Source: Chitinispirillales bacterium (GTDB taxonomy: Bacteria; Fibrobacterota; Chitinivibrionia; Chitinivibrionales; Chitinispirillaceae). From it: a DNA stretch of 64,000 nucleotides. This document shows positions 1-64,000 of the stretch, in pieces. Under the pieces are notes generated by a model. It searched no databases. It was given only the letters and a program-made list of their open reading frames with translations, and had not been told where the DNA came from. The stretch covers positions 1 through 64,000 of the forward strand of contig JAIRVB010000020.1 of assembly GCA_031254105.1 (NCBI GenBank), given 5' to 3'. The position numbers and the translations under genes are program-made. Numbering within the stretch: position 1 is the first letter of the stretch; every line of letters starts with the position of its first letter.

Positions 1-294
1 AATAATTTAGCCGATGCGGTAACACAGGCAGTAAAAGAGTGTATTGACAAAAATATATTAAAAACGTTCCTGAACAACCACGGAAGTGAGGTTACAAATA
101 TGCTTTTGACAGAATGGAAATTTGAGGATGCGTTGAAGGTAAGGGAAGAGGAAGCGTGGGAAGCGGCCCGAAAAGTGACTCGGAAAGAGACTCGGGAAGA
201 AACATTAAGCGAGATAGAAAAACTATTAAAACAAGGCGTTACCAATACCGAAGATGTTTTGAAAGAACTTCGCAAAAGGCTTGGTAAAGATTAG
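1..294 (+). CDS. Rpn-family (PD-(D/E)XK) nuclease/transposase-like protein, C-terminal part
   Basis: The reading frame is open from the first base of the window, so the N-terminus lies outside. The visible 97 residues include an AVTQAVKECIDKNILKTFL segment, then MLLTEWKFEDALKVREEEAWE, and a charged helical tail. This order is typical of the C-terminus of Rpn/PDDEXK-family proteins (recombination-promoting nucleases, often labelled putative transposase). The catalytic core is not visible. The ATG at 100 is probably internal, because the similarity to the family extends upstream of it. A hairpin terminator follows at 337-370. Family assignment rests on motif recall. Confidence 0.7.
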   Translation, partial: NNLADAVTQAVKECIDKNILKTFLNNHGSEVTNMLLTEWKFEDALKVREEEAWEAARKVTRKETREETLSEIEKLLKQGVTNTEDVLKELRKRLGKD

Positions 295-305
295 TCCCAA
301 GCAGT

Positions 306-325
306 CACGGAAGTGAGGTTACAAA
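306..325 (+). repeat. 20-bp direct repeat of an rpn coding segment
   Basis: The 20 bases at 306-325 repeat exactly those at 79-98 (CACGGAAGTGAGGTTACAAA). The first copy is inside the rpn reading frame; the second lies just after its stop codon. This may be the residue of a partial gene duplication or of recombination at the gene's 3' end. Confidence 0.75.
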
Positions 326-336
326 AAAATGGCTAT

Positions 337-370
337 AAAAAGGCGGTCTGTTCATTCGACCGCCTTTTCT
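337..370. terminator. Bidirectional intrinsic terminator
   Basis: AAAGGCGGTC and GACCGCCTTT form a stem of about ten pairs around a short loop, with A and T runs on the two sides. It can end both the rpn gene (plus) and the small convergent gene at 371-580 (minus). Confidence 0.8.
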
Positions 371-580
371 CTATCTCCCCTGCTCTCTGCGATTTTTTAG
401 ATAATTGTCTGCAAGCTGATGAAGCAGATCGTTAACGCTGACACCAAGACTATCAGCTGCGGCCTGTAGGCCCTCTGCTGTAGCGGGGCGAAACAAAAGC
501 CCCAAACGCCTTGTTTTAGATTCCGGCTTGCCGATAATATTTACTGCGGTATTATTTGCTTCTTTGCCGCTATCATGCAA
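371..580 (-). CDS. Small ribbon-helix-helix-like protein (putative DNA-binding/antitoxin-type)
   Basis: A 69-residue protein. The C-terminal half (KTRRLGLLFRPATAEGLQAA, then a helix with LGVSVNDLLHQLADNYL) has the strand-helix-helix look of Arc/MetJ-type plasmid regulators and antitoxins. The start is TTG, supported by a GGGAGGGG ribosome site about eight bases upstream; no ATG exists in frame. It lies just before the CRISPR array and shares a terminator with the rpn gene. No toxin partner is adjacent. Function is inferred from fold resemblance only. Confidence 0.5.
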   Translation of the reverse strand: MHDSGKEANNTAVNIIGKPESKTRRLGLLFRPATAEGLQAAADSLGVSVNDLLHQLADNYLKNRREQGR

Positions 581-636
581 CCGCTGCGCCCCTCCCGTTT
601 TAGTTCGATTAACTTTTTTGGATGGGTTATTTTGTT

Positions 637-1593
637 GTTGTGAATTGCTTTCGCATTTTTCTATTTTAGGGTGATTCGCAACTTTGGATGTTTAGTGTCT
701 TTGTAACTTCCAGTTGTGAATTGCTTTCGCATTTTTCTATTTTAGGGTGATTCGCAACCGGAACTACTGTTATTGTTGATGAAAGCGGGTTGTGAATTGC
801 TTTCGCATTTTTCTATTTTAGGGTGATTCGCAACGGGCAATATCGCACTAAAATGTGTACCGTTGTTGTGAATTGCTTTCGCATTTTTCTATTTTAGGGT
901 GATTCGCAACCTCCTTTTTTTCGGTTTCTGTTTTCCGGGTTGTGAATTGCTTTCGCATTTTTCTATTTTAGGGTGATTCGCAACTATCTACTATCTTGCG
1001 CTGTTTTAAAGATTGTTGTGAATTGCTTTCGCATTTTTCTATTTTAGGGTGATTCGCAACTACTGTCGCTTTGACCGACATAGGATTTCGGTTGTGAATT
1101 GCTTTCGCATTTTTCTATTTTAGGGTGATTCGCAACAAAATGATTTTTAATGAGTGACGATTCGTCGTTGTGAATTGCTTTCGCATTTTTCTATTTTAGG
1201 GTGATTCGCAACACCACACTATCACTGCATATTTATAGGGCTGTTGTGAATTGCTTTCGCATTTTTCTATTTTAGGGTGATTCGCAACTTTCCCGAAACG
1301 GAATCGAGAGGGTGGAGGGTTGTGAATTGCTTTCGCATTTTTCTATTTTAGGGTGATTCGCAACAACCATAGCCGGCACAGCAGTTCCAGCCGGCGGTTG
1401 TGAATTGCTTTCGCATTTTTCTATTTTAGGGTGATTCGCAACGCTTGATAATATGGAAGCAAAGCGGCTTCTGTTGTGAATTGCTTTCGCATTTTTCTAT
1501 TTTAGGGTGATTCGCAACAGTTGCGGTCGCTTAAAAGTTTTTGTGTTGTTGTGAATTGCTTTCGCATTTTTCTATTTTAGGGTGATTCGCAAC
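637..1593. CRISPR. CRISPR array, 13 identical 46-bp repeats, no adjacent cas genes
   Basis: Thirteen repeats start at 637, 713, 789, 865, 939, 1015, 1091, 1167, 1243, 1319, 1397, 1473 and 1548. I see no mismatch among them. Each begins GTTGTGAATTGC and ends GTGATTCGCAAC, so the ends are near-inverted repeats (two mismatches over 12). The twelve spacers are 28-32 bp, mostly 30. Repeats of 46-48 bp beginning GTTGTGAATTGC are usual for type II-C (Cas9) arrays of Bacteroidota-like bacteria, so type II-C is the best guess. No cas gene is found nearby; cas genes could lie left of the window. Confidence 0.97.
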
Positions 1594-1652
1594 CTATGCG
1601 ATGTAACTCTCTGATTTAGAAGCACTTACTAAAATAGATAGAAACGGGAAAA

Positions 1653-1686
1653 GATGAATACCGCTTGGCCGGTGTTCATCTTTTTT
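1653..1686 (+). terminator. Strong hairpin terminator after the first CRISPR array
   Basis: GATGAATACCG (1653-1663) pairs with CGGTGTTCATC (1670-1680), followed by six T. Just upstream, CTAAAATAGA (1629-1638) is the exact reverse complement of ten bases inside the array repeat, with further partial matching to 1653. The hairpin may end the array transcript or a tracrRNA-like RNA. Confidence 0.7.
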
Positions 1687-1861
1687 CTGTTTTTATACCA
1701 TAAAACCACCTTCTGTTGATGCCCAACCGCAGGATTCAAACCGGTGTGTTCACTCTGATACGAAAACTGTACTCACAAAAAGTACACTTATCACTCAAAA
1801 AACCACGCCTTTTACCAATACTTATTGCGCCGCCGCCGCTTTCAATGTAACTTTTAGATGT

Positions 1862-2713
1862 ATGAACCGAATTGAACATTACGATAATTTCCGTGATTTT
1901 TTAAAGGACTACTTTGAAGAGAAAAAGAGGAGCAGCCCCTTTTTCTCAAGCCGCTATTTTTGCCGTAAGGCCGGGCTGACCTCGCCCTCGCTTTATCAGG
2001 AGGTGGTGGAGGGCAGGCGTAACCTTACTGAACGTACAATGCCGGCATTTATTAAAGGTCTTGGTTTAACCGACAAAGACGCGATTTTCTTTAATACGCT
2101 TGTTCACTACAACCAAAGCAAGACCCCGCAGGAAGCGGAGCTTTATCTTGAACAGCTGCGGAAATTGCGTGAAAAGGTAAAAGCGCAGGTAGTGCCTGAG
2201 GGACATCATGAGTATTATTCCAAGTGGTACAATACTGTTATCCGCGAGCTTGCGTGCCTTATTGATTGGGAAGAGGATTATGGTAAGCTTGCGCAGAGCC
2301 TGAGTCCCCCCATAACCACGGCTGAGGCTCAGAACAGTGTGGAGCTTCTGCTTAAGCTTGGGTTTCTCGTCAAAAAAAAGGGTAAATATTATCAAAGCAA
2401 TCCTGCTATAACCACAGGGCCTGACGCGTTGTCGCACAGTATCCGTAATGTCAATAAACAATTTTGTGAACTTGGAATGCGGGCGCTTGATGTTTTTGAA
2501 AGAGATGAGCGTTATGTATCAAACATGACAATCGGAATTTCCAGGGTCGCTTATGAACAGATAGTTCAGGAGATAGGGGAGTTTAACGACAGGGTGCGCC
2601 GCATTGTGGATGATGATAAGGAGAGTGAGACTGTTTATAATATGAATTTTCAGATGTTTCCGTTGACGAAATCAGAATCAAAACCAAATTCTAATGCAGG
2701 GAACGGTTTGTAA
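1862..2713 (+). CDS. TIGR02147 family protein
   Basis: This 283-residue protein matches my recollection of the TIGR02147 paralogous family first seen in Fibrobacter succinogenes. The N-terminus begins with YDNFRDFLKDYFEEKKRSSP, followed by an FSSRYFCRKAGLTSPSLYQE segment that resembles a helix-turn-helix. A mid-protein winged-helix-like part follows (VELLLKLGFLVKKKGKYYQ). Members are thought to be regulators, but their targets are not established. No strong Shine-Dalgarno precedes the ATG. It is a single-gene unit with a terminator at 2733-2785. It is the best taxonomic marker in the window. Confidence 0.8.
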   Translation: MNRIEHYDNFRDFLKDYFEEKKRSSPFFSSRYFCRKAGLTSPSLYQEVVEGRRNLTERTMPAFIKGLGLTDKDAIFFNTLVHYNQSKTPQEAELYLEQLRKLREKVKAQVVPEGHHEYYSKWYNTVIRELACLIDWEEDYGKLAQSLSPPITTAEAQNSVELLLKLGFLVKKKGKYYQSNPAITTGPDALSHSIRNVNKQFCELGMRALDVFERDERYVSNMTIGISRVAYEQIVQEIGEFNDRVRRIVDDDKESETVYNMNFQMFPLTKSESKPNSNAGNGL

Positions 2714-2732
2714 TCATTCCGCTGTTTGATTG

Positions 2733-2785
2733 AGATAAAGATCAAAATCAAACTCTATTTATGGGGCTGGTCTTTATCGGTTTTT
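2733..2785 (+). terminator. Probable intrinsic terminator of the TIGR02147 gene
   Basis: GATAAAGATC (2733-2742) pairs with GGTCTTTATC (2769-2778, one wobble), followed by GG and five T. The rest of the gap to 3000 holds a GC-rich hairpin-like repeat near 2827-2855 and a TTATTATTTCTGCA element near 2901-2917. Confidence 0.55.
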
Positions 2786-3000
2786 GAGAAAGACTCCACT
2801 GTCCTCATCAAAATCATCTCATGCCTGTAAGGGCGCGGTTTGTCCCGCCTTTATCCACGCAAGCAAAAACGCGATCCATATATTGTAAAAACCCATTTCC
2901 GCGTTATTATTTCTGCATTCATCACCCTTGCCTCTTATTATTTTATTTAATGGGTCATAATTACTCATTTCTAACATAATTTCGAGGGAGACAGCGCGCT

Positions 3001-4752
3001 ATGGATACGCAGACTCTGACTAAAAAGGCTCAGGATTACATAAAGTTTGAACAGGATTCATTTTTCAGAGGCCAGGTTGAGGAGCTTCTTAAGAATCAGG
3101 ATTGGACGGAGCTTAACGACCGTTTTTTTAAGGATCTTGATTTTGGAACCGGGGGCTTGCGCGGTGTTATCGGCGGCGGTTACAACCGCATAAATCCATT
3201 TACCGTACAAAGAGCCACGCAGGGACTCGCGAATTACATTGTCAAGACGGCGGAGAGCGGAAAAGGCGGCGCGGTTATCGCTTACGATTCACGCAATTTT
3301 TCCGATCTGTTCGCGCTTCAGGCTGCTCTTGTCTTATGCGCTAATGGGATCAAAACATATCTTTTCACTTCGCTTCGTCCTACGCCGGAATTGTCTTTTG
3401 CGGTGAGAAAACTTGGAGCGGCAGCCGGTATTGTGGTTACCGCAAGTCATAACCCGCCTGAATACAACGGCTATAAAGTATACTGGAATGACGGCGCGCA
3501 GGTAGTTGCGCCTCATGATAAAGCTATTATTGAAGAAGTGACGGCTGTCGGCGATACTGTTAAGACTATGAGCAGGGAAGAGGCCGCCGCCGCGGGGTTT
3601 TTGGTAATGATTGACAAAGAGGTAGATAAGCCGTTTATCGAAATGGTCAAGAACTGCTCAATAAGGCCTGAACTTGTTCGTGAGCATGGTAAGGATTTGA
3701 AGGTTGTTTACACCCCGCTTCACGGTACCGGAACTATGCCTGTGGAGAGCGCTCTTAGGGATATGGGCATAGAGGTGATTTTTGTTGAGGAACAGAAAAT
3801 ACCTGACGGCAATTTCCCTACTGTCGATTATCCTAATCCAGAAGAAGCCTCCGCTATGAAACTCGCTCTTGAGCTTGGTAAAAAGGTTGGCGCCGATTTA
3901 ATCATGGGAACCGATCCGGACGCCGACCGCATGGGCATAGCCGCTCCCGACAAAGGGGAGTTTGTACTCATCACCGGAAACCAGCTGGGAGCGCTTTTGG
4001 CCGACTATATTTTCAGCGGCCGTAAAGAGATGGGTACTCTGCCCGCAAAGCCCGCTTTTATTAAAACTATCGTGACCACAGAGCTTCAGCGGCTGATTGC
4101 CGAGGAGTACGGGGCGGTCTGCTTTGATACCCTTACCGGATTCAAATACATCGGAGAAAAGATCCGCGAATTTGAATCGCAGAAGGATGGCCCGTCTTAT
4201 ATTGTCGGCGGGGAAGAGAGCTATGGCTATCTTGTCAATACAGAGGTCAGGGATAAAGACGCTGTTTCCGCCGCTACGATGAGCGCTGAAATGGCGCTGT
4301 ATCACAGAACTCAGGGACGCACATTGCTTGATCAGCTGCGTATTATCTGGAAAAAACACGGGTATTTTCAGGAAACGCTTATCTCCAAAACATTCAAAGG
4401 TGAGAGCGGACTTAAAACCATGAAAGAACTCATGGAAAAATTGAGAAAAAATCCGCCTTCAGTGTTTGCGGGTCAGAAAGTAACAGAGGTAAAAGATTAT
4501 CAAAACGGCACAACATTTTATCCCGCCGCGGGAACACGCGAAAATAACATAGATCTTCCCTCTTCAAACGTGCTTCAGTTTGTTTTGGAAGATAAAAGCG
4601 TTGTTACCGCAAGACCTTCCGGCACAGAACCAAAAGTAAAGTTCTACGCCTCATGCAGATCACAAGCGGGTATGGAGCTTGACGCGGCGATGAAGATTGT
4701 GTCCGGCAAGATTGAGGCGATAACAGCGCAGCTAAACAGTTTTGTGGATTAA
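3001..4752 (+). CDS. pgcA: Phosphoglucomutase/phosphomannomutase (PgcA-like alpha-D-phosphohexomutase)
   Basis: This cytosolic enzyme interconverts hexose 1- and 6-phosphates and so links glycolysis to sugar-nucleotide and glycogen synthesis. At 583 residues it is full length for the Bacillus PgcA/eukaryotic PGM2-like branch. All family signatures are present: the phospho-serine loop TASHNPPEYNGYKVY, the metal loop GTDPDADRMG, the sugar-binding loop GGEESYGY, and the phosphate-binding loop RPSGTEPKVKFY near the C-terminus. The ATG has a GAGGGAG ribosome site. The neighbour downstream is convergent. Substrate preference (glucose or mannose) cannot be read from the sequence. Confidence 0.93.
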   Translation: MDTQTLTKKAQDYIKFEQDSFFRGQVEELLKNQDWTELNDRFFKDLDFGTGGLRGVIGGGYNRINPFTVQRATQGLANYIVKTAESGKGGAVIAYDSRNFSDLFALQAALVLCANGIKTYLFTSLRPTPELSFAVRKLGAAAGIVVTASHNPPEYNGYKVYWNDGAQVVAPHDKAIIEEVTAVGDTVKTMSREEAAAAGFLVMIDKEVDKPFIEMVKNCSIRPELVREHGKDLKVVYTPLHGTGTMPVESALRDMGIEVIFVEEQKIPDGNFPTVDYPNPEEASAMKLALELGKKVGADLIMGTDPDADRMGIAAPDKGEFVLITGNQLGALLADYIFSGRKEMGTLPAKPAFIKTIVTTELQRLIAEEYGAVCFDTLTGFKYIGEKIREFESQKDGPSYIVGGEESYGYLVNTEVRDKDAVSAATMSAEMALYHRTQGRTLLDQLRIIWKKHGYFQETLISKTFKGESGLKTMKELMEKLRKNPPSVFAGQKVTEVKDYQNGTTFYPAAGTRENNIDLPSSNVLQFVLEDKSVVTARPSGTEPKVKFYASCRSQAGMELDAAMKIVSGKIEAITAQLNSFVD

Positions 4753-4764
4753 TTTTTTTAAATT

Positions 4765-4853
4765 GTGATTATTGGTACGCGGGTTCCATCGGTCTTGCTG
4801 ATTGCATGGGAAAATGTGTGAAGTATTAATATGCCATGCGTACCAATAATCAC
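4765..4853. repeat. 89-bp element bounded by a perfect 16-bp inverted repeat
   Basis: GTGATTATTGGTACGC at 4765-4780 is the exact reverse complement of 4838-4853. The 57 bases between are not strongly self-complementary. The element fills nearly all of the space between the convergent pgcA and dynamin-like genes. It has no T-run next to the arms as in a normal terminator. A short non-autonomous element or a long-range hairpin terminator are both possible. Confidence 0.8.
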
Positions 4854-4864
4854 TAACAAAAAAT

Positions 4865-6661
4865 TTAATTCAGTACCTTACACTCTTTGAGCTTGTCTTT
4901 CAAGAACGTAATTTCCCCTCTCTCCTTCTCACACTCCTTGTCAAGCAGCTCTTGTTTTGGTGCGTAAATCTGTTTCAGGGAATCTATAAGCTTTTGGTAA
5001 GGTGCGCCGATTGTTCTCTGCAGCTTTTCCCAGGTTGTTTCGATCACTGAGAGAGCGTACCTGGTTGCTTTATCAAGATCATGTTCTATCCTCTGATCAC
5101 AGAGCGGCTCGTAAAAGATTTTTATCGCTTCAAAGCGCGCTGCTTTTTTGCGGAAGATATCAAGCGCCTGCGGTTGCGGTGTTGGGAAGGGAGTTGAGTC
5201 AAAAATTTCCTCGTGATCCCTCATGGCAATTTCAAGTTTTTCGAAAAGTTTTTCAGTGAGAGGAATATTTTCACTATCCGGTAAAACGTGCGTCTGTAAA
5301 TGTGTTGCCGCTTCCCTGTGGTTGATAATGAGAGCAAGCATCGCTTTATTGGCTGATTCAAAAGCCGCGCCAAGCAATTGCATTCCTAAATCAGCGGCGT
5401 GTCTGGGTAAAACGGTGGAGGCGATACTCGCTGCTTCGTCAGGGAAATATGCGCCGTTAAGAAGCAGCTCAAGAGCTTTGTTTATTGACAGCTTATGCGC
5501 TTCCAGATTCTTCTCTTTCCAGCCATTTACAAATGTTTTAAGCGTTTCTCTTTTCTGATCACATGCTCTCATCTGCGATTCAAGTTCAAGACTCACTGCC
5601 TGAATATCTTCGAGCATAGCGGCAAGTTCCTGCCGGGTGTTCATTAAAGGTGTGAGTTTTTCATCCAGTTTCTTTTCGAGAAGTGATTTTATAGAACTCA
5701 TCGCTTCCCGGTATTTATCTCGAAGCGCCTCTGAAAGGGTGAAATATTTCTCGCGGATCATGAAGTCCAGTATCTCTTTTTTCACCTCCTCAAGGCCGCT
5801 GTTTATCCAGTGCTCATCTTTTTCGTCTTGGGAAGCAGCCTGCGCGGCGGTTTTAGCGCTTGTATGAAAAAGAGTAACATCGGTAAATCCAAGTTCTCGG
5901 TAAAGAATTTTCTTTATAAAGTTATCGACTTCATCGAGTCCATCTGGCGTGAGGAGATCGACTTTGTTAAGGCAGAAGAATAGTCTGGGGATATAGTCCT
6001 TTACCTGCTTTAGAAATTCCATCTCAACCTGTGTCATTGGCGGGTCTGCTGAAAGCAGAAATACAGCGGCGTCGCACTCCGCAAGAAGATCAAGAGTGGT
6101 TTGCGTGTTGTGTAAATGGGTGGAACCAAATCCCGGTGTGTCAATAAGTACGGTTCCGTTAAGAAGCAGAGGGCTGTTACTTGTGATGATCGCGTCTTTA
6201 ACGCCAAAACGGTTTTGCGGATTGTTCTCTTCCGCTACAAACTGCCGCAGGCTGCTTTCTATACGTTCAGCGGAGTCGTTTACGACAAGATCTTCTTTCC
6301 CATCAAGGAACCTTATACGGCAGCTCTGCTTTGTGCCATACTCAATAACCGTTGGTACAGAGGTTAACGGCAGCACAGATGTGGGCAGAGTTTTTATTCC
6401 CAGCAGCGCGTTTATGAATGTGCTTTTGCCGCGGTTGAACTGCCCCAGTACGGCAAAATGCAGTCTGCCTTTTGATAACCTTGTTTGGAGCTCCGTAAGC
6501 TGATTACGGTAAGGGGCGAAATCCTCACTTAGCGGTTGACAGAAAGCAAGAGCGTTTCTGACCTTTTCGTCAAATGATACAGGTTCGCCACCAGTATGTT
6601 CGTTAGTCTTACCGGCTTTCGCGGCTGCGGCAGTGGAGGATTTGGCTTTTTTCTGGGACAC
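4865..6661 (-). CDS. Dynamin-family GTPase
   Basis: A 598-residue bacterial dynamin-like protein. The G domain has GQFNRGKST (P-loop, residues 73-81), threonines in the TLPTSVLPLTSVPT switch segment, DTPG at 174-177 and NKVD at 232-235. The remainder is helical with long charged segments that fit a dynamin stalk and coiled coil. No clear transmembrane segment is seen. The first 25 residues are Ala/Lys/Ser-rich and probably disordered. Bacterial relatives act in membrane remodelling or repair, sometimes in phage defence; the role here is unknown. It is a lone gene, convergent with pgcA. Confidence 0.88.
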   Translation of the reverse strand: MSQKKAKSSTAAAAKAGKTNEHTGGEPVSFDEKVRNALAFCQPLSEDFAPYRNQLTELQTRLSKGRLHFAVLGQFNRGKSTFINALLGIKTLPTSVLPLTSVPTVIEYGTKQSCRIRFLDGKEDLVVNDSAERIESSLRQFVAEENNPQNRFGVKDAIITSNSPLLLNGTVLIDTPGFGSTHLHNTQTTLDLLAECDAAVFLLSADPPMTQVEMEFLKQVKDYIPRLFFCLNKVDLLTPDGLDEVDNFIKKILYRELGFTDVTLFHTSAKTAAQAASQDEKDEHWINSGLEEVKKEILDFMIREKYFTLSEALRDKYREAMSSIKSLLEKKLDEKLTPLMNTRQELAAMLEDIQAVSLELESQMRACDQKRETLKTFVNGWKEKNLEAHKLSINKALELLLNGAYFPDEAASIASTVLPRHAADLGMQLLGAAFESANKAMLALIINHREAATHLQTHVLPDSENIPLTEKLFEKLEIAMRDHEEIFDSTPFPTPQPQALDIFRKKAARFEAIKIFYEPLCDQRIEHDLDKATRYALSVIETTWEKLQRTIGAPYQKLIDSLKQIYAPKQELLDKECEKERGEITFLKDKLKECKVLN

Positions 6662-6735
6662 GGTTCTCCCGTAAACGTATAAGATTTATATCAAAATATA
6701 CTGCAAAAATATACTAAATGACGCTTCTGACTAAT

Positions 6736-6835
6736 AGTAGATAGTGATCGGCGGTCAGTGATTAGTTTTAAGAAAACGTGTCATGTAACTTTTCTTTTAC
6801 GGCTCTATCCGCTTAAACACTAATCACTATCTACT
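6736..6835. repeat. Inverted pair of degenerate 7-nt-period repeats in the 6,662-6,968 gap
   Basis: AGTAGATAGTGAT (6736-6748) is the exact reverse complement of 6823-6835. Around both arms the sequence runs in 7-base units (for example AGTAGAT, AGTGATC, GGCGGTC, AGTGATT). The rest of this 307-bp gap is AT-rich and must contain the divergent promoters of the flanking genes; I could not fix them. Confidence 0.7.
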
Positions 6836-6968
6836 TTAATTTATTATTTTTTTGATGGAGCAGTGATGCATAATTTATATTTTAGACAACTTTAGTAGTT
6901 TGCAAATAATATTTATTTGAACTGGTAACGCTTAGACAGCCAATCGTAACTAAGAGAGGGGGTTGTGA

Positions 6969-7298
6969 ATGAAATCTGTTGAGCAAATGATTCAGGAGAG
7001 GGCCTACGAGATCTATCTTAACCGTGAAAAAAACGGTATTCCCGGTAGTTCCGATAGTGACTACTATCAGGCCGCAAAAGAGGTAACGGCTGAAATCGAA
7101 AAAGATAAGGCTAAAAAAACCAAAGTTGCCGACAAAAAAGAGGCGGATAAAAAGGTTGTAAAGCAGGAACCCGCGCCTAAGGCTGAGGTCAAAAAGCCGG
7201 AAACTGTTGCTGTCAAGGCTGCCGCTCCAAAGGCTGTTTCTTCAAGCAGCGCCGCCGCCTCAAAAAAGAAAGTTGTAAAAAAGAAGTCATCGAGGTAA
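6969..7298 (+). CDS. DUF2934 domain protein with lysine/alanine-rich H1-like tail
   Basis: This is a 109-residue protein. Residues 1-40 (VEQMIQERAYEIYLNREKNG, then a DYYQAAKEV helix) match the DUF2934 domain. Residues 45-109 are a low-complexity tail of Lys, Ala, Val and Pro, ending in KKKVVKKKSSR. It resembles histone H1-like bacterial DNA-binding tails. The ATG follows a strong GAGAGGGGG ribosome site. A nucleoid-associated role is inference from the tail only. It is a single-gene unit with a hairpin downstream. Confidence 0.7.
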   Translation: MKSVEQMIQERAYEIYLNREKNGIPGSSDSDYYQAAKEVTAEIEKDKAKKTKVADKKEADKKVVKQEPAPKAEVKKPETVAVKAAAPKAVSSSSAAASKKKVVKKKSSR

Positions 7299-7301
7299 TT
7301 T

Positions 7302-7352
7302 CAAGCTGTGGTCTCATCTTAAGTTGAGACATTCCGGTTTGCTGGCAGCTTG
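7302..7352. terminator. Nested hairpin between convergent genes
   Basis: CAAGCTG (7302-7308) pairs with CAGCTTG (7346-7352), and inside it GTCTCA (7311-7316) pairs with TGAGAC (7325-7330). It sits between the DUF2934 gene and the convergent PHP gene and probably terminates transcription. The following T-run is poor. Confidence 0.5.
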
Positions 7353-7375
7353 TTTATCTCGGTGAAGACCTGCTC

Positions 7376-8128
7376 TCAGCGCCAGGTTGCGTGGGTGGAG
7401 GGAGAACTGTTCGTGATTATCTCCACTTCCTTGCGTTCTAAAACACGTCTATACTCCTCAATGCATGGAGAAGGCAGCTCGAATTGCACGCAGGTGTCTG
7501 CAATGTTGTGCGGATAATGCGAATCGGAAGCGCTTACAGCCGTATAATCACCGCAAAACATGGATACGCCCTGACGGCGTACGCATGCGCCTGAAATTTC
7601 TACAGCTGAAAATAAACCGCTTAAAAAACCTAGCTGCGATATCACGCTGAAAACCGGTTTGTCAACATGGGATGCTATAAACAGCCCTCCCAGTTTCTTT
7701 ACTTTTTCCCTAAGTTCGTCAATCGAATACGCGCAAGCCATCCCCAGGTATTTTTCCTTAAACCCCTCCACCTCCTCATCTTCATTTACAAGTACCTGGT
7801 CGCCGAATTTTTCAGGGACATTTTTAATAGGAGGGAGGCTTTCGTATATGATATTATCAAGCTCCATGGCAGCTCCCGCCTCACCGAAAAGACAGAGCAC
7901 ATGCGCCTCTTCGGATGTAGTTACTTCAAGACCGGGAAAAAACAGAATATTATGGCGTTCGCACAGTGATGCCATAACCGCGCAGTTACCGGCGCAGTTA
8001 TGATCCGTAAGAGCTAAGCAGTTTATGCCTCTGTCAAGCGCACTCTTTACTATCGCTTGCGGCGACATATCAAGAGAAGCGCAGGGAGAGACGCAGGAGT
8101 GAATGTGCAAATCAGCTTTGTAAAGCAT
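7376..8128 (-). CDS. PHP-domain phosphoesterase
   Basis: About 250 residues with the PHP metal-binding pattern: ADLHIHSCVSPC at the N-terminus, LALTDHNCAGN, a GLEVTTSEEAHVLCLFG segment, ASHVDKP, and SDSHYPHNI near the C-terminus. It is a predicted metal-dependent phosphoesterase; substrate unknown. GTG at 8131 or ATG at 8128 can start it; the ATG overlaps the stop of the DRTGG gene by one base, which suggests translational coupling. It is the last gene of the 9473-to-7376 operon. In anaerobes PHP, DRTGG and HATPase genes often accompany [FeFe]-hydrogenase genes; none are visible here. Confidence 0.85.
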   Translation of the reverse strand: MLYKADLHIHSCVSPCASLDMSPQAIVKSALDRGINCLALTDHNCAGNCAVMASLCERHNILFFPGLEVTTSEEAHVLCLFGEAGAAMELDNIIYESLPPIKNVPEKFGDQVLVNEDEEVEGFKEKYLGMACAYSIDELREKVKKLGGLFIASHVDKPVFSVISQLGFLSGLFSAVEISGACVRRQGVSMFCGDYTAVSASDSHYPHNIADTCVQFELPSPCIEEYRRVLERKEVEIITNSSPSTHATWR

Positions 8129-8466
8129 CACTGCTCTTTATTGAGCAGACTGTATACCAGATGCGAAATTGTAAACTGATTTTTTTCTGTTTTGAAGAGC
8201 GCTATCTCCTCTTTTGCCGCGGCTTCTTTCATATCATCGCCTATAGGGCGGCTATTGCAGATTATCACCGCGCCCGAGCCTGTATGAGCCGCCACAGCCA
8301 TTGTATTAATATGAGCCTGTATGGTTATAAGTACATTCTCTTCTTTTGCGTTAGCCATCACATCGCTCAGAAGATCAGAGGTGTAACCCGCACTTACCTC
8401 CTTATCATCCCCAATCGGCTGAATGACCTCCAGACCAAGAGCAGCCGCCAGATCTTTTGCTTTCAT
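8128..8466 (-). CDS. DRTGG domain protein
   Basis: This 112-residue protein resembles stand-alone DRTGG-domain proteins, with KDLAAALGLEVI at the start and a GYTSDLLSDVMANAKEENVL segment typical of them. The domain is usually found in CBS-containing pyrophosphatases and phosphotransacetylases, and its ligand is uncertain. A clear AGGAGG ribosome site lies upstream of the ATG. It sits between the CBS/HATPase gene and the PHP gene on the same strand, so a shared regulatory role is likely. Confidence 0.75.
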   Translation of the reverse strand: MKAKDLAAALGLEVIQPIGDDKEVSAGYTSDLLSDVMANAKEENVLITIQAHINTMAVAAHTGSGAVIICNSRPIGDDMKEAAAKEEIALFKTEKNQFTISHLVYSLLNKEQ

Positions 8467-8540
8467 TGCGTACCTCCTCTTAAAAACATGGAACTCAGAA
8501 TGCGGGCAAAAAAGAGATTTTTAGAGCTGCTTTCTGAGCT

Positions 8541-9473
8541 CTATCCATTATCAGTTATATTAACCGTTGATTTAACAATCGTCCCCAGACCCATTTGGGA
8601 TCGGATGTCAAAAGTGTCTGATGCCCGCTTAACATTTGGTAAGCCGAGCCCCGCGCCGAATCCAAGGCTTCTTATCCAGTCGGTGGCGGTTGAAAACCCC
8701 TCTGTGAGAGCCTTTTCCACATCAGGTATGCCAGGGCCGCTGTCTTTAGCTATTATCTCAATTTTATCATCTTTTATGTAACAGGAGAGCTTTCCGCCCT
8801 CGGAGTGAGCCACAAGGTTTATCTCCAGTTCATAGCTTATAATGGCTACCCGGCGTATCAATTTGGGGTTTAGGCTGCGTTCTTTAAGTACTCTGCGAAT
8901 CTCGGTAGACGCTCTGCCGCCTGTCTCAAAATCGTATTTTTTAACATTGAATTTACGGTAGTAGTTCCCGTTTCCGCCTGAAGCCGTCTGAGCGGCCCCC
9001 TGGTGTTCTCCCTCTAATTTGTTTACAGCATAGTTCATTTCAAAGAGCAGTTTAGACATAATGTCTCCGGAGGTCACAATGCCTACAAGTTTTTCCTCTT
9101 TGTTAAGAACAGGGAAACGGCCCAAACGGTAGCGTTCAAACCGTGATATGGCAAATGAGAGCGGCATGTCATCTTCAAGTACAATCAGGTTTCGGGTCAT
9201 GCGGCCCTCTGCGGTATCCCCTATATAGCCAAAATCAAGGGCCCGCAAAATATTATCAACACTTACAAGGCCGAAGAGCCGCCCGTTTTCCTCAATCGGA
9301 ATCCCTGAGATTTTGTGTTCCTTCATAAGGCTCTGTATGTGGCGCATCGTATCTGTCCGTTTGGCTGTTATTAAATTGGTCGCCATAACATCCCGCACTT
9401 TGAGATTGAAAACGATCTCAAGAGTGAGCAGGGAGGAACGGGAAGTATCGACAATAGGTGTTGAGTTAGGCAT
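8541..9473 (-). CDS. CBS-pair protein with anti-sigma-factor-type HATPase domain
   Basis: This 310-residue protein has two parts. Residues about 25-145 form two CBS repeats (VRDVMATNLITAKRTDTMRH, then GRMTRNLIVLEDDMPLSFAI) that would bind adenine nucleotides. The C-terminal part is a GHKL ATPase with SYELEINLVAHSEGG (N box), DSGPGIPD (G1) and GFGAGLGLPNVKR (G2), like RsbW-type kinases. There is no histidine phosphoacceptor domain. It leads an operon with the DRTGG and PHP genes. A kinase of this type would act in partner switching, with the PP2C phosphatase next door (9562-12180) as a natural counterpart. This pairing is inference. Confidence 0.85.
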   Translation of the reverse strand: MPNSTPIVDTSRSSLLTLEIVFNLKVRDVMATNLITAKRTDTMRHIQSLMKEHKISGIPIEENGRLFGLVSVDNILRALDFGYIGDTAEGRMTRNLIVLEDDMPLSFAISRFERYRLGRFPVLNKEEKLVGIVTSGDIMSKLLFEMNYAVNKLEGEHQGAAQTASGGNGNYYRKFNVKKYDFETGGRASTEIRRVLKERSLNPKLIRRVAIISYELEINLVAHSEGGKLSCYIKDDKIEIIAKDSGPGIPDVEKALTEGFSTATDWIRSLGFGAGLGLPNVKRASDTFDIRSQMGLGTIVKSTVNITDNG

Positions 9474-9561
9474 AATAAAAGAATACTATAAGGTTGAATA
9501 AAAGTCAAAAGAGCCGTCCGGTATCCTCATTTTTCAGCTTTGTGTGGATTTTGTATAACCA

Positions 9562-12180
9562 CTACTTCCTTAAAATACTCATCATCGTTACATCATCATA
9601 AGGCACCGCGGCCGCCCCATGTTCCTTAAGCGCGTCACGTACGCGGTCTACCATTTCCTGGGCCGAGGAGTAAGGTTTTTCTAACAGATCTGTAAATCGC
9701 TTTTTTGTAAAAAACTCACTTTTGTCATTTTTAGCTTCGATGACGCCGTCAGTATACAGTACAAGCATCTCTCCATGGTCAAGCTCCATTTTTTCTTTGC
9801 GGAATTCTATCTCCTCAGTTATGCCGACAGCCGGACCTGTAGGTTCGAGCCATCTTACTATTTTACCCTCTGAGCGCAGAAGGGCCGGGGGATTATGGCC
9901 GGCGTTTATATAGGTTATCTCTCCATTTTCAAGATCCGCCACTGCAAAGAACATAGTGGCATACATAAAGCGGCTGTTTCCGGTATGATGATGATTAACG
10001 ATATAACGGTTAGTCATTTTTATCGCGTTAAGCGGATCGGATTGTTCTCCCCTGTGAGTCTGTTCGGAGAAAGCGCGCATGAGGCTTCTGATAAGAGACA
10101 TAAAAAGCGCGGCCGCTACATCTTTGCCGGAAACGTCCGCGATGACAAATGCGGCTCTTCCGTCATTTAGCAGAAACGCGTCGTAAAAATCGCCGGAAAC
10201 CTCTCTTGCCGGCGTAAAGAGCGCGCAGGATTCCCATCCCGGCGTATCCGGCATTTTTTCCGGCAGAAAACTCGCCTGAATATTTCTGCCCATCTCAAGT
10301 TCCCGCTTTACCGCTTCAAGATATGCTTTTTCCTGCTGCCGCAGCTTCTGCAGCTGCAGATTTTGCTGCTCAAGCGTTAAGGCCTGCTCCTGAACTTTTT
10401 TCATGAGAAGCGCGCCCTGCAAAGCGCCGCTCAGGTGTTCGCTGAGAATTTCGTATATATAACCCTGACGGGGGCCGTTTTTAAACACAGCTATTCCAAG
10501 CTGCTCATTTTTGAAATAGAGCGGCTGAACTACCATTTGAAAAGGATCAGCGCCGGATTTTATTCCGCCGGGGATAAGTTCGTTTGTAGGAAAGAATTTA
10601 TCCGGCGAAAGGCTCTTTTTTCCGCGCTGTAAACTGAAGACCGGTTTTGAGCTCAAAAATTCTTTGGTTGATTTATCATAAAGTGACAGATAAAAATCAT
10701 AGATGCCGATATTGGGAAACACCTGGCTGACAGCCTGAGAGAGGTTTGGAATGTCAAAAGAATTAGCGATAGAATGACCCGCCGAGCGCATGAGAGCGGC
10801 CTTCTGCTCCTCCTGAAGTCTCTTATGAGCCTGCACTCTCACAGCGGCTTCGCTAAAGAGATTGTAGCCTTCATGAAGCAGTTCGTCAGCTTTTTCTGAT
10901 TTTTCGCCGTTAAAACCATGTGTAAAATTACGTATAATGACAAGAATTTTCTGCCACTGTAAGACATAATCGTCGGCAAACACGGCGGCGCGCACTATGC
11001 TGTTAAGGGCAGGGAGGAAAAGAGCGGTTTGACCGTTCTCTACTTCGTCAAAGAAAGCTGAGGCTAATTCCTGCAAATCCTCATCGGAGGGCTGCACAGG
11101 CATCTCCTGTTTTACAAAGCAAACAAGCGCTTTGGTCAACTCCTTTTTAAGCGAATTCGTATCTGTCGCGCTGAGGTCAATCGGAAGTTTACATTTGTCT
11201 ATGCTGTGTTCAGGATTTATAAAACAGCCGCATGATTGACGTATCACAAGCGGAGCGCTCAGTACTGTACGTAAAGGAACCTCTTCGCCCCTGATTTTAG
11301 CTATAAGCAGCTCCACTGCCGATTTACCGATCTCATAGATAGGCTGTTTTATGGTGGTAAGCGGCGGCGTGACGAGTTCACCCTCTTCAATACCGTCAAA
11401 ACCGGTTACAGCAACATCTTCCGGCACCCCTATGCCGTTCTCCTGAAGCGCTGCTATTGCACCCAAAGCGGTTTCGTCATTTGCGGTAATGAGCGCGTCA
11501 AACTCACATCTTTTGTTTAAAAGTTCACGCACCGCCTTATAGCCGCCGCCGCGTGAAAAGTCTCCGGCGACAATTAGTTCATCTGAGCTTTCAAGACCAT
11601 ACTCTAAGGTGTATTTGCGAAAAAGCTCAAGCCTCTGATCCGCGTCCAAGTTACCCTTGGGGCCGCCTATAAATCCAAACTTGCGGTACCCGTGGTCAAG
11701 CGTGAGGTGTGATATCAGGCTCCTCATCCCCGAAGCGTTGTCAATGAGTATAGAAGGGATATTTTCTAAAGCAGGTATGAGCGTAACAATCGGAAAACCC
11801 TGAAACTGCTCCATGAACAGAGCGAATTCCCTATCGGAAATGAAATTTTTGAGAGTACCGGAAACTATCAGGCCGTCTATCTTTTTTTTATCTATAAAGT
11901 TATATATTATGTTGCGTTGAACCTCGTAAGGGTTTTGCGGGGACATGCGCAAAGCCCCGCCGGCATAACAAATAAGATTACATCCATGTTCCTTCGCGCC
12001 GTCAACAGCTCCGGGCCACATATTGGAGTAGTATAATCCGGCAATACCTTCTAAAAACAGGCAGATATTCTTTCTACGGAGTGATTCAGGCATATATAAA
12101 AATCCATGAAAAAGTGCAGGTTTAAGTCGGGACAGCATTCCTTGTAATATTATAGTATCATGATTTTCAGCATTTTGCAT
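9562..12180 (-). CDS. PP2C (SpoIIE/RsbU-type) phosphatase with LacI/PBP1-type ligand-binding sensor
   Basis: The 872 residues read as three parts. Residues about 35-325 resemble the sugar-binding domain of LacI regulators (KNICLFLEGIAGLYYSNMWP; FDALITANDETALGAIAALQ; VTGFDGIEEGELVTPPLTTI) but with no DNA-binding HTH before it. The middle is a GAF-like region followed by a coiled coil. The end is a SpoIIE-type PP2C domain (REVSGDFYDAFLL, VIADVSGKDVAAALFMS, NAGHNPPALLR, LVLYTDGVIEA). No membrane segment is seen, so the sensor is cytosolic. Alternative starts exist, for example codon 30, and a TTGAAA-N17-TAAATA promoter-like pair ends right at the first ATG, which favours a later start. A GH94 phosphorylase is next upstream. 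Confidence 0.85.
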   Translation of the reverse strand: MQNAENHDTIILQGMLSRLKPALFHGFLYMPESLRRKNICLFLEGIAGLYYSNMWPGAVDGAKEHGCNLICYAGGALRMSPQNPYEVQRNIIYNFIDKKKIDGLIVSGTLKNFISDREFALFMEQFQGFPIVTLIPALENIPSILIDNASGMRSLISHLTLDHGYRKFGFIGGPKGNLDADQRLELFRKYTLEYGLESSDELIVAGDFSRGGGYKAVRELLNKRCEFDALITANDETALGAIAALQENGIGVPEDVAVTGFDGIEEGELVTPPLTTIKQPIYEIGKSAVELLIAKIRGEEVPLRTVLSAPLVIRQSCGCFINPEHSIDKCKLPIDLSATDTNSLKKELTKALVCFVKQEMPVQPSDEDLQELASAFFDEVENGQTALFLPALNSIVRAAVFADDYVLQWQKILVIIRNFTHGFNGEKSEKADELLHEGYNLFSEAAVRVQAHKRLQEEQKAALMRSAGHSIANSFDIPNLSQAVSQVFPNIGIYDFYLSLYDKSTKEFLSSKPVFSLQRGKKSLSPDKFFPTNELIPGGIKSGADPFQMVVQPLYFKNEQLGIAVFKNGPRQGYIYEILSEHLSGALQGALLMKKVQEQALTLEQQNLQLQKLRQQEKAYLEAVKRELEMGRNIQASFLPEKMPDTPGWESCALFTPAREVSGDFYDAFLLNDGRAAFVIADVSGKDVAAALFMSLIRSLMRAFSEQTHRGEQSDPLNAIKMTNRYIVNHHHTGNSRFMYATMFFAVADLENGEITYINAGHNPPALLRSEGKIVRWLEPTGPAVGITEEIEFRKEKMELDHGEMLVLYTDGVIEAKNDKSEFFTKKRFTDLLEKPYSSAQEMVDRVRDALKEHGAAAVPYDDVTMMSILRK

Positions 12181-12292
12181 TATTATTTATAAAAATTTTA
12201 TGCGTTTTTCAAATGTATCCGCCGTAATATTATTAACATGATGATTTTAGGACTTTTGGATTTGAATTTTAGCAGGATGTCAGGGGGTTATT

Positions 12293-12316
12293 GCCGCCCG
12301 CTTTTATGCGGGCGGC
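12293..12316 (-). terminator. GC-rich hairpin after the GH94 gene
   Basis: GCCGCCCGC and GCGGGCGGC form a nine-pair stem around a six-base loop just past the GH94 stop codon. It belongs to the GGGCGGC hairpin family seen elsewhere in the window. There is no T-run on the minus side, so it may be a repeat rather than an efficient terminator. Confidence 0.5.
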
Positions 12317-12330
12317 CGCCCTTACATAAA

Positions 12331-14742
12331 CTATCCCATTACAACCTTAACTTCGTGGTTTTTTCCATCCGTAAAAACAGGAATAACAGGTTTGTCAAGT
12401 ACCTTTCCATCTACAGCGATAGACTTCACCCCTTTACACACGCGGTTAGGATTTTCCACTTGTATGGAGTACCGGCATCCGCGGAAAGTGCGCTGTACCG
12501 AGAAATTCTCCCAGCTTGACGGAATGCAGGGATCAACAAGAAGACCATCCATTTGCGCCCGTAAACCAAGAATATATTTGCACGCTGCCTGAAAAGTCCA
12601 TGACGAAGTCCCCGACAGCCAGCTGTTTCGGGCAAGTCCAAACTGCGGATGTTCATCGCCCAGAATATTTTGCGGGTAGACATAAGGTTCGCATTCGTAT
12701 TCGTCTATAATGTCGTTTTTGGCGGCCGGGTTTATCTGGTTATAATATTCATAAGCGCGCTCGCCGTTACCCATAATCGCCTCAGCGATCATCATCCAGG
12801 GGTTGGTGTGCAGGAATATTCCGCCGTTTTCTTTTGTGCCGGGAGGATAGGTTGTGATGCCGCCCTTTGTCGGATCATAGCCGTTAAAGCCCGGGGTAGA
12901 AAGCTTGAGACCTTTGGAAGTGTTAAGCATTTTACGGGCGCTGTCAAGAGCCTGGCGTCCGCGCTCCATAGTCGCGATTTCTGAAAATACAGGCCATGAC
13001 TGACCGTTTAGGTAGATCTGTCCGTGAGTGTTTTTGCTTGACCCAAGAGGTGTGCCGTCAGCATCGTAGTAACGCACATACCACTTACCGTCCCACGCCT
13101 GCTCATTTAAGTTTTTCTTCATGAGAGCGTGATCCGCCCTGTAAGCCTCAACCTTATCCTTATGACCCAAAAACTCCTCAAGATCAATCATCTCAAGCAG
13201 CGCGCGGCTGTAGAGACAAGCGTTAAAGATTGACTCCGCGCCTGTAGGCAGGTTTACGCAATCGTTCCAGTCGGCAAAACCAAGAAGCGGAAGACCGTGT
13301 TTACCCATATTGTTTTTAGTAAAATTTAGAGCGCGTGTAAGATGGTCATAAACAGAGGCTGATTCAACAGCTTTACCATCCTTGCCTTTCTGGTAATAGG
13401 GGACGGATTCATCAAAAAACGCGTTATCACCCGTCTCTTTTATGTACGCGCTTACCGCAAGCACAATCCATAAATGATCATCACCATAATACTGAGGACG
13501 GTCAGGCATCTCGTGCGCGTCGCCGTTTGTGGCCTCCATGCTCATCGGGTTGAACTGGTGCATCGCGGATCCGTTTTGGTTCTGAACGGAGAGAAGCTTT
13601 ACAATAAGCTCTTTGGTTTTTTCAGGCATGTGGCTGACCACTCCCATTACATCCTGAGAGCTGTCGCGGAAGCCAAGCCCGCGCGTACCCATTCCAAGCT
13701 GATAGTACGAAAGATAACGCGACCAGTAATATGTGATAAAACACTGACGCGGGTTGTGTACGTTAACCATGCTGTTAAACGCGGGGTCAGGTGTTTCAAC
13801 CTGCATAGTGTCAAGGAACTTTTCCCAGAAATCAGCCAGCGCCTTAAACTCTTTATCAACCTCTTCCTCTTTACGGAAGCGCTCAATTTCGGACTGCGCT
13901 GCCGCGAAGCTCTCCTTTTGCCCAAACAGTGTGATGACGCGTTTCTGTTCGTAGGGTTTAAGTACTCCAAGGTGATGCATCATGGCCGCGATATTATCGC
14001 CGCGGTGCGCTTCGGTGTTTGAAAGTTCATCATTTAAAAGCGCGTGAGGAGCGGCCCATGTGCCGTATTCGTTATCACCCAAAAATATCTTGCGGTCGGT
14101 TTCAAAAGAGGAAGCTGGGAAGTTTGATGTAAAGTAGTTTACTTTAGTATCCCTGTTCATGAACGCGTACTGAATGAGAGTTTTCAGTCCGTCGCTGTTT
14201 TCGAACTTGCGGGACTGCATGGTCTGGGGAACCCAGTCTGCGTTTGTAAACTGTTTTACAGCGTCAAAGTGAGTGTATTCGACTACAGGTATTACATCAA
14301 TCTCCTGATTCTCATTTGAGATATTTGTTATGCGGATATCCCTGATCTCAACCTCGGCGTTTTGCGGGATAAAAATTGTACATTCGGTTTTTACTCCGTA
14401 AAACTCCGAAACGATCTTGTTATAGCCAAGGCCGACATGACATTCAAACTTGTCGTATTTATCCAGCGTAGGTACAAAGAACGGTGAGAACACTTTATAG
14501 GCGTTGCCGCGTTTTACCCTTACATAAAGCGTTTCCCCCTTAAAATCTGAGGAGGGCATCTGCTGGATGTACTTGGTCATACGGTTGAGCGAAGGATCTC
14601 CCTTGCAGATAAGCGCTCCGCCGGTATGATCTACAAAACCGCCAAAAGTGAGTGTTCCGATATAATTGATCCATTTTACTGGCGTCTTTGGGTTGGTTAT
14701 AACGTATTCCCGCGCCTCATCTCTGAAATTACCGTACTTCAT
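12331..14742 (-). CDS. GH94 family disaccharide phosphorylase (cellobiose/chitobiose phosphorylase-like)
   Basis: GH94 enzymes split beta-linked disaccharides with phosphate to give a sugar 1-phosphate. The start (MKYGNFRDEAREYVITNPKT followed by WINYIGT) is that of cellobiose and diacetylchitobiose phosphorylases. RDSSQD and the catalytic-acid motif ADWND (Asp 491) are present, and 803 residues is full length. The second strand-rich segment (TGGALICKGDPSLNRMTKYI) departs from classical cellobiose phosphorylases, so the natural substrate is open. The product could feed the phosphohexomutase at 3001. It lies upstream of the sensor phosphatase on the same strand, separated by 150 bp. Confidence 0.85.
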   Translation of the reverse strand: MKYGNFRDEAREYVITNPKTPVKWINYIGTLTFGGFVDHTGGALICKGDPSLNRMTKYIQQMPSSDFKGETLYVRVKRGNAYKVFSPFFVPTLDKYDKFECHVGLGYNKIVSEFYGVKTECTIFIPQNAEVEIRDIRITNISNENQEIDVIPVVEYTHFDAVKQFTNADWVPQTMQSRKFENSDGLKTLIQYAFMNRDTKVNYFTSNFPASSFETDRKIFLGDNEYGTWAAPHALLNDELSNTEAHRGDNIAAMMHHLGVLKPYEQKRVITLFGQKESFAAAQSEIERFRKEEEVDKEFKALADFWEKFLDTMQVETPDPAFNSMVNVHNPRQCFITYYWSRYLSYYQLGMGTRGLGFRDSSQDVMGVVSHMPEKTKELIVKLLSVQNQNGSAMHQFNPMSMEATNGDAHEMPDRPQYYGDDHLWIVLAVSAYIKETGDNAFFDESVPYYQKGKDGKAVESASVYDHLTRALNFTKNNMGKHGLPLLGFADWNDCVNLPTGAESIFNACLYSRALLEMIDLEEFLGHKDKVEAYRADHALMKKNLNEQAWDGKWYVRYYDADGTPLGSSKNTHGQIYLNGQSWPVFSEIATMERGRQALDSARKMLNTSKGLKLSTPGFNGYDPTKGGITTYPPGTKENGGIFLHTNPWMMIAEAIMGNGERAYEYYNQINPAAKNDIIDEYECEPYVYPQNILGDEHPQFGLARNSWLSGTSSWTFQAACKYILGLRAQMDGLLVDPCIPSSWENFSVQRTFRGCRYSIQVENPNRVCKGVKSIAVDGKVLDKPVIPVFTDGKNHEVKVVMG

Positions 14743-15340
14743 AATGTATCAGCCCTTTTTTAGTTAGATTAAAAACGGTTATTTGCGGATATATTTTAAG
14801 TTAATACAAAAATCTTATACGGACTAAATATAGCGTTCTCTTAAGATGTCCATATAATATAAATATTAAACCGCTGAAAGTGTACGTTTTTTCACAAATC
14901 GCGACCGAAGGGGCGCAGTTCGCTTACCTTCTAAACTTCATCTTTTCGCTGCCGGAGTTCCTTCATCCGTTGCAGTTTCTCTTCCCTGGTTATTTCCTCG
15001 ACGTTTTTCTGATTTTCTTGCGCGAAAACTACCGCACATATTCCCATCACCGGAAACATCAAAAAAATGTCAGCATACTTTACATATTTTGTTGAATAAA
15101 CGCTGTTAGTTCCCTTTTTTAAGTTTAATTATATATCAATTGAATAAAACATGTTTCACCGCGTAAAAAGCTGTATTTTTAGTTTTGCGGGCGCGAAGCC
15201 GAAATAACAAAGCGTCAATACGGTTTTACATAAATTACCTAAGATTGCGCTGCGCATTTGCCTAAAAACTAACATGGAACGCAGCCTAAAAACTATTTTT
15301 AAATATGGCCGGTTACATTTTTATTTGAGCGGGTATCCAA
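14743..15340. other. 598-bp divergent intergenic region
   Basis: The gap separates the GH94 gene (minus) from dsbD (plus) and should hold both promoters. It is AT-rich at its ends. I see no RNA gene or repeat. One short minus-strand ORF (14931-15059) is listed separately with low confidence. Confidence 0.6.
14931..15059 (-). CDS. Possible 42-residue exported/charged peptide
   Basis: The frame gives a short hydrophobic N-terminus (MFPVMGICAVVFAQ) followed by a strongly charged helix (EEKLQRMKELRQRKDEV) and stop. The composition is more protein-like than chance, and the frame is open 23 codons further upstream. No convincing ribosome site precedes the ATG. An overlapping plus-strand frame (14880-15095) looks less protein-like. 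Confidence 0.25.
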   Translation of the reverse strand: MFPVMGICAVVFAQENQKNVEEITREEKLQRMKELRQRKDEV

Positions 15341-17338
15341 ATGAGTAACTTTCATCCGTTTCTTATACGGTTTTTTGCAGTTCTTCTGTTTTCCGCGCTT
15401 ACTGTTCTTGCCCGGGATCTTGAACTCAAAGTTCAGCCCGGCAAGGCGTGGTACAGGCCTGGAGATACGGTGGTTGTGGGAATACAGGTTTCCATACCGC
15501 CCCGTTTTCATTTATACGCTAACCCCCTTGGCCCCGGAATCGGAAAACCGCTTCTCTTTACAATCAGCCAAAATGAAAACGTAGAATGGATTGAAGTGCG
15601 AAAGAGCGCTCCCAAACGGTACAATCCGCCAATCGGGGATTGGGTATGGGCTTATGAGTCGCGGGCGTTTTTCTTTCTTAAGGGTGTTTTGGATAAAAAT
15701 TTCTCCGGCTGCGTAGTAAAATGTGAGGTAGGGGTAAAAGCTGAGGCTGGGATAGAAGCTTTAATTTGCCATAATTCCTGCATCCCTGTCGAAATTCAGA
15801 CAGCCTTTCATTTATCGGTTGATACTACGGCAAAAAGGTCTGATTTGGCGTTTCCCGATGTTTCAAGCTGGCAGGCGCGTTATGACAAATCACAGCCGAT
15901 GGAATTTAAAATCAGCAATGCTTCATCAGATCAGACCTCTCCGCCGTCCGCCGGACTGTTGGGAGAAGTTCCGCTGAACCTTAATCTTGATGGATTTGCG
16001 CTGCCGGCTCAAAAAGATTCATCAGAAAAAAGTTTTACTGATAAACAAAATTCGTATCTGACGAGTTCCTCCGAAGAGTTTTGCTGGGCATACTCTCCGC
16101 TTGAAGAGAGAAAAGAGTACAATTTACTGACCGCGATTTTCGTCGCTCTTATTGCCGGGCTTGCTCTCAATATTACCCCTTGCGTCTTCCCGCTGCTTGG
16201 GATACGCGCGCTGGGTTTTGTTCAGGGGGTGGGGGAGTCGCGGCGCCGCGCTGTCATCAGAAGTCTCTTCTTTGCGGCCGGGATTGTGGGCGTATTTGTC
16301 CTGCTTGCGGGATTTGCCGCGTTTGCGGGGTTCTCGTGGGGTCAGCAGTTTCAAAATCCTTACGTGATGGTTGGGATAATCGCGATGGTTTTTCTGTTTA
16401 GTTTGGGAATGTTTGATTTCTATACATTTATGGTACCTGCCGGCGCCGGCGGGATAGGTAAGGGTATGGCAAAGCGCGGGCTTGTCGGTGATTTCTTAAA
16501 GGGAGCTGGCGCCGCAGTGCTTGCCACACCGTGCGGCGGGCCGTTTCTGGGAGCTCTTTTAGCCTGGGCGCTGCTTCAGGAGCCGCTTACGGTTTTTATC
16601 TTATTTGCGGTGATGGGCGTGGGCATGGCTCTTCCTTATGTGCTTTTGTCATCAAGTCGCCGTCTTCTCGGTATGCTTCCAAAGCCAGGCAGATGGATGG
16701 AAGATTTCAAGCACATAATGGGATTTTTACTTTTGATATTTTCTGTTTACCTGATGAAAAGTTTGGATTTGCGGTTTATCGTCATGACAGTTGGAATTTG
16801 CCTCAGTATTCTGTGCGCCGCAAGTTTAAATAAACGGTTCGCGCCTTTTGGTTCCTCCGCCCCAAGACGTTTATTTGTGATAAGCCTGTCCGGCGTATTA
16901 TTGTTGACGGGATCAGTATTTTCAGCGCTTTTCCTGCCGGTAAATTTGCCCTCAACAAATTATTCAACTCAGAGCAGCTATACTGATTCATTAATGTGGA
17001 CAGAGTTCTCACCGCAAGCTCTCAAAGCCGCACACGCCGGCGGCCGCAGCGCAGTGGTCAACTTTACCGCTTCATGGTGTACAAACTGTCATATCAACAA
17101 GGCGGCGGTTCTTGACGCCCCCGCGGCCCGCGAACTTTACGGAGATAAAAAAGTCGCTCTCTTTACCGCGGATATCACTAATTCAAACCCGCAGGCACAA
17201 AGCTTGCTCCATCATCTTGGTTCCAGAAGCGTACCTTTTCTGGCGGTATTTCCGGCGGATTCTCCCGAAAGACCGGTTGTTATGCATGGATTATTGTCGA
17301 AGGATAAATACTTTTCTGTATTAAAAAAATTGCCGTAA
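15341..17338 (+). CDS. dsbD: Thiol:disulfide interchange protein DsbD
   Basis: DsbD carries electrons from cytosolic thioredoxin across the inner membrane to periplasmic thiol partners. The 665 residues show an N-terminal signal (IRFFAVLLFSALTVLA), a periplasmic immunoglobulin-like domain with ICHNSCIPVEI, then a multi-pass membrane domain starting at LALNITPCVFPLLG and containing LATPCGGPFLG with the two conserved cysteines. The C-terminal thioredoxin domain has WCTNC (Cys 580 and Cys 583). All redox cysteine pairs are present. The next gene on the strand is a lipoprotein. Confidence 0.92.
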   Translation: MSNFHPFLIRFFAVLLFSALTVLARDLELKVQPGKAWYRPGDTVVVGIQVSIPPRFHLYANPLGPGIGKPLLFTISQNENVEWIEVRKSAPKRYNPPIGDWVWAYESRAFFFLKGVLDKNFSGCVVKCEVGVKAEAGIEALICHNSCIPVEIQTAFHLSVDTTAKRSDLAFPDVSSWQARYDKSQPMEFKISNASSDQTSPPSAGLLGEVPLNLNLDGFALPAQKDSSEKSFTDKQNSYLTSSSEEFCWAYSPLEERKEYNLLTAIFVALIAGLALNITPCVFPLLGIRALGFVQGVGESRRRAVIRSLFFAAGIVGVFVLLAGFAAFAGFSWGQQFQNPYVMVGIIAMVFLFSLGMFDFYTFMVPAGAGGIGKGMAKRGLVGDFLKGAGAAVLATPCGGPFLGALLAWALLQEPLTVFILFAVMGVGMALPYVLLSSSRRLLGMLPKPGRWMEDFKHIMGFLLLIFSVYLMKSLDLRFIVMTVGICLSILCAASLNKRFAPFGSSAPRRLFVISLSGVLLLTGSVFSALFLPVNLPSTNYSTQSSYTDSLMWTEFSPQALKAAHAGGRSAVVNFTASWCTNCHINKAAVLDAPAARELYGDKKVALFTADITNSNPQAQSLLHHLGSRSVPFLAVFPADSPERPVVMHGLLSKDKYFSVLKKLP

Positions 17339-17351
17339 TTATGAAAATAGT

Positions 17352-17453
17352 GTGGAAATAATAATGCGGAAATAGGTAAGCGCACATGAGACGCAAAGAA
17401 AATTATCCGTGGCCCTTTTGCTTTATTTTTGCGTTCTGCATTATTATTTCCAC
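17352..17453. repeat. Inverted AATAATAATGC element spanning a gene start
   Basis: GTGGAAATAATAATGC at 17352-17367 is the exact reverse complement of 17438-17453. The second arm lies inside the signal peptide of the lipoprotein gene at 17386. The same AAATAATAATGCGG core recurs in several other intergenic regions of the window. Confidence 0.75.
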
Positions 17454-17796
17454 GTTATTTTTGATAGCTGGCTGCGGGGATAATGGTAAAGGTAACAGAG
17501 AACATGATCATAGACTTGTTCTGAACGATGGTTGTGTTTGGGTAAATCAAGTTAATAACAGAGTATGGATTTTTGAAGCTGACGGCAATGTTTATAGAGA
17601 ATCGACCAAGTGGCAGGGTGAGAAAGACCTGATGGGTGAGTGGTATACAAGCGGTAACACATTATTCGTAGATACAGAAATAGAGGGCGGCTTCTATATT
17701 GGTCTCTTTACCAGCGCTTATAGTGTTAATGACAGCGTGCTGATACTTATAGAGCCAGGGCTTTCAGCAGTATCTTATATAAAAACATGTCCCTGA
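17386..17796 (+). CDS. Small lipoprotein of unknown function
   Basis: A 136-residue protein with a lipoprotein signal: basic start, hydrophobic core and lipobox LIAGC with the acylated Cys at residue 30. The mature part is small and strand-rich (NRVWIFEADGNVYRESTKWQ; GGFYIGLFTSAYSVNDSVLI) and matches no family I recognise. Residues 18-23 (CIIIST) are encoded by one arm of the inverted repeat at 17352-17453. It follows dsbD by 47 bp, so co-transcription is possible. Confidence 0.7.
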   Translation: MRRKENYPWPFCFIFAFCIIISTLFLIAGCGDNGKGNREHDHRLVLNDGCVWVNQVNNRVWIFEADGNVYRESTKWQGEKDLMGEWYTSGNTLFVDTEIEGGFYIGLFTSAYSVNDSVLILIEPGLSAVSYIKTCP

Positions 17797-17803
17797 GCTT
17801 ATC

Positions 17804-18649
17804 TCAACAGTAAAAGCTTCCGCACCACCACTCATTCTCAGTCTTACTGCCCGTAAGCTTAAACCCAAACTTTTGGGCTTCTGCTGTCACGTCATTCTTT
17901 TCATCAGCCAGAATTCCTGACCAGATAAGAAGACCGCCCTTTTTCACCAGCGGCTTGATTTGTCCGAGCAGAGGCACGGATTCACTGTAGAGCATATTCA
18001 TAATAACCGTATCAAACGCTGCGGATGAATTTAACGAGTCTAACGTTCCGATTAGAAAATTTACATTTGAGCCGACGGCCGGAGGATTATCCCGCAGATT
18101 TTCCGCTAAATTTTCCAGACAGCAGCTGTCAATTTCAACACCAAGGGCAAGCGCCGCTCCGGCTAAGTTTGCGGTAAAACAGAGAACTCCGGAACCTGTT
18201 CCTATGTCAATAACTGTTTTGTTTGAAATTTCATTTTTACGCGCAATGATCTCTTGAGCCGCAAGCCGTGTCGTTTCATGATGCCCGGTACCAAAAGCCA
18301 TCTTCGGTTCGATTTTTATCCATGCCCTGCGCCCCTCTTGCGGCGGCTCAAGCCATGTGGGAGAGACCCATACGCCTTGGGCGATTTGAGCGGGTTCCAT
18401 TGTCTCTTTCCACTTTGCGTTCCAGTCCTGATTCTGTACAAATTCAATTTTTGTTTTTTCAGACAGTGATAAAAGGTTTGCGAAGGATTCCGCCGCGGTT
18501 TCCGCGTCGTCCTGATTTTCAAAATAGAAAACAAGTTTTATATCGGAACCATTTTGCTCCTCAACGCATCCGCCCATATTATGGCAGCAGCCTATGGCAG
18601 TTGCTATTTCTTGTTGATCTTCGGTGATTACGCAAGTCAAACTGTACAT
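17804..18649 (-). CDS. prmA: Ribosomal protein L11 methyltransferase
   Basis: PrmA methylates lysines and the N-terminus of ribosomal protein L11 using S-adenosylmethionine. The 281-residue protein has an N-terminal alpha/beta substrate-recognition domain, the linker motif KMAFGTGHHETTRLA, and the SAM-binding motif VIDIGTGSGVLCFTA followed by GVEID. The usual catalytic-face motif NxL appears as MNMLYSESVP. Length is slightly short but complete. It is convergent with the lipoprotein gene (seven bases between stops). Confidence 0.88.
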   Translation of the reverse strand: MYSLTCVITEDQQEIATAIGCCHNMGGCVEEQNGSDIKLVFYFENQDDAETAAESFANLLSLSEKTKIEFVQNQDWNAKWKETMEPAQIAQGVWVSPTWLEPPQEGRRAWIKIEPKMAFGTGHHETTRLAAQEIIARKNEISNKTVIDIGTGSGVLCFTANLAGAALALGVEIDSCCLENLAENLRDNPPAVGSNVNFLIGTLDSLNSSAAFDTVIMNMLYSESVPLLGQIKPLVKKGGLLIWSGILADEKNDVTAEAQKFGFKLTGSKTENEWWCGSFYC

Positions 18650-18672
18650 GTTACAAATACCTGGGATATATT

Positions 18673-18972
18673 CTATTCATAATGCGTCCACATTCTAATA
18701 ATTTTCACAATACCATTATAAAGTTCGCCGTTTTCATCTTTTAAGTTCTCATCATTAGGCAGAACATCATATACAACGCGGTGCTGCCTGTTAATCCTGC
18801 GTGAAAAGGAGCCTTTAAGGTCACCTTGCAGTTTTTCATAGGGCGGCGGGTTTTGATATGGATTTTTCTTGATGACAGACAACAACCGGACAGCGGTTTT
18901 ATCTAGTCCGGCAAGCTCTAACAAACGGGCGTCTTTTTCAGCATGACGGGTGTATTTTAATCTATATCCCAT
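18673..18972 (-). CDS. yoeB: Txe/YoeB family mRNA endoribonuclease toxin
   Basis: YoeB toxins cut mRNA at the ribosome when freed from the antitoxin. The 99-residue protein has the family signature PPPYEKLQGDLKGSFSRRIN, HRVVYDVL and the C-terminal MWTHYE, so the Glu, Arg and His used in catalysis are all present. It is somewhat longer than usual because of an insert (NDENLKDENGELYNG) before the last strand. It overlaps the antitoxin gene by 16 bases in the usual antitoxin-first order. Confidence 0.9.
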   Translation of the reverse strand: MGYRLKYTRHAEKDARLLELAGLDKTAVRLLSVIKKNPYQNPPPYEKLQGDLKGSFSRRINRQHRVVYDVLPNDENLKDENGELYNGIVKIIRMWTHYE

Positions 18973-19208
18973 CCCACACTATCAAGACAGTCGCTAAGAG
19001 GCGCAGCCTTGCCCTCACTGATAGATTTTTTCATTCCAGGAATAGATTGCAGATAAAGCGTCTCAATCAGTCCGTTCCATTCATCCTGATTAACTAAAAT
19101 CGCCGCTCCGTCATCAGTGGAAATAGATACCGAATTGCCGTATTTTATTACATTATCAATAATTCCGTTAAAGTCCTTTTTCGCGGCATTAGACGTTATA
19201 TGCTTCAT
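18957..19208 (-). CDS. yefM: YefM/Phd family antitoxin
   Basis: The 83-residue antitoxin starts at the ATG at 19208, which has a perfect AGGAGG six bases upstream; a longer frame to 19250 lacks such support. The N-terminus (MKHITSNAAKKDFNGIIDNV) and the SVSISTDDGAAILVNQDEWN segment match the Phd/YefM DNA-binding fold. The C-terminal part would wrap the toxin. It should repress its own promoter together with YoeB. The promoter lies in 19209-19260. Confidence 0.88.
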   Translation of the reverse strand: MKHITSNAAKKDFNGIIDNVIKYGNSVSISTDDGAAILVNQDEWNGLIETLYLQSIPGMKKSISEGKAAPLSDCLDSVGWDID

Positions 19209-19392
19209 AGATATCCTCCTAATAAATACCAGAAACCATCCTGTAAGCATTACGTTTCTGCTATTAATATAATTAATGCAAAGTTTATGCTTAATATCAG
19301 CGGATAGCCAAACGAGAACGCCGCTTTTTACCGCACAAATACCTGCCGCCTTATCTGCATGTTTTTATAGTATGACTTTTGGCTGGCGGGTT

Positions 19393-20676
19393 TTAACCCT
19401 GCACAGCCTTCGACCGCTTAATCGCGCAAAACTCCCCGCACATGCTGCACAGAGCCTTATCGGCGGGAGGCAGCGAATCGCGGTACTGGCGCGCTTTTTC
19501 AGGATCAACGCACAGAGAGATCATCTTATCCCAGTCAAGAGCGATTTTCGCGCGCGAGAGCTCATGGTCTTTTTCAATAGCGCCCTTCTTCCCGCGCGAA
19601 ATATCCGCCGCGTGAGCGGCGATGCGTGAAGCGATCACACCTTCGCGTACATCCTCGAGTGACGGCAGACGCAAATGTTCGGCAGGTGTAACGTAGCATA
19701 AAAAGTCGGCTCCCGCCATTCCCGCCACAGCTCCGCCGATAGCCGCGGTTATGTGGTCGTATCCCGGTGAAATATCCGTAACAAGAGGCCCAAGCACATA
19801 AAACGGAGCGTTGTTGCATAAAGTCTTTTGAATCTGAATGTTAGCGGCAACCTGATGCAGAGGCACATGTCCGGGGCCTTCCACAAATACTCCTACATTA
19901 CGTTTTCTTGCTCTCTTAACAAGATCACCCAGAATAATAAGTTCCTCAATCTGAACTCTGTCTGTAGCGTCATACAGCGCGCCCGGCCTGAATCCATCCC
20001 CTAAGGACACCGCGACATCATACTCCGCGCATATATCAAGAAGACGGTCATACTGCTCATAGAGCGGATTTTCTTTATCATTATGATGAATCCATTCCAT
20101 AATGATTGTGCCGCCGCGGCTTGTAGCTCCGGCCAAACGTCCAACCTCTTTAAACCGCGCCACAGACTGCTTGTTGACCCCGCAGTGAAGCGTGAGAAAA
20201 TCTACCCCCTGGCGGCAGTGCCGCTCAATAACATCAAACATATCATCAGCTGTAAGGTCAAGCACTGATTTCTGATTCTGACGCGCGATAACAGCCATTT
20301 CATAGAGAGGTACGGTTCCGACAACCACGGGACACCTCTCTAAAAGCGCCGTTCTTATACCCGCCAGGTCGCCCGCGGTCGAAAGATCCATAATAGCGTG
20401 ACAGCCATGCTTTACCGAAACCTCCATCTTTTTCAGCTCTTCATTCAAATCGCTCATTGACGATGAGGTGCCTATGTTGGCATTAATCTTGATGTAAGTA
20501 TTGCTTCCGATAGGGAGCGCCTCAATGTTTCTGAGCTTATTTTTTATAAGGACTATGGTTCCATCCGCCATTGCCTCGCAAATCTGCTCAGGGGTGAGCC
20601 CTTCCTTTGCGGCCGCGCGTTTCATTTCATCAGTGGTTATGCCGGCTTTAGCCTGTTCAACCCGTGTCATATTCAT
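19393..20676 (-). CDS. thiC: Phosphomethylpyrimidine synthase ThiC
   Basis: ThiC is a radical SAM enzyme that converts aminoimidazole ribotide to the HMP-P pyrimidine of thiamine. The protein has MTRVEQAKAGITTDEMKRAA at the N-terminus, the conserved HCGVNKQSVARF, EGPGHVPLHQV, GPLVTDISPGYDHITAAIGG segments and the C-terminal cluster motif CSMCGEFC. I start at the ATG at 20676 (or 20670); the open frame runs to 20847 but that extension is hydrophobic and unlike ThiC. This is the short, N-terminally reduced form. I could not find a TPP riboswitch upstream. No other thiamine genes are in the window. Confidence 0.93.
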   Translation of the reverse strand: MNMTRVEQAKAGITTDEMKRAAAKEGLTPEQICEAMADGTIVLIKNKLRNIEALPIGSNTYIKINANIGTSSSMSDLNEELKKMEVSVKHGCHAIMDLSTAGDLAGIRTALLERCPVVVGTVPLYEMAVIARQNQKSVLDLTADDMFDVIERHCRQGVDFLTLHCGVNKQSVARFKEVGRLAGATSRGGTIIMEWIHHNDKENPLYEQYDRLLDICAEYDVAVSLGDGFRPGALYDATDRVQIEELIILGDLVKRARKRNVGVFVEGPGHVPLHQVAANIQIQKTLCNNAPFYVLGPLVTDISPGYDHITAAIGGAVAGMAGADFLCYVTPAEHLRLPSLEDVREGVIASRIAAHAADISRGKKGAIEKDHELSRAKIALDWDKMISLCVDPEKARQYRDSLPPADKALCSMCGEFCAIKRSKAVQG

Positions 20677-20710
20677 ATTAGAGGGCGCTCCGTTGTTTGA
20701 AAAATAGTTA

Positions 20711-20900
20711 TCAGTTTCTGGTTGCCAGTTCCTGGTTAAGAGACCAATTAAGTTAAAGGAAACAAAGTATGTTGCGTAAATCGTAAACAGCTCTTTATCT
20801 AACTTGAGATTAAGCAGTAAAAGAAAATAATAGCTGACAGCGGTCAATTCCGAAGTTTTTTCCGAAAACTGGTAACTGGAAACCGGCGGCTGACAACTGG
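20711..20900. repeat. Two opposed 7-nt-period repeat tracts upstream of thiC
   Basis: 20866-20900 reads as heptamers AAACTGG, TAACTGG, AAACCGG, CGGCTGA, CAACTGG. 20711-20738 reads as TCAGTTT, CTGGTTG, CCAGTTC, CTGGTTA, which is the inverse orientation of the same unit. The two tracts flank about 130 bp between thiC and the dksA-like gene. Confidence 0.7.
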
Positions 20901-20966
20901 TTTTAATTGTATCCCAAGAAGGTCATTATCTATATTTATTTTTTACCGGAAATCGTGGAGGAGAAA

Positions 20967-21368
20967 GTGAACAAGAAACTTACTAAAAAGCAGCTGCAAT
21001 ATTTTAAGGATAAGCTCCTTGCTGAGAAGCAAAAGGCATTGGAAGAGATGGGGGAGTTGCAGCAAAACAACCTTAAACAGTCTATATCAGATTCGGCGGG
21101 GGAGAATTCCCGCTATAGCTATCATCTGGGCGATGTCGCTTCACTCTCCTACGGGCGCGAGTTTTCGATGGGACTGGCCGAGCGGCAGCAGAAATATCTT
21201 GAGCAGATAGATGACGCTCTCAGAAGAGTAGAAGACGGCACCTACGGTATCTGCAAAGTGACAGGAGACGCCATTGACGTTGAACGCCTCGAAGAGGTTC
21301 CTGTAGCCAAGTATTCCGTAAAAGGCAAAGAGATCCTCGAACGCCGCAAGCGTCAGCAAGGGCTTTAA
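20967..21368 (+). CDS. DksA/TraR-type RNA polymerase-binding protein
   Basis: About 133 residues. An N-terminal coiled coil (LTKKQLQYFKDKLLAEKQKA, ending around GELQQNNLKQS), a central segment ending LRRVEDGTYGICKVTG, and a C-terminal helix match the TraR/DksA family that modulates RNA polymerase during the stringent response. Only one cysteine remains of the four that bind zinc in classical DksA, as in several non-proteobacterial members. I start at the GTG at 20967, directly behind GGAGGAG; the open frame to 20907 begins with an unrelated hydrophobic stretch. A terminator for this gene lies at 21436-21462. Confidence 0.82.
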   Translation: MNKKLTKKQLQYFKDKLLAEKQKALEEMGELQQNNLKQSISDSAGENSRYSYHLGDVASLSYGREFSMGLAERQQKYLEQIDDALRRVEDGTYGICKVTGDAIDVERLEEVPVAKYSVKGKEILERRKRQQGL

Positions 21369-21405
21369 GCCAAGCGGATTAAAAATCACAAATTGCAAAG
21401 GTTTT

Positions 21406-23112
21406 GTGAGAAGCGGTAAAAGAAAAAAAGATAAGACGGCCGGTTTTTTTCCGGCCTTTTTTCTGTTCATGTTATTTGTACATTGTACATTATACACTGT
21501 ACACTGCCAGGAGCTTCTCCTGAACGCGGAAGGCAAACTTCTGAGCCCGCCCCCAAAATCCGCTCCTTACGCAAAAGCTTTGGCTTCAGCGCATATGGCG
21601 CAGGATTCACCTCAAAATACTATCCGCCGTATGCTTGATTCTTTGGGTTATCACGAGCAGGCCTGGGTTGAATCCGGTGATACTTTGCGGGTGGTTCCCG
21701 GCCCGCGTTTTTATATTACGGAAATTGAAATCGAGGGCGGGCCTCAACGCCTTGATATCCCTGAATCCATTTTTATGCCCTCTCTCTCATTTTACAATGC
21801 CGGTGTTATAAGAGAGACTATGCGGGGCCTCTCAAGATTCTTTTCTGAAAACGGATATCCTTATAACAAGATCGCTGTGTCAGTTGATATTCGCGATTCC
21901 GCCGCGCTTGGTCTGCGTTTTATTGTAGATACGGATGAAAGGGTTTGCAATGGAGCTGCCGTAATAAAAGGGGTTAAAAAGCGGCCCCAAAAATATTTGA
22001 AAGATGTGCGCCTGTTTGAGGGAGAGCCTTACAGCGGGGTTGACGCGGATGAAACGCTCAGGCGGCTCTCCATGCGGCCGTATGTGCGGTATGCGAGTAT
22101 AGGGTCTCCGGTAGTTATCGAGGATGCGCCGCTGTGTCATGATTCAATGAGGCAGGCTGTAAGCCAGATCACAATCGTTGAAAAAACAGGTCTTGATATG
22201 GAGGGAGTTTTAGGCTATGAATCCTCCGCGCAGGGTAAACAGAGCGGTCTCAGCGGCAGGCTTGATCTCTCATTTTTGAATCTGCTGGGTTTTGGTGAAA
22301 GCGCGACTGTCGGTTATATGGGAACAAACTCTCTTCAGCGGCTGAGGATGTCCGTTTCGAGGCCGTGGGTGTTTGGACTGCCCCTTGAAATGGGTGGAGG
22401 TTTTGAGCTTGAGATTGAGGATGAAGGATACGGTTTTTTGTGCGGTGAGTTTTGGACAACCATGGAGATAAACGGACGTTGGAAAGCGGGAATCGCTCTG
22501 AGAGGTTCGGAGACGGTTCCGCCTGACTCCATTGAACCGGCTTATAAATTTTACGGTACCGATCTTTTTCTCACCCTCATATCTCAACCGTGGCAAAGGG
22601 GAAAGACCGTAAAAGAGCTTTCGATGAAAACCGGAAGCGGTCTTGCCAACAGAGAAAAAACCGTTACCCGCGGCAAAATGGAGTTTGCCGCGGGGATACA
22701 TCAGCCCATTTTTACCAGATACGCTCTGGCAGGGCGGATCAGCGGCAAAACACTGTTTACTGACGAAAATTATTTATCGCCTTCTGAAACTTACAGGATA
22801 GGCGGGCATAACTCTCTGAGAGGGTATTCTGAGGAGGAGTTCGCGTTTCGCTCGGTGCTGTTTTCGCAAGCGGAAGCGCTTCTCTATTTTGATCAGAGCT
22901 CATCAATATTTATTTTCTTTGACAGCGGCATTGGCTTTGATCAGCCGGGTAAGCTTTTGTTTGCGGAAGGGCAAAAGATGTTTGGCTACGGCGCGGGTCT
23001 GCGCTTCCCATCCCGTCTCGGAACCGTCTCCCTTGAATGGGGGAGAAACCTTGATGACGGCAGTAAAGGACTCGGGCGGATACATGTTGGAATAAAAACA
23101 GGACTGTTGTAA
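21406..23112 (+). CDS. Omp85 family outer-membrane protein (TamA/BamA-like)
   Basis: The 568 residues contain POTRA-like segments (ITEIEIEGGPQRLDIPESIF; VCNGAAVIKGVKK) and a C-terminal barrel with the diagnostic YRIGGHNSLRGYSEEEFAFR motif. Omp85 proteins insert or translocate outer-membrane and secreted proteins. The GTG at 21406 gives a good signal peptide (basic start, then AGFFPAFFLFMLFVHCTLYT); a later ATG at 21469 would give a poor one. The DNA for that signal is the terminator of the previous gene plus a heptamer repeat, which is unusual. The last residue is Leu rather than the usual Phe. A TPR gene follows. Confidence 0.85.
   Translation: MRSGKRKKDKTAGFFPAFFLFMLFVHCTLYTVHCQELLLNAEGKLLSPPPKSAPYAKALASAHMAQDSPQNTIRRMLDSLGYHEQAWVESGDTLRVVPGPRFYITEIEIEGGPQRLDIPESIFMPSLSFYNAGVIRETMRGLSRFFSENGYPYNKIAVSVDIRDSAALGLRFIVDTDERVCNGAAVIKGVKKRPQKYLKDVRLFEGEPYSGVDADETLRRLSMRPYVRYASIGSPVVIEDAPLCHDSMRQAVSQITIVEKTGLDMEGVLGYESSAQGKQSGLSGRLDLSFLNLLGFGESATVGYMGTNSLQRLRMSVSRPWVFGLPLEMGGGFELEIEDEGYGFLCGEFWTTMEINGRWKAGIALRGSETVPPDSIEPAYKFYGTDLFLTLISQPWQRGKTVKELSMKTGSGLANREKTVTRGKMEFAAGIHQPIFTRYALAGRISGKTLFTDENYLSPSETYRIGGHNSLRGYSEEEFAFRSVLFSQAEALLYFDQSSSIFIFFDSGIGFDQPGKLLFAEGQKMFGYGAGLRFPSRLGTVSLEWGRNLDDGSKGLGRIHVGIKTGLL
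21436..21462 (+). terminator. Intrinsic terminator lying inside the next gene's signal-peptide codons
   Basis: GGCCGG (21438-21443), a T-rich loop and CCGGCC (21451-21456) followed by six T form a classical terminator for the dksA-like gene. In the Omp85 frame the same bases encode residues 11-19 (TAGFFPAFF). Confidence 0.75.
21476..21510 (+). repeat. Heptanucleotide repeat tract inside the Omp85 signal peptide
   Basis: TTGTACA, TTGTACA, TTATACA, CTGTACA, CTGCCAG follow one another without a break. In the Omp85 frame they encode the end of the hydrophobic core, FVHCTLYTVHC. Confidence 0.85.
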
Positions 23113-23133
23113 GGGCGGCAGCCTGCCGTCCGC
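23113..23133 (+). repeat. Short GC-rich hairpin repeat
   Basis: GGGCGGCA and TGCCGTCC pair across a three-base loop directly after the Omp85 stop codon. It has the form of the dispersed hairpins at 36407-36611, 38629 and 42103. Confidence 0.6.
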
Positions 23134-23239
23134 ATACTGGATAACGAAGACGATGAAAAAATATATCACATTACCCGCCCCAAAAAATTCCACTCTTAAA
23201 GAGAGGCGCCCGAATCCTTTTTCTGACGGAGTGGTTTAT

Positions 23240-24958
23240 ATGGCTTCTAACAAAGTAACATCATTAGTTATTCACTATTCACTATTAGCTATTACTTGCC
23301 TTTGCCTTTCTCCTGTCATTTTCTCCCAACCGTTTGCGGAATGCGCAGACACATCACACTGGTTGCGATCCGGTTCCCACCGTAAAGAAATTCTCAAACA
23401 GTTCAACGCCCCGAATATAACGGAAGAGTGCTTCTGTTCAATGGTCTCGCAATTAAATTCATTTGACCCTAAACTGCTTGAAGATTCTACCGCCGCGGTT
23501 TTTGCTTCGCGTTCAGTCAAGGGACGTTTTTCCCCGGCGCTTTTCCTTTGCCTTTCCCGTAATGACTCTCTTGTAAACAACAAAAAAATCTGGAGCGCGG
23601 CCGCTCAGGCATGGGCCGACGCAAGCGTTATACCTGTGTACGGAGTCCTCGCCTCATACTCAGAGGGCGGCAGAATGCCGGCCGCCGACTCCCTGTACCG
23701 CGCGTTGGACGCTGTCGGCATGCTGGATGTTCATGATAACCTGCGCTGGGCGCGTATAAAGAGTCTTTTGGGAGATTACCGTGGGGCCGCGTCTCTGTAC
23801 TGTAAAGTAATTGCCGCGGACAGGCGTATGTTATATCCTGCTATGGGCCAGATGGGTCAGCTCTTTATAGATACCGATTCCCGCGAACTGTTAACTGCGC
23901 TTGAGGAGTTCAGAACATGCGCTCTTGGTCTTGAGTCGGGCGACACCGCTTATTTCAGAAACTGGCTTGCGGACTTTTATAGCCGCGCCGCCATTTATGA
24001 TAAAGAGATAGAGATACTCGCGTCCCTTGATATCCCATCCTCACCTGTAAACAACAAACTTGCTGACATCGCGAGAACTCATTTTTCTAAACGCCGTTAC
24101 CGTCACGCCGCAAACAGCGCGGCGTTGGCGTTTGAGCGCTTGGAGAAAGGTCAGCCGCGCTCAAACGCAGCCTTTATCGCGCATCAATCCTACATGCGGC
24201 TTGGAATAAGAGATTCCGCGCTTGTCTGGTTAAAACGCGCTGAACTCACAGATAACGCGGCTAAAATTCAGGCGGCAGCTTTAAATCAGGAAACAGGGCA
24301 TTTGCAGGCAGCGCTTACGCTTATTGACTCATTATCACCTTCTTTGTCAAAAGATACGCTTATTATCAGACAATACCTTTTTTCAAAAGAAGTTGACAAA
24401 GCGCTTAATTACGCGTCCTCTGCGCTAACTTCCTGGCGGCAGCATCCAAGAGAAAAGGGGTTGTGGCGCGCAAGATGTTTTATTTTCAGCGGTCAACCGC
24501 TTGCCGCCGTTTCCGCTATGGATTCCGTCTCTTTCTCCGCCGCCTGGCATGGCAGCGCGCAGCTGCTTCGTTACAAGTATCAACTGCAAATGCTTGCGGA
24601 TGATAAGGCCGCTCTAAAGACATGGGCAGAGATTGAATACCTCATTTTTATTGAAGACCTGACAGCCGCTGTCCAAAAGCTCAAAGTCTACACCCCCGCG
24701 GGCGCGGCGGGGGAGATGATAGTTTTAAGGGTCGGACAACAGCTTGTCAATTCAGGCAGAACAACAGAAGCGTTCGAAACGCTGGATTTAGTTAAAAACA
24801 GTGAACTAACCTCTGAGTTTCTTTACTTCAAAGCAGAAGTATTATATTCAGCAAACCGCAAAGAAGAAGCCCGCGCGGCGGCAGGAAAGCTTCTTACCGA
24901 TTTTCCGGCGGATGTTTTTGCCCAGAAAGCAAGGATCCTGCTTTCGAGGATAGATTGA
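23240..24958 (+). CDS. Exported tetratricopeptide-repeat protein
   Basis: A TPR-type solenoid of about 572 residues with paired helices (RYRHAANSAALAFERLEKGQ; DSALVWLKRAELTDNAAKIQ; RTTEAFETLDLVKNSELTSE; NRKEEARAAAGKLLTDFPAD). I choose the ATG at 23240, which has GGAG eight bases upstream and opens a signal peptide (SLLAITCLCLSPVIFSQPFA); the frame is open to an ATG at 23153. It follows the Omp85 gene and may assist it in the periplasm, as TPR proteins do in Bam or gliding machineries; that is inference. Confidence 0.7.
   Translation: MASNKVTSLVIHYSLLAITCLCLSPVIFSQPFAECADTSHWLRSGSHRKEILKQFNAPNITEECFCSMVSQLNSFDPKLLEDSTAAVFASRSVKGRFSPALFLCLSRNDSLVNNKKIWSAAAQAWADASVIPVYGVLASYSEGGRMPAADSLYRALDAVGMLDVHDNLRWARIKSLLGDYRGAASLYCKVIAADRRMLYPAMGQMGQLFIDTDSRELLTALEEFRTCALGLESGDTAYFRNWLADFYSRAAIYDKEIEILASLDIPSSPVNNKLADIARTHFSKRRYRHAANSAALAFERLEKGQPRSNAAFIAHQSYMRLGIRDSALVWLKRAELTDNAAKIQAAALNQETGHLQAALTLIDSLSPSLSKDTLIIRQYLFSKEVDKALNYASSALTSWRQHPREKGLWRARCFIFSGQPLAAVSAMDSVSFSAAWHGSAQLLRYKYQLQMLADDKAALKTWAEIEYLIFIEDLTAAVQKLKVYTPAGAAGEMIVLRVGQQLVNSGRTTEAFETLDLVKNSELTSEFLYFKAEVLYSANRKEEARAAAGKLLTDFPADVFAQKARILLSRID
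23257..23298 (+). repeat. Heptanucleotide repeat tract inside the TPR-protein signal peptide
   Basis: AACATCA, TTAGTTA, TTCACTA, TTCACTA, TTAGCTA, TTACTTG run in register. In frame they encode TSLVIHYSLLAITC, the hydrophobic core of the signal peptide. Confidence 0.85.
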
Positions 24959-25067
24959 AACTGTTTTTGTAAATTTAACGCTCCAACCTGTTAAAACCTC
25001 TCCGCATTAATTATTTTCCTTCCATAACAAGTTTTGGCAATCTTAAACTCAAGTTTATGGAATTTAT

Positions 25068-26171
25068 ATGAACAATGACTATAAAAAATGGATTATCGAG
25101 GTAAAGCAAAAAATCCGCTCAACCCAAATAAAAGCGGCAATTGCCGTAAATTCTACTTTGATTGAGTTTTATTGGTATTTGGGGAAGATGATCACCGAAA
25201 AAGAAAATGTATGGGGCGGTAAACTTATTGAACAAGTTTCAAAAGACCTTAAAGAAGAGTTTCCTGATATGCAGGGCTTATCACGCAGAAATCTTTTCAA
25301 TACCCAAAAATTTTACCAATTTTATAGTAATTCAATAGTGCAACAACCTGTTGCACTAATTGGGCAACAGCTTGTTGACCAATTACAAACCATTGAAAAT
25401 AAACAAGATACAACTTATCCTCGAACCGAAGATAAAATAGTGCAACAACTTGTTGCCCAAATCCCCTGGGGACATAATATTCTCATTTTCACGAAATCAA
25501 AAGACATAAAAGAAGCGCTCTTCTACATCCAAAAAACAAAAGATAACAACTGGAGCCGGGATACGCTGGCATTGCAGATAAAATCAAATTTGTACAAAAG
25601 ACAAGGCAAAGCAATTACCAATTTTACCAACACCCTGCCCGCGCCCAACAGCGATCTTGCACTGCAAACCTTGAAAGATCCCTATATATTCGATTTTTTA
25701 CAGCTTGCCGAAGATTATAAAGAACGCGATATAGAAAACCAGCTTATACAACATATTATCCGGTTTTTGCTTGAGATGGGTAAGGGATTCGCGTTTGTCG
25801 GGAAACAGTATAATATCCAGCTTAACGAAAAAGAATATTTTATAGACCTGCTATTCTATCACATCCCGCTGCAATGCTACGTAGTCGTAGAATTAAAAAA
25901 TAAAGATTTTGAACCGGAATTTGCCGGAAAGCTCAATTTCTATCTCACGCTCATTGACAAAACGCTAAAGCGGGAGAATGAAAATCCAACAATCGGTATA
26001 TTACTGTGCCGCGGCAAAGATAATATGGAAGTGGAATATGCTTTACAGGATATACATAAGCCTATGGGCGTAAGCGAGTTTAAATTGGATGAAGCGCTGC
26101 CGGAGAATTTTAAGAGCAGTTTGCCTAGTATTGAGGAGTTGGAAGAGGAGTTGAAGAAGATTGAGAAATAG
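25068..26171 (+). CDS. DUF1016 (YhcG-type) PD-(D/E)XK nuclease-domain protein
   Basis: A 367-residue protein. The N-terminal DUF1016 helical domain (NSTLIEFYWYLGKMITEKE; FPDMQGLSRRNLFNTQKFYQ) is followed by a variable Gln/Val-rich linker and a PDDEXK nuclease domain (FAFVGKQYNIQLNEKEYFID, LLFYH, then VVVELKNKDFEPEFAGKLNF), with the Asp, Glu and Lys of the active site visible. Family members occur beside restriction and other defence genes, but their role is unclear. It ends 52 bp before the type V effector on the same strand, so it may be co-transcribed with it. The linker contains three palindromic GCAACA/TGTTGC insertions. Confidence 0.85.
   Translation: MNNDYKKWIIEVKQKIRSTQIKAAIAVNSTLIEFYWYLGKMITEKENVWGGKLIEQVSKDLKEEFPDMQGLSRRNLFNTQKFYQFYSNSIVQQPVALIGQQLVDQLQTIENKQDTTYPRTEDKIVQQLVAQIPWGHNILIFTKSKDIKEALFYIQKTKDNNWSRDTLALQIKSNLYKRQGKAITNFTNTLPAPNSDLALQTLKDPYIFDFLQLAEDYKERDIENQLIQHIIRFLLEMGKGFAFVGKQYNIQLNEKEYFIDLLFYHIPLQCYVVVELKNKDFEPEFAGKLNFYLTLIDKTLKRENENPTIGILLCRGKDNMEVEYALQDIHKPMGVSEFKLDEALPENFKSSLPSIEELEEELKKIEK
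25336..25456 (+). repeat. Three palindromic GCAACA-TGTTGC units within the DUF1016 gene
   Basis: TAGTGCAACA (25336-25345) pairs perfectly with TGTTGCACTA (25349-25358). CAACA/TGTTG at 25365-25377 and GCAACA/TGTTGC at 25442-25456 repeat the pattern. In frame they encode VQQPVA, GQQLVDQ and VQQLVAQ. Similar units lie between genes near 43952-43995. Confidence 0.75.
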
Positions 26172-26223
26172 CGGGGTGAGGTTTGGTAATAACAATTTTG
26201 GTAGTTTATCAAGGGAGAGAAAA

Positions 26224-29200
26224 ATGAATCAGGAAGTACAAGGAAAACAATATCAATTCTCAAAGACATTGCGTTTTGGATTAACTTCTACAAATCAAAA
26301 TCTGTATTCCGAAGAAACCATGAGATTATTGAAGGTTTCGCAAGAAAAAATAGAAAAACAGGTCAAGAAAGAAAATAATAATACCGACAAAACCAATCAA
26401 TTAAGAAATTGTTTGGTTCAAATAAAAGAATATCTGAAAACTTGGGATAATACTTATCCACAAATTGATTTTCTGGCAATTACAAAAGATTATTACAAAG
26501 TAATTTCAAGGAAAGCGAGATTTGATTTTGATAAAGGAAATGGCTCTGAAATAAAATTATCTTCCTTGCAATCAATGTATAACAACAAGAAACGCTATCA
26601 ATATATTACGGATTTTTGGAAAGAAAATTTGCACAAAACCGAAAATTTATATCGAAAGTCAGATGATTTATTAAGAATATTTGAAGAAGCTGAAAAACAA
26701 AATCGTGAAGACAAAAAACTGAATAAAGTGGAATTGCGAAAAACTTTTTTGAGTTTGTTTAATCTCGTAAATGAAAGCTTGAAGCCATTAATTGAAGGAA
26801 ATCTGTTTATTGTAAATGATGAGAAAATTGATGAACAAAATCCAAAACATAATTATGTGTCAGATTTTATTTTAAAGGCCGAAGCACGAAAACCATTGTA
26901 TAATTGTATCGGTAATTTGCAAAATTATTTTAAAGATAATGGTGGGTACGTGCCTTTTGGTAGAGTCACATTAAATAAATGGACTGCACTACAAAAATCC
27001 AATAATAGAGATACTAAAATCAATAGGATTATTAAAGAATTAAAAATTAATAGCTTTTTAATAAAAAATATTAATTATAAATATAATGAATTTACTAGCA
27101 ACTTTAAAGAAAAGAAAGATAAAAAAGGTAAAATTGTCAAAAACAAAGATGGTGATATTGTGTGGGAATTGGAGCCTAATGACAAATCTGTTATCGAACT
27201 CTGCCAGTTTTTCAAGTATAAAAAAATTCCAATAAACGCTTGCTTAAATCTTGCAAAAAGATTGATAAAAGAAAACAAGTTAGAAAAGGAAAAAGAAAAT
27301 ACTTTTTTAAGTGAATTAGGGGTTTCAAAATCGCCAGCTTTGGATTATAAAAAGGACCAAAGTAATTTTAGTCTCACAAATTATCCGCTAAAAGTTGCCT
27401 TTGATTACGCTTGGGAAAATTGCGCAAAAGCCAAATATGAAGATATTCCTTTTCCGAAAAAACAATGTGAAAAGTATTTGAGAGATGTGTTTGATTTAGA
27501 CATTGAAACCAATGCTGATTTTGCAAAATATGCTTTATTACTGAGATTCAAAATTTTAATCGGAAGAATTAAAGTAGAAGAAACAACAAGGATAGAAAAC
27601 ATTGCCACTATTAAAGAATTTTTTAATGATGTCAAAAGCAATCTAACAAAAGAAAAAGATAAAACTGTTGCAGAAATAAATAATTGGCTCACATTCAAAG
27701 AAAATCAAACGGATAAGAAAGCAAAATATTCAAATCAAGATGAGTTTTCCGAAGCGATGAAAACCATAGGGGAGGAGAGAGGCGGATTAAAAAGCAAAAT
27801 TTCAAGATACAAAGCATTAACCGATATGTTTAAGGTTTGTTCTTCAAAGTTTGGAAAACAATTTGCCGATTTGCGAGATTACTTCAATGAAGCGTATGAG
27901 GTTGATAAAATTAAATATCGAGCTTGGATTATTGAAGATGACAAAAAGAATCGTTTTGTTTTGCTTGCAGATAAAGGAAAAGAAGTTGGTTTAACTTCAG
28001 GAAATGGTGATTTATATTTTTATGAAGTCAAAAGTTTGACTTCCAAATCTCTTGTAAAATTTATAAAAAATAAAGGTGCTTATCCTGATTTTCATAATAA
28101 AAAAAGTGAAGATGGGTTTTGCCAAATATATTTAAATTCTGAAAATAAAGAAAATAAAGATAGGTTTATAGATGATGTAAAAATACATTGGAGCACATAT
28201 AAAAACGATCAGGAATTTTTAAAAAAACTAAAAGAGTGTTTAAAAAATTCAAAAATGGCTATTGAACAGAATTGGAACGAATTCAATTTTGATTTTTCAG
28301 AATGTGACAACTATGAAAAATTGGAAAAAGAAATTGATAGAAAAGGATATAAATTTGAACGAAAAGCAATTTCACTGACTGATATTACAGATTTGGTTGA
28401 AAACAAGGAATGCCTTTTACTGCCTATTGTAAATCATGATATTAATAAAGAAAAACAAACTGAAAATCAAAGTCAATTTACCAAAGATTGGTTTGCTATT
28501 TTTAAAAATAAAAAGCACTTACATCCTGAATTTAATATATTCTATCGCTTTCAAACAAAAGATTATCTGAAAACAAAATTTAAAAATGGAACGGAAAAAA
28601 CAAAACGATATTCCCGTTTTCAAATGCTGGCTCATTTTGGTTGTGAAGTTATTCCTCAAGGCGATTATTTAAGCAAAAAAGAGCAGATTGCAATTTTTAA
28701 TGATGATGAAAAACAAAAAAAAGAAGTTGAAAATTTTAAAGAAAACATTTCTTCGGATTTTGATTATGTTATTGGAATTGATAGGGGAATAAAGCAACTT
28801 GCAACGCTTTGTGTTTTAGATAAAAAGGGAGTAATTCAGGGCGATTTTCAAATTTTCACACGAAAATTTAATGACATTACAAAAAAATGGGAACACAAAG
28901 AATTAGAAAAGCGCAATATCTTGGATTTATCAAATTTGCGAGTTGAAACAACAATTGCGGGCGAAAAAGTTTTAGTTGATTTAGCAAGTATTAAAACCAA
29001 AAAAGGTGAAAATCAGCAGAAAATCAAACTAAAAGAGTTGGCTTATATTCGTGAGTTGCAATATGCTATGCAAACAAGAAAAGACGAATTGTTAGATTTT
29101 GCAAACAAAATAAATTCTGCTGATGACATAACAGAAGACAGTATTAAGAACTTTATTTCACCATACAAAGAAGGGACGCGTTATGCCGATTTGCCAAAAT

Positions 29201-29994
29201 CAGAATTTTTTAATAGATTAACAGAATGGAAAAATGCAGACGACAAAGGAAAACTAAAAGTTGCTGAACTTGACTCTGCGGATAATTTGAAATCAGGGAT
29301 TGTTGCCAATATGATTGGAGTTATTGCGTTTCTTTGTGAAAAATATAAATATAAAGTTCGTATTTCTTTGGAAGATTTAACAAGAGCTTATGGTATCCAA
29401 AAAGACGCGTTAAGCGGAACAGCAATTTATCAAAATGATGAAGATTTTAAGGAACAAGAAAATCGCAGACTTGCTGGCGTAGGAACAATGCAATTTTTTG
29501 AAATGCAACTTTTAAGAAAATTATTTAAAATACAGATTGATGAAAAATTATGTCTTATTCCCTCATTTCGAAGTGTAGCCAATTATGAAAAGATCGTTCG
29601 TAGAGATAGGAAAAGTAGCGGTGATAAATTTGTTAATTATCCTTTTGGAATTGTGTGTTTTGTTGATCCCAGCTATACAAGTCAAAAATGCCCATACTGC
29701 GATAATAAACACAAGAAAAATGATAAAGAAACAGGAAAGAAGGCATTTTATAGAGATAAAGGGGAGAACAAAAACTCTCTACTATGCAAACAGTGTGGAG
29801 TTTCAACAATTAAAGGACAAGAAAAACCAAGTAATAAAAATGATAGCAAAAAACAATTTAATATTCACTTTATTACTAACGGCGATGAAAATGGAGCTTA
29901 CCATATCGCAAAAAAGACACTTAATAATTTGATACCAAACAATAAAAATAATAAAAACCAGCCAAGTGATTTTCCTATAGGCACCTGTACCTGA
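26224..29994 (+). CDS. cas12a2: Type V CRISPR effector of the Cas12a2 (Cms1) group
   Basis: 1,256 residues from the ATG behind AAGGGAGAG; a longer TTG start at 26161 would overlap the previous gene. The N-terminus (YQFSKTLRFGLTST) is Cas12a-like. RuvC motifs are intact: IGIDRGIKQLATL (Asp 853), ISLEDLTRAYG (Glu 1050), NGDENGAYHIAKK (Asp 1221). Between RuvC-II and III, TSQKCPYC (Cys 1156, 1159) and LLCKQCG (Cys 1188, 1191) make a complete zinc ribbon where Cas12a has its Nuc domain. The flanking order, with VANMIGVIAFL just before RuvC-II, matches my memory of the Smithella Cms1 protein. Known Cas12a2 binds target RNA and then cuts DNA and RNA indiscriminately. Base composition is far more AT-rich than the neighbours. 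A divergent Cas12a remains possible but less likely. Confidence 0.85.
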   Translation: MNQEVQGKQYQFSKTLRFGLTSTNQNLYSEETMRLLKVSQEKIEKQVKKENNNTDKTNQLRNCLVQIKEYLKTWDNTYPQIDFLAITKDYYKVISRKARFDFDKGNGSEIKLSSLQSMYNNKKRYQYITDFWKENLHKTENLYRKSDDLLRIFEEAEKQNREDKKLNKVELRKTFLSLFNLVNESLKPLIEGNLFIVNDEKIDEQNPKHNYVSDFILKAEARKPLYNCIGNLQNYFKDNGGYVPFGRVTLNKWTALQKSNNRDTKINRIIKELKINSFLIKNINYKYNEFTSNFKEKKDKKGKIVKNKDGDIVWELEPNDKSVIELCQFFKYKKIPINACLNLAKRLIKENKLEKEKENTFLSELGVSKSPALDYKKDQSNFSLTNYPLKVAFDYAWENCAKAKYEDIPFPKKQCEKYLRDVFDLDIETNADFAKYALLLRFKILIGRIKVEETTRIENIATIKEFFNDVKSNLTKEKDKTVAEINNWLTFKENQTDKKAKYSNQDEFSEAMKTIGEERGGLKSKISRYKALTDMFKVCSSKFGKQFADLRDYFNEAYEVDKIKYRAWIIEDDKKNRFVLLADKGKEVGLTSGNGDLYFYEVKSLTSKSLVKFIKNKGAYPDFHNKKSEDGFCQIYLNSENKENKDRFIDDVKIHWSTYKNDQEFLKKLKECLKNSKMAIEQNWNEFNFDFSECDNYEKLEKEIDRKGYKFERKAISLTDITDLVENKECLLLPIVNHDINKEKQTENQSQFTKDWFAIFKNKKHLHPEFNIFYRFQTKDYLKTKFKNGTEKTKRYSRFQMLAHFGCEVIPQGDYLSKKEQIAIFNDDEKQKKEVENFKENISSDFDYVIGIDRGIKQLATLCVLDKKGVIQGDFQIFTRKFNDITKKWEHKELEKRNILDLSNLRVETTIAGEKVLVDLASIKTKKGENQQKIKLKELAYIRELQYAMQTRKDELLDFANKINSADDITEDSIKNFISPYKEGTRYADLPKSEFFNRLTEWKNADDKGKLKVAELDSADNLKSGIVANMIGVIAFLCEKYKYKVRISLEDLTRAYGIQKDALSGTAIYQNDEDFKEQENRRLAGVGTMQFFEMQLLRKLFKIQIDEKLCLIPSFRSVANYEKIVRRDRKSSGDKFVNYPFGIVCFVDPSYTSQKCPYCDNKHKKNDKETGKKAFYRDKGENKNSLLCKQCGVSTIKGQEKPSNKNDSKKQFNIHFITNGDENGAYHIAKKTLNNLIPNNKNNKNQPSDFPIGTCT

Positions 29995-30113
29995 AAGGTT
30001 AAACTCTGCTTTTTGTTTGGTTCATATTTTGCTATTATCACAAACTGCGGAAATTGAAATGGGAGCAGGTGTTTAGTCTGTTAGAAAGGTAATTTTCAAG
30101 GGTGGGAATAATC

Positions 30114-30680
30114 ATGGAAAATTACCTCTCTATCTCCACCCTCAACGACTTCGTCTTCTGCCCATATTCCATCTATCTGCACAACGTGTATATGGCAGCG
30201 GACGAAGAGCTGTTCCACGCGGCCCCGCAAACCCAAGGCAAGGCTTCTCATCGGGCTATTGATGCTCAAACCTACAGTACTAAACAGGACATAATAGTTG
30301 GTCTGCCGGTTTTTTCCAACGAATTTGGGATTGCCGGTAAAATTGATATATACAAAAGTGAGGAAAAATCCCTTATTGAACGCAAGCATCAGCTTAATAA
30401 AATATACAAAGGTCAAATTTATCAGTTATGGGCGCAATACTTTTGTATGACTGAGATGGGATATTGGATAGAGAAGCTCTCCTTTTATTCAATATCCGCA
30501 AATAAAACTTACCCTGTGAATATTCCGTCTGAAGATGATAAAAAAGAGTTCGCCGGATTTATTCTCAATTTAAGAAATTTCGATCCTGAGACAGAAATTC
30601 CCATTAATGAAAACAAATGCAGACACTGCGTGTACTGTAACTTATGCGATAAAACAGAGGTGGAAAATGTTTACTCATAA
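30114..30680 (+). CDS. cas4: CRISPR-associated exonuclease Cas4
   Basis: Cas4 trims prespacer ends and helps choose the PAM during spacer acquisition. About 188 residues with the N-terminal YLSISTLNDFVFCPYSIYLH (first cluster cysteine), the RecB-type nuclease motif AGKIDIY followed by LIERKHQLNKIYKGQIYQLW, and the C-terminal cysteine cluster CRHCVYCNLC. Both the iron-sulphur cysteines and the nuclease residues are visible. I start at the ATG at 30114 after GGGTGGG; a GTG at 30102 is in frame. The end overlaps cas1 by 14 bases. Confidence 0.92.
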   Translation: MENYLSISTLNDFVFCPYSIYLHNVYMAADEELFHAAPQTQGKASHRAIDAQTYSTKQDIIVGLPVFSNEFGIAGKIDIYKSEEKSLIERKHQLNKIYKGQIYQLWAQYFCMTEMGYWIEKLSFYSISANKTYPVNIPSEDDKKEFAGFILNLRNFDPETEIPINENKCRHCVYCNLCDKTEVENVYS

Positions 30681-31635
30681 AGATATACGATACCGCTCTA
30701 TCATCGTTGTAAACTCGCGTGAAGAGAAATCGTTCAGGGTATCCGGCGGGGTATTGTTATTGGAAGATAAGAAAACGCAAAAGACGCTTACAAAATTTCC
30801 TTTTCAAAAAATATTGTCCATTTTCATTGTGGGAAACGCGACAATAACAACGCCTCTCATAGAAAAGTGTACAAAATTCGGAGTATCAATTGTTGCTCTT
30901 AAAACGAATTTGCGCCCTGTGTTTTTCTACTCATCAACGGCGGAGGCTAATTTTCTGTTACGTAAACGGCAGTATGAGTATACAAAAGAAAATTTACAAA
31001 TACCTAAAATACTTGTGGAAAACAAAATCGCCAATCAGATAAAGTTATTGGAAAAAACAAGGATAAGATCTGAGCTCATCCAAAACGCTAAGGAACAGTG
31101 CCAAAATTTGTTATCAACGCTGCCTCAAGCCGCTACCTGCGACACTGTTATGGGCATAGAAGGGAAAGCGTCCGCCATATACTTTAACGCGTACTTTGAA
31201 CCGTTTGATTGGAAGATGCGCCGCCCCAGAACAAAAATCGATCCCATAAACGCGACTCTGGATATCGGGTATACCATTCTGTTTAATTTTATAGAAACAT
31301 TTATCCGCTTGTTCGGCTTTGATCCCTACCGCGGGGTTTATCATCAGTTGTGGTTTAAAAGGAAGTCTCTCGTCTGCGACCTGGTCGAGCCGTTCCGGTG
31401 CCTGATAGACTGGCAAACCCGAAAAGCGTTTAATACCAAGCAGTGCAAAGCGGAAGATTTTAACTTTCAAAAAAACGAATACACTCTTAAAAGAGAAGTA
31501 AGCGCCGAATATGTAAAGATGTTCTACGACCTTTTAGTGGAACATAAAAATGACATCTTTATTTACATGCAAAAATATTACCGCGCTTTTATGAGGCAAA
31601 AAGTTTCCGCCGATTATCCAAAATTTCTGATTTAG
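30667..31635 (+). CDS. cas1: CRISPR integrase Cas1
   Basis: Cas1 with Cas2 inserts new spacers into the array. The protein has 322 residues from the ATG at 30667, behind GAGGTGG; the frame is open to 30607. The N-terminal strand domain (IIVVNSREEKSFRVSGGVLL) is followed by the helical catalytic domain with MGIEGKASAIYFNAYF (active-site Glu), DPYRGVYHQLWFKRKSLVCD (active-site His) and LVEPFRCLIDW (third acidic residue). It overlaps cas4 and is followed after nine bases by cas2. Confidence 0.94.
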   Translation: MFTHKDIRYRSIIVVNSREEKSFRVSGGVLLLEDKKTQKTLTKFPFQKILSIFIVGNATITTPLIEKCTKFGVSIVALKTNLRPVFFYSSTAEANFLLRKRQYEYTKENLQIPKILVENKIANQIKLLEKTRIRSELIQNAKEQCQNLLSTLPQAATCDTVMGIEGKASAIYFNAYFEPFDWKMRRPRTKIDPINATLDIGYTILFNFIETFIRLFGFDPYRGVYHQLWFKRKSLVCDLVEPFRCLIDWQTRKAFNTKQCKAEDFNFQKNEYTLKREVSAEYVKMFYDLLVEHKNDIFIYMQKYYRAFMRQKVSADYPKFLI

Positions 31636-31644
31636 GATACCGTA

Positions 31645-31920
31645 ATGTTAATCGTAAGCTATGACATAACAGACAATAAGCTGCGCGCTAAATTCGCAAA
31701 AACATTAATAAAACAGGGCGGAATCAGATTGCAGCTCTCTGTTTTTGAACTTAATAACACATCCCGCGTATTGGAAAATTTAAAAATCAGGATAGAAAAT
31801 TATTACAGTAAAAAATTTGAAGGCGGAGACAGCGTACTCATTTTTGAAACAGATGAACAAAAAACAATCAAGTACGGCAACGCGATTCATAGAGATAAAG
31901 ATCTGGTATTTTTTCCATAA
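31645..31920 (+). CDS. cas2: CRISPR-associated protein Cas2
   Basis: A 91-residue ferredoxin-fold protein with the Cas2 signature MLIVSYDITDNKLRAKFAKT, a QGGIRLQLSVFEL strand and VLIFETDEQ near the end. Cas2 is the structural centre of the Cas1-Cas2 integrase. It is the last gene of the cas operon; the leader and array start about 230 bp later. Confidence 0.94.
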   Translation: MLIVSYDITDNKLRAKFAKTLIKQGGIRLQLSVFELNNTSRVLENLKIRIENYYSKKFEGGDSVLIFETDEQKTIKYGNAIHRDKDLVFFP

Positions 31921-32148
31921 AAACATAGTTTGATGGTTTCTCAGCTGATAATAACCATCTCTATACAAAGGTGTGTCTTTATAAATTTTTTAAAGCAAAT
32001 CGATTATGGCCTTTAACTCTGTAAAAATCGATATAATACCGTTTATTATGAAAATTCGTTGTAAGCTTAGGGGGGGTAAAATAGTTTTGACGAAAAAGCT
32101 GAAAAAACTTTGCCCACAGGCCGTTTTATTATTATTTTAATTGTAAGC
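31921..32148 (+). promoter_or_regulatory. Leader region of the type V CRISPR array
   Basis: 228 bp of AT-rich, gene-free sequence between cas2 and the first repeat, in the usual place for the leader with array promoter and integration site. TATAAT at 32032-32037 could be a -10 box, though its -35 partner is weak. The perfect repeats lie on this side and the decayed ones on the far side, which confirms the leader end. Confidence 0.7.
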
Positions 32149-32998
32149 GTCTAATAGACGTTTGAAATTTCTACTATTGTAGATGCGAATACTGCAAGAG
32201 TTAACTTTTCTGGTCTAATAGACGTTTGAAATTTCTACTATTGTAGATGGAAGCTGTTTTTGCTTTTAATCTTCTTGTCTAATAGACGTTTGAAATTTCT
32301 ACTATTGTAGATAAAATTTCCATTTCATTTTCGGTATCAGGTCTAATAGACGTTTGAAATTTCTACTATTGTAGATATCTCTTACCGTGTCGTATATTTT
32401 TCACGTCTAATAGACGTTTGAAATTTCTACTATTGTAGATCGAAGACGTAGCAAATACCTTTATAATGGATGGTCTAATAGACGTTTGAAATTTCTACTA
32501 TTGTAGATCGTAAACCATCAGGAGCAAGAAGCTTGAGTCTAATAGACGTTTGAAATTTCTACTATTGTAGATAATACGGCTTATAGAACATGCGAATTCG
32601 TCTAATAGACGTTTGAAATTTCTACTATTGTAGATAGTGCTTGAGAAATCACCAAGTGCTGCATGTCTAATAGACGTTTGAAATTTCTACTATTGTAGAT
32701 TGTCGCCCCCCTCTCTTCTTCGAGTATTGTCTAATAGACGTTTGAAATTTCTACTATTGTAGATCATAACAGACACTATACCAACTATTATGTCTAATAG
32801 ACGTTTGAAATTTCTACTATTGTAGATCTTTCGTATGTGTAAAGGTTTTTTGTTGTCTAATAGACGTTTGAATGTAGATGAAGAAGAGAAGTAAATTGAA
32901 CTGTCTCTGGTCTGATAGACATTCGAAAATCCTGATATTGTAGATTTTAGCGCGTGAGCCGGTTTATATGCGGTCTGGCTGGTGTTTGAAATTTACTC
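32149..32998 (+). CRISPR. Type V CRISPR array: 11 perfect 36-bp repeats, then three decaying ones
   Basis: Perfect repeats start at 32149, 32213, 32277, 32341, 32405, 32473, 32537, 32600, 32665, 32729 and 32792, with spacers of 27-32 bp. Each begins with the palindrome GTCTAATAGAC and ends AATTTCTACTATTGTAGAT, the standard Cas12a-type crRNA handle with stem TCTAC/GTAGA. Repeat 12 (32855-32879) has lost 11 internal bases, including part of the stem. Repeat 13 (32910-32945) is full length but has several substitutions. A fragment at 32973-32998 resembles the first two thirds of a repeat and overlaps the 3' end of the next gene. Confidence 0.98.
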
Positions 32999-34378
32999 GG
33001 CAGCGTTCTGAATTTCCCGATACATGATTTCCGTTTTTTCCGGTGTCCGGTCATTTATATAGATATCTTTCTCCCTGGTTTCAATGCGTACTGCCTGATT
33101 AACGCGATTAAAAATTAAAAGATACAATTGCCGGTTTTCTAATCTGAAATTGCCTGTTCGGTACTGTTGGGTTCCTATACCTGAAACTCTGGCGGCTCCA
33201 TCAAGTTTATTTGTTGAAACGAGGTTTACAGCTTGAATATCCGCGATAGGGATGGTTCTTTGACTGAGAAAATTTTTTACCTGAACAGTTTGATTTTCCT
33301 GAGAGATATTTAGTTGAAACGGCTGCTGCGCAAAATCATTGTAGCCAAGCGTTACTGATAAAAACCCCAGAATGGCTGCGGTCAAAACAACAATACCGAT
33401 TGCCAAACCCTGACCGGTTTTATGCCCTAAATTCACACCTATATTCATAGACATTCTTGAGGGGACAAAAATCCTCGGATCATTTTTATTGATGTACAAA
33501 CCATATTTCCAGAATTGATCTTCATTTTCATAAAATATTTGATTGGCATATGCTAAGAGCTGATTGGTTTCCTTTCTAAAACCAAAGACCAAAACGGTTG
33601 TATAAAGAATAAAACCTAAAGACACAGCTATTATTAAGACAAACGCAAGTAAATTCGCTTTCTCTCCTCCATCACCAAAAAAGGTCATTGCAAAACCGAA
33701 TACAAGCCCAAAAAGTAACATGGACAAAATCAACCGGCAATAAAAGAATTTTTGTACATCATTGATTTTAATATTGGTATCAGTATCTTTCGTTACTGCT
33801 TTTACCGGAAATTTTTTCACAAGATAATACATCCAAATACTCAATGAGTAAAAGAGTACATAGATAAGGGCTGTTGAAAAAATCATTGCGTTGGGGGCAT
33901 TTTGGCGCGTTTGAAAAATAACAAGCCCGATAAATAACACTAAAGGGAAAATAAACCACCAAACAGGGAAAGCTTTGCGGTTTTTTATCTTAGTTGCCTG
34001 AGTGTTTGTTAATACATTATGCTCATCGGTAAACCATCCTTTTTCAATTTTCAGTTCATGCATTTCCTCGATGGCTTTGATATTTAGAATAAATAACGCC
34101 GTGACATTTCCGAATATCGCCAGAAAGAAGATACCCATTACCACGGAATCATACTGAATAAACAAAATGGAGGACAACGCTAAGCCAAAAAAGATTGCGG
34201 ACAAGAGCATCTTTTTCAGAAAGTTTTTGAGGATTTTCAAGACTTCCGGCGCTTTGACGGCGTTTGAAGGCAGAGTATTTTCTAAGACAATATTTTTAAC
34301 TGAAAAACTGATTTTGTACTGTAAAAATGCCATGAATAAGGCAACCGGCCAGTATATTCCCAGTAGTATAAGATTCAT
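32993..34378 (-). CDS. DUF5808-type multi-pass membrane protein
   Basis: 461 residues with about ten hydrophobic segments. The motif NEDQFWKYGLYINKNDPRIF followed by VPSRMSMNIGVNLG matches the DUF5808 pattern of large Firmicutes-type membrane proteins. The C-terminal 120 residues are a strand-rich PH-like soluble domain (IPIADIQAVNLVS; GTQQYRTGNFRLENRQLYLL). Function is unknown. It is convergent with the CRISPR array; its last codons coincide with a decayed repeat fragment, so its C-terminus may have been shaped by the array. Confidence 0.75.
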   Translation of the reverse strand: MNLILLGIYWPVALFMAFLQYKISFSVKNIVLENTLPSNAVKAPEVLKILKNFLKKMLLSAIFFGLALSSILFIQYDSVVMGIFFLAIFGNVTALFILNIKAIEEMHELKIEKGWFTDEHNVLTNTQATKIKNRKAFPVWWFIFPLVLFIGLVIFQTRQNAPNAMIFSTALIYVLFYSLSIWMYYLVKKFPVKAVTKDTDTNIKINDVQKFFYCRLILSMLLFGLVFGFAMTFFGDGGEKANLLAFVLIIAVSLGFILYTTVLVFGFRKETNQLLAYANQIFYENEDQFWKYGLYINKNDPRIFVPSRMSMNIGVNLGHKTGQGLAIGIVVLTAAILGFLSVTLGYNDFAQQPFQLNISQENQTVQVKNFLSQRTIPIADIQAVNLVSTNKLDGAARVSGIGTQQYRTGNFRLENRQLYLLIFNRVNQAVRIETREKDIYINDRTPEKTEIMYREIQNAAE

Positions 34379-34474
34379 TTATTCCTCTACTATGAAGATA
34401 ACCTGCCGAAGCTTTATCATTCCAGACAGCAGGTTTTAGTTAAAAATTAACACATAATGAACCTGACACAAAAA

Positions 34475-34503
34475 GCCGAAAAACCCGCTTAAGATTTTTC
34501 GGC
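34475..34503 (-). terminator. Intrinsic terminator of the small basic-protein gene
   Basis: On the minus strand GCCGAAAAA pairs with TTTTTCGGC around an 11-base loop, followed by five T. It is well placed to end the 29-codon gene at 34554-34643. Confidence 0.8.
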
Positions 34504-34553
34504 CCGTATACTTTACTAAACTAAAGCAGCCCCTTGCTCTAAGCGCGAGTCAC

Positions 34554-34643
34554 CTACTTCTTTTTATGTCTCTGCTGTCTGCGGGCTTTTTTTCTTTTGT
34601 GGCGGTTGATCTTCGCTTTTCTTTTCTTTTTTACGCTCGACAC
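34554..34643 (-). CDS. AURKAIP1/COX24-domain small basic protein
   Basis: A 29-residue peptide too short for most gene finders. It starts at GTG and reads MSSVKKKRKAKINRHKRKKA followed by RRQQRHKKK. This is the conserved pattern of bacterial AURKAIP1/COX24-domain proteins, which are tiny Lys/Arg-rich proteins thought to bind the small ribosomal subunit. A ribosome site AAAGGGG lies nine bases upstream, and a strong terminator lies downstream. All three signals agree, so the gene is very probably real. Confidence 0.88.
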   Translation of the reverse strand: MSSVKKKRKAKINRHKRKKARRQQRHKKK

Positions 34644-34956
34644 TTCGGCGTTCCCCTTTCACACAAGAACTTAAGTTATTTTAAATAGTTAGATAAAATG
34701 ATATATGGCGCGGTTAAAGTCAATGCAGAAATAATAATGCAAAATACGGAAATTAAACAGCGGGTATAATATAGTTTTTCTTTAAAAAACTTTTGATATT
34801 TCCGCCTTTGCGTTAATAATCTCATTTTTCATCCGTACTTTTATACATTATTATATTGCAGCACAAAAATCGATATTGAGCCGGCGCGGAAATTATTATA
34901 AAATGTTTTAAATCGCGCGTTTCGCGTTCAGCCGATTCATTTATATTTACAGGCTT
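34644..34956. other. 313-bp divergent gap upstream of recF
   Basis: The gap holds the promoters of the small basic-protein gene and of recF. TGCAGAAATAATAATGC (34724-34740) is a copy of the dispersed AATAATAATGC element, and TATAAT occurs near 34764. I saw no DnaA-box cluster, so nothing supports an origin here despite the recF-gyrB neighbourhood. Confidence 0.55.
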
Positions 34957-36081
34957 ATGTTTCTGAAAAAACTCAGGCTTCTCAATTTTCGAAGTTACGG
35001 CGATCTCTCCATAACATTCCCGCCGCAGGGAGCGCTTCTGGAGGGGCTTAACGGTACAGGCAAGACAAACTTGCTTGAGAGCATTTTTCTATTGTGTACC
35101 GGCCGTTCTCAGCGGGGAGCGCAGCGCGCCGCGATGATCCGCCACGAGGAGGAGGCCGCTTTTGTTGAAGGAGATTTTTTCTGCGGTGATGGTCTGCGGC
35201 CGTCCGCAAGCGGCGGTGAGGACAAAACCGTAAATGTAGCCTTGGGTTTTGGCCGTGATAAAAAGATTGTGATGAAGCGCGACGGCGCGGCGGTAAATTC
35301 ATTCTCGGAGTGGTTTGGTGAGAGGCCGGTGGTCTCTTTCGGTTCGGATGACCTTGATCTTGTATACGGCGCTCCGGAGCTCCGCAGACGGTTTGCGGAT
35401 ATGCTGATTTGCCAGATGGACCGCTCTTACATGGACGCTCTTAGCCGTTACCGCAAAAGTCTTGCGTGCCGCAACGCGCTTTTCGGCAAAACATCCGATC
35501 CGCTTCAGTTCGAAGTCTATGAACGGGAGATGGCGGCAGCGGGCGCGGAACTCGTTTTCCGCCGCGCGGAGGTACTGGGTAAACTCTCTATGCATTTGAG
35601 CGATTTCTACGCCCAAATCAGCGAATGCCGCGAGGTTGCCGGGATGGAGTACGAACAAAAGTTTAAGTGCGATTTTAATAGCAAAAATGAGTGGAAAAAT
35701 GTATATTTAGAACTCTTGGGTGAGCGCAGGATTAGAGATAGTGAGCTGGGGTTTACCGCGTATGGTCCGCACAGGGATGATTTGCGTTTTTTTCTGGACA
35801 AAAAACCAGCCAAAACCTTCGCGTCGCAGGGTCAGTGCCGCTCTTTCGCCCTCTCTTTGAAACTTGGATCGGTCCTTCTTCTGGAGCAGCAAAAACAGGA
35901 CAGCATGATTTTCCTTATCGATGATGCGGTTTCGGAGCTGGACTCCGGGAGAACTTCCCGCGTATATCCCCTGCTTGAGGGCAGAGGGCAGATTTTTATA
36001 GCTACACCCCATTGTCAGGTAACTTTGAGGGAGCGGGTGCTTAAGTGCGCTGTAGAGCTGGGAAAGGTAAAGTGGTCGTGA
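34957..36081 (+). CDS. recF: DNA repair/recombination protein RecF
   Basis: RecF is an SMC-like ATPase that helps load RecA at gapped DNA. The 374-residue protein opens with LRLLNFRSYGDLSITFPPQG and the Walker A LLEGLNGTGKTNLLESIFLL. The C-terminal signature FASQGQCRSFALSLKLGSVL, Walker B MIFLIDDAVSELD and IFIATPHCQ follow. Its stop overlaps the next gene by four bases (GTGA), and gyrB comes next, as in the common recF-gyrB arrangement. Confidence 0.94.
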   Translation: MFLKKLRLLNFRSYGDLSITFPPQGALLEGLNGTGKTNLLESIFLLCTGRSQRGAQRAAMIRHEEEAAFVEGDFFCGDGLRPSASGGEDKTVNVALGFGRDKKIVMKRDGAAVNSFSEWFGERPVVSFGSDDLDLVYGAPELRRRFADMLICQMDRSYMDALSRYRKSLACRNALFGKTSDPLQFEVYEREMAAAGAELVFRRAEVLGKLSMHLSDFYAQISECREVAGMEYEQKFKCDFNSKNEWKNVYLELLGERRIRDSELGFTAYGPHRDDLRFFLDKKPAKTFASQGQCRSFALSLKLGSVLLLEQQKQDSMIFLIDDAVSELDSGRTSRVYPLLEGRGQIFIATPHCQVTLRERVLKCAVELGKVKWS

Positions 36082-36371
36082 GCGGTTATAAACAGCCGTC
36101 AACTGTAGGTTCTATCCTTCAAATATTTCTTAAGGATAAGGGATATGCCACTGTATGCAAAGAGTGGGAAGTGGTTTCAAACTGGAACCGTGTCGCCGGA
36201 GAACGCATTGCGGGTGTAACAAAATGCGAAAGAGTTGAGGATGGAGTGCTGTATGTAAAGACAAAATCCGCCCCCTGGCGACAGGAATTAAGTCACCTCA
36301 AAGAACAGATAAAGGAATCAATTCGTAAAGAGACAGGATGCGTCAGTATAAAGGATATCGTTTTTTATTGA
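36078..36371 (+). CDS. DUF721 family protein (DciA-like)
   Basis: 97 residues from the GTG at 36078, which overlaps the recF stop. The pattern EWEVVSNWNRVAGERIAGVT, YVKTKSAPWRQELSHLKEQI and a final VSIKDIVFY is the DUF721 family, which includes DciA, a loader of the replicative helicase, and is commonly found between recF and gyrB. The frame is open further upstream but that part overlaps recF fully. The helicase-loading role is inferred from the family. Confidence 0.85.
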   Translation: MSGYKQPSTVGSILQIFLKDKGYATVCKEWEVVSNWNRVAGERIAGVTKCERVEDGVLYVKTKSAPWRQELSHLKEQIKESIRKETGCVSIKDIVFY

Positions 36372-36395
36372 AATTACAAAATAAAACAACAACAA

Positions 36396-36628
36396 TGTCC
36401 ATGTAGGGGCGGCTATTAGCCGCCCGCAGCGCAGCAAAGAACAATGGATCCCTGCCTACATAGGGATAACATTATGCGGACGACCTGTACAGCCGCCCGC
36501 AGCGCAACAATGAAAAATTAATTTTGATACACGGTAATACCTGTACGGGCGAACCTGCGTGTTCGCCCGCAGTGCGGCAGCGAAAAATAAACGGGCGGCC
36601 AATGACCGCCCCAACAAGGAATACAAGG
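36396..36628. repeat. Cluster of GC-rich hairpin repeats between DUF721 and gyrB
   Basis: Three clear hairpins are GGGCGGC/GCCGCCC (36407-36425), GGGCGAAC/GTTCGCCC (36547-36568) and GGGCGG/CCGCCC (36593-36611). A 16-base direct repeat AGCCGCCCGCAGCGCA occurs at 36418 and 36491. The tract fills the whole gap upstream of gyrB and looks like tandem insertions of one small repeat family. Confidence 0.8.
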
Positions 36629-36645
36629 ATAACGGAGACAAATAA

Positions 36646-38574
<1,929 letters not shown>

Positions 38575-38628
38575 TTTAAAATGCGGAAATGGAAAAATTA
38601 CGCGAAATACAACGCAAAAATCCTGCAG

Positions 38629-38649
38629 GGAACGGCAACCTGCCGTTCC
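38629..38649. repeat. Hairpin repeat between gyrB and surE
   Basis: GGAACGGCA and TGCCGTTCC pair over nine bases with a three-base loop. It is similar in plan to the hairpin at 42103-42123 after gyrA, and has no T-run. Confidence 0.7.
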
Positions 38650-38742
38650 GCATATCACGCGCCCATAAAATGTTTGATTTTGCCGATGATACAAATTCAA
38701 ATTTAACGCAAAAATAAAAATGTAGGACAAACAAGGAAGTTC

Positions 38743-39534
38743 ATGCGAAATAAAAAAACAGTTCTATTAACCAACGATGACGGTTTCCACGCGCCCGGTA
38801 TAAAAAGTCTTTACGATGTATTTTCAAAAGACTATGACGTAATAGCGGTCGCTCCTGACAAAGAGCAAAGCGGGGTCGGCCATACATTTACTTTTAATAA
38901 ACCGTTGCACTACCGCGAGGCTCTTGACGGTGAGCAGATGCCGGGGTACCTTGTAAGCGGCTCTCCTGCCGACTGTGTGAAGTTTGCCATAAGTTTTCTG
39001 CTTCCTGTAAGGCCCGATATTGTTATTTCAGGTATGAACGATGGGGATAATTCAGGGTTATCCGCGTTTTATTCGGGAACGGTTGCCGCAGCCAGAGAGG
39101 GTGCGTTCTGGAGTATCCCAAGTTTCGCGTTTTCGATGTGTTCAGGCGGGATGTCTTATGCAAACCAGTATGCCGTGACGGCGTGTTCCATAGTCAAAAA
39201 AATTCTGGGCGGCAGCCATAAGCCGCTTGATCCCAAAATCTATTACAACGTCAATTTTCCCGCCTGTGATCCAAAGCTGATGAAAGGCAGTATAGTTACA
39301 TGGCAGAGCATGGCGTACTTTGACGACCGCTATGAAAAAATAGAGGTTGAGACCCATCAGACAAAAGAGGGATATCTTGTCTATGGAGAGAAAAAAGATA
39401 TAGAAAATACTAACGCGTTTGATTCACGCGCGCTTATGAATAACTTTACAACTATTACCCCCCTTACTTTCGATTCAACCGCTCACGGAGAAATACCTTT
39501 CTTGCGATGGCTTGAAGAGAGTGAAAGTGATTAA
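38743..39534 (+). CDS. surE: 5'/3'-nucleotidase SurE
   Basis: SurE removes phosphate from nucleoside monophosphates and polyphosphate, with a divalent metal. The 263-residue protein has the signature VLLTNDDGFHAPGIKSLYDV (metal-binding DD), SGSPADCVKFA and DIVISGMNDGDNSGLSAFYS (metal-binding Asn and GT loop). AAGGAAG precedes the ATG. It lies between gyrB and gyrA, 12 bases before gyrA, so it is probably in the same transcript. Confidence 0.93.
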   Translation: MRNKKTVLLTNDDGFHAPGIKSLYDVFSKDYDVIAVAPDKEQSGVGHTFTFNKPLHYREALDGEQMPGYLVSGSPADCVKFAISFLLPVRPDIVISGMNDGDNSGLSAFYSGTVAAAREGAFWSIPSFAFSMCSGGMSYANQYAVTACSIVKKILGGSHKPLDPKIYYNVNFPACDPKLMKGSIVTWQSMAYFDDRYEKIEVETHQTKEGYLVYGEKKDIENTNAFDSRALMNNFTTITPLTFDSTAHGEIPFLRWLEESESD

Positions 39535-39546
39535 GAGGTAGGTCTC

Positions 39547-42102
39547 ATGAATGAAAATGAAAAAATACTGCCGGTATTCATCGAAGACGAGATGCAAAAA
39601 TCGTATCTTGACTATTCGATGAGCATGATAACATCCCGCGCGCTGCCCGATGTAAGGGACGGCCTTAAACCTGTACACCGCCGCGTCCTTTTTGGGATGG
39701 AGGAGCTTGGGGTTCAGCATAACAAGCAGCCTAAAAAGTGCGCCCGCGTAGTCGGTGATGTCATAGGTAAATATCATCCTCACGGCGACAGCGCTGTGTA
39801 TGATTCTCTTGTGCGTATGGCTCAGGACTTTTCGCTGCGTTATCCTATGGTAAATGGTCAGGGAAACTTCGGTTCAATTGACGGAGATCCTCCCGCCGCC
39901 ATGAGGTACACCGAGTGCCGCATGACCGGTTTAGCGGAAGAGATGCTTGCCGATCTTGACAAAGACACAGTAGATTTTACTCCAAACTACGATGAGACGC
40001 TCAAGGAACCTACAGTATTGCCGTCAAAACTGCCGTTTCTTTTGTTAAACGGTACCACTGGTATCGCTGTTGGTATGGCGACCAATATGGCTCCTCATAA
40101 CCTGACTGAAATAATTAATGGTATTGTGGCTGTTATTGATAATCCCGACATTACTATAGATGATCTGATAAAGCTTGTGCCCGGCCCCGATTTTCCCACA
40201 GGGGGAATCATTTTTGGGAGAAGCGGTATTTACGAAGCGTACAGGACAGGTAGAGGTAAGGTGATAATCCGCGCGAAGGCTGAAGTGCAAAAAACAGCTA
40301 ATGACCGCGAAGAGATTATCATCACCGAAATCCCGTACATGGTAAATAAATCCTCACTTCTTGAAAAGATGGCGGATCTGGTGCGTTCAAAGATTATAGA
40401 GGGAATCTCCTTTATAAGGGATGAGTCTGACAGAAGAGGGATGCGCGTTGTCGTAGGTATCAAAAAAGATGACTTCGGCGATGTGATTCTTAATCAGCTT
40501 TACAAGTATACGATGCTGCAAACTACGTTTGGCATTATTAATCTTGCGCTTGTTAATTTACAACCGCGTCTTCTTGGTCTTAAAGAGCTCATGGCTCACT
40601 TCCTTGACCACCGGCACAACGTGGTTGTGCGCAGAACTGAGTTTGAGCTCAGAAAAGCGAAAGACCGCGCTCATATACTCGAGGGTTTGCGCATAGCGCT
40701 TGACCACATAGATGAAATTGTAGCGCTCATACGCGGGTCGGATTCACCTGATGACGCTCATCAGAAACTCATGGAACGGTTCGGACTCAGTGAAGTACAG
40801 GCCAAAGCTATCTTGGAGATGAGGCTGCAGCGTCTTACAGGGCTTGAGCGTGACAAAATAGAGCAGGAGTACCGGGAGCTTATGAAGCTCATTGATGACC
40901 TCACCGCGATACTTGCGAGCCGTGACCGCCGCATGCAGATAATTAAGGATGAACTTCTGTCCATAAAGGCCCGGTACGGCGACGCGCGCAGAACTGAGAT
41001 CACGGACGCGACCAGCGATGTAGACATTGAGGACATGATTGCCGAAGAGGATATGGTAATCACAATGACTCACGAAGGCTACATAAAGCGCACCGCGGTG
41101 TCTGAGTACAGAGCTCAGGGCAGGGGCGGAAGAGGCGTTAAGGGGATGGACTCAAAGGAGAATGATTTTATATCTACGCTCTTTGTAGCTTCAACGCACG
41201 CCTATATTTTGTTCTTTACAAATACGGGACGCTGTTACTGGCTTAAGGTGTACAAAATTCCTGAGGTTGGGCGTAACTCCAGAGGCCGTCCGATTGTCAA
41301 CCTGATAGATCTTAAACCTGGAGAAAAAATAGCGGCTTTTGTGCCGGTTCGTGAATTTGACGATAAGCATTTTATTGTTACGGCAACCGAAAAAGGCGTC
41401 ATAAATAAGCAGCCGCTTTCATCCTATTCAAATGTACGGCGTGACGGCATAAATGCTTTCAGACTCGATGAAGGTGATTCCCTCATTGAGGTAAAGCTTA
41501 CAACAGGCGGAAGCGATGTTATTCTCGGAACAGCTTTTGGCCAGGCGGTAAGATTTCATGAAAGCGCCGCCAGAGAGCTTGGACGCAACACGCGCGGTGT
41601 GCGGGGTATAAAGCTGAAGGGCGAAGACAAAGTTGTCGGTATGATGATAATTACCAATGACAGTGATGAAATCCTTACCGTTACCGAAAACGGTTTTGGA
41701 AAGCGCACCACCGTAGCCGATTACCGTAAGACAAACCGCGGCGGAAGCGGCATAATAAACATCAAGCAGACAGACCGCAACGGGCCTGTCGTCTCCATCA
41801 AGAGCGTTCTGGGCGGAGAGGATGTGATGCTTATAACCCGCAACGGAATTATCATCCGTCTTGATGTAGACCGCATCTCAAGCATCGGGCGTAATACGCA
41901 GGGGGTAAAGCTCATCAACCTTGACGAAGGCGACAGTGTTATCGACGTTGCTCTTTGCGAACGCGGTGAGGATGAGGAAAACGCGGTTGCAGCGCAAGCC
42001 CCTGTGGAGTCGGCTCCGGCGGATACGGGCAAGGATACCGATGAAGAGACAGTCGCGGATGAGGAAACGTCTGGTGATGATGATACGGATATTCAGGAGT
42101 AG
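39547..42102 (+). CDS. gyrA: DNA gyrase subunit A
   Basis: The 851-residue subunit contains the DNA-cleavage core: [11 protein letters not shown], the QRDR segment [20 protein letters not shown], and catalytic Tyr 121 in [10 protein letters not shown]. Ser 82 and Asp 86 (equivalent to E. coli 83 and 87) are the quinolone-sensitive residues. The C-terminal beta-pinwheel carries the GyrA box [10 protein letters not shown]. The tail after residue 815 is acidic and Ala-rich, as in many gyrases. Two hairpins follow the stop. Confidence 0.97.
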
Positions 42103-42164
42103 GGAACGACCAGTGGTCGTTCCGCTCTATCAAACATGAACGGGCGGCCGCATGCCGCCCTTTT
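42103..42164 (+). terminator. Tandem hairpins after gyrA
   Basis: GGAACGACC-AGT-GGTCGTTCC (42103-42123) is a near-perfect hairpin. GGGCGGC (42142-42148) and GCCGCCC (42154-42160) followed by TTTT form a second, more terminator-like one. Both resemble the dispersed hairpin repeats, so this repeat family may double as terminators. Confidence 0.75.
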
Positions 42165-42226
42165 ATCTTCATAAAAACGCCGCGTTAGATACTATTTCTA
42201 TTATATTTTATTAGTTTAACACCTTG

Positions 42227-42385
42227 TTATTTCTTTGGCGGAAGATTTCCTCTTCCAGCTCCTGATAGATTACCTGTTGTACTAGGTTTGTTTCCGCCAG
42301 GTTTTGAAGGGACGAAACCTGCTCCTCCCTCACCGCCTCTTGGTGTTGAGCCGCCATTTCTTGAACCGCCACCGTTTTTTGCCAT
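42227..42385 (-). CDS. Small Gly/Asn-rich conserved protein
   Basis: 52 residues beginning MAKNGGGSRNGGSTPRGGEG and ending KPSTTGNLSGAGRGNLPPKK. The PSTTGN-SG-GRGN-PP ending recurs in small Gly-rich proteins of unknown function from diverse bacteria (recalled, not searched). AGGAG lies nine bases before the ATG at 42385, and a good promoter (42467-42495) is upstream. A longer overlapping frame on the same strand (42211-42588) lacks these supports. Confidence 0.7.
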   Translation of the reverse strand: MAKNGGGSRNGGSTPRGGEGGAGFVPSKPGGNKPSTTGNLSGAGRGNLPPKK

Positions 42386-42466
42386 AGAACTTGCTCCTTG
42401 AAAAGTGAACACTTGTCCCATAAAGTAGAATCCTTATGGGAAATTTGCATATTTGTATACAATAAT

Positions 42467-42495
42467 AATATATATGTATTTGTTCGCTCAGTCAA
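42467..42495 (-). promoter_or_regulatory. Sigma70-type promoter of the Gly-rich gene
   Basis: On the minus strand TTGACT (42495-42490), a 17-base spacer and TATATT (42472-42467). It lies about 80 bp before the start codon. It has the same boxes as the tRNA promoter nearby. Confidence 0.7.
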
Positions 42496-42631
42496 CTTTT
42501 TAATTTTTGACGGATATTGAAACCTGCCGCCCTCGCGGCAAAAATCAAAAATAAACTTTGGGAAGCGGCTAAGAATTATCAATCTCACCTTATCTCATTT
42601 TGCCGTTTCTTAAAAAAGTTCATTTTTTAAT

Positions 42632-42660
42632 TTGACCTGGAGCGCAATTTGTAGTATATT
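42632..42660 (+). promoter_or_regulatory. Sigma70-type promoter of the initiator tRNA gene
   Basis: TTGACC (42632-42637), a 17-base spacer and TATATT (42655-42660). The tRNA begins 48 bases further on. With the divergent promoter at 42467-42495 this suggests TTGACN-N17-TATATT as the housekeeping pattern. Confidence 0.8.
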
Positions 42661-42707
42661 TATTATCTACAGGGGAAAACGATGTTTACCCTTTAACTAA
42701 AAAATAC

Positions 42708-42784
<77 letters not shown>

Positions 42785-42790
42785 ATATAA

Positions 42791-42829
42791 AAGGCGCTGC
42801 GATCTATAAAAGTTTGCGGCGCCTTTTTT
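42791..42829 (+). terminator. Intrinsic terminator of tRNA-fMet
   Basis: AAGGCGC (42791-42797) pairs with GCGCCTT (42819-42825), extended by a few inner pairs, and is followed by a run of T. Confidence 0.85.
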
Positions 42830-42921
42830 ATTTTAATGCAGAAATAATAATGCGGAGTGCAGAAATGATTGATTTTTCTCTTTTATTTCTGCATTATTAT
42901 TTATTATAAGGGAGCGGATCT

Positions 42922-43917
42922 GTGACAGACACAAATACAGATAAGGATGTTCAGACAGCGCAGGAACTATGTAAAACAGTCGCTTCTATCAAGGCTGAGA
43001 TTGCGAGGAGAATCGTTGGTCAGGCCGCTGTGATAGATGACCTTTTAGCATGCTTTCTGGCAGGAGGACATTGTTTGCTCACAGGCGTTCCCGGGCTTGC
43101 AAAAACAATGCTTGTTCAGAGCCTTAGCCGCTGCCTTGATCTTGAGTTTAACCGCATTCAGTTTACACCCGATCTCATGCCTTCTGATATTACAGGCTCG
43201 GAAATTCTAATGGAGGAGAGAGGCAGCGGGCGGCGGGAGTTTAAATTTATACAAGGGCCTATTTTCGCCAATATCGTTTTGGCTGATGAGATAAACCGCA
43301 CGCCTCCCAAAACGCAGTCCGCGCTTCTTCAGGCTATGCAGGAGCAGGAGGTAACATCATCGGGGGTCACCCATTCGCTGCCAAAGCCGTTTTGGGTTTT
43401 AGCCACTCAGAATCCTGTTGAACAGGAGGGAACCTATCCTCTTCCCGAAGCTCAGCAGGACCGGTTTATGTTTTCCATAGAGATCGGTTATCCTGATATG
43501 GATTCCGAACTGCTCATCGCCCGCAACAGTGCGGACTACCAGAATGTTGAGCTGAAGCCTGTTGTGACAAAAGAGCAGATCGCGGCGTTTAGGGAGCTTG
43601 TAAAGCGCGTGCCTGCCGCTGATTCGGTAGTAGCCGCCGCAGTACATCTTGTACGCGCTACAAGACCCGCAGAGAAAGAATGCCCCGAAGAGATTCGTAA
43701 ATATCTAACGTGGGGAGCGGGCCCCCGCGCTTCACAATTCTTAGTGCTAGCGGCCAGAGCGTTCGCTCTTCTTGACGGCAGGCCGACTCCGGATGTCAAG
43801 GATATCTACCGCGCGGCTTTTCCGGTGCTGCGGCATAGATTAGTGCGCTCTTTCCACGGCGATGTGGAGGGGGTTAGTACTAATGATATTATTGATAAGC
43901 TGATTCGTTTGCGGTAA
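42922..43917 (+). CDS. MoxR-family AAA+ ATPase
   Basis: 331 residues with MoxR features: IVGQAAVIDDLLACFLAGGH, Walker A GVPGLAKTMLVQSL, RIQFTPDLMPSDITGSEIL, Walker B IVLADEINRTPPKTQSALLQ, and sensor WVLATQNPVEQEGTYPLPEA. The C-terminal lid is present. MoxR ATPases act as chaperones, usually with VWA-domain and DUF58 proteins; none follow here, so it stands alone. The start is GTG behind AAGGGAG. Confidence 0.9.
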   Translation: MTDTNTDKDVQTAQELCKTVASIKAEIARRIVGQAAVIDDLLACFLAGGHCLLTGVPGLAKTMLVQSLSRCLDLEFNRIQFTPDLMPSDITGSEILMEERGSGRREFKFIQGPIFANIVLADEINRTPPKTQSALLQAMQEQEVTSSGVTHSLPKPFWVLATQNPVEQEGTYPLPEAQQDRFMFSIEIGYPDMDSELLIARNSADYQNVELKPVVTKEQIAAFRELVKRVPAADSVVAAAVHLVRATRPAEKECPEEIRKYLTWGAGPRASQFLVLAARAFALLDGRPTPDVKDIYRAAFPVLRHRLVRSFHGDVEGVSTNDIIDKLIRLR

Positions 43918-44004
43918 GGGGCAAACCTGCGCAAAGGCGTTGCCGCCGCAGGGGCAACAACTGTTTCCCGCGTTAAAGCAACAATTGTTTTGCAAACCCC
44001 TTAC
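43914..44004. repeat. Hairpin-rich sequence over the moxR stop codon
   Basis: GTAAGGGG (43914-43921, containing the moxR stop) pairs with CCCCTTAC (43997-44004). Inside are GCAACA-TGTT units like those embedded in the DUF1016 gene. It may act as a terminator loop or be a repeat insertion. Confidence 0.55.
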
Positions 44005-44184
44005 TGTACCTGAACATTACAAAATTAATATTCCGCCTGTTAAAAAATGCAGTTAAAGCGTAATTATTATTCAAATAACTGACAATTGTTTGCGTAATGT
44101 TTTTTATATTGTCGTCATGGCGTCAAAATGTTGAGTTTTAGATTTCAGCTCCGTTTTTGGCAATACCTTGTTACAGGCGGTTTT

Positions 44185-45882
44185 TTAGCCGACATATGGA
44201 ATTCTCCATATTGATGTTGCTTTTCTTGCTAAATCATTTTGTCTGGCGTCCAAAGTCGTGGGGTTCCAGTCACTGTAATTTATGGCTTTTGTCATTTCGT
44301 ATTGACTTTTTGCATAAAACAGTTTCTTTTGATCAAAAGGTAATGTTTCACAATCTTTGTTTAGGTGATCTTCCAAAACAGTATAATTACCCAATCTGTA
44401 AATGTAACTCGGTTGAACAGTTTGAGGAAAGTCCTGATCCCAATTATCCCCTGCGTTTTCCGGTAATATATGTTCGATTGTTGCTGGGTCCAGTTCATAG
44501 TCTCTGTCTCCGCCCTGCATCATATTATTTTCTAACTCAAATAAAATATATCTTGCTAATTTTTTACTTCTGCCATAAGAGTACAATTCAAGTGTGGAAA
44601 AGTCGTTTCGGAAGTCCGCGTCTGAAATGTAGAGTTCTTTTATCTCGTTAAATACTCCTTGAGCAGTTGTTATTGCCGCATTGTATATTTTTTGAGAAAC
44701 AGTGTTATAAAGTTCCTCCATTCTATTAGCTTGACGGCTGCTAATTACATTGTAACGGAATGATATGATTGAAATTACTTTTAGTGTTTTATCAAATTCC
44801 TGATCCGGGAATCTTTCTTTAGCCACCATTAATAATGGTAATTGCTGCTTTACTCCAAATAGCTTCATTTCCCGAATTCTCTTAATTCTTTCTCTGTTAC
44901 CCCGCCAATAAATACTATAGGTATCTTGAAGCGCAAGATAAATTTCTGAATATGAATCTAAGTCATTTAACAGATTAAATACCTGTTGATTTGTTTTAAT
45001 CTCTGTTCTAATTGTTTTAAAAAGCTGCTCTTGTCTTACAAGCGGTTTTCTTGAAATCCAAAAGTGTCTTAAAAAAACGGGGAATTTATCTATGCCAACA
45101 CTTGTCGCTATTTTTTTCCAGATCTCTTTTGCGATCCGCAGGTCTGAGGGTGTGATTAAAGAAAATAAGTAGTTTTTTAATAAATCAGTTACAGTAAGAT
45201 CAACTCCTCTGTAATTTAAAGTTTCAAATAAAGTGTATGCGCTCAATTCATCCTCAACTTCAATCTTAATAAACATGGTTTTATCTCCAATTGATTTGCT
45301 GAGAAATGTTGCTAATTCAACTCCGGCGGCATTTGGAAAAAGCTCCCCAATCTTTATATAAAAGAAATTAAAGCCTTGCCACAGCAATTGATCTGAATCA
45401 ACCAGTGTTTTTTCGTTTTGAGGTGGAATTAGTTGCAGTAAATTTCTTTGGTAGAATGGATCATTATTTTCGTTTAAAAAAAGTTTACTTGAATGATGTA
45501 ATGAGGCGGGATCTTTTTGTCCTAAGAACCCCCTCCTGAGTTCATTAATCCTTTCAGAATTATCTTTGGATTCAATACCGCTATCTACTAAATCTTGTAT
45601 TTTTTTTATTGTTGCAAGCGCAAGAAGACTTAATGTTGTAAATCTTTGTTGCCCATCTATAACTAAAAACTGTTTTTCTCCTGTTTTTTGAAGAACTACA
45701 GCTCCCATATAGTGGTCTTTTCCCGTGTTCAAGAGGATTTTAATGTCCTCCCACAAGTCAATCCAATTGTCAATTCTCCAGGAGTAATCTCTTTGAAAAA
45801 CAGGAACTTTATATGTCACCCCATTTCCAAGTAATCCACTTAGACTGGTTGTACTCGGTGTCATTAAATTTTTGTCGGCCAT
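44185..45882 (-). CDS. DUF262/DUF1524 protein (GmrSD-like, restriction type)
   Basis: 565 residues. The N-terminal DUF262 domain has YKVPVFQRDYSWRIDNWIDL and the ParB-like VIDGQQRFTTLSLLALATI, associated with nucleotide hydrolysis. The C-terminal DUF1524 domain carries the HNH-type ATIEHILPENAG and LGNYTVLEDHLN. The architecture is that of GmrSD-family enzymes, some of which cut glucosylated or otherwise modified phage DNA. It is a single-gene unit next to a broken rhuM. Antiphage function is inferred from the family. Confidence 0.85.
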   Translation of the reverse strand: MADKNLMTPSTTSLSGLLGNGVTYKVPVFQRDYSWRIDNWIDLWEDIKILLNTGKDHYMGAVVLQKTGEKQFLVIDGQQRFTTLSLLALATIKKIQDLVDSGIESKDNSERINELRRGFLGQKDPASLHHSSKLFLNENNDPFYQRNLLQLIPPQNEKTLVDSDQLLWQGFNFFYIKIGELFPNAAGVELATFLSKSIGDKTMFIKIEVEDELSAYTLFETLNYRGVDLTVTDLLKNYLFSLITPSDLRIAKEIWKKIATSVGIDKFPVFLRHFWISRKPLVRQEQLFKTIRTEIKTNQQVFNLLNDLDSYSEIYLALQDTYSIYWRGNRERIKRIREMKLFGVKQQLPLLMVAKERFPDQEFDKTLKVISIISFRYNVISSRQANRMEELYNTVSQKIYNAAITTAQGVFNEIKELYISDADFRNDFSTLELYSYGRSKKLARYILFELENNMMQGGDRDYELDPATIEHILPENAGDNWDQDFPQTVQPSYIYRLGNYTVLEDHLNKDCETLPFDQKKLFYAKSQYEMTKAINYSDWNPTTLDARQNDLARKATSIWRIPYVG

Positions 45883-46348
45883 ATTTTTAACGCCCTGTCT
45901 TTTTAAATTACCTTTAACGGCTCAAGGCTTGCAATAAACCATTTGAACTTTCTAAAATATAATAAAAAATACGCCTTTAACGTCACAATTTTCACAATAA
46001 CTCTAAATTAGGTATGGTACGTATTTCGTGTATTTATTCTTGCTTATATCCAATTGCCAATACAAAATGAGCATCTTCAACAGTGGATTTTGACTTTCGA
46101 TTTTAGAAAGATGCAGTTGAAATGGATAGATTCTTATATGTCCGCGGGTAAAATGTTTACTCGACTATAGTCAACAACTGAATCCTTTGGCCTTATACTC
46201 TGCTTTATGTTTATGAACTAATCCCCAAAATTCAACTCTGTGAAAAAAAGGTAACATCCGGGTGAAAATACTGGTATTTTTACTCATACCCGTTGGATTA
46301 AGTTATTATATTTTGGACACGTGTGATTGGCGATATATGGAGAAATTT
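45883..46348. other. 466-bp intergenic region with no recognised gene
   Basis: AT-rich sequence between the DUF262 gene (minus) and the rhuM remnant (plus). I see no repeat, RNA or convincing ORF. A frame open from 46262 into rhuM encodes a hydrophobic stretch unlike RhuM and is probably untranslated. Confidence 0.5.
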
Positions 46349-46807
46349 ATGGATAAAGAGTTTAAGTTTTTGATTTACAGCACGCCGCAGGATGATGTAT
46401 CTGTAAATGTGATTGTGAAAAATGAAACGGTGTGGCTTACACAGAAAGCGATAGCTGCATTGTTTGGCACTTCGCGTGAAAATATTACAATGCACCTGAA
46501 AAATGTGTTTGAATCCGCTGAATTACAAGAGGATTCAGTATGTAAGAAATTCTTACTGACTGCCGCGGATGGCAAAAATTACAATACTCAGCTTTACAAT
46601 CTTGATGCAATCATATCGGTAGGTTACCGCGTAAATTCATTGAAAGCGACGGCTTTCCGTATTTGGGCGACTAAAATATTAAAAGAATTCATCACCAAGG
46701 GATTTGTTTTGGATGATGAAAGGTTGAAGCAGGGGCAGCCGCGAGGGCTGCCCGTTAAACGATATGTAAAGGTGGCGCACTGGTCGCCCTTACATCGGAT
46801 TAATTAA
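46349..46807 (+). pseudogene. Truncated rhuM-family gene
   Basis: The product matches the N-terminal half of RhuM (virulence RhuM family): FLIYSTPQDDVSVNVIV, ETVWLTQKAIAALFGTSREN, NTQLYNLDAIISVGYRVNS and FRIWATKILKEFITKGFVLD. After DDERLKQG (near 46731) it departs into residues encoded by two GC-rich hairpins and then stops. Full RhuM proteins are about 330 residues; here about 152 remain. The ATG at 46349 has GGAG seven bases upstream. The C-terminal half is not found nearby. RhuM function is poorly known. Confidence 0.8.
46733..46794. repeat. Two hairpin repeats fused to the rhuM remnant
   Basis: GGGCAGCC (46733-46740) pairs with GGCTGCCC (46746-46753). TGTAAAGGTGGCG (46765-46777) pairs with CGCCCTTACA (46785-46794). 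Both resemble the dispersed GC-rich hairpins and mark the point where rhuM homology ends. Confidence 0.8.
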
Positions 46808-47919
46808 TTTACAGGAACAGGAACCCCGTATTGCTTGATAAACTCCTCTACCTGCCTGTGCGCTTCATCATCCGGACACTGTCGCGGGGGATGTTTGCAG
46901 AAGTAGGATGATGGGGCAAAGAGTACGCCGCCCAGACCTGCGTTGAGCGCCAGTTTGCAGCAGCGGATAGAATCAATCGCCACTCCGGCGGAGTTGGGAG
47001 AATCTTCTACCGAAAGACGCAGTTCAATATTCATAGGTACATCGCCAAAGAGTTTGCCTTCCATACGCAGAAAGCAAAGTTTCTGGTCATTCTGCCATGG
47101 CACGTAATCTGAGGGGCCTACATGAATATTTCTGTCAGAAAGCCTCTCTGCCGCAACCGACTGCACAGCTTCGGTCTTGGATTCTTTTTTGGATTTAAGA
47201 CGGCTTTTGTTGAGCATGTTAAGAAAATCGGTGTTACCGCCGGTGTTGAGCTGATAAGTGCGCTCAAGCTTGACTCCCCGCTTCTTGAAAAGATCGGTGA
47301 GTGTGCGGTGAGTGATAGTGGCTCCAAGCTGAGCCTTGATATCATCGCCGATAATCGGCAGCCCCGCGTTTTCAAACTTGGCGGCCCACTCAGGGTTGGA
47401 GGCGATAAAAACAGGGATATTATTAATGAATCCCATACCCGCGTCAATCGCGCACTGTGCGTAAAACTTGGTAGCTTCTTCGGAACCTACGGGAAGATAA
47501 CTCATCAGAATCTCGGCTCCCGATTCTTTGAGAGAGCTTACTATCTCCTCCGCGGTCGCGCTTTTTTTATCGCTCTTAAGAAAAGTAACTTCGTCTTCAT
47601 AGTCTTTCATATGCTCCGAATATCCATCGAGCACACAGCCCATTTGCACAATAACGCCGCTCTCAGGCATATCGGGACAAAAAACAGTGGTGCAGTTAGG
47701 ATGGGAGAAGATCGCTTTGTTAACGTCTGTCCCTACTTTACGTTTGTCTATATCGAACGCCGCTACGACTTCTATATCGCTGGGAGAATAACCGCCAATG
47801 TTCCAATGCATCAAACCGATAGCGTCTTCCGGCTTCCTGTGACGGTAATACTCAATCCCCTGCAGAAGAGAGCTGGCGCAATTGCCAACGCCCACCACCG
47901 CAATCTTAATTTTTCCCAT
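46804..47919 (-). CDS. ino1: Myo-inositol-1-phosphate synthase
   Basis: The enzyme turns glucose 6-phosphate into inositol 1-phosphate using NAD. The 371-residue protein has the nucleotide motif VAVVGVGNCASSLLQG-like start (IKIAVVGVGNCASSLLQGIE), DIEVVAAFDIDKRKVGTDVN, GDDIKAQLGATITHR and the catalytic-loop segment TYQLNTGGNTDFLNML, as in the short bacterial/archaeal class. A strong AGGAGGAG lies upstream. Product use (inositol lipids or solutes) is not shown by neighbours. It is convergent with the rhuM remnant, with four shared bases at the stops. Confidence 0.93.
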   Translation of the reverse strand: MGKIKIAVVGVGNCASSLLQGIEYYRHRKPEDAIGLMHWNIGGYSPSDIEVVAAFDIDKRKVGTDVNKAIFSHPNCTTVFCPDMPESGVIVQMGCVLDGYSEHMKDYEDEVTFLKSDKKSATAEEIVSSLKESGAEILMSYLPVGSEEATKFYAQCAIDAGMGFINNIPVFIASNPEWAAKFENAGLPIIGDDIKAQLGATITHRTLTDLFKKRGVKLERTYQLNTGGNTDFLNMLNKSRLKSKKESKTEAVQSVAAERLSDRNIHVGPSDYVPWQNDQKLCFLRMEGKLFGDVPMNIELRLSVEDSPNSAGVAIDSIRCCKLALNAGLGGVLFAPSSYFCKHPPRQCPDDEAHRQVEEFIKQYGVPVPVN

Positions 47920-47954
47920 AAAACTGCCACTCCTCCTAACAACAATATGATTGT

Positions 47955-48926
47955 TTATCTACGATACGGATTATTCAGCCACAATACTCCCTGCTCCATG
48001 GCAAACCACAGATTCCCGCTCTCATCCCGATACATATGGTATACCTGTGAGGCAGGGATACCAAGTCTGTTAGGGTCAGACACCCATTCTTCACCGTTAA
48101 ATCTCAGAATACCGGTTGGCGAGCCAAACCATGTTCTGCGGGTATCATTCATAATAGAGGTTATGTTAGGCTGAATCTCCATATATTTTTTCCATTCCTT
48201 ACCGTCAAAACGAGCCAGGTCATTTGGTCCTGTAGCGGCCCATAAAACATCGCCGCGCGGCTCTATAGCAAGCACTCTCGTGTCATTCCACTCTAAATGT
48301 TTGTTCTTGGCGTCAAACAGCTGCCATTTGGAACCGTCAAAAGAGTTTATACCTCTGTTAGTGCCGAACCATACCGTACCTTTGGAATCTACCGCAATGG
48401 CCTGAACTTTGTCCGATACAAGGCCGTCCGCTGTGGTGAACTTTGTCCATGATCCGCCTCTGAAACGCGCGGCCCCGTTCTCGGTGCCAACCCAAACATC
48501 TCCCTTGGAGACAGCTATACTAAGCACATTGTTGCCGGGAAGGCCGTTTTCGGTGGTATGAACAGTAAAATTATTGCTATTGGCGCCGCGCATTACCGCT
48601 CCCGCGGGAGTCGCAAACCAAAGCTGCTTGGAACCGTCAACAACTATCGTCTTAACCTTATCGGAACCAACGGCGCCAAGCTTGGGGAAGCGTTGATGGG
48701 TGTTGTTCTTGGTTGATTGGGAGATAACAATTTCGTCGGTAGCGTACCAGATCATATCATTTAGTACAACAAAAGCTTTAACCGGAGAGTCGGATTTGTA
48801 GATTCTATACTCATTGGGCTTTTCGAAACTTATAGAATCCGCTTTAACATCATCCTTAGCGTTTACCGAAACAGCTGCGCCAAGAACAAAAACAACAACA
48901 GGTATCAAACTTAGACGCTTCAGCAT
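47955..48926 (-). CDS. Exported two-component-regulator-type beta-propeller protein
   Basis: About 323 residues from the ATG at 48926, which follows GGAGG; the frame is open to 48989. A signal peptide (LSLIPVVVFVLGAAVSVNA) precedes repeated blades such as NNVLSIAVSKGDVWVGTENG and KVQAIAVDSKGTVWFGTNRG, each with GLPxNxV and VWFGT motifs. These are two-component-regulator propeller repeats, here without kinase or membrane domains. Likely a periplasmic or surface binding protein; ligand unknown. Confidence 0.82.
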   Translation of the reverse strand: MLKRLSLIPVVVFVLGAAVSVNAKDDVKADSISFEKPNEYRIYKSDSPVKAFVVLNDMIWYATDEIVISQSTKNNTHQRFPKLGAVGSDKVKTIVVDGSKQLWFATPAGAVMRGANSNNFTVHTTENGLPGNNVLSIAVSKGDVWVGTENGAARFRGGSWTKFTTADGLVSDKVQAIAVDSKGTVWFGTNRGINSFDGSKWQLFDAKNKHLEWNDTRVLAIEPRGDVLWAATGPNDLARFDGKEWKKYMEIQPNITSIMNDTRRTWFGSPTGILRFNGEEWVSDPNRLGIPASQVYHMYRDESGNLWFAMEQGVLWLNNPYRR

Positions 48927-49028
48927 ACACAACCTCCGGCTTAAAGTATAACAATTGTTATCGAAAGAAATTTTACAAAAACCAGACACATAAAATACAT
49001 GGGATACGCGCTTCCACGCAACAAAAAA

Positions 49029-49078
49029 TGCAAATTACAAATTGCAGATTACAAATTACAAATCCAAGTCACAAATTA
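49029..49078. repeat. Heptanucleotide repeat tract
   Basis: TGCAAAT, TACAAAT, TGCAGAT, TACAAAT, TACAAAT, CCAAGTC, ACAAATT run in a 7-base register in the gap upstream of the propeller gene. A shorter related stretch (AATCACAAATTGCAAAGG) lies before the Omp85 gene near 21385. Confidence 0.8.
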
Positions 49079-49154
49079 TATTAAAAAATCGGGATATAAA
49101 GAGGAGGAACCGCAAATGTTTTTTTGTTTTATTTGCACATTGTAATTTGCTTTC

Positions 49155-51398
49155 CTACCATTCATTAACCCAGGGGAACTCCTCCCGCGGCATATCGTAG
49201 GCGTAGCCGGGAACATTCACCAAAGCTTTATATGTCCAGTAGTTGCCCAGCACTTTCTTCACGTATCCGCGTGTTTCAAGAAAACCTATGTCCTCCGCGA
49301 ACAGATCATATTCCAAGTCCTTATTGCGCTCCTTCCATTTTATCGCGTTGTGCGGCCCCGCGTTGTAGCTGCAAAGCACCATAACAAGATCACCTTTAAA
49401 CTGATCCATACGCTTGCGCAGGTAGGAGGTCCCAAAGCGGATATTATATGTATAATTGTAAAGAGAGTCCACCGCGAATTTTTCGCCGAGCCTCGCCGCT
49501 ATATCCCTGCCGGTGGTCGGCATGATCTGCATAAGCCCGACAGCTCCCGCGGGAGATACTATATTCATGTCGAAAATGCTCTCCTGACGGATGACAGCGC
49601 TCACAAAAAGCGGATCCACGCCAAAGCGGGCAGCGTTTTCGTTTATGACAGATGAGAAGAATGGGGGAAAGAGTACGGCTTTCACCTGAACCGGAGCGTT
49701 TTTCCGGTGCTCCATGGGAAGGCGCCAGCTTAAGCGCCGCGCTACTCTGAAGGCGAGCGCCTGATTACCTGCCATAGCGTAAGCAGCGGCTAAATCATAT
49801 TGTAAAACTAAGTTGCCGTGATAGTTACTCTCTAAATTTTCAAGGAAAAGACTTGCGGTCTGCGCCTGTCCTACAGAGATCAACGCCGCTCCTCTGCGTA
49901 AATCAACGCTGTCTTTTGCCGTAAGCCTCTTTTTTGACGAAGGAGAGATAGTGTCAAGCCAGGCGCGCACTTTCTCCTCATCCATAACCCCGGTGTTAAG
50001 CAGCGCATTGGTAATAGCCAAACCGCTTATAGTATCTCCCATAAGCTGGCGGCCGCGGTGAGCGTAGTAATCTGTGGGGTCAAGGTTTGAGATCTGGTTC
50101 CAAACCTTATGAGCTTCAGAGGCGTTGCCCATCGCCGCGTGACATTTACCCTGCCAGAACATCCCCGCCCAAAGATAACTTGATTGAGGATACTTCTTTT
50201 GAAACGCCGTAAGGCTTACAATTGCGCTGTCGTACTGCTGCTGGCGGTAAAAGCAGAGAGCGTAGCGCAGATGCGCCTCCTCTGTTCTTTTACCCTTTGT
50301 ATTAAAGACGCGGCGGTAAATCGACGCGGCGTCTTTGTACTGCTTTCTCTCTTCATGGCGCCAGGCTCGCAGCCACAAAATCTCCTGGGTTCTGGTATTG
50401 GAAGGGAACGTCCGGATATGCTGGTTATACCACTTATCAGACTCCTCAAAATTATTAAGGTTACGGTAGGCGCGGGCGATCTGCATCAGAACTTCAGATT
50501 CAGGGCCGTAACTGTTATTGTACTTTTTGTATAAAGCGATAGCCTGCTGCCATTGCCCTCTGCCGAAAGCTATCTGGGCGCTGAGCAGTGAGGCGCGTCC
50601 GGCTGTCACAGCGGTTGAAAAATCTGGACGCTTCTGAACAACGGATAAAAGCCTCTGCGCTGTTTGAAAATCATTGCATTTGCACGCCTGAGACGCAAGC
50701 GCAAAAAGAAACTGTGTTGACAACGTAGAATCAGTGGAGCGGCCCTGAAATACGCGTCCTGTAATTTCGCATGCTTCACGCTTGTCAAGCTGCGAAAAAT
50801 TCAGCTCTAAAAGCGAATCCGCTTCTGATATCTGACCCGCTTCAAAAAGTGAATCGAACTGAGCCGCAAAAGCCGCGGCGTTAAAGTCACGCTGGCGGGA
50901 CACCCATGTCCTGTATTCGTTGAGCCAGGGTTGGTTGGCGGGTAAAAGTATTTGCCTTTCCTCAATAATTCTGATCTTCGCAAACAGTAAGCGGCGGTAT
51001 TTCACGGGCAGATCCGCCGCTCTGAGCGCGGAAGAATAGGCGTTCATTGCCTTAGGGTTATCCCCGGCATTTGCATACACATCTCCAATTTGCTCAAAGG
51101 CAAGCGGCGCAAGCACTCTGCTGCCTTTAGAGACCCGGTCAAGCGCCAGAAGCGCTTCAGAAGTTTTACGCAGCTGCGCCTCTATTGTTCCCAACTTAAA
51201 AAGATGGTGTACCGTATCGCGGTTAAGCGTGTCGCGCCTCACCGCTATAAGCGCGGTTTCAGCCGAACCTGCCTGCAGTTCCTGAAGACCGCTCCAGCTC
51301 ACAGGCCCGGGAAGACGCGGTTCTGTGGCTGCCGTCCAGAACAGCCCGCCTGCCAATAACATCACCGTAAATTTTACAATTTTCATGAAGTGCGTCAT
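49155..51398 (-). CDS. Soluble lytic murein transglycosylase with TPR-like domain
   Basis: About 747 residues. After a signal peptide (VKFTVMLLAGGLFWTAATEP) a long helical TPR-like region is followed by a C-terminal SLT domain: NAARFGVDPLFVSAVIRQES (catalytic Glu), SPAGAVGLMQIMPTTGRDIA and VLCSYNAGPHNAIKW. This matches Slt70-type enzymes that cleave peptidoglycan to anhydromuropeptides. Several starts are possible; I use the ATG at 51398, with the frame open to 51443. It ends close to the heptamer tract. Confidence 0.88.
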   Translation of the reverse strand: MTHFMKIVKFTVMLLAGGLFWTAATEPRLPGPVSWSGLQELQAGSAETALIAVRRDTLNRDTVHHLFKLGTIEAQLRKTSEALLALDRVSKGSRVLAPLAFEQIGDVYANAGDNPKAMNAYSSALRAADLPVKYRRLLFAKIRIIEERQILLPANQPWLNEYRTWVSRQRDFNAAAFAAQFDSLFEAGQISEADSLLELNFSQLDKREACEITGRVFQGRSTDSTLSTQFLFALASQACKCNDFQTAQRLLSVVQKRPDFSTAVTAGRASLLSAQIAFGRGQWQQAIALYKKYNNSYGPESEVLMQIARAYRNLNNFEESDKWYNQHIRTFPSNTRTQEILWLRAWRHEERKQYKDAASIYRRVFNTKGKRTEEAHLRYALCFYRQQQYDSAIVSLTAFQKKYPQSSYLWAGMFWQGKCHAAMGNASEAHKVWNQISNLDPTDYYAHRGRQLMGDTISGLAITNALLNTGVMDEEKVRAWLDTISPSSKKRLTAKDSVDLRRGAALISVGQAQTASLFLENLESNYHGNLVLQYDLAAAYAMAGNQALAFRVARRLSWRLPMEHRKNAPVQVKAVLFPPFFSSVINENAARFGVDPLFVSAVIRQESIFDMNIVSPAGAVGLMQIMPTTGRDIAARLGEKFAVDSLYNYTYNIRFGTSYLRKRMDQFKGDLVMVLCSYNAGPHNAIKWKERNKDLEYDLFAEDIGFLETRGYVKKVLGNYWTYKALVNVPGYAYDMPREEFPWVNEW

Positions 51399-51618
51399 AT
51401 CTTCAAAAGTTATTTTAAATTTAAGTCTATAAATAAACAGCAAGTCTTAAGCCATTAGTTCCATTAATGAATATACAATAAAATAGTTTACCTCTGCCTG
51501 TTATTTAATGAATATTTGCGTCTTCGAGTTTGAAATGCTTAAATATACATTAACATCAGGCAGGCAATTTTAAGACGGGAGAACATTACAGCTGTTTTGG
51601 GTGGTGAAAGCATAAAAC

Positions 51619-51655
51619 TCCTCCCAACGGTTTATATAATTTTACCATGGGAGGA
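51619..51655 (-). terminator. Hairpin terminator of the metalloprotease gene
   Basis: On the minus strand TCCTCCCA and TGGGAGGA form an eight-pair stem with a 21-base loop, followed by GTTTT. It lies about 65 bp after the stop codon. Confidence 0.6.
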
Positions 51656-51721
51656 TTTAGTTTGGGAACTTTTTTACTGGCGCAGCAGCCTGTTCCGCAT
51701 ACTTATACGAGGCCGCGCCGG

Positions 51722-53287
51722 TTACTTCGAGATAAACTGAATTCTGCCCTGATCCATAACCCTGCCTTTTGCTTCTACTTTCCAAATCAGCATTTGTGGG
51801 GCTATGTTCAGGTTTGTGTTTACAGTTGTTTGCGTTCCGCACAACTTCATTGTTTGCACCATTCTTCCCCGGCTGTCGAAGATTTTCAGGTTTGCTGTTT
51901 GAGCGCCGCCTAAGTTATACCTCAGCGTTCCGCGGTTGTCGAAACGGAAATCAGCCAGTTTTGTTTTGGCAGCTACTGCTGTTGGCACGCCTGTGGTTGC
52001 GGGTACCCACGCGACTGGGGTAAATTGCCACCGGTTTGCCGGTGAAGTGTCTCTAACCCAGTTATAGTAGTAGCGGATCTGCCACTGGTCGTATTGATTG
52101 AGTCCAGGATTCTGTGTTGTACCGGTAGTATAAGTATAGTGCATCATTGTTCTGCTGTTACTTCCGTAACCGGGTGGATTACGGCTGATTCCGCCTGCCG
52201 CGCAGTTTCCTGTCGCGCTGCCGTACCAGTCGTAAAAGCCGAAAGCGTGTCCGATTTCATGCGTCATGGTACCGTGAATTGAGCCGTTGTTGGCATGACT
52301 GTTTGCCGCGGTTATTGCCGTTCCAGTACTGGGATTCTGATTGCCCCAACGAAATCCCCAGTCACCGCCTTCAGCGGAACCGTTACCGCCTTCCTTGTTT
52401 TTTGTAAGCCATAAATACATATCGTAACGGCCGTTAAGACCTCCAATAGAATCCGGCCATCTGTAATTGGCGTGTCCTCCTGAAGTATTATTGATAGCAT
52501 TGTAATTTTGGAATCTTGATCTTGCCTGAGGCGCGGAAGTCATAAAGCCGGTGGTGTACCCGCTGTTGGGGCTCCGATGATCGGAGTTGACCCATATAGT
52601 TTCATTCGGCTGGCGGTCACGTATCAAATCCGCGTTCTGAACAGCCCAACCTGCAACGCTGACGGGGATCTCCCCAAAAGGAAAATCTTCATATCCCATG
52701 AGGGGACGGATCCATTCATTGATCCCATCGTAAAGCAGGGCCGCAAGCCGCTGACGCTGTTGAAGCGATACCGTATCGTCCGACTCCCATCTTACAGCCC
52801 AATTGATAGAACCGTTACCCGCATAGAGCTGGTGGAATATGAGATTTCCCGCGCTGCCGCCCGAACCTCTGATAACAGGTTCGCATCCGTTTCGAACATC
52901 CTTAACCCAATCAAAGTGTTCTCTCTCCATTGTCGGCATATCATTGAGAGTTCGGGGCGTTTTAGTCGTCCATCTCGCGTAAATGGCGGTGTTTGCTGTG
53001 AATTTAGTTCCGGTTGCGCCCGATAGCACCCTCGTGCCGCCGGTCGCCGCGTCCGTCGTGAACCATCCTCTGAAATTGTAACCGTCCCTGGTCGGAGACG
53101 GCAGAATCAGCGGGGCGTTTCCATCCCCGGTCAGGCAGCCGTACGCGTCTGTTTGCACGGTCATATTGCCCGGAGCGCCGATGTGATTTTGGTCAAGGGT
53201 TATTGTAAATCCCATTGTTTGCCCTGCCGCTGTCCAGGTCAACGTCATCACTGCCAGAATTGCCCATAAACCCATCAGTCTTTTCAC
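51722..53287 (-). CDS. Exported zinc metalloprotease-like protein with C-terminal secretion tail
   Basis: 521 residues with a clear signal peptide (MGLWAILAVMTLTWTAAGQT). Residues about 70-108 (GYNFRGWFTTDAATGGTRVL, ending AIYARW) form one Listeria-Bacteroides (Flg_new/InlB-type) repeat. A catalytic domain follows with THEIGHAFGFYDWYG, an HExxH zinc motif with a third ligand possible in FYD. The last 85 residues (NLKIFDSRGRMVQTMKLCGT and IWKVEAKGRVMDQGRIQFI) resemble type IX secretion sorting tails. Likely a secreted or surface protease; substrate unknown. Confidence 0.75.
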   Translation of the reverse strand: MKRLMGLWAILAVMTLTWTAAGQTMGFTITLDQNHIGAPGNMTVQTDAYGCLTGDGNAPLILPSPTRDGYNFRGWFTTDAATGGTRVLSGATGTKFTANTAIYARWTTKTPRTLNDMPTMEREHFDWVKDVRNGCEPVIRGSGGSAGNLIFHQLYAGNGSINWAVRWESDDTVSLQQRQRLAALLYDGINEWIRPLMGYEDFPFGEIPVSVAGWAVQNADLIRDRQPNETIWVNSDHRSPNSGYTTGFMTSAPQARSRFQNYNAINNTSGGHANYRWPDSIGGLNGRYDMYLWLTKNKEGGNGSAEGGDWGFRWGNQNPSTGTAITAANSHANNGSIHGTMTHEIGHAFGFYDWYGSATGNCAAGGISRNPPGYGSNSRTMMHYTYTTGTTQNPGLNQYDQWQIRYYYNWVRDTSPANRWQFTPVAWVPATTGVPTAVAAKTKLADFRFDNRGTLRYNLGGAQTANLKIFDSRGRMVQTMKLCGTQTTVNTNLNIAPQMLIWKVEAKGRVMDQGRIQFISK

Positions 53288-53688
53288 TGCCCCTCCCTTT
53301 TACTGTTGTGAATGGTTTGAAGTTATCCGTTTCCATTTTTAAGACGACTTCTTTCACTGTTCCTTAATATTCTAATACAATATATAACTCGCCTGAACGA
53401 AATTCGAAAAACAATTAAAATTTTGTATTTACTGCCTAGTAACTGATTCAAATCTGAAAGCCCCAAAATGAGGATTCAATTGAGTGGTTCGAACTATAAA
53501 GGTATTTTTTTATTGCAAGAAAAGAGCGGGAAAAAGCTGCGTCTGAACGGCTTGTTGCAAGGTGATGAAATCTATATGTAAATTGTCAGCGCCTGCCTGC
53601 CCAGCGCGCGGCAGCTGTAATTTTTACTTATGGAAAGAGGATACAGGCGGATCGTGTAACGGATCCGCCCGAAAAACAGATATCTCTT
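53288..53688. other. 401-bp intergenic region
   Basis: It contains a hairpin GGCGGATC/GATCCGCC (53646-53669) that probably ends the VOC gene, and AT-rich sequence that should hold the promoter of the metalloprotease gene. No ORF or RNA is apparent. Confidence 0.5.
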
Positions 53689-54099
53689 TTATTCTACTGA
53701 AATCATCCAGCTAACCCCGAATCTGTCTTCAAGCGATCCGAAGAGTTTGCTCCAGAAGGTTTCCTGCGGTTCCATGGTAATTTTGCCGCCCTCTTTAAGG
53801 GCGTTAAATAGAGTTTTTACTTTTTCAGGGCTGTCCAGAGTTATTGTTATCGACATGCCGCTTCCAAAACTTGTTTTCCAATCGGGCGTTGTGTCACCTA
53901 ACATAATCGGGGTACCGCCTAATTTAAGCTGCGAGTACATAATATAATTTTCCGTACCGGCCGGAGCTTTAAAATCGGCGGAAGGAGGCGCTTCGCTGTA
54001 TCTCATGACATTAGTTGCTTTTACTCCGAAAGCTTTTTCGTAGAACCTTATCGCTTCTTCACAGTCTCCGTTAAACATTAAAAATGTTGATACCATCAT
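53689..54099 (-). CDS. VOC (glyoxalase/PhnB-like) protein
   Basis: 137 residues of the PhnB-like branch of the vicinal-oxygen-chelate fold: STFLMFNGDCEEAIRFYEKA at the start, IMYSQLKLGGTPIMLGDTTP, and the closing MEPQETFWSKLFGSLEDRFG followed by VSWMISVE. Such proteins often lack a known reaction. I start at the ATG at 54099, eleven bases after AAGGAG; a GTG three codons earlier is too close to the ribosome site. Confidence 0.85.
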   Translation of the reverse strand: MMVSTFLMFNGDCEEAIRFYEKAFGVKATNVMRYSEAPPSADFKAPAGTENYIMYSQLKLGGTPIMLGDTTPDWKTSFGSGMSITITLDSPEKVKTLFNALKEGGKITMEPQETFWSKLFGSLEDRFGVSWMISVE

Positions 54100-54349
54100 T
54101 TTATACACTCCTTTTTATTTAATAAGAAATAACAACGCGGAACGCGCAAATAGATCAAAAAGCGCGTTTATAGTATAACTATTTCATATCACTTGTTTTA
54201 TTTCCGCGTTAGTCATGTCTCTTTATGATTACGTTTTTGCGTCCGCAATATAATTATTACTCCTCCCCTGATTTATATTTCTTAAATTCTGCCGAATTTT
54301 CGTACAGAACGGTTTTTTAAGATAAAAATTGAGACAGAGCGGGCATTTT

Positions 54350-56185
54350 ATGGAATCTGTAAAAATTCCAGGGATAATACGTTTCCGGGATTACATTAAA
54401 AAACTTCCTCATCAGTGGATTTTAGACAATTTAATTTGCAATGCCGATAAGAGCCGCCGTATTCTCTCCTCCGCGATGATTGAGGAGACTGTTTCGAAAT
54501 TTGTCTCAAAGCAATCACTGGCTGAGCGTTTTGAGGGGCTGCCCCAAGAGTTCAAGCTGAAATGCGCTCAGGTATATCTTATGGGGGCAAATGGGCTTGG
54601 GGTGGCTTGTCAGGACGATTTTGTAAATGACACACTGCTTAATTCACTTTTAGTCTTTGCCGCGGTTGACCGCGGAATTACAAGGTATTTTGGTTTTGAT
54701 GAGTTTGAACCGCATCTGCGTTCCCTTATGGCGCAAGCTCTATGCGAGGCCGGCCGCGGTTCGCGAACAGCCGCTAAGCAGCAAGCGGCGGTGTATCCCT
54801 GGAGGCCTCTCAATGATGTTGCGGCTGTGTGCTCTATGGCGTTTCAGAAGCTTCTCAAACGCAGCCGCTTTGGGGGGATCTCCCGTTCCGGGCTCAGTCA
54901 GCTTAAGCGCCTTGTACACGATTCGACTCTTACAGGTAAGGGCGGAGACAGGGACGCGGGGGGCCACCCTTCCGGTTTTCTTATCGGCTACTGTCTAAGA
55001 AATAAACTCATCGCTCCTGCGGAATCGGAATATATCCTTGATCAGCGCAGGTTTGACACATGGTTAAAAACAGGCGTAAAGGAGCGTTTGCTTGAATTTA
55101 TAGAGTACGCTTCCGTTTTTTGCGGCCGCTTCGGTTTTGAGCTTTTAACCGGTGTTCTTGACAAATGTGAAGGAAAGTGGTTTACTGTTAAAAACATGGT
55201 TCCCGAGCCGGACAGGGAGATCTTTTTACAGGCGTTGAAAGTTTATGATTTTTTGGGTTTTCTCGCTGTTGAAAATCTTTCAGGTGAGGCGCGTTTTACT
55301 CAATTGCGTAATGTAAACGGCGATCCGGATAGGCTTCTATCGAATCAGGAGGCGGTTCCTATGATAATAATGCCTGATTTTTCAGTTATTATTCCACAGG
55401 AAGTTTCACCTCCGGAGCTTTTCAGTTATGCCAATATCGGGATTTTGAAGTCTTTTGATAAGGTGTATAAGGGGCAGATAAACAGGCAGTCCGTATCTAA
55501 CGCAATGAGCCAGGGTGTGGATGATACGGATATACGGTTGTGGCTGCTTAAGCGTAATTCGCCCGCTAATGTGCTTTCTACTGTTGAGGAGTGGGCCAGG
55601 GAGTTTTCGCGTCTTTACGTTTGCCATGGCGCGATATTAGTTTCATCTACAGAAAAGGTAACGCTTCAGCTTTGCGCTTATGAGCATCTCAAAAAATATT
55701 TAACGCCTGTGGATAACCACGCTGTTTTTAGAATCCTTCCGGAGGGCGAACAGGAGGTTCTTGAGACTCTTGAAAAACTTGGATTTGACCCCCGTGCTTC
55801 GGATGAACATCCGGCTGTTACCTCTTGTGAAGATAAGTGCGTAGAAACTTTAGCGGAAAAGAGCTGGGAGGCGGTGACAGATTTCTCTTGTGCCAGCGCC
55901 TTTGAGCGTGCTGTGCCCATGCGGGGAACAAAATACGGGGAGCAGCTCAAGGAACTTGATATAAACGAGATGAGCCATGTTGTTGACTACGCTATTCTGA
56001 CGGGGCAGCGTATAATTATCGATTACGAAGGCAGCGCTTTCATAAAGCAGAATACTTATACAGTGCTGCCGTTAGCTCTTCAAAAAGGCCCGGATCCGGT
56101 TATTGAAGCGGAAGTTTCCCGCACAAAAGCCAGAAAACAGTTTTTTCTGCGTAAAGTAAGAAGGATTGGAGTAGTTTCGCAATGA
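54350..56185 (+). CDS. Helicase-conserved C-terminal (XPB/Ssl2-like) domain protein
   Basis: About 611 residues with no helicase motor motifs. Residues about 355-470 (MIIMPDFSVIIPQEVSPPEL, DKVYKGQINRQSVSNAMSQG, WAREFSRLYVCHGAILVSS) match the helicase_C_3 domain seen in stand-alone bacterial proteins. The C-terminus (VVDYAILTGQRIIIDYEGSA, KARKQFFLRKVRRIGVV) resembles a WYL-like regulatory fold. The N-terminal 300 residues are helical and unassigned. It overlaps dnaE by four bases (ATGA), so the two are translationally coupled. A link to replication or repair is inference. Confidence 0.7.
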   Translation: MESVKIPGIIRFRDYIKKLPHQWILDNLICNADKSRRILSSAMIEETVSKFVSKQSLAERFEGLPQEFKLKCAQVYLMGANGLGVACQDDFVNDTLLNSLLVFAAVDRGITRYFGFDEFEPHLRSLMAQALCEAGRGSRTAAKQQAAVYPWRPLNDVAAVCSMAFQKLLKRSRFGGISRSGLSQLKRLVHDSTLTGKGGDRDAGGHPSGFLIGYCLRNKLIAPAESEYILDQRRFDTWLKTGVKERLLEFIEYASVFCGRFGFELLTGVLDKCEGKWFTVKNMVPEPDREIFLQALKVYDFLGFLAVENLSGEARFTQLRNVNGDPDRLLSNQEAVPMIIMPDFSVIIPQEVSPPELFSYANIGILKSFDKVYKGQINRQSVSNAMSQGVDDTDIRLWLLKRNSPANVLSTVEEWAREFSRLYVCHGAILVSSTEKVTLQLCAYEHLKKYLTPVDNHAVFRILPEGEQEVLETLEKLGFDPRASDEHPAVTSCEDKCVETLAEKSWEAVTDFSCASAFERAVPMRGTKYGEQLKELDINEMSHVVDYAILTGQRIIIDYEGSAFIKQNTYTVLPLALQKGPDPVIEAEVSRTKARKQFFLRKVRRIGVVSQ

Positions 56186-59100
56186 GCGTAAAATTCGTAT
56201 CTTTACACAATCACACAGAATACAGTTTCCTTGACGGCGCGATAAAGATTAAAGATCTGGTAAGGAAAGCGAAAGAGTTTGAGATGCCGGCTCTTGCCAT
56301 TACTGATCATGGCGGACTTTTTGGCGCTGTAGAATTTTATGAAACTTGCATAAAAGAGGATATTAAGCCGGTTCTTGGTTTTGAAGCTTATGTGGCTCCA
56401 GGTTCAAGAACCGATAGAAGTTCTCAAAAAGATGAGCGTAATTACTCACATCTCATTCTTTTGGCTCAGAATGATACAGGCTGGAAAAACTTAATGAGAT
56501 TATCAACCATCGGCTACACCGAAGGATTTTACTATAAGCCAAGAATCGATATGGAAGTTCTTCGTAAATATGGCGAAGGGATAATAGCTGCCTCAGCCTG
56601 CGTCGCGGGAGCGATCCCTCAGGCGATAATCCGTAATGAACTTGACAAAGCAAGAAAACTTACCGAAGATTATATTGCGGTGTTTGGCGAAGGGAATTTC
56701 TATTTTGAGCTGCAGGATCATGGTATAGATGAGGAGAGAATCGCTTCAAAGGGTCTTATCTCGCTTGGCCGTGAGATGGGAGTTCCTTTTATAGTCGCCA
56801 ATGACGCGCACTATCTGCGCCGCGAAGATGCCCCAAGCCATGAAGTGCTGCTCTGCATCCAGACGCAGACCACAATGGATGATCCCAAACGGTACAAATT
56901 TTCAACCGATCAGGTGTACTTCAAATCTCCAGTTGAGATGGCGCGGCTTTTCCCTGATATTCCTGAAGCTGTCACAAATACAGTCGATATTGCCGAACGC
57001 TGCAATGTAAACGTAAAAATAAAACCGCAGCTTCCTTCCGCCGGCGTACCCTCAGGATTTACAAAAGAAGAGGATTATTTATCAGGTTTATCAAAAAAAG
57101 GGCTTGTTGAAAAATACGCGAAAGTAACGCCGGCTCTTGAGGAGCGGCTTGAATATGAGCTTGGTGTAATAAATAATATGGGGTTTGCCGGATATTTTCT
57201 TATTGTAAGAGACATTATAGACGCCGCCAATAAGATGGGTATTATGGTGGGGTGCCGCGGGTCGGTCGCGGGAAGTTTAGTCGCTTACGTAACAAGCATC
57301 ACCAATGTTGACCCCATCAAGTATGATCTGATTTTTGAACGTTTTTTAAATCCCGAACGTATATCCATGCCTGACGCCGATATTGACTTTGCGGACCGTG
57401 ACAGATACAAGGTTATAGATTATGTAAATGATAAATATGGGAAGGATTCCGTTTGCCAGATTATTAACTTCGGCACTATGAAGGCGAAGATGGTAGTGAA
57501 GGATGTAGCGCGCACCATGGGAATCTCTGTGGGAGAAGCTAACCGTCTTTCCTCAATGGTAAATGAGAAAAATTTAGAAAAATCGTACAACGCAAATCCT
57601 GAGCTTGTAAAGACAAAAGAGAGCAGCGCCCAGTACGGCGAGCTCTTCCGGCACGCGGAGGTTCTTGAGGGCCTTACCCGTCAGCCCGGGATGCATGCCG
57701 CTGGAGTTATTATCGCTCCGGGCGAAGTTGTCGGCTGGGCTCCGCTTTACAAGCAGTCCAACTCAGAAGTGCTCATGACGCAGTATGATATGAATTATGT
57801 GGAGAAGGTCGGGCTTGTAAAAATGGACTTTTTAGGCCTGCGTACGCTCACCGTTCTTCAGGAATCTTTGCGTTTAGTAAAAAAATATCATGGCAGCACA
57901 GTTGATGTATGGAATTTGCCTGAAAATGATGAGAAAACGTACAGCCTTTTCGGCAAGGGTGAAACTACAGGAGTGTTTCAGTTTGAATCTCCCGGAATGC
58001 AGGAGTATCTTCGTAAACTCAAACCAACCTGTGTAGAAGACCTCATAGCTATGGTCGCGCTCTACCGCCCCGGCCCAATGGACAATATCGACTCTTTTAT
58101 CAATCGTAAACATGGTAAGGAGAAGGTAAGGTATCTTCACTCATCTCTCGAAAGCATTCTTGGCGTGACATACGGCGTTATCATTTACCAGGAACAGGTG
58201 ATGCGTATCGCGCAGGTTATGGGAGGTTTTACGCTTGGTCTTGCTGATGTTTTGCGTAAAGCGATGGGCAAGAAGCAGGAAGACGTTATGGCGGAGATGG
58301 GAGTCAAGTTTGTTGAAGGCGCAAAGGCTAAGGGGATTGATAAAAAGACAGCTCAGGACGTATACGACCTTATGGCCAAATTCGCGGCTTATGGATTTAA
58401 TAAAGCGCATGCCGCTGTGTATGCTCACGTCTCCTATCAAACCGCTTATTTTAAGGCACACTATCCGCTTGAATATATGACCGCTTACCTTGGCGCTTAT
58501 CTTGGGGATATGGATGAATTTTTGCGGATAAGAAATGAAGCTGAGAAAATGGGCATACGGATGCTTCCGCCGGATGTAAACAAAAGCGAGTATGATTTCA
58601 GCATAGACAGCGGCTCCATACGTATCGGTTTAGGAGCTATAAAGAATGTAGGTAAAGCGGGGGATTTGATACTTTCGGCGCGTCAGGAGAAGGGCGGCCC
58701 GTTTACATCAATATTTGATTTATGTAAATCTACAGATACCCGTATTGTCAACAAAAAAGCGCTTGAGTCGCTCATTTGCGCGGGAGCTCTTGATGGATTC
58801 GGCGTAACTCGGGCGCAGAATTTTGAAGCTGTCGCCGCTGCGCTTGACTATGGCAACAGCTGCCGTCAGGAGCGTGACAGCGGGCAGGTAAATCTCTTCG
58901 ATATTTTTGATTCAGGCGACAACAGCGCTCCCACAGTCGCGGTTCCCGAACCTCAGTTGCCGGATGTTTCGCCATGGAGTGTAAACAAACAATTGCAAAA
59001 TGAGAAAGAGATACTTGGCTTTTACACAAGCGGTCATCCTCTTGACCAGTTTTTTGATGAGATACGCGGTTTTTCAGATGCCGATATCGCCTCAGAAGCA

Positions 59101-59643
59101 TTTAAGAATATAAAAGACGGCGCACAGATAACAATCGGCGGGCTTGTAACATCCGCCAAGCCTCGTGTTATCCAGGGCGGCAGGAACGCGGGCAAACAGA
59201 TGTGCATTTTGGAACTTGAGTCGTTTGACGCCTCTATAAAGCTTGTTGCGTACTCTGAGGCCTACGAAAAATTTAAGGAGATGTTTGTTAACGACGCGAT
59301 GCTCTTAGTGCGCGGAAAAGTCAAAAAGGAAGAGGAAGCCAAAGCTGAACTTAACGTGGAAAATTGTATGCTTTTGTCGGAGACCCGCGAAAAGCTGACC
59401 CGAAGCGTCCACGTGCGTGTGCCGTCAGAAAGACTTCAGCAAAAATTTATAGATGATATTTATGATATATGCGCTTCAAATTCCGGAAAGTGCGCTCTTG
59501 TCATTCATTTGTCAACAATAAGCCGGAATCAGTACTGTATCAAAGCTAACAATGTGAACGTTGCCTCCGGTACGGAAAGTTTGAGTAAACTACGTGAACT
59601 GTTAGGAAAGGAAAATGTATGGATAGCAAAGACAGCTCCCTGA
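56182..59643 (+). CDS. dnaE: DNA polymerase III subunit alpha
   Basis: This is the replicative polymerase. The 1,153-residue protein starts with the PHP domain (VSLHNHTEYSFLDGAIKIKD; ALAITDHGGLFGAVEFYE). The polymerase core has GCRGSVAGSLVAYVTSITNV and the acidic motif PDADIDFADRDRYKVIDYV. It is followed by QPGMHAAGVIIAPG, ALYRPGPMDNIDSFINRKHG and an OB fold (GAQITIGGLVTSAKPRV). Length and order are those of DnaE1. It overlaps plsC by 25 bases. Confidence 0.97.
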   Translation: MSVKFVSLHNHTEYSFLDGAIKIKDLVRKAKEFEMPALAITDHGGLFGAVEFYETCIKEDIKPVLGFEAYVAPGSRTDRSSQKDERNYSHLILLAQNDTGWKNLMRLSTIGYTEGFYYKPRIDMEVLRKYGEGIIAASACVAGAIPQAIIRNELDKARKLTEDYIAVFGEGNFYFELQDHGIDEERIASKGLISLGREMGVPFIVANDAHYLRREDAPSHEVLLCIQTQTTMDDPKRYKFSTDQVYFKSPVEMARLFPDIPEAVTNTVDIAERCNVNVKIKPQLPSAGVPSGFTKEEDYLSGLSKKGLVEKYAKVTPALEERLEYELGVINNMGFAGYFLIVRDIIDAANKMGIMVGCRGSVAGSLVAYVTSITNVDPIKYDLIFERFLNPERISMPDADIDFADRDRYKVIDYVNDKYGKDSVCQIINFGTMKAKMVVKDVARTMGISVGEANRLSSMVNEKNLEKSYNANPELVKTKESSAQYGELFRHAEVLEGLTRQPGMHAAGVIIAPGEVVGWAPLYKQSNSEVLMTQYDMNYVEKVGLVKMDFLGLRTLTVLQESLRLVKKYHGSTVDVWNLPENDEKTYSLFGKGETTGVFQFESPGMQEYLRKLKPTCVEDLIAMVALYRPGPMDNIDSFINRKHGKEKVRYLHSSLESILGVTYGVIIYQEQVMRIAQVMGGFTLGLADVLRKAMGKKQEDVMAEMGVKFVEGAKAKGIDKKTAQDVYDLMAKFAAYGFNKAHAAVYAHVSYQTAYFKAHYPLEYMTAYLGAYLGDMDEFLRIRNEAEKMGIRMLPPDVNKSEYDFSIDSGSIRIGLGAIKNVGKAGDLILSARQEKGGPFTSIFDLCKSTDTRIVNKKALESLICAGALDGFGVTRAQNFEAVAAALDYGNSCRQERDSGQVNLFDIFDSGDNSAPTVAVPEPQLPDVSPWSVNKQLQNEKEILGFYTSGHPLDQFFDEIRGFSDADIASEAFKNIKDGAQITIGGLVTSAKPRVIQGGRNAGKQMCILELESFDASIKLVAYSEAYEKFKEMFVNDAMLLVRGKVKKEEEAKAELNVENCMLLSETREKLTRSVHVRVPSERLQQKFIDDIYDICASNSGKCALVIHLSTISRNQYCIKANNVNVASGTESLSKLRELLGKENVWIAKTAP

Positions 59644-60374
59644 TAAATGCCTTGCGATATTTACATATGGTGGTATTTTCCGGCATGATTATGTTTTTTG
59701 CGGTTGTTTACGCGGCAGTTACTATTCCGATGTCTATATTTTCCACAAGAATCGCCCGTAATGTAGCCAGAGAGTGGAGCTTGCGCGTGCTTGAACTTGG
59801 AGGGGTTAAATTAAAGGTGGTTGGCAAAGAGAAACTTGATCCAAATGAGCGTTATGTCTTTATATCAAATCACCAGAGCGCGCTTGATATACCTATTATC
59901 TATCAGGCCATAGGCGGGCAGATAAGTTTTATCGCAAAAAAAGAGCTGTTCAGGATTCCTGTTTTTGGCTGGGGGATGTCTGCCATAGGCCATATATCAA
60001 TAGACCGTCAAAGTTCCCGTCAGGCTCTTATCTCCATGAAAAAAGCGGTAGTGAAGCTCGAAAAGGAGAAAATCTCCCTTGTTCTCTTTCCTGAAGGCAC
60101 CCGCTCCAAAGATGGCAGAGTCGGTGAGTTTAAAACCGCGAGTTTTACGCTTGCGCTTCAATCCGGTGTTAAGCTTGTCCCGATAGCTATAAAAGACGCG
60201 ATCAATTGTCTGCCTCCCAACAGCCTGCGGGTAAGGCCGGGAAAAACAACGCTTGAAATCGGCGATCCAATCACACTGGAGGAGATTCAGGGTAAAAGTA
60301 AGGGTGAGCTTTGCGGCAGGGTGCAGGAGCTTGTTAAGGCGATGGTGGAGGGGGGAGTAGCGGAAAGTGTTTAG
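59619..60374 (+). CDS. plsC: 1-acyl-sn-glycerol-3-phosphate acyltransferase
   Basis: PlsC makes phosphatidic acid at the inner membrane. The 251-residue protein has a membrane segment near residues 15-40, the catalytic NHQSALD (HX4D), FIAKKELFRIPVFGWGM, and FPEGTRSKDGRVGEFKTASF. It begins inside the 3' end of dnaE with AGGAAAGG upstream. It is the last gene of the three-gene run starting at 54350. Confidence 0.93.
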   Translation: MDSKDSSLINALRYLHMVVFSGMIMFFAVVYAAVTIPMSIFSTRIARNVAREWSLRVLELGGVKLKVVGKEKLDPNERYVFISNHQSALDIPIIYQAIGGQISFIAKKELFRIPVFGWGMSAIGHISIDRQSSRQALISMKKAVVKLEKEKISLVLFPEGTRSKDGRVGEFKTASFTLALQSGVKLVPIAIKDAINCLPPNSLRVRPGKTTLEIGDPITLEEIQGKSKGELCGRVQELVKAMVEGGVAESV

Positions 60375-60586
60375 TGTGTGATAAGATTTACATGTTGTTT
60401 GTTTTTTACTGTCTGACACGCTGCGTTTTTCCATTCAGTATCAACTTCAAAATGGATGGCTGGAATGCGGTAGTGTCAATATTTTTGCATTAATAAAGCT
60501 TTTTTTCAAGTTGAATGACTATATCATTATCGTCTAAGGCATTAGTAGAGACGCGGCTGTCCTGTCTGTGCAGGGACAGGTGAATT

Positions 60587-62311
60587 TTATGCCGGCCAGT
60601 CGCTGCTTATCGGAGGCGTGAGTTCTTTTTGCGTTTCGAATAAAAATTCCTGATTCCCGCATGTTAATTTTATGTTTTTGCCGTCTGTGTCTATGGCGGT
60701 TCTGTTTTCGCTTTGTTTATTCATGTAGATAGAAGCAAGGGTGATCGCTTTTTCGAGTCCGTCTCCTCTTTTGTAGTTCCAGACTTCATCGGGCTGCGCG
60801 AGACGCGTGGGTTCACCGTAGATTGAATTTTCCGCAAATGATGAGAGAAGTTTATATGCGTCGTTAAGTTCTAAATTACCCGCCCCATTAACGCAGACTG
60901 GATTTCTCTCTACAGCGGCTTTTATGAAAGGTTTCCACGGAGAGCTGGAAAGGTCTCTGAAGGCCATAAACGCGAGGTTTGCGGTTGGGTTATATTTCGC
61001 TTGCGCTTTGAGAGATTCCTGCGCGTCTTTTGCGCTTTTAATTCCGTCAAGAGTTACAGGTTCGCTTTGCTTCCACACTCTTTGTTCATGAGGCAGTTTT
61101 GGAGTGATGCGGCAGAATTTTACAAGGTTATCAATAATATCGCTATCCTTTAAGCAGCTGCCGCGCAGCAGCGTTTTTAAACGCTGCAGATGATCCGGGT
61201 TTTGAGGATCGGTTTTATTGTCGCGGAAGAACTCCTCAAATACCGCTAAAACAAATCTGTCTGAGCGCGCTTGCGCGGTAAATTGATTCTCATCTATGGA
61301 AAGCAGCAGATTCTGCTGAGTCGTGTCACCGACACGAAATTTGCATGTTGATTCGCAGCAGTAAACTTTTTCAGCTTCTATAAAAAGCATCCTTCCATTA
61401 CGTAAATGAGAGATCTGGAAGCGGTTCTGCAGGCTGCTATTATGGCGCAAAAAGTTTGCTACAATTTCATAAGTAATTTCAGTTGACAGGAAGCGCGTCA
61501 ATCCATCCTTAAACCTTTTGTAAAGATTAGCGTCTATTGACGCTTCGCTATACATGGTATGTATGTATCCTGAGTTGTGAGCTACAATTGTAATGATCTC
61601 ATTTTCGATGGCGCGGCGCGCTTTGGCGGAGAGTTCAGTTCCGTTATACCACATGTTTTTTGTAACTATGCGGCGGTTGTTTGTGATTATTCCGTCATCG
61701 ACATCAAGATAATTCTGCGAATGCAAAGGTGTTGCTAAAAGGAAAATTTTTTCAAGCGGGATATCCGCCAAAACGAAGGCGGCCGCGGCGTAAAGAGCTG
61801 AAAATGAAACGCATTCACCCGCTCCGTTGGCATAGCCTTCCTTGAAGCGAAAAGCTTCCATCGCCTCAAGCGTCTCGGTTTTCCAGTAGGGGATGACGTT
61901 TGAGTCGTATTTATCTAAATTAAAATGCCGTCTGATATCTATATCAAAGTAATATTTATCTCCCTCATAGCCGAAGAGTGCGTTGCTTTTCGCTAAAATA
62001 TCAACATCAATGAATTTTGAAAACCGTTTCAGCTCTTTCTCTTTGGTAGTCAGGCCCCATGTGTCAAGGTCAAGATTAAAAGAAAAGTGGTCGATAATAT
62101 ACTGCTTGAGCCTCTGCACCCTCTTTAACTCTTTTTTATCCGACATTTTTGAAAACCACGGATCGTCTTTCCACTTCCACAATCCTGGAGACATGATATT
62201 TGCGAGTACCAGGGAATACATGAGGTCAGGGAAGATAAACACTTCCATATCAGACAAAGTGACTGCCGAAGAATATTTTTCAATAGAGGATGAGTCGTTG
62301 CTGTCGTACAC
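60587..62311 (-). CDS. Protein of unknown function, possible transglutaminase-like fold
   Basis: A 574-residue protein with no signal peptide that I do not recognise by family. A GECVSFSALYAAAAFVLADI segment followed by LLATPLHSQNYLDVDDG looks like the Cys and His/Asp parts of a transglutaminase-type active site. The first 60 residues are hydrophobic to mixed and the start is uncertain. The C-terminal half has many charged helices and no known motif. It is a lone gene, divergent from the PQQ-like propeller gene. Confidence 0.6.
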   Translation of the reverse strand: MYDSNDSSSIEKYSSAVTLSDMEVFIFPDLMYSLVLANIMSPGLWKWKDDPWFSKMSDKKELKRVQRLKQYIIDHFSFNLDLDTWGLTTKEKELKRFSKFIDVDILAKSNALFGYEGDKYYFDIDIRRHFNLDKYDSNVIPYWKTETLEAMEAFRFKEGYANGAGECVSFSALYAAAAFVLADIPLEKIFLLATPLHSQNYLDVDDGIITNNRRIVTKNMWYNGTELSAKARRAIENEIITIVAHNSGYIHTMYSEASIDANLYKRFKDGLTRFLSTEITYEIVANFLRHNSSLQNRFQISHLRNGRMLFIEAEKVYCCESTCKFRVGDTTQQNLLLSIDENQFTAQARSDRFVLAVFEEFFRDNKTDPQNPDHLQRLKTLLRGSCLKDSDIIDNLVKFCRITPKLPHEQRVWKQSEPVTLDGIKSAKDAQESLKAQAKYNPTANLAFMAFRDLSSSPWKPFIKAAVERNPVCVNGAGNLELNDAYKLLSSFAENSIYGEPTRLAQPDEVWNYKRGDGLEKAITLASIYMNKQSENRTAIDTDGKNIKLTCGNQEFLFETQKELTPPISSDWPA

Positions 62312-62606
62312 GTTTGTTTATCTTTCGTGGTGTTCGCGATTTTAGTATAAACGAATGTATAAAAGTATAAAAACGCGGAAACTTTCAATAATCGTTCCCA
62401 GCGTGCGATTATTTACGTTTTAATCACGCAATTTTATAAAATAATCTATGCGTCCGCGTTGGTTGATAACGAATATTTATTTAATGCCGCAGAATCTAAA
62501 ACATCACTCAAACAAAAGACAGGCGGAAAGAGGCGTTAACTTTTGAGCGGCTTTTACCCTTCGCTTATACTTGCAGGCAAATCCGATAGTAAATTTGCTT
62601 CCGGTG

Positions 62607-62635
62607 TTGAATTCGTATACAAAATAATATATATA
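62607..62635 (+). promoter_or_regulatory. Candidate promoter of the PQQ-like gene
   Basis: TTGAAT, a 17-base spacer and TATATA lie about 50 bp before the start codon. The rest of the 375-bp gap (62312-62686) shows no gene or repeat. Confidence 0.45.
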
Positions 62636-62686
62636 TTATAGTATACTAGTAAAATATTATTCCGACCTTTAGAAAAGAGGCGCAAA

Positions 62687-63964
62687 GTGATTTTTACGGT
62701 TAGGTTTTATAGAGTCATTGCTGCTCTTGTTTGTATTATGTATGCTTTGGCGGTTTCTGCGGATTGGCCGTGTTACCATGGTTTAGACCGTACGAACAAA
62801 TCTAAAGAAACAGGCTTACTTAAAAAGTGGCCGGATAAGGGCCCTGCGCTGTTGTGGACAGCTTCGGGGCTTGGCAAAGGCTACAGCGGCGCATCGACAT
62901 CAAACGGGATAGTTTATACTGCAGGGGTTAAGGATGATAAAATTAATTACGTTTTCGCTTTCAGCAATTCGGGGAAACTGTTGTGGGAGAAACAGGCGGG
63001 CAGGGCGTGGGAGGGTAGAAACGCGTTTGCCCGCGGGTTTGAAGGTTCGCGCAGTATACCTGCTGTAGACGGGGGTGTCGTTTACTATTTGAGCGACGCT
63101 GGTTTTTTGATAGCGCTTGACGCAAAAAGCGGGGCTGAAAAATGGTCTGTTGATTTGAACAAAAAATATGAAACAGCGGATAATGTTCCAAAGTACGCGT
63201 ATTCGGAGTCGCCGCTTATTGACGGAGATAGGTTATACGTCGCGCCTTACGGCAAAAAAGCCAGTGCGGTCTGTCTCGACAAGAGAACCGGTAAGGTTAT
63301 ATGGGAGTCTCCCGCCTGGAATACAGGCAACGAAACAGGAGACGCGGGATATACCTCTTTTGTGCTTGTAAATAATAACGGGTATAGGCAAATTTTATCG
63401 CACAGTTCCGGTTTTGTTTACGGAATGGATTCTCAAACAGGTAAATTTTTGTGGAGTGTGCCATTTAAAAACAAGCGCGAAGACAACTGCACGGATATTA
63501 GCTATCACGACGGCCATGTGTTTACTTCCGGCGGATATGGCGAAGGGTCGATGCTTATAAAGCTTAACAAAACCGATAAAGGCGTATCTGCGCAGGAAGT
63601 TTACAGAACAAAACTGATGGATAATCACCACGGAGGCGTTATCTTCCATAACAATTATGTTTACGGTTCCGGCCACGAAAGCAAGGGGTGGTTCTGCCTT
63701 GATTTTAAGACAGGCAAACAGATGTGGAATCAGACCAGAGGCAAGGGCTCATTGACGTTTGCCGAAGGGATGCTTTACCTTTATGATGAAGATGGAACTA
63801 TGAGTTTAGTAAAGGCGCATCCGGACAAATTTGAGCCGGTGAGTTCTTTTATGGTGCCATCCGGCGGCAGGGGCGCGTATTGGGCGCATCCGGTTGTGAG
63901 CAATGGAGTGCTTTATTTGAGGCATGCGGATAATTTGTATGCGTACGATATTAAAAGTAAATAA
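62687..63964 (+). CDS. Exported PQQ-like beta-propeller protein
   Basis: 425 residues with a signal peptide (VIAALVCIMYALAVSADWPC). Blade motifs repeat along the length (NSGKLLWEKQAGRAWEGRN; LDAKSGAEKWSVDLNK; LDKRTGKVIWESPAW; DSQTGKFLWSVPF; DFKTGKQMWNQ), as in BamB-like and PQQ-binding propellers. It starts GTG or the nearby codons behind AAAAGAGGCG. A periplasmic scaffold or sugar-related role is possible; no PQQ-enzyme active site is evident. It ends 36 bp before the window edge with an AATAATAATGCGG element following. Confidence 0.8.
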   Translation: MIFTVRFYRVIAALVCIMYALAVSADWPCYHGLDRTNKSKETGLLKKWPDKGPALLWTASGLGKGYSGASTSNGIVYTAGVKDDKINYVFAFSNSGKLLWEKQAGRAWEGRNAFARGFEGSRSIPAVDGGVVYYLSDAGFLIALDAKSGAEKWSVDLNKKYETADNVPKYAYSESPLIDGDRLYVAPYGKKASAVCLDKRTGKVIWESPAWNTGNETGDAGYTSFVLVNNNGYRQILSHSSGFVYGMDSQTGKFLWSVPFKNKREDNCTDISYHDGHVFTSGGYGEGSMLIKLNKTDKGVSAQEVYRTKLMDNHHGGVIFHNNYVYGSGHESKGWFCLDFKTGKQMWNQTRGKGSLTFAEGMLYLYDEDGTMSLVKAHPDKFEPVSSFMVPSGGRGAYWAHPVVSNGVLYLRHADNLYAYDIKSK

Positions 63965-64000
63965 TAATGCGGAATTCAGAACGCAGAAATAAAAATTACG

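Follow-up and report, generated by a model that had tools for sequence, protein, structure and literature searches.

Several exported proteins of a Chitinispirillales bacterium are likely to owe the hydrophobic cores of their signal peptides to short dispersed repeats, kept at these places since such cores have little sequence requirement. Repeat-made signal cores were found in seven genes: three in the window, that is, the whole 64-kb stretch of DNA presented here (contig C38), and those at C5:82940, C29:14906, C31:33675 and on C55 (L345). The tally is small: five to six cases within 1.64 Mb and one more identified by similarity. For six of the seven (the three Omp85 proteins, the amidase, the TPR gene and the lipoprotein), the exported type is independently backed by Pfam, by the signal peptide of an orthologue or by a lipobox.

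Results

Host genome and samples

The host belongs to the Chitinispirillales, phylum Fibrobacterota, as a protein from the window has matches at 82–93% in MAGs named Chitinispirillia or Chitinispirillales. It is a bacterium of the termite-gut type with a 3.68-Mb genome, of which 2.04 Mb was used, as an analysis set of 1.64 Mb (45% of the genome) and a test set of 400 kb. Gene calls and signal calls were obtained with simple scripts, the signal call being a simple hydrophobicity score. Period-7 tracts in the window were defined by at least 16 of 21 matches at lag 7, and repeats, for the calculation of densities, as 15-mers occurring at no fewer than three intergenic sites in the sample. The period-7 and 15-mer counts were run separately, so that the result is independent of a single definition. 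An Rfam scan of the window returned tRNA only.

Probable repeat-built signal peptides in the window

Table 1. Features at the probable repeat-built signal peptides. Positions are those of the window unless a contig is given.
Feature	Position	Strand	Basis and remarks
Left arm of MITE-like inverted repeat (GTGGAAATAATAATGCGGAAAT)	17352..17373	-	Inverted-pair search; complement of first 16 bases recurs in right arm
Lipoprotein gene, 136 aa, lipobox LIAGC	17386..17796	+	Translation; start codon between the two arms
Right (outgoing) arm TTTATTTTTGCGTTCTGCATTATTATTTCCAC	17422..17453	+	Inverted-pair search; in frame, lipoprotein signal core FIFAFCIIIS
DksA/TraR-type gene, directly 5' of Omp85 gene	20967..21368	+	Pfam zf-dskA_traR
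Omp85-superfamily gene, GTG start, predicted signal peptide MRSGKRKKDKTAGFFPAFFLFMLFVHCTLYTVHC	21406..23112	+	PF01103, E 1e-6
Terminator-like hairpin GGCCGG-T7-CCGGCC-TTTTTT	21438..21462	+	-16 kcal/mol, z -2.8; encodes AGFFPAFF
Period-7 tract, TGTACAT family, distal signal core LFVHCTLYTVHC	21469..21508	+	18/21 lag-7 matches
TPR-type exported gene, ATG 23240, predicted signal peptide MASNKVTSLVIHYSLLAITCLCLSPVIFSQPFAECA	23240..24958	+	Translation, Pfam, sister orthologue
Period-7 tract, CACTATT type, encodes SLVIHYSLLAIT	23263..23298	+	17/21 lag-7 matches
N-acetylmuramoyl-L-alanine amidase gene	C5:82940
Caspase-like gene	C29:14906
Second Omp85 protein gene	C31:33675		Pfam
Third Omp85 protein gene	C55, in L345

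At the threshold of 16/21, the 64 kb of the window contain period-7 tracts only at the two places listed in Table 1 and at 49025–49065. A sequence-only reading had placed heptamer tracts in the signal cores of the neighbouring Omp85 and TPR genes. Both tracts are indeed in frame within the predicted signal peptides, and the positions agree to within 1–2 bases, FVHCTLYTVHC being encoded by 21475–21507 and TSLVIHYSLLAITC by 23258–23299.

The Omp85 gene has matches in 39 of the 41 genomes searched, its own genome counted, and the order of the DksA/TraR and Omp85 genes is common to the sister and other relatives. In the sister, the corresponding tract retains period 7 at 14/21 (shuffle P 0.0003), and a gap-free alignment of the two tracts over 39 bases has 25 identities. 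The window tract therefore probably predates the split from the sister and stayed hydrophobic, the sister copy having decayed. The strong hairpin at 21438–21462, downstream of the DksA gene, falls within the codons predicted to encode the Omp85 signal peptide; it may act as an attenuator, or may once have been the dksA terminator and later been taken into the Omp85 gene.

The start of the TPR gene was set at ATG 23240, which has a GGAG a few bases upstream and was preferred to the mechanical ORF start at 23153. In the sister orthologue, the signal peptide, MNKSIQTIFFIFCLCFAQLLADD, is shorter and free of repeats. The stretch preceding the common TTGCCTTTG measures about 35 bases here versus 17 in the sister, and the version that is longer by about 18 bases is heptameric. 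A strict pattern search for the 23263 tract gave zero copies elsewhere, and relatives picked up in loose scans were no richer than with shuffled heptamers, so that its assignment to a sparse, diverged family is tentative.

The lipoprotein gene, given as a third case by the sequence-only reading, has a repeat-built signal core, but this core is the right arm of an inverted repeat and contains no heptamer array. Both the start and the signal core lie inside the MITE-like inverted repeat 17352–17453, and FIFAFCIIIS precedes LIAGC. The 15-mer TTCTGCATTATTATT of the right arm occurs at 24 intergenic sites in the sample. The Pfam search with this protein gave no match and the search in the sister weak similarities only. 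A cassette shared by the signal peptides of the lipoprotein and the C55 protein (NYPWPF and NYAYPF before the arm) was considered and discarded, as the DNA similarity extends only about 10 bases beyond the arm.

Further cases and comparison with the sister

Examples of the cores in the four genes outside the window are NFCILHSALLFIII, FYFISALCVIIFAF, ILSYISAFCIIISALF and FYFIFAFCIIFSAL. In the translations, the predicted signals consist of a positive n-region, an uncharged hydrophobic core and a cleavage or lipobox region. At C31:33675, the sister gene starts about six bases past the upstream stop with an ordinary signal peptide, LKYIIKIYLIVMGFTISLMAFEPQ. A whole element occupies that place here and supplies the ATG, the n-region and the core, followed by what appears to be the old c-region. 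The sister, without the element upstream of this gene, represents an empty site, at this one locus. For the amidase, the sister signal peptide is colinear with only CTGCATTATTATTG in common, and the array is absent in the sister. Either an old tract decayed in the sister or a local conversion took place here, and the repeat copy may be ancient or in part a product of convergence. The search in the sister with the caspase-like gene was without match. In more distant relatives, the signal peptides are ordinary.

The repeats thus appear to have replaced or extended older signal peptides, given the ordinary ones of the sister and of distant relatives. The adoption of repeats by gene starts had been proposed from the window, together with an alignment of orthologues as a check. 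That alignment supports it: in the sister, the C31 gene has an ordinary signal, the TPR gene a shorter one free of repeats, and the Omp85 gene a decayed tract homologous to that of the window. Two further candidates, C45:20019 and C27:27967, were set aside as probably false starts 5' of the true ones.

The tracts could be 5' untranslated DNA, with the real starts downstream and the hydrophobic reading an accident of T-rich open repeats. This is unlikely: cleavage-type c-regions or a lipobox directly follow the tract, the sister orthologues begin at the corresponding place, and no second signal peptide is found 3' of the tract although the families and orthologues are exported. In favour of untranslated DNA are the intergenic location of most repeats, the weak or missing Shine-Dalgarno sequence of several predicted starts (those of the C29, C31 and C55 genes have no match) and the presence of the terminator-like hairpin between GTG 21406 and the tract. 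We infer that translation proceeds from the predicted starts and that these N-termini export the proteins.

Period-7 tracts and repeat families

Period-7 tracts exceed chance. The first 855 kb sampled contain 38 of them (≥17/21), versus 0–3 for periods 4–6, 8–11 and 13; in an independent 790-kb sample there are 23 strong ones, versus 0–4 for other periods. Many form inverted pairs with a spacing of 30–130 bases in the sampled DNA, and 53 inverted pairs were counted in 1.64 Mb. The commonest repeat is TTTTATTTCTGCATTCTGCATTATTATTT. Arms of the TTTCTGCATTCTGCATTATTATTT type number 173 in the host genome, 4 in the sister and 0 in 39 other relatives; TGTACAT arms number 47 in the host genome and 0 in the sister and other relatives, and the TGTACAT family pattern gives 63 overlapping matches in the genome versus 0 for the control. 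The repeats are MITE-like, being short inverted repeats with many near-identical dispersed copies, and also STRR-like, consisting of tandem 7-bp units dispersed between genes with a period of 7 that stands out.

Convergence, by which T-rich repetitive signal peptides would mimic period 7 without DNA from a dispersed family, is improbable. Exact 15-mers found at 6–30 intergenic sites occur in several of the repeat-built signal peptides, and the partner arm is also present at the lipoprotein, C31 and C55 genes. Among exported-like N-termini, 5 of 324 have period 7 at ≥16, whereas codon-shuffled versions reach the laxer value of 15 only 0.26 times on average. Convergence would fit the lack of a strict copy of the 23263 tract elsewhere and the sister amidase signal peptide, which has CTGCATTATTATTG but no array. 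It would also fit C15:51793 (a LysM/transglycosylase lipoprotein) and C54:74093, which reach the period-7 threshold, match no dispersed family and were left uncounted.

A phase-variable switch, whereby the addition or deletion of one 7-bp unit shifts the frame and toggles export, is hardly credible: any slippage would cause a frameshift, seven not being divisible by three, and heptanucleotide repeats cause phase variation in some bacteria (e.g. HMW1A), but the units here are few (about four) and imperfect and would resist slippage, and the sister tract can be aligned without a gap.

Distribution and enrichment

Repeat position, reading frame and identity are shown by the analysis, as are the distribution and the sister comparison. 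In 1.64 Mb, the density of repeats per 100 kb is 202 in intergenic DNA, 17 in codons 11–40 of exported genes, 17 in the last 25 codons of all genes and 0.5 in gene interiors. In codons 11–40, repeat 15-mers were counted in 5 of the 325 exported genes, versus 1 of the 865 others (Fisher P = 0.007), the C31 gene being placed among the exported by homology (Omp85, Pfam) and one unrelated terminator-like hit being left out. With the 23240 gene added, the count is 6 versus 1 (P = 0.002), and the comparison of signal-peptide codons with gene interiors gives P = 3e-6. The label "exported" in the count is based on hydrophobicity, which the repeat itself supplies, and the Pfam and orthologue checks lift this circularity only for the named cases. 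The fresh 400 kb gave zero new cases versus about 1.5 expected.

The absence of genome-wide enrichment had been named beforehand as a refutation of adoption, and exported N-termini are enriched in the 1.64-Mb sample. Tolerance explains the pattern and targeting is not indicated, since the density in signal peptides is far below that in intergenic DNA. Adoption through tolerance is upheld by the enrichment and the orthologues, with the amendment that the signals are not wholly new, repeats having apparently taken over existing ones. Three cases in 6 kb, as initially reported, exceed the density in the genome by far (Poisson 2e-6, calculated post hoc for a region picked for that very cluster); a run of exported genes is the sole explanation offered.

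Discussion

Short dispersed repeats, with arms of degenerate 7-bp units and many in inverted pairs of about 65–150 bp (MITE-like), have expanded in the host species. They persist mainly between genes and, within coding DNA, nearly always at protein ends. With a T-rich outgoing strand, the second positions of codons are mostly T and the peptide is hydrophobic. An element at the 5' end of a gene with an exported product could provide a Sec signal peptide with its hydrophobic core through this arm, and in some cases would also give the start codon and n-region. The gene would stay functional since nearly any hydrophobic sequence will do as a signal core. Non-exported genes would mostly be unable to absorb an arm, with the exception of start-codon tips (C5:109040, C29:4952) and C-terminal tails.

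The outgoing arm of the main family is stop-free and hydrophobic in all three frames (FYFCILHYY, FISAFCIII, LFLHSALLF), with Kyte-Doolittle means by frame of 1.6, 2.6 and 1.8. The incoming strand is hydrophilic, with an ATG in one frame (MQNAEIK). It is conceivable, if rather doubtful, that the main repeat is in effect a portable signal-peptide donor that works in either orientation thanks to its inverted-repeat layout and renews secretion signals, one arm giving the ATG and a charged n-region (MQNAEIK) and the outgoing arm being hydrophobic. Were this true, the persistence of the repeat would be helped by its harmlessness or usefulness at the starts of exported genes.

Cyanobacterial STRR are short tandem 7-bp repeats dispersed between genes, a feature in common with the repeats described here. 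We know of no signal-peptide role for STRR.

A signal peptide made by a MITE was predicted earlier for the RU-2/YPAL element in Yersinia YPO1552 (Delihas 2007, PMC2759123, PMC2229807). That case concerns one small putative protein, whereas several genes of conserved families, including three Omp85 genes and an amidase gene, are concerned here; moreover, the present arms consist of 7-bp units and the sister shows an element-free signal peptide. The TAACTGA repeats of marine Beggiatoaceae include in-gene heptamers at protein peripheries (MacGregor 2015, PMC4679880). They are likewise abundant short 7-bp direct repeats, mostly intergenic, with in-gene copies mainly at protein ends. However, they consist of a single heptamer located just 5' of start codons, for which regulation was proposed, whereas the repeats here fall into many heptamer families, are frequently arranged in inverted pairs and serve as signal cores. 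Rickettsia palindromic elements (RPE) are dispersed palindromes in frame in conserved protein genes (PMC2229807). Both sets are dispersed, palindromic and in frame, but RPE are reported to be fused inside conserved proteins whereas here the interiors are almost empty and the ends are used. In the open-access literature, no report was found that combines repeat-made signal cores in several conserved genes with an element-free state in a sister.

Signal peptides change rapidly in evolution, and the DNA they came from can rarely be recognised; in this genome the donor repeats are still abundant, and a sister species displays the repeat-free state. How non-coding repeat DNA becomes a signal peptide can thereby be traced in conserved families such as Omp85. 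There is also a warning for gene callers, as in repeat-rich genomes an exported gene may have its start inside a repeat.

Other repeat elements and arrays

Incoming arms probably provide the start codon and the initial residues (MRNAEI, MQNAEIK, MSYNSEFRIQNSK) of genes at C5:109040, C54 (stretch from 80001):2494, C31:33675- and C29:4952-. C-terminal tails and stop codons come from repeat arms in at least a dozen genes, for example C5:205415-206320, C15:122167-124200 and C54 (stretch from 80001):284-1198. Many tracts start at a distance of 0–10 bases from a stop codon. Between convergent genes, inverted heptamer pairs (C14:31554-31652, C42:20235-20344 and similar ones) form long stems and might be terminators or stabilisers of mRNA ends. 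The 1.64 Mb contain at least 10 copies of a uniform palindromic element of 66 bp (AAATAGATG...CATCTATTT), flanked by constant sequence (C54:16295, C15:17522, C14:88504 and others); in this class, the flanks are themselves part of the repeat.

Within the window, an inverted pair of diverged CACTAAT heptamer tracts lies between genes at 6733–6830. At 26161–32828, a large ORF precedes a repeat array that contains GTCTAATAGACGTTTGAAATTTCTACTATTGTAGAT, a Cas12a-like repeat, and a second CRISPR-like array with a different repeat is located near the window start, at 637–1594.
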